Positions 1 through 21,019 of a stretch of DNA of 21,019 bases are shown here, in pieces. Below the pieces are notes generated by a model that had not been told where the DNA came from, ran no database searches, and saw only the letters and a program-made list of their open reading frames with translations. This DNA comes from a virus: positions 1 through 21,019 of the IMG/VR virus record IMGVR_UViG_3300014496_000008. One strand, written 5' to 3'. Positions within the stretch are counted from its first letter, which is position 1. Each line of letters begins with the position of its first letter. The position numbers and the translations under genes were made by a program.

Positions 1-1026
1 AAGACCATTACTAACGTTACGTTATGGGACGCCCCACATTTGTATGACAATGATTTACAAGTGTTGATGAATGCCGGACTGTCAGAGGATAGAGCCGTTA
101 AGGTCTTGGCGTTCCAGAAGAAGGAAGCATATAGTACCAAGTTCCTTCCAGAAACGGAAGCCATGATGAAGGAGTTGGTAGGTGATACAGTTGTAGAACA
201 TTCTAATGAGTTTGGTCAGACATTTAAGACAGACGGTTATACATATGTATTACAGAACCTGCATATTCATCGTCTTATCAAGGAGTTGAAGGATGATACG
301 GAGCGACTGCCAAGAGTCTTTGGAGAGCCGAAGCACCTTATAGGGCGAGTGTGGAAGAACTTCAAGAGTGAGAAGTTCTCCGGCCACCTTGTTGACGACT
401 TCGATGTCCCCGTCCACTGGCCTGTAGACTTCCAGATCGACTTCCACCCATCCGAGAATATTGCAATCAGCTTCCGCGCCTGTGATCCATATGGGAGGCA
501 TTTCATTGTTGATGAGGTGTGGGATCATCTTACTAATGGGCAGATAGTGGATGAGATTGTGAAGCGGGTTAAGAGGGGGGCGTGGAGATTGGAGAGGGGG
601 GAGATTGATGCGTTGTCGAAAGGGGATTCGGCATATGTGAAGAATAGGCGGGGGACGGAGACTGAGGATTCGTTCTACGAGATACAGCGGATGTTGAAGC
701 AGCATGACATCAAGCTCGGTGTGGGGAGTAAGGCAGAGAAGAACTATATAGCGAAGGTAGATGAGTGGATCACCAACGACCCGCCATTGTTCTTTGTCCA
801 AGTTCATTGCCACGAAACTATCCACCAGATTGAACGGTGGGTGTATGAGGATAATGGAAAGCCTTCGGCTAACGGTCACTTCCCTGAATGTATTGGACGT
901 TTCAGTCAAACGGGGTTAAAGTACACTGTGATGAATGACGACAGTGAGGAGATCGAGGCGAAAGATGCTATAATTATACAAATGTTGGAAGCTGAGTTGA
1001 CTATTCCTACGGCAGATGTGGCGTAA
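1..1026 (+). CDS. terL: Terminase large subunit, C-terminal part (partial, 5' end outside window)
   Basis: The frame is open from base 1, so this is the 3' part of a longer gene; the TTG at 40 is not a real start. The visible ~341 residues cover the end of the ATPase domain and the RNase H-like nuclease domain of a phage DNA-packaging motor. The nuclease domain begins around nt 420-530, with an Asp in DFHP (nt 439-441), followed by a strand ending in FIVDEVW. This matches the usual terminase pattern D-x-H-P ... D-P-x-G-R-x-(I/V)-x-D-E. A later segment (nt 690-800) with KAEKNYIAKVDEW, and the C-terminal HFPEC stretch near nt 877-891, fit the end of the nuclease fold. The protein would translocate and cut concatemeric DNA at the portal, whose gene is close downstream. 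The third acidic motif reads PEC where PDA is more usual. The family call is firm; the subtype is not. Confidence 0.88.
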   Translation, partial: KTITNVTLWDAPHLYDNDLQVLMNAGLSEDRAVKVLAFQKKEAYSTKFLPETEAMMKELVGDTVVEHSNEFGQTFKTDGYTYVLQNLHIHRLIKELKDDTERLPRVFGEPKHLIGRVWKNFKSEKFSGHLVDDFDVPVHWPVDFQIDFHPSENIAISFRACDPYGRHFIVDEVWDHLTNGQIVDEIVKRVKRGAWRLERGEIDALSKGDSAYVKNRRGTETEDSFYEIQRMLKQHDIKLGVGSKAEKNYIAKVDEWITNDPPLFFVQVHCHETIHQIERWVYEDNGKPSANGHFPECIGRFSQTGLKYTVMNDDSEEIEAKDAIIIQMLEAELTIPTADVA

Positions 1027-1045
1027 ATTAAATAAGGAGGGGAGA

Positions 1046-1522
1046 ATGAATAAAATGATTACAGCAAGCGAAATAGGAAGAGCAATATTAGATACATTAT
1101 TGCATCATGAAAATTACATTGCCCATTCTAATGAGGCATGGAAAACACTAACGGTCCGAACAACGAGGATGGACTTTACAGACATTGAGTTGTGTATGTC
1201 GGAAGTAAAATTCAGAGCGAGTATTATTACTCCTGCAATTAATAATCTTATTAACAATGTCCCTTGTGGGCTTGATCCATGTCCTGATATTCGATTAAGG
1301 TTACCTGAAAAGGGATTTGCGGCATGGGAAAATTGTGATGGGGTAACAGTAAGGGTTGAAAAGTTGTCCCCCCAGAACGACCCGTCTTTTCCTTGTCGTG
1401 TCGATGTTTTGGCGGATTGGAATATTTTTAGACACGAGTTATCTGACCTTGAGAAACTCAAGCAAAGAGTAGAGGCATTGGAATTATGTATGGATAATAT
1501 AAGTAATCGTGCAAATATTTAA
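1046..1522 (+). CDS. Hypothetical protein, 158 aa, AT-rich, between terminase and portal
   Basis: The ATG at 1046 is chosen over an in-frame ATG at 1016 because AAGGAGG (1034-1040) lies 5 bases upstream and the earlier start would overlap the terminase gene. I do not recognise the family. The C-terminus (EKLKQRVEALELCMDNI) looks like a short amphipathic or coiled-coil helix, and the middle contains a CGLDPCPDIRLRLPEKG stretch. There is no signal peptide or membrane segment. Base composition is strikingly AT-rich compared with the flanking packaging genes (about 32% GC in 1081-1140, against about 65% in a portal stretch at 3181-3240), suggesting a later acquisition. A role cannot be assigned; accessory genes are common at this position in phage genomes. 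Confidence 0.8.
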   Translation: MNKMITASEIGRAILDTLLHHENYIAHSNEAWKTLTVRTTRMDFTDIELCMSEVKFRASIITPAINNLINNVPCGLDPCPDIRLRLPEKGFAAWENCDGVTVRVEKLSPQNDPSFPCRVDVLADWNIFRHELSDLEKLKQRVEALELCMDNISNRANI

Positions 1523-1533
1523 GGAGATGAGTA

Positions 1534-3966
1534 ATGGCAGAGAAAGATAAGGATACAGATAAGAGTAAGGGCGTAGAAACAGAGGAAGAGAAGAAGGAAC
1601 GGATAAAAGAGAATCGCCTTCATGCTAAAGAGAAGAAAGAGTTTCTTGAAACTGGCATGAAACGATATGAGCGCGAGAACAAGAAGGATAAGGGGAATAG
1701 GGAGAAGGCATCGGACGATCAGAAATTCCTCAATCTTGATCAATGGACAAATGATGATTTGGATACTCGTAAACAACTCAAGCGCCCCGCGTTAGTATTC
1801 GATGAATTGAATCGTCCCGTTAATCAGATTATCGGGGAGATGAGGATGAGTAAGGCGCATATCAAGGTGATACCGTCGGACGTTGAGGGGAGTGCGGCAG
1901 TGGCGAAAGCGCGACAGGAGATTATTCACGCCATCGAGTACGACTCGGAAGCCGACTCTATTTATGATTATGCCGGAGAAAGTATGGCGGGGTGCGGGTA
2001 TGGTGCGTGGCGCATCTGTACCCGATACTGTGCTTCCAACCCGTTTGTTGAAGAGATATATATGGAGAGGATTAAGAATCCTTTATTGGTATTCATGGAT
2101 AGCTCCGCAAAATCTCAGGTGTATTCGGATTCCAAGTATGGGTTCGTGTTGGAGCATGTGACGAAGGATGAGTTTGAGGAAAGGTATCCCAAGAAGAAGT
2201 TACCCGCTATAGAAGATTTCAAGACCCACCCGGGGAATGTGAATGAGTTGTGGTTCGATGAAGATGGGTTTTGGATTGCGGATTATTATTTGGTAGAGGA
2301 AGAAGAGACTAAGTTTGTATTGATGGAAGATGACGAGGTGATGACGAAGGATGAGTATAAGGAGAAGTTGGAGAAGTGGGAAGAAGAACAGAAAGAGTTG
2401 ATGGAGAAGCAATATCAGGTAGCTGTAGCAACATATCAGCAAATGGTTATGCAACAGGCACAGCAGGCGCAAGGGCAACAGGGACAGCCACAGCCACAAG
2501 GGGCAATGCCTCAACAAGGACAGCAGTCACAACAGATGCAAGGGCAGCAGGGACAAGCAATGCCTCCACAGGGGATGCCTCAGCAGGCTATGCCTCCACA
2601 GGCCATTCCTCAACAACTCCCCCCGCCCCCTAATCCTCCCGACCCTGATCTTCTCCCGCCTCTCCCTGACGGGCTTACTATAGCAAAGGAGGCAACTAAG
2701 GTTGTCCCTAAGATCAAACACTATGCCATAGCCCCCGGAGAGATTCTGGACGGCCCTAACGACGTGCCGGGGCGCTATGTTCCGATAGTAATGGTGCGGG
2801 GACCCGAGAAGAATGTAGACGGTAATCAGGTCGTCACGTCCGCTATTCGTAAGGGGAAAGACCCGCAGAAGGCGTTGAATGTTACTGAGACAAGTAAGGC
2901 TGAAATCATAGGGATGATTCCTCACGCACCGTGGATTGCGACGGCAGAACAGATTCAGCCGTATGATAAGTTCTATCAGGCGTCTAACGTGCAGAACTAT
3001 CCGTGGCTGCCGTACAAGCCACATATTATTACGGACGATAATGGTCAGAGTCATCTCGTGCCGAAGCCGGAACGAGTAAGCATAGGTCAGACCCCGACTG
3101 CCATGTTTCAGTTTTCTAACGACATTAAAGGTTACATTGAGGATGCGGTAGGGATAGCGAGAGCCGATACGATGGCGACAGACGACCCAAGTAGGACAGG
3201 GGCAGCGGTGCGCGGCAAGCGTCGTCCATCTGATGTTGGCACATTCCCCTACATCGACAACCTCCATCGTGGCATTGTGCATTGCGGCCGCATCATCAAC
3301 AGCATGATACCGGAAGTATATGATAGTAGTCGGGACGTTAGAGTAATGGTGGGAGAGGAGGAGGAAACGATCTCCCATATGCCCATCAACACTCCGTCTG
3401 TGGATGCTATGAAGAAGGTACAGGGGAATCCAGAGCATTATCAGGGAGTGGATATAGGTGAGTTGACCAAGTTGGCAAAGGAGAAGCCAAAGGATATGTA
3501 TAACGATATTGGGAAAGGGGAGTATGATGTTATGATTAAAGTGGGGCCGCCGTTTAGTACGGCAAGGGAAGAGGCATCGGATCAGATGATTCAGGTAGCG
3601 GTGCAGGGGCAGAAGATGAGTCCTATCGATAAGTATTTTGTGGTTAAGAATCTTAACTTATCTGATGGCGGGGAGTATGCGGATGCGTTGCGTGGAATGA
3701 TACCACCGCACATTTTACCGCCTAAGGAAGGGGATAAGCCACGACCCAAACCTCCTATTCCTCCCCAGATGCAGTTGGTGATGGCGAAAGCGGAAACGGA
3801 GAAGTTGAAACAGCAGGCAACGATATTAAAGACCAAAGAGAGTTTGATGAAGATAGCGAAAGAGAGTAAGAATAAGGACGAGGAGATATATAGGATAGCG
3901 TTGAGGGCATTAAGCGACGTATTCACCCCAGATCAGGGAGGTCAGGGTGGAACGGTAAACCAATAA
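1534..3966 (+). CDS. Portal protein, P22-like, with a Gln/Pro-rich insertion
   Basis: This 810-residue protein is the expected dodecameric ring at the head vertex through which DNA is packaged and ejected. The ATG at 1534 follows AAGGAGATGA. Residues ~1-60 are highly charged (Lys/Glu). Residues ~90-160 (ELNRPVNQIIGEMRM, then YDYAGESMAGCGYGAWRI) and ~408-422 (PNDVPGRYVPIVMVRG) match the P22 portal family. So does ~550-580, including GAAVRGKRRPSDVGTF and FPYIDNLHRGI. A long C-terminal helix (~740-795) resembles the barrel helix and ends in a short Gln/Gly tail. Residues ~270-378 form an insertion: a Lys/Glu helix, then a Gln/Met/Pro repeat tract, then polyproline. P22 portal is about 725 residues, so the insertion explains most of the extra length. 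It lies downstream of terL and upstream of the scaffold and coat genes. Confidence 0.9.
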   Translation: MAEKDKDTDKSKGVETEEEKKERIKENRLHAKEKKEFLETGMKRYERENKKDKGNREKASDDQKFLNLDQWTNDDLDTRKQLKRPALVFDELNRPVNQIIGEMRMSKAHIKVIPSDVEGSAAVAKARQEIIHAIEYDSEADSIYDYAGESMAGCGYGAWRICTRYCASNPFVEEIYMERIKNPLLVFMDSSAKSQVYSDSKYGFVLEHVTKDEFEERYPKKKLPAIEDFKTHPGNVNELWFDEDGFWIADYYLVEEEETKFVLMEDDEVMTKDEYKEKLEKWEEEQKELMEKQYQVAVATYQQMVMQQAQQAQGQQGQPQPQGAMPQQGQQSQQMQGQQGQAMPPQGMPQQAMPPQAIPQQLPPPPNPPDPDLLPPLPDGLTIAKEATKVVPKIKHYAIAPGEILDGPNDVPGRYVPIVMVRGPEKNVDGNQVVTSAIRKGKDPQKALNVTETSKAEIIGMIPHAPWIATAEQIQPYDKFYQASNVQNYPWLPYKPHIITDDNGQSHLVPKPERVSIGQTPTAMFQFSNDIKGYIEDAVGIARADTMATDDPSRTGAAVRGKRRPSDVGTFPYIDNLHRGIVHCGRIINSMIPEVYDSSRDVRVMVGEEEETISHMPINTPSVDAMKKVQGNPEHYQGVDIGELTKLAKEKPKDMYNDIGKGEYDVMIKVGPPFSTAREEASDQMIQVAVQGQKMSPIDKYFVVKNLNLSDGGEYADALRGMIPPHILPPKEGDKPRPKPPIPPQMQLVMAKAETEKLKQQATILKTKESLMKIAKESKNKDEEIYRIALRALSDVFTPDQGGQGGTVNQ
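2437..2668 (+). repeat. Low-complexity Gln/Gly/Met/Pro tract inside the portal gene
   Basis: Portal residues ~302-378 are built from short imperfect repeats such as QGQQGQ, QQMQGQQGQ and MPPQGMPQQAMPPQ, then PPPPNPPDPDLLPPLP. At DNA level these are imperfect CAACAGGGACAG- and CCTCCACAG-type units. The tract interrupts the region between a beta strand (KFVLM) and the strand-rich segment beginning KVVPKIKHY, which are close together in P22-type portals, so it is an insertion rather than a divergent core. It is probably disordered. Confidence 0.85.
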
Positions 3967-3980
3967 TAAGGAGGTAGGGG

Positions 3981-4547
3981 ATGGGTGTGATTTATTGGGG
4001 AGTAAATCATCAAACGAGAGAGTGTTATGAACTTGGGAAAGGTGCATGGCTATTGTTGACAAACATGAAAGACAGTATTGTAGATACTACACAAGTTGAG
4101 TATCTTACGAAGATGATTACTACATGTATTATATCAAATGATAGTAATTGGACAGAAGAGTCAGTAATTGATACAGAACGGCACAAGAGGATTGCTCTTG
4201 ATTTAAGAACACTGGGGAGGTGTCGAGATATTGAAATTATAAACGATACGGAAGGGTATGACCCTGAGCATATAGGATACCGGAACATTGGGGATATATG
4301 GCATGGTATTACATCTTTACGCCAAGCAAAGACGAAAGAATCTATTACTCTGAGAGATATACTCGCTAAGAATCTCAGACAAAGAATTTTGAAGGCTTAT
4401 GAAGTGACTCAGAAAAGGGAAAAGGTGAATATTAAGGTTAATAAAATATACTTTGACCAAACAGTTAATGACTGTGTTGACCAGATTGCAGATGCTTTAA
4501 TTTTTGATGCAATATCTATTACAAAGGAGGTAGGGGATGATATTTGA
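3981..4547 (+). CDS. Hypothetical protein, 188 aa, AT-rich
   Basis: The start at 3981 follows a strong AAGGAGGTAGGGG. I do not recognise the family with confidence. The N-terminus (MGVIYWGVNHQTRECYELGKG) resembles a kind of small phage protein that I have seen only as hypothetical. The rest is mixed helix and strand, and the C-terminal half (residues ~120-185) is helical and basic, then acidic. There is no transmembrane segment or signal peptide. It overlaps the next gene by 11 bases. Composition is about 28% GC in 4081-4140, far lower than the portal gene just upstream, so together with the 1046-1522 gene it looks like an insertion around the portal. Function unknown. Confidence 0.8.
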   Translation: MGVIYWGVNHQTRECYELGKGAWLLLTNMKDSIVDTTQVEYLTKMITTCIISNDSNWTEESVIDTERHKRIALDLRTLGRCRDIEIINDTEGYDPEHIGYRNIGDIWHGITSLRQAKTKESITLRDILAKNLRQRILKAYEVTQKREKVNIKVNKIYFDQTVNDCVDQIADALIFDAISITKEVGDDI

Positions 4548-4767
4548 ATTGACGAGTTTAAAGAAAGAGGGCGGGGATAAGATAACAGTGGTTATTCCTG
4601 AAACTACACCTGTGATGATTGATCGAGTGGTTAATGCAGCAGGAGAAGTTCTCGGTACAAGGTTAGTAATCAGTGGGCTTGGGACGGTTATATGTCAAGA
4701 GGCGTATGAGACGGTTAGAAGTCTGGTACAGAAATATATGGGCGTGAGGGGGGTATATGTCAATTAG
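4537..4767 (+). CDS. Small hypothetical protein, 76 aa
   Basis: The ATG at 4537 is set by AAAGGAGGTAGGGG immediately upstream, inside the end of the preceding gene (11-base overlap). The 76 residues are strand-rich: an N-terminal FELTSLKKEGGDKITVVIP, a central VVNAAGEVLGTRLVISG and a C-terminal helix (EAYETVRSLVQKYM). The layout suggests a small beta domain with one helix, but I cannot name a family. It overlaps the GroES-like gene by 11 bases, so translation of the three genes from 3981 to 5155 is probably coupled. Confidence 0.75.
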   Translation: MIFELTSLKKEGGDKITVVIPETTPVMIDRVVNAAGEVLGTRLVISGLGTVICQEAYETVRSLVQKYMGVRGVYVN

Positions 4768-5155
4768 AATGATTCACGACAAAGTCTTAATCCTCCCCGA
4801 CAAGCCAGCGGAGAAATATGGAAGCCTGTATATTCCCGAAGCATATCAGGTTACGCTCTGGAGTGGAGTGGTGGTTGGTATTGGGCCGGGAGAGTATGAT
4901 AAGTATGGGAAGTTCAAGCCCACCACGCTTCATGTTGGAGATCACGTTGTGATTGATACCGCAAAAGCCGTCCAGAACACTTTTGAGGATGTGGAGTATA
5001 TGATTACGCGGGAGAAGGAGATATTGTTCTATATTCCTGCGGGAGAGGAGATTGATTTGGCTACGTTTACGAAGAGCGATAGGCCGACAAGGAAGGAGTG
5101 GGAAGAGATTATGCATAAGACGGAGAGAGGGGAGTGTGTGAGGAGGACAGTATGA
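4757..5155 (+). CDS. GroES-like co-chaperonin (Cpn10 fold)
   Basis: A 132-residue protein whose first ~95 residues align by eye with GroES. HDKVLILPDKP corresponds to the first strand. A short GSLYIPEAY segment sits where the GroEL-binding mobile loop with its hydrophobic tripeptide should be. SGVVVGIGPGEYDKYGKF matches the conserved GxVxxVGxG strand. LHVGDHVVIDTAKA matches VKxGDxVxF, and EYMITREKEILFYI matches the final EEYLIMxExDILAxI strand. Family knowledge: T4 gp31 and related phage proteins replace GroES so that GroEL can fold the large coat protein. Position between portal and coat genes fits that role. The C-terminal ~35 residues (DLATFTKSDRPTRKEWEEIM onward) are charged and extend beyond the fold. 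The start has a G-rich Shine-Dalgarno (GAGGGGGG) and overlaps the previous gene. The fold is confident; partner and substrate are inferred. Confidence 0.87.
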   Translation: MSIRMIHDKVLILPDKPAEKYGSLYIPEAYQVTLWSGVVVGIGPGEYDKYGKFKPTTLHVGDHVVIDTAKAVQNTFEDVEYMITREKEILFYIPAGEEIDLATFTKSDRPTRKEWEEIMHKTERGECVRRTV

Positions 5156-5307
5156 GTGTTTCAGCAGATCAGAAAAAACCTCTTGACAATTCCAAACCAA
5201 TTAGCTATACAAATAACAATGTTATACATATACCACGCAATGAGATTATTGAATTACTTAAAGCTCTTGATGGCGCAAAGAGAAAGTTGCAGGAGAGGTT
5301 GAAATGA
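5152..5307 (+). CDS. Small hypothetical protein, 51 aa
   Basis: The ATG at 5152 overlaps the stop of the GroES-like gene (ATGA), and AGGAGGA (5141-5147) gives a good Shine-Dalgarno. The product begins MSVSADQKKPLDNSKP and ends in a basic amphipathic helix (NEIIELLKALDGAKRKLQER), a pattern typical of small DNA- or protein-binding phage products, though nothing more specific can be said. The coding sequence also contains a good sigma70-like promoter (5183-5211), so this stretch may have both coding and regulatory roles. Confidence 0.65.
   Translation: MSVSADQKKPLDNSKPISYTNNNVIHIPRNEIIELLKALDGAKRKLQERLK
5183..5211 (+). promoter_or_regulatory. Candidate sigma70-type promoter
   Basis: TTGACA at 5183-5188 is a perfect -35 match. 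After exactly 17 bases comes TATACA (5206-5211), a 4/6 match to the -10 box, followed by AT-rich sequence. Transcription would begin near 5218. It lies inside the 51-residue gene and upstream of the scaffold and coat genes, where extra transcription would be useful. This is a sequence match only. Confidence 0.5.
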
Positions 5308-5329
5308 GGTAATGTAATACAAATAATCT

Positions 5330-5344
5330 CTACCTCTTAGGTAG
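5330..5344 (+). other. Small hairpin upstream of terminator
   Basis: CTACCT (5330-5335) pairs with AGGTAG (5339-5344) across a three-base loop, giving a compact 6-bp stem in the untranslated leader between the candidate promoter and the terminator. CTCT before it and GAGAG after it could extend pairing weakly. It could be part of a structured leader or small RNA. Confidence 0.4.
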
Positions 5345-5356
5345 TAACGAGAGTAC

Positions 5357-5389
5357 AGGGCATTGCTCACAAGGCAATGTCCTTTTTTT
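5357..5389 (+). terminator. Rho-independent terminator upstream of scaffold gene
   Basis: AGGGCATTGCT (5357-5367) pairs with GGCAATGTCCT (5373-5383), an 11-bp stem with two G-U wobbles and a 5-base CACAA loop. It is followed at once by a run of seven T (5383-5389). It would end transcripts from the packaging genes, or from the promoter at 5183, before the scaffold gene. The ~166-base gap 5308-5473 holds only this, the small hairpin and the next ribosome binding site. Confidence 0.85.
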
Positions 5390-5473
5390 ATACTCAAAGC
5401 GGCCCATATAGGACACCCGCTTAATCACCACCTCCCCCAACGGATAGTTGGATACGGAGAAAGGAGGCATCGG

Positions 5474-6535
5474 ATGGGGACGATAGGAAGGAAGATTTAC
5501 AGGGAAGTAGTTATCGACATGCAGACAGGGGAGACCCTTTATGAGGATAGTTATATCTATGAAGGCCCAATGATGCTGTGTGACGAAGCGCCTGACCCGC
5601 CACCTGACGATCCACCACCCGCAGACAACACGCCTCCGGCAGACAACTCACCACCGCCCGATGACAATACCCCGCCCGCAGACGAACCATCTCCGTCCCC
5701 GCCACCCACGACTCTCAAATATAAGAGCCATGAGGAAGCGGAAGAGGGATATAAGAATCTGGAGAAGAAACTTGGTGAACAGGGTAATCAGGTATCGGAG
5801 TACAAGAAGCAAGTAGAATTTTTACAACGTGTTGCTAAAGGTGAAATCAACATTGACGGGACACCTAAGTCTGCTAAGGCAGATGCAGCCCCGCCTCCCG
5901 GTGATGGAAAGCCTATAGAACCCTTGTCGAAAGACTTCTACGATGCCGATGGTGGATTTGATTACGAGAAACATGATGCCGCACGCCTCCGGTATGCCGT
6001 TGATCTGGCTAAGTGGGAATGGACACAGGACACGAAGGCTAAGCAGCAGCAGACTACTCAGGCAGAAACTTTGCGGAAGGGTATAGAAGCACATGAGGCT
6101 CGTATTAAGAAAGCCGCAGAATCCGATCCTGCAATCCTCGACATAGTGGCAGACACCACGCTTCCAATATCCAATGCTATGTATGCAGGGATAGTCGTGA
6201 GTGAGGACGGCCCAAGTATTCTTAGATACCTTCACGAACATCGTGATGAGGCAAAAAGGATATTTGAGTTGAAACCCGCTTATCTTCGTGCAGATGGCAC
6301 ACGATTTGAACCTCAGACCGGGAATCCATTTACAGTATTTTATGAGTTAGGACGGATTGCCGGGATTGTTAAGAGTACGCCGGAACAGAAACCAAAGATA
6401 AGAAGTAATGCTCCTCCACCGCATGTACCAGTAGGAGGGAATAATGGTAAGGCTGCTCCAACCGGGGAACTTGCTTCCCTTGCGAAGAGCGACCCCGCCG
6501 AATATCTCAAACGAGTTCATGCTGGCGAGGAATAA
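5474..6535 (+). CDS. Probable capsid scaffolding protein
   Basis: A 353-residue protein immediately before the coat gene, the standard place for a scaffold. The ATG at 5474 is chosen because AAGGAGG (5461-5467) is six bases upstream; an in-frame TTG at 5363 lies inside the terminator and is rejected. Residues 1-35 (YREVVIDMQTGETLYEDSY, then IYEGP) resemble the N-terminus seen in many phage scaffold-like proteins. Residues ~37-79 are an acidic proline-rich tract with PPADN(T/S)PP repeats. Residues ~85-120 and ~168-215 are long charged helices. The C-terminus (ELASLAKSDPAEYLKRVHAG) is a basic helical end, as in P22 scaffold, where such an end binds coat. Scaffolds diverge quickly, so the call leans on order and composition. 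Confidence 0.7.
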   Translation: MGTIGRKIYREVVIDMQTGETLYEDSYIYEGPMMLCDEAPDPPPDDPPPADNTPPADNSPPPDDNTPPADEPSPSPPPTTLKYKSHEEAEEGYKNLEKKLGEQGNQVSEYKKQVEFLQRVAKGEINIDGTPKSAKADAAPPPGDGKPIEPLSKDFYDADGGFDYEKHDAARLRYAVDLAKWEWTQDTKAKQQQTTQAETLRKGIEAHEARIKKAAESDPAILDIVADTTLPISNAMYAGIVVSEDGPSILRYLHEHRDEAKRIFELKPAYLRADGTRFEPQTGNPFTVFYELGRIAGIVKSTPEQKPKIRSNAPPPHVPVGGNNGKAAPTGELASLAKSDPAEYLKRVHAGEE

Positions 6536-6553
6536 TAGACAAGGAGAATTAAG

Positions 6554-7813
6554 ATGCCAAATAAGACTATAACCAGCGTAGAAGTGGCTATCAACGCCAT
6601 TGATGTCTTGCATAACAACGCAAAGATGATTCAGGACATTGATAAGCAGTATTCAGCGCAGTTCAACAAAGAGGGAGCCAAGATCGGCTCCACGTTCAAT
6701 ATTAAGCGTCCGTGGCGTCCAACGGTAAGTAGACAGGCAGCGCTTGTTGCCCAGTCCTTTGCCGAGGATACCGTACCGCTTACTTTGCAGTATCAGTATC
6801 AGGTTGGGTTGAATTTTACCCAGAATGAGCTTTCATTATCCGTCCAGAATTTCCGTAAACAAGTCCTCGACCCTGCTATGCCAGCTATGGCAACGGCAAT
6901 GGATGTGGATGCGTTGCAGCTTGGATGGAATGGTTTTATGCAGATGGGTACGGCGGGAACAAACCCCGGAACGGCTGGTGGTGCGTTTGCCAATATTCTG
7001 CTTAACTACAACTCCCCTGACTGGCCGCTATTCGCCGGAGCCTTGCTTGATGGGCAGTCGGCTCCTAGAGATGGCAGACGCCGAATCATCCTTAACCAGT
7101 GGGCTATGGCTCAGACGGTAAGAGGGTTGAGTGGATTGTACGAAGATGCTCCCAGTATCGGGGAACAGTACAAGAAGGGTGTTATGTCCAAAGCGTTGGA
7201 CTTCGACTGGTGTATGGATCAGAACATTGGAACACTATTGACAGGAACTCGGCTCCTCACCAGTACGCCGCTTGTTCTTGGTGCATCACAGACAGGCGCT
7301 AATTTACTTACTAATGGTTGGTCGTCACTTGCTACCATTAATGCTGGCGAGGTTATAATGCTTGCCGGAGTGCATCATGTCAACCCCGAGAACCAGAAGC
7401 CCAACACCGCATATCTCGCAACATTTGTCGTGACTGCAAACTGTACGGCAGACACGAATGGCAACATGACGATTCCTATTTACCCGCCGATTACTCCGGC
7501 TGTGGTGGGGTCGTCTTATGGAACAGTCGATGTATCTCCGGCGACAGGCGCAGCGATCACTTGTCTGTCAGGGTCCCCGAATACCTCCTACCCCGTTAAC
7601 CTTGCTTTCCACGGTGACGCCTTTACAATGGCGACTGCCGACTTGGTTATGCCGGGTGGAGTGGATTTTGCTGCAAGAGAAGTGCATGACGGAATAAGCA
7701 TCCTGATTGTTCGTGCATATGATATTACCAATACGCAGTTCCCAGCACGTTGCGACGTCTTAGCTGGTTACGCATGTACGCGCCCCGAGTTAATATGTAG
7801 AATAACAGGGTAA
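6554..7813 (+). CDS. Major capsid (coat) protein, P22 gp5-like
   Basis: A 419-residue protein, close to P22 coat (430). The ATG at 6554 follows AAGGAGAATTAAG. Family-like features include residues ~60-95 (E-loop region, with LQYQYQVGLNFTQNEL), ~105-130 (LDPAMPAMATAMDVDALQL), ~190-225 (GLYEDAPSIGEQYKKGVMSK) and the C-terminal FAAREVHDGISILIVRAYDI, then PARCDVLAGYACTRPELICR, which closely follows the pattern of P22-type coats ending in RPE. Residues ~235-350 are strand-rich and occupy the position of the P22 insertion domain. It assembles the icosahedral shell on the scaffold encoded just upstream. Three residue positions here are Cys within the last ~20 residues. Confidence 0.9.
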   Translation: MPNKTITSVEVAINAIDVLHNNAKMIQDIDKQYSAQFNKEGAKIGSTFNIKRPWRPTVSRQAALVAQSFAEDTVPLTLQYQYQVGLNFTQNELSLSVQNFRKQVLDPAMPAMATAMDVDALQLGWNGFMQMGTAGTNPGTAGGAFANILLNYNSPDWPLFAGALLDGQSAPRDGRRRIILNQWAMAQTVRGLSGLYEDAPSIGEQYKKGVMSKALDFDWCMDQNIGTLLTGTRLLTSTPLVLGASQTGANLLTNGWSSLATINAGEVIMLAGVHHVNPENQKPNTAYLATFVVTANCTADTNGNMTIPIYPPITPAVVGSSYGTVDVSPATGAAITCLSGSPNTSYPVNLAFHGDAFTMATADLVMPGGVDFAAREVHDGISILIVRAYDITNTQFPARCDVLAGYACTRPELICRITG

Positions 7814-7869
7814 ACATGAATCATTTCAAGGAGTTACGTTGATTAACATTATAAGACAAGGAGAATAAA

Positions 7870-9633
7870 ATGTACAAAGTGCTTGATGATATGAACAGTG
7901 ATGGTGTGGTGCTTGGCCAGTCCCCTACTGCAAAAGTAGGATTCTTTGGTCAGCCAGCTATCCCGCAGCGCAGTAACCCCATGCAGGCTAACGTGCAGGG
8001 GATGAATGGTGGGCAGCTTGTTACCGCTGCTTTCTCTTGGACACCAGTAGGTGTGAGTGGACAGCAGATATTGGAGCAGTATTTTTCAATCACTCCTACT
8101 CTTGGTACATTCTGTGCCACCACCGACTTTTTGCTCGGAGTTATCAAATCAACAATGAGTCCCACGACCGGATTGGGCATTGCCGGGCTTAGAATTTCGT
8201 CAACCAACCAGTTGGCGATTAACTGGGCGAATCCATCAGCAGCCCCCATTTCGCCGTCCACTGAGTTTTATACCGCTATTATCGCTCAGGGGTTTCCGAT
8301 AATCTCTCAGGTGATTACGCCCGCAGGTGTGCCGTCCCTGTCCCAGAATGAACAGATATTTACCATTCAGGCAAGTGGGGCGACAGGAACAGCAGTTATC
8401 AACAATGCTGGTCAGGTGGCTGGCGTGTATATTGGGAATGGCGGGTCGGGGTATATGACTCCACCTGAAATATTGTTTGGTGGCGGGCCTCCTCTCGGTG
8501 GAGTGACCGGGCCACAGGTAAGTACAACGCTGGTTGGTAACAACCCCGCATATCCGCTTAACTTTGCGGCTCCCAATGCTGGAAATCAGGTCGGGGCGTT
8601 TGGTGGAGAGTATCCGGCGGCAACAGCGTCAGCGCCATATGGGTCAGGCGCGGCTGGAATAGCCGTAGTGTCTGGTGGTGCAGTTATCGGTGTAGTGATG
8701 ACCAGCCCCGGATCGGGATACCAGATAGCACCAGCCGTCAGTTTTGTTGGTGGAAATACCTTCTCTATGGGTATGGTGGCGCATGTGAATAAGCCGTCGG
8801 CAACGACAGGATTGGGGATTGGTAATGTGAGGGTCGTTGGACCATACCAGCTTGGTATCACCTTTATCAACAACACGATCACCCCCATCACCCCCATTGG
8901 TGAGACTTATAGATTCCTTGTCGCCAATGAACTCCCCTCTATCAACAACGTTCTACAGTATACGTGGAACAACGTGACGCCGCTTATGGCATTACAGGGA
9001 GCAGCGACAGGAACAATGCAGGAAATTACGGTGGCTATGGCAGGTATCTTGGCCAATGACCTCCCTATGAGTATTAATAGGCCGTCGGCAGGAACAGTGC
9101 TTAGTGTAGGAAATATAAGGGTAACGGCAGCTTCCATGTTGGGTATTCAGCTTTCCGCACCAATCCAGTGTAGTTCTCTCCCCGGTGGAGAGTATTGGAC
9201 GGCGTCCCTGTGGAGACAACAGCCTGTTGCTCCTACATCGATACTTAATCCATATCTCGGTGCGCCTACGACTGCTATTACGGCAGCCGGAACATTTGAG
9301 ATTTCACAGACCATCTTGGGAGTACCCGCTAACTCCAACGTCGTGGTGAATAAGAGTTCCATGACCGCGGGCTTGGCCATTACGAATGCACGAGTGAGTG
9401 CGGCAAATACGGTACAGATTTCGTATCAGAATATGACTGCCCTTGCAATTTGCCTCCCCGCATTCGAGTTCTACACGGTAGAAGTATTCAATCAGCCCAT
9501 TGGAAACGTCGGTAACGGACTTGCCGAATCTTGGCATATCCAGTCTGTCATGCCTACGTTCAACCAGACGATTGATTTGACGAATGAGCAGGAAGATACG
9601 CTTTGTCTCATTGGTATGGATAAAGGGTATTAA
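7870..9633 (+). CDS. Repeat-containing virion structural protein (putative capsid decoration or head fibre)
   Basis: A 587-residue protein directly after coat; the ATG at 7870 follows AAGGAGAATAAA. It is rich in Gly, Ala, Thr, Ser, Asn and Pro and predicted all-beta. Two internal repeat families are visible. Type A (four copies, cores at residues ~101-135, 314-349, 410-445, 501-537) has the pattern GLxIxNxRVxxxxxLxIxFxNxTxxxIxPxxEFYT. Type B (two copies, ~170-206 and ~260-296) has the pattern GxxVIGVxIxxxGSGYxxPPxIxFGGG, a motif I know from other phage structural proteins. Residues 1-50 form a distinct N-terminus (MYKVLDDMNSDGVVLGQSPT), and the last ~30 residues are repeat-free. The position and repeats suggest a surface protein on the capsid. 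It is a plausible target for the glycosyltransferases encoded next, but neither point is shown by sequence alone. Confidence 0.75.
   Translation: MYKVLDDMNSDGVVLGQSPTAKVGFFGQPAIPQRSNPMQANVQGMNGGQLVTAAFSWTPVGVSGQQILEQYFSITPTLGTFCATTDFLLGVIKSTMSPTTGLGIAGLRISSTNQLAINWANPSAAPISPSTEFYTAIIAQGFPIISQVITPAGVPSLSQNEQIFTIQASGATGTAVINNAGQVAGVYIGNGGSGYMTPPEILFGGGPPLGGVTGPQVSTTLVGNNPAYPLNFAAPNAGNQVGAFGGEYPAATASAPYGSGAAGIAVVSGGAVIGVVMTSPGSGYQIAPAVSFVGGNTFSMGMVAHVNKPSATTGLGIGNVRVVGPYQLGITFINNTITPITPIGETYRFLVANELPSINNVLQYTWNNVTPLMALQGAATGTMQEITVAMAGILANDLPMSINRPSAGTVLSVGNIRVTAASMLGIQLSAPIQCSSLPGGEYWTASLWRQQPVAPTSILNPYLGAPTTAITAAGTFEISQTILGVPANSNVVVNKSSMTAGLAITNARVSAANTVQISYQNMTALAICLPAFEFYTVEVFNQPIGNVGNGLAESWHIQSVMPTFNQTIDLTNEQEDTLCLIGMDKGY
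8095..8274 (+). repeat. Type A protein repeat, copy 1
   Basis: Residues ~76-135 of the 587-residue structural protein. Core GLGIAGLRISSTNQLAINWA then PISPSTEFYT. Shares the GLxI...RV...L.I...N....I.P..EFYT pattern with the other three copies. Confidence 0.75.
8377..8487 (+). repeat. Type B protein repeat, copy 1
   Basis: Residues ~170-206, with AVINNAGQVAGVYIGNGGSG then YMTPPEILFGGG. Matches the second copy at 8647-8757 in the order V-x-G-V-x-I, GSGY, then P-x-I-x-F-x-GG. Confidence 0.75.
8647..8757 (+). repeat. Type B protein repeat, copy 2
   Basis: Residues ~260-296, with AVVSGGAVIGVVMTSPGSGY then QIAPAVSFVGGN. Pairs with copy 1 at 8377-8487. Confidence 0.75.
8758..8916 (+). repeat. Type A protein repeat, copy 2
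   Basis: Residues ~297-349, with VNKPSATTGLGIGNVRVVG, QLGITFINNTITPITPIGE and TYRF. Lacks the FYT ending but keeps the rest of the pattern. Confidence 0.75.
9019..9204 (+). repeat. Type A protein repeat, copy 3
   Basis: Residues ~384-445, with INRPSAGTVLSVGNIRVTAA, MLGIQLSAPIQC and PGGEYWTA. Aligns along its whole length with copy 4. Confidence 0.75.
9295..9480 (+). repeat. Type A protein repeat, copy 4
   Basis: Residues ~476-537, with VVVNKSSMTAGLAITNARVS, NTVQISYQNMTALAICLPAF and EFYTV. The last copy before the repeat-free C-terminus. Confidence 0.75.
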
Positions 9634-9644
9634 GATTGACACAG

Positions 9645-9686
9645 AGAATAGGGGAGAGGGGGATGCCTCTCTCCCCATTCTACTTT
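9645..9686 (+). terminator. Large GC-rich hairpin after the structural genes, possible terminator
   Basis: AGAAT (9645-9649) pairs with ATTCT (9677-9681). After one bulged A, GGGGAGAG plus GGG (9651-9661) pairs with CCTCTCTCCCC (9666-9676), leaving a four-base loop. The stem is very stable, but the following TACTTTACTATT is a weak U-tract, so this may be a partial terminator or an mRNA-stabilising/processing hairpin that lowers expression of the sugar genes relative to coat. Confidence 0.55.
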
Positions 9687-9706
9687 ACTATTAAAGGAGG
9701 GCTTTT

Positions 9707-10681
9707 GTGTTAGGGGATAACAAAAAGAAGTCTATAGGTCTTGCGTTGATAGCCCGTAATGAGGAAGCTGTCATCGAGAGGTGTATTGCGTCCTGTAAGG
9801 GGGTAGATCAGGTGTCGTTAGTGGATACTGGTTCTACTGACAGGACAGTGGAGATTGCAAAGTCTCTTGGAGTAGTAGTGGACGACACAACATTCAAGTG
9901 GCCGGATGCACCAGATACCACAGGGATTGATTTCTCGGCAGCCCGTAACAGGTCGGTAGATATGCTTGATACCGATTGGTTCATGTTTCTGGATGCCGAT
10001 GAGGTATTGGAGAAAGGCCACATCTGGAACATCAAGAAGCATCTACAGGACATAGGGGATGATGATATGGATGTCATCCTTATCACTATGTACGCTACGG
10101 ATGGAGATGAGTTTTGGCGTGAGAAGATTGTGAAGAAGAAACCGGAGTTAAGATTTGTTGGCCGCGTCCATGAGTCATTTGTTAATGAGAACGCGAGTGG
10201 GATTTGCGCGGATGATGTGAGAGTTAAGTATGAGCCTCGGGGAAGTTCGGAACGCAACTACGCAATTCTTCGTGAAGAGGTTCAGGCTAACGTTGACGAT
10301 ATGAGATTGCAATACCTCATGGGGCGGGAAGAGTTCTGTTTTAATAATTGTGTATCCTCAATATATTGGTTTGAGCGATATATCAGAGCATACTTACTGT
10401 CCGGCAAGCAGCACAAGATGAGATATGCGGATGCGCTATTTACGTTGGCGCTGGCACATGCCAAGATGGCAGACCCCGTTCAAGCTAAATATTGGGCGGC
10501 ACAGGGATTTGCAGCTAACCCAGACTGTCGTGAGGTCGCACAATTATTGGCTGACCTATCGTTGTTTGAAAATAACCGTCTTGCCAATAATAAGTGGCTG
10601 GAGATCGCACAGATGGCACAGAATCGTGGCATGTTTTACAAGTCACGCGGCTTCGTAAAGAAGATGGAGAGTGCCGCATGA
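9707..10681 (+). CDS. GT2 family glycosyltransferase with helical (TPR-like) C-terminus
   Basis: The GTG at 9707 is chosen because AAGGAGG (9694-9700) ends six bases upstream. Residues ~9-100 form a GT-A nucleotide-sugar-binding domain: SIGLALIARNEEAVIERCI, then VDTGSTDRT (39-47) and the metal-binding DAD at 96-98 in WFMFLDADEVL. The RNEE and DTGSTDxT motifs are typical of GT2 enzymes of the SunS/WaaE-like kind. Residues ~240-310 are pairs of helices (YADALFTLALAHAKMADPVQ, then AKYWAAQGFAANPDC) resembling tetratricopeptide repeats, common in enzymes that glycosylate proteins or lipid-linked sugars. Its stop overlaps the start of the methyltransferase (ATGA), opening a coupled four-gene sugar cassette. 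The donor sugar and acceptor cannot be read from the sequence. Confidence 0.85.
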   Translation: MLGDNKKKSIGLALIARNEEAVIERCIASCKGVDQVSLVDTGSTDRTVEIAKSLGVVVDDTTFKWPDAPDTTGIDFSAARNRSVDMLDTDWFMFLDADEVLEKGHIWNIKKHLQDIGDDDMDVILITMYATDGDEFWREKIVKKKPELRFVGRVHESFVNENASGICADDVRVKYEPRGSSERNYAILREEVQANVDDMRLQYLMGREEFCFNNCVSSIYWFERYIRAYLLSGKQHKMRYADALFTLALAHAKMADPVQAKYWAAQGFAANPDCREVAQLLADLSLFENNRLANNKWLEIAQMAQNRGMFYKSRGFVKKMESAA

Positions 10682-11319
10682 ATAAAGCCGAATACGCCGC
10701 CCAACGATTTTGGTTCGCACACAAGATGATAGACACAGGAGCAGACAAGAGGCATATGCTGGCTCCTGATTACCCGATATTGAACGAGGATAAGCAGCAT
10801 GATTATGACGCCCATTATATATTTCACACAGCATGGGCAGCACGCGTCTTGGCGAAGAGTAGGCCGATGAAGCATGTCGACATTGGATCGTTCTTATATT
10901 TCTCGACAATATTGTCAGCGTTTCTTCCAATAGATTTCTACGACTACCGTCCCATTGACGTCCCGGTTACCGGGCTGACAGTTGGACATGCAGATGTCAC
11001 CAACCTTCCTTTTGGGGATAGGAGTGTTGAGTCGTTGTCTTGTATGCACGTTGTCGAACATATAGGGCTTGGCCGCTACGGTGATCCCCTCGACCCCGAC
11101 GGTGATCTCAAAGCAATGCGAGAACTCCAACGTGTGATTGCACCGGGCGGCCAACTTCTCTTCGTAGTCCCAGTGGGGACCCCGGAGATATTCTTCAACG
11201 CACATCGAGTCTACCACCCAACGCAGATATGGGAGATATTCAAAGAGTTGCAGGGGGAGTTTATAGAGATTACCCCCGGATGTGGATGCTTCCTGTTTAG
11301 ACGGGAGGTGGGGGTATGA
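10678..11319 (+). CDS. SAM-dependent methyltransferase-like protein, DUF268 type
   Basis: A 213-residue protein starting at the ATG at 10678, which overlaps the stop of the glycosyltransferase; an in-frame ATG at 10594 lies deep inside that gene and is rejected. The fold follows class I methyltransferases: HVDIGS (67-72) in the place of the SAM-binding Gly-rich loop, DVTNLPFGDRSVESLSCMHV (106-125) as motif II/post-II, VEHIGLGRYGDPLDPDGD (126-143), and QRVIAPGGQLLFVVPVG (151-167), the characteristic strand after LxPGG. The VEHIGLGRYGD stretch is the mark of DUF268 proteins, often found beside glycosyltransferases. The glycine-rich loop is short, so SAM binding may be altered. It is coupled to gmd by ATGA. 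A sugar O- or N-methyl transfer is inferred from context. Confidence 0.8.
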   Translation: MNKAEYAAQRFWFAHKMIDTGADKRHMLAPDYPILNEDKQHDYDAHYIFHTAWAARVLAKSRPMKHVDIGSFLYFSTILSAFLPIDFYDYRPIDVPVTGLTVGHADVTNLPFGDRSVESLSCMHVVEHIGLGRYGDPLDPDGDLKAMRELQRVIAPGGQLLFVVPVGTPEIFFNAHRVYHPTQIWEIFKELQGEFIEITPGCGCFLFRREVGV

Positions 11320-12281
11320 AGGCGCTTATACTTGGAATTACTGGTCAGGATGGGAGTTACTTAACAGAGTTGCTTCTAAGCAAGGGGTATGAGGTACACG
11401 GAGTTGTTAGGCGTTCAAGCTCTCCCAATACAGGGAGGATTGACCATCTTGAGGAGAATACTAATTTGTTTCGTTATTATGGAGATGTGACGGACACGGC
11501 CAGTCTAATCGACCTGATATACAGTGTCCAGCCGGATGAGATTTATAATCTGGCTGCAATGAGCCATGTCCGCCTCTCCTTTGACATGCCTGTTTATACC
11601 GGAGATGTTACGGCGATAGGTGTGACGAGATTACTGGAAGCAGTTAGGAAGAGTGGAAGTAAGACCAGGATATATCAGGCATCCTCATCTGAGCTATTCG
11701 GTACTCATCCCCCGCCACAGAACGAGGATACACCATTCCAGCCAGCCTCCCCCTATGGTATAGCCAAACTGTATGCTCACTGGATGATGAAGAATTACAG
11801 ACAGGCATATGGGATGTTTAATGCTTGTGGCATATTGTTCAACCATGAGAGTTATCGCCGAGGTATGACGTTTGTATCGAGAAAGATTGCGAGAGGCGTG
11901 GCGGCAATCAAGGCAGGGAAGCAGGATAAACTCATTCTTGGCAACCTTGAATCCTATCGTGATTGGGGGTACGCCCCTGAGTACGTCTATGCTCAATGGC
12001 TGATGCTGCAACAGGATGAGCCGATGGATTTGGTCATAGGCACAGGAGAGAGTCATACTGTAAGAGAGTTTGCTGAGAAGGCTTTTGCAAGAGTTAACCT
12101 TGATTACAGGGATTATGTGACATTCAGCGACAGGTTCACAAGACCCGTAGAAGTAGACCATCTCCGGTGTGACGCGAGTAAAGCAAGAGACATTCTTGGA
12201 TGGCAGCCGAAAGTTATGTTTGATGAACTGGTAGAGATCATGGTTGATAGCGAGGTTACTGGAACGGAGGTGCGAAGATGA
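11316..12281 (+). CDS. gmd: GDP-mannose 4,6-dehydratase
   Basis: An extended short-chain dehydrogenase that converts GDP-mannose to GDP-4-keto-6-deoxymannose. The 321 residues include the NADP-binding loop ITGQDGSYLTELL (8-20), the GVVRRSSSPNT segment (29-39) typical of Gmd, and GDVTD (56-60). The catalytic set is Ser124/Glu126 in ASSSELFG (equivalent to Thr132/Glu134 of E. coli Gmd), Tyr147 and Lys151 in YGIAK. Substrate-binding stretches are NHESYRRG (176-183; usually NHESPRRG), GNLESYRDWGYAPEYV (209-224) and RPVEVDHLRCDASKA (276-290). It is slightly shorter than the bacterial enzyme (about 370). Start and stop both overlap neighbours by ATGA. The product is the precursor of GDP-fucose, GDP-rhamnose and related sugars; the reductase that would complete any of these is not in the window. 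Confidence 0.93.
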   Translation: MKALILGITGQDGSYLTELLLSKGYEVHGVVRRSSSPNTGRIDHLEENTNLFRYYGDVTDTASLIDLIYSVQPDEIYNLAAMSHVRLSFDMPVYTGDVTAIGVTRLLEAVRKSGSKTRIYQASSSELFGTHPPPQNEDTPFQPASPYGIAKLYAHWMMKNYRQAYGMFNACGILFNHESYRRGMTFVSRKIARGVAAIKAGKQDKLILGNLESYRDWGYAPEYVYAQWLMLQQDEPMDLVIGTGESHTVREFAEKAFARVNLDYRDYVTFSDRFTRPVEVDHLRCDASKARDILGWQPKVMFDELVEIMVDSEVTGTEVRR

Positions 12282-15200
12282 AAATTAACATCGTCTACTC
12301 CTATCTTGCCATCGCTGATAACCGTAAAGAGGAATGGGACAGGCATGAGATTATTCATTCAAGCACCCCTATTCCCGGTGCGGATATTTACGCTTATCTC
12401 AACCTTAGTAGTTTCCGTGGGTCTATGGAAAAGTCTCTGAATATGCTAATTATGGAAGAGCCAGAGGTTGTGGAACCTCAACAGTATAATATGGAATACC
12501 TCAAGTGGTTCGACCACGTGTTTACTTGCCACGATCACTTTTGTACTATCGACCCAGAACATTTCACCTACATCCCTACGTGGCGGGCAGTAGGGGATAA
12601 TCCTGTAATTACAGAATCCATGACTGAGAGGGACAAGGTATATCCGCTTGCCAATCGAAAGAAAGCTATTGTTATGATTGCTGGCAACAAGACATCACCT
12701 GTCCCTACAGAGTTATATAGTAAACGGCTCCGCGCCGCCCAATGGTGGGATGGAAATTCTAATATGCCCTTCGATGTCTTTGGCTCACCTCCTTTTGACC
12801 TCCCGAATTACAAAGGCATAGTCCCACCGGGCGGCGCTCCCCGACTCCAGAAGTTTGCCGAATATCGGTATGCGTGGTGTTTTGAGAATACCGATCACCC
12901 CGAGTATTCGAAAGGATATTGTCAGAAAATCCCTGATTGTCTGGAAGCAAGGACAGTTCCTATCTATTATGGATGTGCCAACATTGAGCAGTACATTCCT
13001 AAAGAGTGCTTAATAGACTTCAGGGATTTTAGTAACTATGAAGAATTGGATAAGTTCCTCAATAATATGAGTGATGAACGGTATTTGGAGTATGTGAAAG
13101 CTATTGATGAGTTCGTGTGTAGCGGAGGTTTGAGGAAGTATACTTGGACTGAGGTGTATAAGATTATATGTCACCAAGTGCTTGGGAAGAAGGATGACAA
13201 TATTGAGACTGATGGTGAGTTGGATGTTATTAAAAAGTATATCCATGATGGTAACGTGGTGTTTGATGTTGGGGCAGAGAGAGGGACGTGGACTAAATGG
13301 GTAAGGGAGAGTCACAGGAATTGTCATGTTTATGCATTTGAGCCGGACACCAAGAACAACAATCCTGACGCATTCCCATTTGCATTATCCGACCATGTTG
13401 GGACAGAACAATATCATGTGACATCCAAGAGTCTGCATAATATTCTAATTAAACCAGAGGCAGAAACCTCATATCCTGTCCCGATTACGACTGTGGATAG
13501 ATTCTGTGAAGAACACAAGATCAACCATATTGATTTTATGAAGATAGATGTGGAGGGCGGGGAGTTTAATGTTATCAAAGGCGCTCACCAGATGATTCGT
13601 GAGGGATTGGTAGAGAATATTCAATTTGAGTACGGTGGGACATATCCTCCGGCCAAGTTGACGTTGCAACGTGTAGTTAGGTATTTAAGGCAGTATGGGT
13701 ATGAGATATTTAAAGTGGCTCCTGATTCTGTAATCCCCGTTAACGGCTTGGTAGAGGATTATGGGTATGCTAATTATCTTGCTACAAAGGGAGGTAGGGT
13801 AATGAGTAATAAGACGGTATGCGTGGTGTTTAGTAAAGATAGGGCAATGCAGTTGGATGCTACGTTGAATAGTCTGTATAGGCATTGTAAAGATGCGGAT
13901 ACGATGGACGTTAAGGTGCTGGTGAAAGCATCTACGCCAACATATAACAAGGGGTATGAGCAATTAGTGTCGGACTACCCACAGGTAACTTGGGTTGTAG
14001 AGAAAGAGTTCCAGACCGATCTCGTCAATGCGGTTGAGGATTATGAGTATGTGATGTTCTTGACGGACGATACGGTGTTCGTAAAGGATTGTACAATAGA
14101 ATCTATACCAAGCATGTTCAATGATAATATTGGAATTTTAGGATTCTCGTTTAGATTAGGAGAAAATATTACACATTGTTATATGCTTGACATTGAACAG
14201 GAACCAACCCGTTACTGGGGAGATGGCACAGGAGATTTCGGCTATCCTCTTGAATTATCCAGTTCAATATACCGCGTCTTTGATATGCTCCCGTTATTGA
14301 AGGAGCCTATCTATAATAACCCGAATACTTTAGAGGCATGGTTAGACCACAGCAAAGGGTGGTTTAAGGAAACTAAACCTGCTTTATCATTTTATGATGT
14401 GTCAGTCGCCTTTGCTATCCCTATGAACAGAGTCCAGACCACCTACCCCTCAAATCGCAGCGGAACCGATCCTCGCTATTCCGTGGAGCACTTACAGGAG
14501 CTTTTTGATAAGGGGGTAAGGGTAAACGTCAGGGCGCTGGATAATTTCGTGCCTACAGGAGTACATCAGGAGATAGACGTGCCGTTCGTTGATAGTCAAG
14601 GCTCGGATTATCGGGAAGAGCGAGAATTAGAGGTTTCTATCCTCATGCTCAACTATAATGGTGGTACAAACGTGGCAAAATGCATAGACTCAATATTCCG
14701 CACCGTCGGGAATCACGAATATGAATTAATCATATGGGATAATTGTTCGACAGACGGCTCTCTGGAATTTCTCAAGAGTGTTGAGTCAACCAATAAGCAT
14801 GTAAGGATTATGGAGTCTTATGAGAATATCGGGGTTGAGGCACGTGCCAAACTTATGCCGTTGGCAAAGGGGAAGTATATCGTTGTTATGGATAATGATG
14901 TTGTCCTTACCCGTTATTGGCTCGACCAATGTATAATTTGGGCAAAGGCAATACCCGACCTCGGTATTATCGGGCCTCGTACCAATTACGCGTCTGGTCC
15001 CCAGTTAGTAGAAAATGCTCCTAACCACAATGGAGATATTGAGGGGCTTGAAAAGTTTGCTGAAAATTGGAGAATGTTACCGGAACATAGAGGACAGTTG
15101 TTGCAAATCCCCCGCCTACCATCATTTTTCTGGTTTATGACACGTGAAGTAATAAACAGGGTAGGGAATTTTAAAAGTTATGGTAAGTTTTCGTTTGAAG

Positions 15201-15469
15201 ATGAGTGTTTTTCTCTTCGGGTTTCGCTTGCAGGGCTTCGTGTGTTGATTGATAATGACATTTACGTCCATCATTTTGGTGGGCCACAGGGAAAAGGTGA
15301 TAAAGAGTATAATAGACTTATGGCAGAGGGATGGGTCTTGTTTAAACAGGAATGGCATCTACCATCTGATTGGGTGTACGGTAACCAAGATCATATTTCA
15401 TATATTATGGAGCATACCAAGTTCAATAAAGAAGAACATTATGTCCCGATGGAGGCGTCATTAACATGA
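12278..15469 (+). CDS. Multidomain glycan enzyme: GT10 fucosyltransferase-like, FkbM methyltransferase, and two GT-A glycosyltransferase domains
   Basis: A 1063-residue ORF beginning at an ATGA overlap with gmd. Domain order: residues ~1-300 are GT10-like, with YAWCFENTDHPEYSKGYCQK (198-217), ARTVPIYYG (224-232) and ECLIDFRDFSNYEELDKFL (243-261), which match the C-terminal donor-binding region of alpha-1,3-fucosyltransferases. Residues ~311-505 are an FkbM-type methyltransferase, with VVFDVGAERGTWT (327-339), YAFEPD and FMKIDVEGGEF (420-430). Residues ~510-770 are a GT-A-like domain with TDD at 596-598. Residues ~786-1040 are a GT2 domain, with SILMLNYNGGTNVAKCI, DNCSTDGS (821-828) and DND (872-874). 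An internal ribosome binding site and ATG sit at the FkbM/GT-A boundary (13787-13804), so a 555-residue second protein (13802-15469) may also be made. Donors and acceptor are unknown; the GT10 domain suggests GDP-fucose or a related sugar. Confidence 0.85.
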   Translation: MKINIVYSYLAIADNRKEEWDRHEIIHSSTPIPGADIYAYLNLSSFRGSMEKSLNMLIMEEPEVVEPQQYNMEYLKWFDHVFTCHDHFCTIDPEHFTYIPTWRAVGDNPVITESMTERDKVYPLANRKKAIVMIAGNKTSPVPTELYSKRLRAAQWWDGNSNMPFDVFGSPPFDLPNYKGIVPPGGAPRLQKFAEYRYAWCFENTDHPEYSKGYCQKIPDCLEARTVPIYYGCANIEQYIPKECLIDFRDFSNYEELDKFLNNMSDERYLEYVKAIDEFVCSGGLRKYTWTEVYKIICHQVLGKKDDNIETDGELDVIKKYIHDGNVVFDVGAERGTWTKWVRESHRNCHVYAFEPDTKNNNPDAFPFALSDHVGTEQYHVTSKSLHNILIKPEAETSYPVPITTVDRFCEEHKINHIDFMKIDVEGGEFNVIKGAHQMIREGLVENIQFEYGGTYPPAKLTLQRVVRYLRQYGYEIFKVAPDSVIPVNGLVEDYGYANYLATKGGRVMSNKTVCVVFSKDRAMQLDATLNSLYRHCKDADTMDVKVLVKASTPTYNKGYEQLVSDYPQVTWVVEKEFQTDLVNAVEDYEYVMFLTDDTVFVKDCTIESIPSMFNDNIGILGFSFRLGENITHCYMLDIEQEPTRYWGDGTGDFGYPLELSSSIYRVFDMLPLLKEPIYNNPNTLEAWLDHSKGWFKETKPALSFYDVSVAFAIPMNRVQTTYPSNRSGTDPRYSVEHLQELFDKGVRVNVRALDNFVPTGVHQEIDVPFVDSQGSDYREERELEVSILMLNYNGGTNVAKCIDSIFRTVGNHEYELIIWDNCSTDGSLEFLKSVESTNKHVRIMESYENIGVEARAKLMPLAKGKYIVVMDNDVVLTRYWLDQCIIWAKAIPDLGIIGPRTNYASGPQLVENAPNHNGDIEGLEKFAENWRMLPEHRGQLLQIPRLPSFFWFMTREVINRVGNFKSYGKFSFEDECFSLRVSLAGLRVLIDNDIYVHHFGGPQGKGDKEYNRLMAEGWVLFKQEWHLPSDWVYGNQDHISYIMEHTKFNKEEHYVPMEASLT
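13787..13804 (+). promoter_or_regulatory. Internal ribosome binding site and start codon inside the giant glycosyltransferase ORF
   Basis: AAGGGAGGTAGGG followed by TAATG lies in frame at residues 504-509, exactly where the FkbM domain ends and the next glycosyltransferase domain begins. It closely resembles the true translation starts at 3981 and 4537 (AAGGAGGTAGGGGATG). If one G of the GGG at 13789-13791 were absent, the upstream frame would end at TAA overlapping the ATG at 13802. Translation from here would give a 555-residue two-domain glycosyltransferase. Confidence 0.65.
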
Positions 15470-15543
15470 GTCCAATTTTCAAGTTAGATTCAACAGGAGC
15501 TTTAATCCCGCAAGGGAATATTCCAATAACGGAGGTAATATAA
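15466..15543 (+). CDS. Possible 25-residue small protein
   Basis: The ATG at 15466 overlaps the stop of the long glycosyltransferase ORF (ATGA), and GGAGG lies at 15451-15455, ten bases upstream. The product, MSPIFKLDSTGALIPQGNIP plus ITEVI, is uncharged in its middle and unlike anything I recognise. Its 3' end carries the GGAGG (15531-15535) for the next gene, so it may be a short coupling ORF rather than a functional protein. Confidence 0.4.
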   Translation: MSPIFKLDSTGALIPQGNIPITEVI

Positions 15544-15545
15544 TT

Positions 15546-15671
15546 ATGGCAGCAAAAAAGACACAGAAACATGCAAAGAAAGTGGTATCGGATAAGTCCA
15601 AGAGTCATTATGGGTATGCGAAGAAAGCAAAGACCAATGTCCCCAATGGACACAAGAAACACGCAAAATAG
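15546..15671 (+). CDS. Tiny Lys/His-rich basic protein, 41 aa
   Basis: The ATG at 15546 has GGAGG ten bases upstream. The product starts MAAKKTQKHAKKVVSDKSKS and ends NGHKKHAK. It has about 15 Lys and 4 His and only one acidic residue, so it is extremely basic and probably disordered. It is followed closely by a second basic protein. Such products in virion modules can bind packaged DNA or an acidic protein partner, but no family is recognised. Confidence 0.65.
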   Translation: MAAKKTQKHAKKVVSDKSKSHYGYAKKAKTNVPNGHKKHAK

Positions 15672-15682
15672 GAGGAACGGGG

Positions 15683-15835
15683 ATGCCATCAGTAAGTAAG
15701 AAGCAGAAGAAGTTTATGGCAGCGGCCGCACATTCCAAGAAGTTTGCCAAGAAAGCTGGGATTTCTCAGAAGGTGGCAAAGGAATTTAACGTGGCAGACA
15801 AGAAGAAAAGCAAGAAGAAAAAAGGAGGTAAGTAA
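15683..15835 (+). CDS. Small Lys-rich phage protein, 50 aa
   Basis: The ATG at 15683 is preceded by GGAGGAACGGGG. The pattern SKKQKKFMAAAAHSKKFAKK, then AGISQKVAKEFNVADK and a poly-Lys tail, matches a small phage protein type I know by its K-x-Q-x-x-F-M-x-A-x-A-H ... FAKKxGIxxxVxxEFxxADK pattern, usually found next to structural genes; its function is not known to me. The last codons (Lys-Gly-Gly-Lys) double as the AAAGGAGGTAAG Shine-Dalgarno of the next gene. Confidence 0.75.
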   Translation: MPSVSKKQKKFMAAAAHSKKFAKKAGISQKVAKEFNVADKKKSKKKKGGK

Positions 15836-15836
15836 T

Positions 15837-16196
15837 ATGGGAATGGTAGGTCAGGTAATTACGCAGGAGAAGTTTCCGCAATACCTTTATCATTCAGACA
15901 AGGAAGGGTTTAGACGTGTGGATGATTTGAAGGAAAAGACGGAAGCGGTACGAGAAGGGTGGAGCGCGGGGTATCGTCATCAGGAATACCCCAAGATGAT
16001 GTACCACGTCGTACTTGAGCCTAAAGAAGTGAAGAATGAGGAAGAGGAACTTGCCTTGATTGATGCCGGATGGGAAAAGTCCCCCGTAGCATTTTCTGAG
16101 GAGAAGGTGATCGACACCAAGATTGCTCAGAATAAGGCAGAGGCTAAAGAGTTGGCCAACAAGAAAGCGATTCTAAAGGAAGGTAAGGCAGCGTGA
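15837..16196 (+). CDS. Hypothetical protein with tandem YH...GW repeats, 119 aa
   Basis: The ATG at 15837 is chosen because GGAGG (15824-15828) lies 8 bases upstream; an in-frame ATG at 15744 lies inside the preceding gene. Two repeats are visible. Residues 13-43 have FPQYLYH, then RVDDLKEKTEAVREGWS; residues 51-82 have YPKMMYH, then VKNEEEELALIDAGWEKSP. Each consists of an aromatic-Pro-x-x-(L/M)-Tyr-His strand, a charged turn and an acidic helix ending in Gly-Trp. I know this unit from small phage structural proteins but not its function. The C-terminal ~30 residues are a Lys/Ala/Glu helix. The stop overlaps the GTG start of the gp4-like gene. Confidence 0.78.
   Translation: MGMVGQVITQEKFPQYLYHSDKEGFRRVDDLKEKTEAVREGWSAGYRHQEYPKMMYHVVLEPKEVKNEEEELALIDAGWEKSPVAFSEEKVIDTKIAQNKAEAKELANKKAILKEGKAA
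15873..16082 (+). repeat. Tandem protein repeat (two units) in the 119-aa protein
   Basis: Unit 1 (15873-15965) and unit 2 (15987-16082) share P-x-x-(L/M)-Y-H ... V-x-(D/N)-x-x-E-(E/x)...A...GW. Separation is about 38 residues from Pro to Pro. Confidence 0.7.
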
Positions 16197-16948
16197 TATT
16201 GTCAGTAGGGCAGTTGATTACGAAATCATTCAGGGATATTGGGGCGCTGAAGATGAATGAGGGGCCGACAGCAAGTGAAGTTGCTGACGCTATTCTCGAC
16301 CTCAATATCCTTTTGGATTCTCTGTCGATAGATTCCCTGATGGTGTTGGGGTCTATCATGGAAGATTTTCCATTAGTGGCCGGACAGCAAACCTATACGA
16401 TTGGGGTTGGGGGGGATTTCAACACCAGCAAACCGTCGAGGATTGATAATGCGTTTATCCAAGACGCATTGAATAACAGGTATCCGGTAGCCATTACCGA
16501 TAAAACAATATACGATACCTATGAAGATGCTCTAATATCCTCGGCTCGGCCTGATGAATTGGTGTATGATCCGGGGCCAACACAGCAGACTGTGCAGATG
16601 GGGGTCATCTACATGTATCCTATTCCAGATGCTTCCGGCCCATACACCCTCTATATTGGAGAGCAGAAACCGTTGATTGAGTTCACAAATTCAATAGACA
16701 TCGTGACATTTCAACCAGCATACTTTATGTTCTTGCGATATGCTCTCGATGAACTATTGTGGCCTCAGTATAGGGATGATGGGAAGCCGTTCCCGCCCAA
16801 GCTGGCTGGATTGAAATCTCAGGCAGAGGGAAGGATTACGGCTATGAATACAAGGCCAAGTACGGCGATTGTTGAAATAGGGAAGAAGGGACGGGGGAGT
16901 TTCGATATTTTCTCTGGCCCATATGGAGGCGACTACCGTGGTGTTTAA
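16193..16948 (+). CDS. Head-completion / tail accessory factor, P22 gp4-like
   Basis: The GTG at 16193 overlaps the previous stop (GTGA), with AAAGGAAGGTAAGG upstream. Of 251 residues, the first ~45 (LITKSFRDIGALKMNEGPTA, then SEVADAILDLNILLDSLSID) match the helical N-terminus of gp4-like proteins, where (R/K)-x-LG-x-(L/V) leads into E-x-x-x-x-L-x-x-L-N-x-(L/M)-LDS. The middle (GQQTYTIGVGGDFNT, IYMYPIPD, GPYTLYIGEQKPLI) is a strand-rich domain. The C-terminus (YFMFLRYALDELLWPQYRDD, then KLAGLKSQAEGRI) returns to helices. P22 gp4 has 166 residues; this longer version with a beta insert is common in other phages. The protein binds below the portal to close the filled head. The gp10-like gene immediately follows, as in P22. 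Confidence 0.8.
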   Translation: MILSVGQLITKSFRDIGALKMNEGPTASEVADAILDLNILLDSLSIDSLMVLGSIMEDFPLVAGQQTYTIGVGGDFNTSKPSRIDNAFIQDALNNRYPVAITDKTIYDTYEDALISSARPDELVYDPGPTQQTVQMGVIYMYPIPDASGPYTLYIGEQKPLIEFTNSIDIVTFQPAYFMFLRYALDELLWPQYRDDGKPFPPKLAGLKSQAEGRITAMNTRPSTAIVEIGKKGRGSFDIFSGPYGGDYRGV

Positions 16949-18407
16949 TTTGATGAGTCCCGGATATGTCGGACGATCATCTAACATTGACGCGTCTCGT
17001 CTTGTCAATTTCATGCTGGAGTTTAACTCTAAAGAGAGCAAGGCTCCTGCGACATTGACAGGTACTCCCGGAACATCTTTGTGGTTGTCATTAGGAGCCT
17101 CTGTTGTCCGGGGGATGAATGTATTTAACAATATACTCTATGTCGTTACAGGAAATAAGTTGTATTCGATTTCTCCGTTCAAAGTAGTATCGGCCGCCCT
17201 CGGCTCTCTTGCTACTTCTGTCGGTCCTGTGATTATGAAGAATAATGGAGTAACCGTGTCAGGAGTGGGCGGTAACCAGTTGATGATTGTAGATGGGTCT
17301 GCCGGATATATCTATAATGTTAATACAGGGGTGTTTACGTCGAGTTCCGCGTTCACAGGTGGAGGATTTCCGGCAACGGGAGCTAATAGTTTGGAGTTTA
17401 TGGACGGATACTTTGTCGTGAGTCAGCCCAATTCCATGAACACCGTGTGTTCGGATTTATACGATGGTACGAATTATCACTCTATTGCTGTCGCACCCAT
17501 CGAGGGATTCCCGGATAAGATACAGTCGATATGGCAAGTCCAAGAGCAGTTGTTCTTTATTAAAGAATATTCTACTGAGATATGGTATGACTCTGGAATA
17601 GATGCTGCTCAAGGATTCCCGTTCTCCCGTATGACAGCCGCAGTATTGGATATGGGGACACCAGCGCCGTACTCCGTAGCAAAGGGTGTGGATGGGCTAT
17701 TTATGTTAGGATCGAGAAAGATTGGGGATGGGCCTAATTTCGTAGGAGCCGTCAGTGTTGTAAGTGACACACCGAAAATCATATCTCCTCCGGCAATTAC
17801 CCTTCAGATGATGGCATGGAAACCGTGGAGTGATGTGATTGGGTATTGTTATGAGCAAGAGGGGCATAGCTTTTATGTCCTGACATCTCCGTCTGCCAAC
17901 CAGACGTTTGTATATGACGCGTCCATTGGTGATCCGATGGTTGCATGGCACGAAAGGTCTACGTATATTTCTGGCTCCATGTATAAGGTAAACCGTCATG
18001 TTAGTAATTCCTATGTTAATTTCCTCGGCAACCATCTTGTAGGGGATTTCAGGAATGGAAATATCTATACTTTAGCTTCCTCCCTATATTCCGACAACGA
18101 CACACCTCTTATATCATTCAGGACGGCAGAAATACTATCAGATAATAAAAGAGATTTGAATAGTCTCAGAATTAACCGGATTCAAGTAGATGCTGAGATG
18201 GGGGTAAATGGGAATATTGCCTTTTCCTTTTCACAAGACGGTGGACACACTTGGAGTAGTGATTATATGGAATCTCTTGGATTGACAGGAGAATATGGAA
18301 GAAGGGCAAAATGGCGAAGAGTGGGGACGTTTCCTTATGGTATGGTCGCCAGATTTGCTATCTCAGACCCATGTAAACGGGTACTTATTAATGGCTATGT
18401 CGATTAG
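16938..18407 (+). CDS. Packaged-DNA stabilisation / tail hub protein, P22 gp10-like
   Basis: About 489 residues. The GTG at 16938 is preferred because TGGAGG (16925-16929) lies 8 bases upstream; the in-frame ATG at 16923 has no ribosome binding site. The sequence follows gp10 of P22 (472 residues): an N-terminal stretch on the sequence ID-ASRLVNFMLE, then repeated beta-propeller-like strands such as NNILYVVTGNKLYSI, GYFVVSQPNSM, QEQLFFIKEYSTEIWYDSG and HSFYVLTSPSANQTFVYDAS. The C-terminus reads SFSQDGGHTWSSDYMESLG and RRAKWRRVGTFPYGMVARFA, matching the P22-family ending with W(K/R)RVG. It would bind the gp4-like ring and retain packaged DNA. It overlaps the gp4-like gene by 11 bases. Confidence 0.85.
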   Translation: MVFNLMSPGYVGRSSNIDASRLVNFMLEFNSKESKAPATLTGTPGTSLWLSLGASVVRGMNVFNNILYVVTGNKLYSISPFKVVSAALGSLATSVGPVIMKNNGVTVSGVGGNQLMIVDGSAGYIYNVNTGVFTSSSAFTGGGFPATGANSLEFMDGYFVVSQPNSMNTVCSDLYDGTNYHSIAVAPIEGFPDKIQSIWQVQEQLFFIKEYSTEIWYDSGIDAAQGFPFSRMTAAVLDMGTPAPYSVAKGVDGLFMLGSRKIGDGPNFVGAVSVVSDTPKIISPPAITLQMMAWKPWSDVIGYCYEQEGHSFYVLTSPSANQTFVYDASIGDPMVAWHERSTYISGSMYKVNRHVSNSYVNFLGNHLVGDFRNGNIYTLASSLYSDNDTPLISFRTAEILSDNKRDLNSLRINRIQVDAEMGVNGNIAFSFSQDGGHTWSSDYMESLGLTGEYGRRAKWRRVGTFPYGMVARFAISDPCKRVLINGYVD

Positions 18408-18415
18408 GAGAGTGT

Positions 18416-18634
18416 ATGGCAGAGTTTGAGCATCCAGTCTTTCATAGTTATCTGGATTATTATAATGCGGTTGGTCAGTGGACAGACCCCGCCAATCCTA
18501 ACTTTGGCACTGTAACGCCACAAAAGCCGTATGTGGGGATGTTGGCGTATGCAAATGGGGTGGCATGGAATCCGGGGGCTGGTGCAGGGTATTATAGATA
18601 TACTGTCGGGGGGACATGGACTCATGTTGGATAA
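18416..18634 (+). CDS. Small hypothetical protein, 72 aa
   Basis: The ATG at 18416 follows TAGGAGAG. The C-terminal half (GMLAYANGVAWNPGAGAGYY then RYTVGGTWTHVG) is an aromatic, glycine-rich strand repeat of a kind often seen in small phage virion proteins. The N-terminus (FEHPVFHSYLDYYNAVGQW) is helical and aromatic. There is no signal peptide. Its place between the gp10-like and later virion genes suggests a small structural protein, but this is not established. Confidence 0.7.
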   Translation: MAEFEHPVFHSYLDYYNAVGQWTDPANPNFGTVTPQKPYVGMLAYANGVAWNPGAGAGYYRYTVGGTWTHVG

Positions 18635-18649
18635 AAAGGGGATGGTAGA

Positions 18650-19681
18650 ATGATAAAGACACTTTCGTTATGCCCGACTTGTTATAAGAAGATCGAGGCA
18701 TTTATTGACATCAAGAATGGTATGGCTGTAATGACTAAGGAATGTGACGTTCATGGGCCATTTAGTGCAATCGTGGAAAGAAGCGCACAGCACGTAAGCG
18801 ATTTTTATAGAATAGAAACTCTTGGCAATAACAATACTATTATTATTCACGCCAATAACACATGTAATATGTCATGTTCATGGTGTTATTATCCGATGGG
18901 GCAGGAAACTATGTATACGTTTCCATATTATGATTCGGTATTGGGGATGTATAAGAGGCAGAGGTTTAATTTGTTATTATCCGGTGGGGAGCCTACGCTT
19001 CGTTCCGATTACTTTCAATTTATCCGTGAAGCTCACGCGAATGGTTGGCAAGCGGCGTCCATTACGAACATGATTAAACTTGCGGATGATGAGTTTTTTA
19101 GCCAAACTATGAATCCTGATTTTATTCAGAATAATTTATATAAATTCGCCATGAGTATGCAGCACCCCAAGAATTATAGTAAAGAAATCTTGGATCAGAA
19201 AATGAAGGCACTTGGGAGTATTGAGCAGAAAGGACTCAGGGCTATGTGTGTGATGTTTTCGATAACCAGTCTTGACGAATTGGAATGGATACGGGAGTTC
19301 TATAACCATACGAAGCATTGCTACATCATGTTGAGGATACGGACAATGTTTCAGAATTGGGGGAATAAGGGGAAGAGTAATCATATCTGGTTATCTGATC
19401 TTCATAAAAAGTATCTGGACGTATTTGGGGATTTGACTCCAGTACAGTGCAGACAGATAGAAGTGTCAAATATGTATTGTTTGTATTTACAGCAAAGTGA
19501 TGGGATGCATGTTTCGTTAAGCTCGTCACCAACAGTGGAGAATGTAGATTATCATCAGTGTTCCCGTCCGGTATATATGTTGGCTTTAGATGGACGATGT
19601 TATCCTGTTCCTCTTGCCCAAATTATCAATGAAGGAATTGATCTTGGGTGGAAAGACGGGTACAAATTAGGAGGTAAATAG
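18650..19681 (+). CDS. Radical SAM enzyme with N-terminal Cys/His metal-binding motif
   Basis: A 343-residue protein. The ATG at 18650 has AAAAGGGGATGG upstream. C72-x3-C76-x2-C79 in CNMSCSWC, preceded by a strand (TIIIHANNT), is the canonical 4Fe-4S site that cleaves SAM to a 5'-deoxyadenosyl radical; SGGEPT (111-116) is the SAM-binding GGE motif. Before it, C8-x2-C11 and C32-x2-H35 (CPTC ... KECDVHG) form a likely metal knuckle, as in radical SAM families that act on large or lipid-like substrates. Later Cys at 267, 277, 304 and 317 could ligate a further cluster. It sits among virion genes and is much richer in AT (about 28% GC in 19081-19140). Its substrate cannot be deduced; modifying a virion protein or glycan is speculation. 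Confidence 0.88.
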   Translation: MIKTLSLCPTCYKKIEAFIDIKNGMAVMTKECDVHGPFSAIVERSAQHVSDFYRIETLGNNNTIIIHANNTCNMSCSWCYYPMGQETMYTFPYYDSVLGMYKRQRFNLLLSGGEPTLRSDYFQFIREAHANGWQAASITNMIKLADDEFFSQTMNPDFIQNNLYKFAMSMQHPKNYSKEILDQKMKALGSIEQKGLRAMCVMFSITSLDELEWIREFYNHTKHCYIMLRIRTMFQNWGNKGKSNHIWLSDLHKKYLDVFGDLTPVQCRQIEVSNMYCLYLQQSDGMHVSLSSSPTVENVDYHQCSRPVYMLALDGRCYPVPLAQIINEGIDLGWKDGYKLGGK

Positions 19682-19682
19682 T

Positions 19683-20474
19683 ATGGTGTATATTGTGGGA
19701 GCCGCAGCAATAGGAGCAGGGGTAAGTTATTATGAAGGAGAACAAAATAGAAAGGCAGCCAGTGATGCGGCAGATGAATCTTCACAGGGGTACTTGGCTG
19801 GATCAGAAGCTTATCGTAATACCGTTTCTCCGTGGGTTAATTCTGGTACACAAGCCAATACGTTACTAAGTCAGAACGCCTTCTATTCCAACATCCCGGC
19901 ATTTAATTTCAATCTGGGACAGTCCATGAGTAACGATGGTACTGGCGGGCAGATGGTGAATGAGGCTATGGGAGAGATTTCAGCACAGCGGGCTGCTACT
20001 GGCGGATTTGGGTCGGGGAATCAGATTACCGATGTGTCCAATTACATTGCCGGAACATACGAGCCAAGTTTATATAATCAGGCGTACAGCACGTACAACA
20101 CGAATGTCAACTCTCAGTATACGCAACCCTATAATGAGTTGACGGGAATATCTAACACTGGACTGAATGCGGCTACTGGAGCAGCGATAGCAACAAATTC
20201 AGGTATTACCAATGCGGGGAATGCCCAGGCGTCTGGAACTGTGGGGGCGTCAAATGCCAGTTCTAACGGATTAACTGGAGCGAGTAATGCCGTGAATAGC
20301 GGTGTGGGGACGTATATGAATTATCTTAGTCAACAGAATCTTGCTAATGCAATCAAGGGATTGGGGAATAATAATAATCAGTATTACTACGGGTCAGGAA
20401 CCAACCAAGATTGGTATGGTGCAGATACCGGAAGCACGATCGGGACAGATTCAATGTCTATGTATACTTATTAA
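19683..20474 (+). CDS. Putative internal virion / DNA-ejection protein
   Basis: A 263-residue protein. The ATG at 19683 follows TTAGGAGGTAAATAGT. The N-terminus (VYIVGAAAIGAGVSYYEGEQ, then NRKAASDAADESSQGYLAG) is the common start of phage ejection-type proteins: a short Gly/Ala hydrophobic segment followed by an Ala/Gln/Ser helix, then YRNTVSPWVNSGTQANTLLS, resembling the YxxYxxxGxxAxxxL stretch of that group. The C-terminal half is low-complexity Asn/Gly/Ala/Ser with several NAG and GASN units and an Asn/Tyr tail. In P22-like phages, ejection proteins follow the gp4/gp10 genes, which agrees with the order here. The individual homologue cannot be named. Confidence 0.65.
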   Translation: MVYIVGAAAIGAGVSYYEGEQNRKAASDAADESSQGYLAGSEAYRNTVSPWVNSGTQANTLLSQNAFYSNIPAFNFNLGQSMSNDGTGGQMVNEAMGEISAQRAATGGFGSGNQITDVSNYIAGTYEPSLYNQAYSTYNTNVNSQYTQPYNELTGISNTGLNAATGAAIATNSGITNAGNAQASGTVGASNASSNGLTGASNAVNSGVGTYMNYLSQQNLANAIKGLGNNNNQYYYGSGTNQDWYGADTGSTIGTDSMSMYTY

Positions 20475-20489
20475 TAGAGAGAGGAATTT

Positions 20490-21019
20490 ATGAGTTGGGA
20501 ACAGTTACTTCCACAAGCCAATACTAAGATGACGACTCTTGGCGACTATTATCAGCCTAAACAGGCCGAGAATGCGATGCAGATTCTTCATGCTGCCGAT
20601 ATGCTTGACCAACGGCAAGCACGCCAACTCCAAATGAAGGTTGCTAAATTACGGTTTGATACGAGTGTTGAGCATCTGGAGGGGACAAAGGCGCTTTCCG
20701 CAATAGCCAAACCGCAACAAATCAGTCCAGACGATGTTAAGACGGCTGTAGGGTATGTACCTAAAGCACAGTATATGTCTTGGGCGTCAATGTATAAAGG
20801 CGAGGCGGCTAATCAGCAAGAGATGGCGACGACTGCGGCAACACAGGCAGCAGCAGCCTTACAAGCGGGGAGAATGCAATACATGATTCATCAGGGTATT
20901 GATCCAGAGCAAGTTGGGGTTAATTTTGGTCCCCCACCACCTCAACCTCAACCTCAACCTCAGATACCGGGTCAGGATGCCTCTACAAACGCTATGACGC
21001 CCTCTCAGACCCCTCAACC
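20490..21019 (+). CDS. Putative internal virion / ejection protein (partial, 3' end outside window)
   Basis: The ATG at 20490 follows GAGAGGAATTT. The frame stays open for 176 codons to the window edge, so the gene is truncated by the boundary. The sequence begins MSWEQLLPQANTKMTTLGDY and is mostly helical, rich in Ala, Gln, Met and Lys (LDQRQARQLQMKVAKLRF, TTAATQAAAALQAG). It then runs into a PPPPQPQPQPQ linker near nt 20930-20970. Long Gln/Ala helices and linkers fit the large ejection proteins usual at this place, and the gene directly follows another candidate of that kind. The rest of the gene would be needed to say more. Confidence 0.6.
   Translation, partial: MSWEQLLPQANTKMTTLGDYYQPKQAENAMQILHAADMLDQRQARQLQMKVAKLRFDTSVEHLEGTKALSAIAKPQQISPDDVKTAVGYVPKAQYMSWASMYKGEAANQQEMATTAATQAAAALQAGRMQYMIHQGIDPEQVGVNFGPPPPQPQPQPQIPGQDASTNAMTPSQTPQ

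Follow-up and report, generated by a model that had tools for sequence, protein, structure and literature searches.

A compact radical SAM protein with a predicted Tes-like fold at the gene 13 position of podophage ejection operons

The window analysed here, i.e., the whole stretch of 21,019 nucleotides (IMG/VR record IMGVR_UViG_3300014496_000008), carries over its 21 kb the gene set of a P22-like short-tailed phage, including terminase, portal, scaffold, capsid, adaptor and head closure genes (Table 1). The radical SAM gene is a real and intact ORF, and its placement among head and ejection genes, as described in an earlier note made from the sequence, was borne out, with the head closure gene Hc3 and a 72-aa gene upstream and a gp14-like gene downstream. 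A search with the capsid gave five sister contigs (G001-G005), which were used to follow the surrounding genes. The glycan block inside the head module consists of a GT2, a methyltransferase, a GDP-mannose dehydratase-like gene and a 1063-aa GT10/FkbM/GT2 fusion (the dehydratase and the first methyltransferase being named by reading of their sequences alone); it is kept whole or in part in G001, G002 and G004, with one GT2 left in G005. The co-chaperonin gene is kept in G002, G003, G004 and G005.

Table 1 Features of the window around the radical SAM gene, with two further features of the head module.
Feature	Position	Strand	Remarks
GroES-like co-chaperonin	4757-5155		between portal and scaffold; phrog_3188, 1e-11
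Glycan block	9707-15469		four genes
Head-tail adaptor	16193..16948	+	SU10_adaptor match below cut-off
Head closure Hc3 / packaged-DNA stabilisation protein	16923..18407	+	phrog_578, E 5.6e-82
72-aa protein	18416..18634	+	between Hc3 and radical SAM gene; 62% identical in G001/G002
Shine-Dalgarno-like AGGGG	18637..18641	+	5' of the radical SAM ATG; from sequence
Radical SAM gene	18650..19681	+	343 aa, ATG start; compact Tes-fold radical SAM protein (predicted fold)
Rubredoxin-type metal site C8-X2-C11-X20-C32-X2-H35	18671..18754	+	spacing identical to GDGT-MAS (C9X2C12X20C33X2H36)
CX3CX2C (C72, C76, C79)	18863..18886	+	radical SAM [4Fe-4S] cluster motif
GGEPT	18983..18997	+	residues 112-116
C200 codon	19247..19249	+	sole further Cys invariant in the phage family (29/29 rows)
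AGGAGG	19669..19674	+	in the last radical SAM codons, positioned for the ejection-gene start; likewise in relatives
gp14-like DNA-ejection protein	19683..20474	+	263 aa; starts 1 nt past the radical SAM stop; iterated profile E 1.1e-47
Next ejection-operon ORF	20490..21019	+	start only (contig end)

The motifs claimed in the earlier note, namely CX3CX2C, GGEPT and an N-terminal CxxC...CxxH knuckle, are all present. All 32 aligned rows (29 phage and three Magnetospirillum-type rows) keep the CX3CX2C and the C/C/C/H set without change; GGEPT is retained in the phage rows, and MGAEP is found in the Magnetospirillum-type rows. This alignment was drawn from 40 viral or prophage members, comprising the window, 36 further loci and L033, L034 and L036, from which near-copies (L017, L031, L041 and L043) and truncated members (L032, L051, L053 and L057) were omitted, the slightly truncated L025 and L021 were retained, and outside of which an 80-aa fragment (L024/L007) was left. 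In the window protein, cysteines occupy positions 8, 11, 32, 72, 76, 79, 200, 224, 267, 277, 304 and 317, and residue 35 is a histidine. The N-terminus matches the Pfam model Zn_ribbon_HMPTM (E 2.4e-12, 46.7 bits, cut-off 27), and the Radical_SAM model reaches 27.3 bits (E 4.7e-6), slightly below its cut-off of 29.5. The gene was also described as AT-rich, which holds for its overall GC content (39.2% vs 46.1% for the window), but at third codon positions (GC3) the gene, at 0.424, is level with those on either side (Hc3 0.434, 72-aa gene 0.425, ejection gene 0.420), and two other genes of the window have an even lower GC content (38.1% and 36.2%).

For the fold, an AlphaFold2 model of the window protein was built from the 32 rows (mean pLDDT 93.3). 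The closest solved structure is Tes/GDGT-MAS (7TOL), with a Z score of 30.3 and an rmsd of 3.2 over 326 of the 343 residues. GDGT-MAS was ranked first by both Foldseek and VIA-align, followed by SuiB (Z 16.8), and viperin-type folds are among the next structural matches (Z about 15). Together with the CX3CX2C motif in 32 out of 32 rows, this fold match places the protein in the radical SAM superfamily. At the level of named families, none of the NCBIfam equivalog cut-offs was reached, the best score being 81 bits against a cut-off of 490. This best-scoring named family is TrsS (NF045646), which all 32 rows match (best 1.1e-27) and to which the window protein scores 81.3 bits; the Tes model gave 68 bits (equivalog cut-off 450) and QueE 16.3 bits (cut-off 260.1). 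NrdG2 was weakly matched by 12 of the 32 rows (best 5.8e-8), and the AhbD-type model TIGR04545 by six rows only (best 8.1e-9). A viperin-type enzyme was excluded at 37.5 bits vs a cut-off of 180. The view that the protein is a radical SAM enzyme of neither NrdG nor QueE type therefore holds on NCBIfam scores and fold comparison, and the proposed profile search assigned no well-known house-keeping subfamily.

The N-terminal domain of GDGT-MAS binds a rubredoxin-type iron through C9, C12, C33 and H36, as stated in the available passages of PMC9433317, and the corresponding ligand set is complete in the phage family. In contrast, the auxiliary-site cysteines of Tes are absent from all 29 phage and all three Magnetospirillum-type rows, as judged by alignment with L037, a Tes-like protein from a Myxococcota MAG that served as reference for this comparison. 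The columns of the N-terminal auxiliary [4Fe-4S] site (C73, C77, C80 and a His in GDGT-MAS) are gapped in 29 out of 29 phage rows. At the C-terminal auxiliary [4Fe-4S] site, Cys 329, 333 and 439 of L037 are unconserved in the phage rows; their assignment as ligands is our own reading and is not listed in the available passages of PMC9433317. In addition, approximately 75 residues are dropped from the phage alignment after the match to L037 residue 345, a region that may include part of the lipid-pocket helices.

The earlier note had further counted four additional C-terminal cysteines. Four do lie within the last 80 residues, but six cysteines follow the radical SAM motif and the last four are unconserved, with C267 occurring in seven, C277 in 19, C304 in 17 and C317 in 20 of the 29 phage rows. 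Since only C200 is invariant beyond the motifs, nothing points to a C-terminal Fe-S cluster, which was thus ruled out, and a role of these cysteines as extra metal sites is not supported. C200 is replaced by Gln in the Magnetospirillum-type rows, and the SPASM Cys set typical of the AhbD-type C-terminus was not found conserved in the 29 phage rows. Most likely, a single [4Fe-4S] cluster and one single-metal site make up the metal centres of the enzyme. In Tes, the substrate carbon is reported to be held by a cluster sulfur as a cluster-bound carbon intermediate; with the auxiliary clusters missing, such an intermediate is therefore not expected in the phage enzyme.

Queried alone, the window protein found no relative in the IMG/VR viral contigs, and tblastn (E 1e-5) against 50,697 GenBank phage records gave no match and hence no cultured carrier; the Hc3 protein likewise had no match in the viral contigs. 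The family became accessible through G004, whose contig breaks off within the corresponding gene, leaving the first 80 residues of a homologue in the same position. A two-row alignment of this fragment with the window protein reached the family, and successive alignment searches yielded 9, 19 and then 36 viral loci. Homologues recur at the same place in related phages, as the earlier note had proposed to check, and 36 further IMG/VR contigs (44-66% identity) encode the protein. Complete absence from related phages, which the note would have taken as indicating a passing insertion, was not found, although the occurrence is patchy: among the five nearest capsid relatives, only G004 carries the gene, G001, G002 and G005 carry another gene in its slot, and G003 ends before the slot. 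A recent insertion was also ruled out by the GC3, which is like that of the neighbours, together with the recurrence in viral contigs. The gene is not a passing insertion.

In the phylogeny, the 30 phage rows sampled cluster as a single group (support 100/99), analysed with three Magnetospirillum-type rows, two compact bacterial rows (L035 and L085) and 13 other cellular rows. Holding all viral rows together once L035 and L085 were added was 2.31 log units worse (p-AU 0.157), so that a clade of all viral rows is uncertain with these two included, whereas the 30-row phage clade is well supported. The Magnetospirillum-type members L033, L034 and L036 are prophages that encode a 23-25% identical radical SAM protein, with MGAEP instead of GGEP, between a Phage_capsid_2 gene and tail-type genes; this distant clade includes a Magnetospirillum MAG and is the sole clue to the host, for which the earlier note had suggested an anaerobic or low-oxygen life. 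Compact relatives are encoded in the two bacterial genomes of L035 and L085, and around L085 no recognisable phage genes were found within 12 kb. The phylum of the Magnetospirillum MAG yielded a phage-level match (1.6e-106) in one of 398 genomes and six more matches between 1e-21 and 1e-29, and its family matches at E 1e-20 in three of 55 genomes, two of them distant. In the phylum of L037, none of 282 genomes matched at E 1e-30, and in that of L035 three of 294 did, all at 1e-31 to 1e-32. Absence from such searches is weak evidence because the genomes are samples.

The radical SAM gene is coupled to the gene that follows it. We compared 26 downstream genes, omitting the loci of the near-copies (L017, L031, L041 and L043), those cut before the radical SAM stop (L021, L025, L032, L051, L053 and L057) and L027, where the next gene is on the opposite strand. 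In 25 of these 26 non-duplicate loci the downstream gene starts between -20 and +4 nt from the radical SAM stop (+130 in L038), and a Shine-Dalgarno-like string, scored by a loose pattern, precedes it in 25 of 26. The L053 record, read further, has a gp14-like start at -10. The downstream protein matches the iterated ejection-protein profile in 19 of the 26 loci and phrog_598 ('DNA ejection') singly in 16; the window ejection gene has no direct PHROG match, phrog_598 included, and joins the iterated profile only. Upstream, Hc3 is found in 24 of 38 loci and different genes elsewhere, e.g., in L016-L018. The 72-aa protein is not specific to the radical SAM gene because G001 and G002 keep it without that gene, and it was dismissed as a dedicated substrate for the same reason.

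In some loci the partner is something other than an ejection protein: L040, L041, L042 and L054 (three of them, L040, L042 and L054, among the 26) encode a 122-aa protein at this position and the gene is capsid-adjacent in L033, L034 and L036. In L042, the only one of the 122-aa loci that was scanned, the pair lies between terminase-like and head-tail-adaptor-like genes. The downstream proteins of L022, L047, L048 and L055 gave no match to the ejection profile. Separately, a 20-30 residue N-terminal extension is seen in the downstream proteins of L022, L047, L048, L049, L050 and L052, ending in an aromatic residue plus C-G or M-G ahead of a hydrophobic helix. Across the ejection proteins, an aromatic residue at position 2-3 occurs in 16 of 19 rows with the radical SAM gene vs two of 13 without it; this association was noticed post hoc and is not significant when tested on three independent pairs (2.2 in the same direction, 0 in the opposite one). 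No conserved column with a residue unique to radical SAM carriers was found in the ejection protein.

Some loci differ in their arrangement. In L020 and L027, the radical SAM gene is opposite in strand to the Hc3 and adaptor genes, unlike in the other loci, and an assembly error is possible since both are short contigs from one sample. L038 contains a short ORF (L038:8993-9187) with pieces of the ejection-protein start and the radical SAM C-terminus between the radical SAM stop and the gp14-like gene, which resembles a recombination scar at the slot. Furthermore, L016 encodes a 1660-aa ejection-operon protein (L016:11016-15998) with a GGDEF diguanylate cyclase domain at residues 462-558 (PF00990, E 4.2e-9), which may be a signalling enzyme that is co-delivered with the DNA.

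The position directly 5' of the gp14-like gene is that held by gene 13 in T7, and it is occupied by other genes in the relatives. In G001 and G002 the slot contains the same GNAT-like ORF (phrog_1249, 8.1e-13) and in G005 a cupin-like ORF (phrog_12032, 4.8e-32), where the label 'cupin' is our own, based on a sub-cut-off Pfam match of the G005 ORF and on sequence inspection, and the PHROGs label is tail fibre. Among ten GenBank phage records picked from match lists, profiles assigned a GNAT (phrog_1249) to PfAn1 and a cupin-like protein to BA3, VvAW1, X14, DSL-LC05 and P26218; by eye, the cupin-like kind is also seen in FGH and in an ORF left unannotated in MW202557, and MW202483 and MW202573 have other proteins. 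The slot protein of P26218 weakly matches SET, too (E 0.015, below the Pfam cut-off). A cupin-like part followed by a SET-like domain was observed in this slot in L061:3009-3884 (Rhodoferax phage P26218) and in the unannotated ORF at L059:about 4450-5230 (MW202557). Neither a GNAT nor a cupin gave a match below E 0.1 in the 38 radical SAM loci, and both profiles do find the sister genes, the GNAT profile being built on two sequences. On the ejection-protein tree, presence of the radical SAM gene changes five times, at least three of these on supported branches. The gene 13 position is thus best read as a slot for exchangeable enzymes within the ejection operons of podophages, and its occupant in the window as a phage-specific, compact radical SAM enzyme of predicted Tes fold. 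The exchange with other kinds of enzymes suggests chemical modification, by these viruses, of some part of the particle or of the entered cell.

GNAT and SET enzymes often have proteins as substrates, so that a protein substrate is a simple common reading for the slot; being the usual neighbour, the gp14-like ejection protein comes first among the candidates. Our tentative overall reading is therefore that the slot of T7 gene 13 here holds a compact radical SAM enzyme of Tes fold, whose gene is coupled to the gp14-like one and which modifies a virion protein, with the ejection protein considered first. The enzyme would be expressed with the late genes during virion production, and its [4Fe-4S] cluster would receive electrons through or near the rubredoxin-type site. 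The cluster would then cleave SAM to give a 5'-deoxyadenosyl radical, which would abstract a hydrogen from the co-produced virion protein, with the gp14-like one considered first, and the invariant C200 could return a hydrogen. If so, the change would be of the epimerisation type and not a cross-link. This role of C200 is conjectural and drawn from the peptide epimerase EpeE, in which C223 is the hydrogen donor and for which a solved structure of the C223A mutant appears in our fold-match list. The suggestion of the earlier note that the enzyme may modify a virion component or a host molecule is now better grounded.

Other explanations were weighed against this reading. The nearest solved fold belongs to a lipid synthase whose structure contains phospholipids, and T7 gp14-like proteins act in membranes (as given in the accessible part of PMC8954989), so the enzyme could instead modify a host membrane lipid in a Tes-like manner, for instance helping the ejection complex to pass or altering the membrane of the dying cell. 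However, the C-terminal cluster is missing, whereas in Tes a cluster sulfur reportedly holds the substrate carbon, the lost residues may have formed part of the lipid pocket, and nothing ties a lipid enzyme to the gene 13 slot, which makes lipid modification unlikely. We regard a role in assembly or as a minor part of the virion, with metal sites kept purely for structure, as highly improbable: T7 gp13, at the same position, has been called an internal virion protein or 'probable scaffold protein', but neither the CX3CX2C invariant in 32 out of 32 rows nor the GGEPT of the phage rows (MGAEP in the Magnetospirillum-type rows) would be needed for a structural role.

The enzyme might also serve in metabolism or counter-defence, with a small molecule such as a cofactor, nucleotide or sugar as substrate, and be mere cargo in a permissive slot. 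Lasting coupling to virion genes despite differing upstream genes would be unexpected for such cargo, the viperin score falls far below its cut-off, and the glycan block does not constantly accompany the gene; we therefore consider this rather unlikely, even though unrelated enzymes are found in the slot, the next structural matches include viperin-type folds, sugar genes lie nearby in the window and in three relatives, and bacterial genomes carry compact relatives.

Going beyond modification of a virion protein as such, the slot enzymes in general (GNAT, cupin, cupin-plus-SET-like and radical SAM) might modify the ejection apparatus, with the radical SAM enzyme altering the N-terminal membrane segment of the gp14-like protein, which would be the first case of radical SAM chemistry in the maturation of a virion protein, and some viral 'ahbD' genes might encode virion-maturation enzymes and not heme synthases; we consider this extension doubtful. 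In the titles and abstract beginnings that were covered, a scope that leaves most subscription papers outside, no virion-linked radical SAM enzyme was found, and a paper on the N4 polymerase that mentions radical SAM is unrelated, as it concerns a HExxH motif. If the proposed modification is true, radical alteration of virion proteins across many environmental podophages would constitute a layer of particle maturation for which these titles and abstracts gave no precedent. The pattern at the slot also raises the possibility that T7 gene 13 descends from, or replaces, an enzyme acting on the ejection apparatus. Moreover, a single-cluster Tes-fold enzyme would offer a simple system for studying the role of the rubredoxin-type site in radical SAM catalysis.

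Overall, the phage enzyme resembles Tes/GDGT-MAS (MJ0619; 7TOL, 7TOM) in its predicted fold over 326 residues, the rubredoxin C-X2-C-X20-C-X2-H site and the CX3CX2C barrel, yet differs from it in length (343 aa vs 526 in the PDB chain), in sequence (approximately 20% identity) and in the absence of both auxiliary [4Fe-4S] sites. The TrsS radical SAM (seleno)protein is its best named family, yet the score is far under the TrsS cut-off. Viral 'ahbD' genes are likewise widespread viral radical SAM genes: the accessible part of PMC7288430 describes 'ahbD' as a globally conserved viral metabolic gene, and that of PMC9301287 reports 261 viral instances in the Baltic, with PF13186 and PF04055 together in three contigs only; the corresponding TIGR04545 is matched by few rows of the phage family. 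The T7 gene 13 product (PF11090) and the GNAT-like and cupin-like slot genes share the position with the radical SAM gene, but belong to unrelated families without a radical SAM motif.
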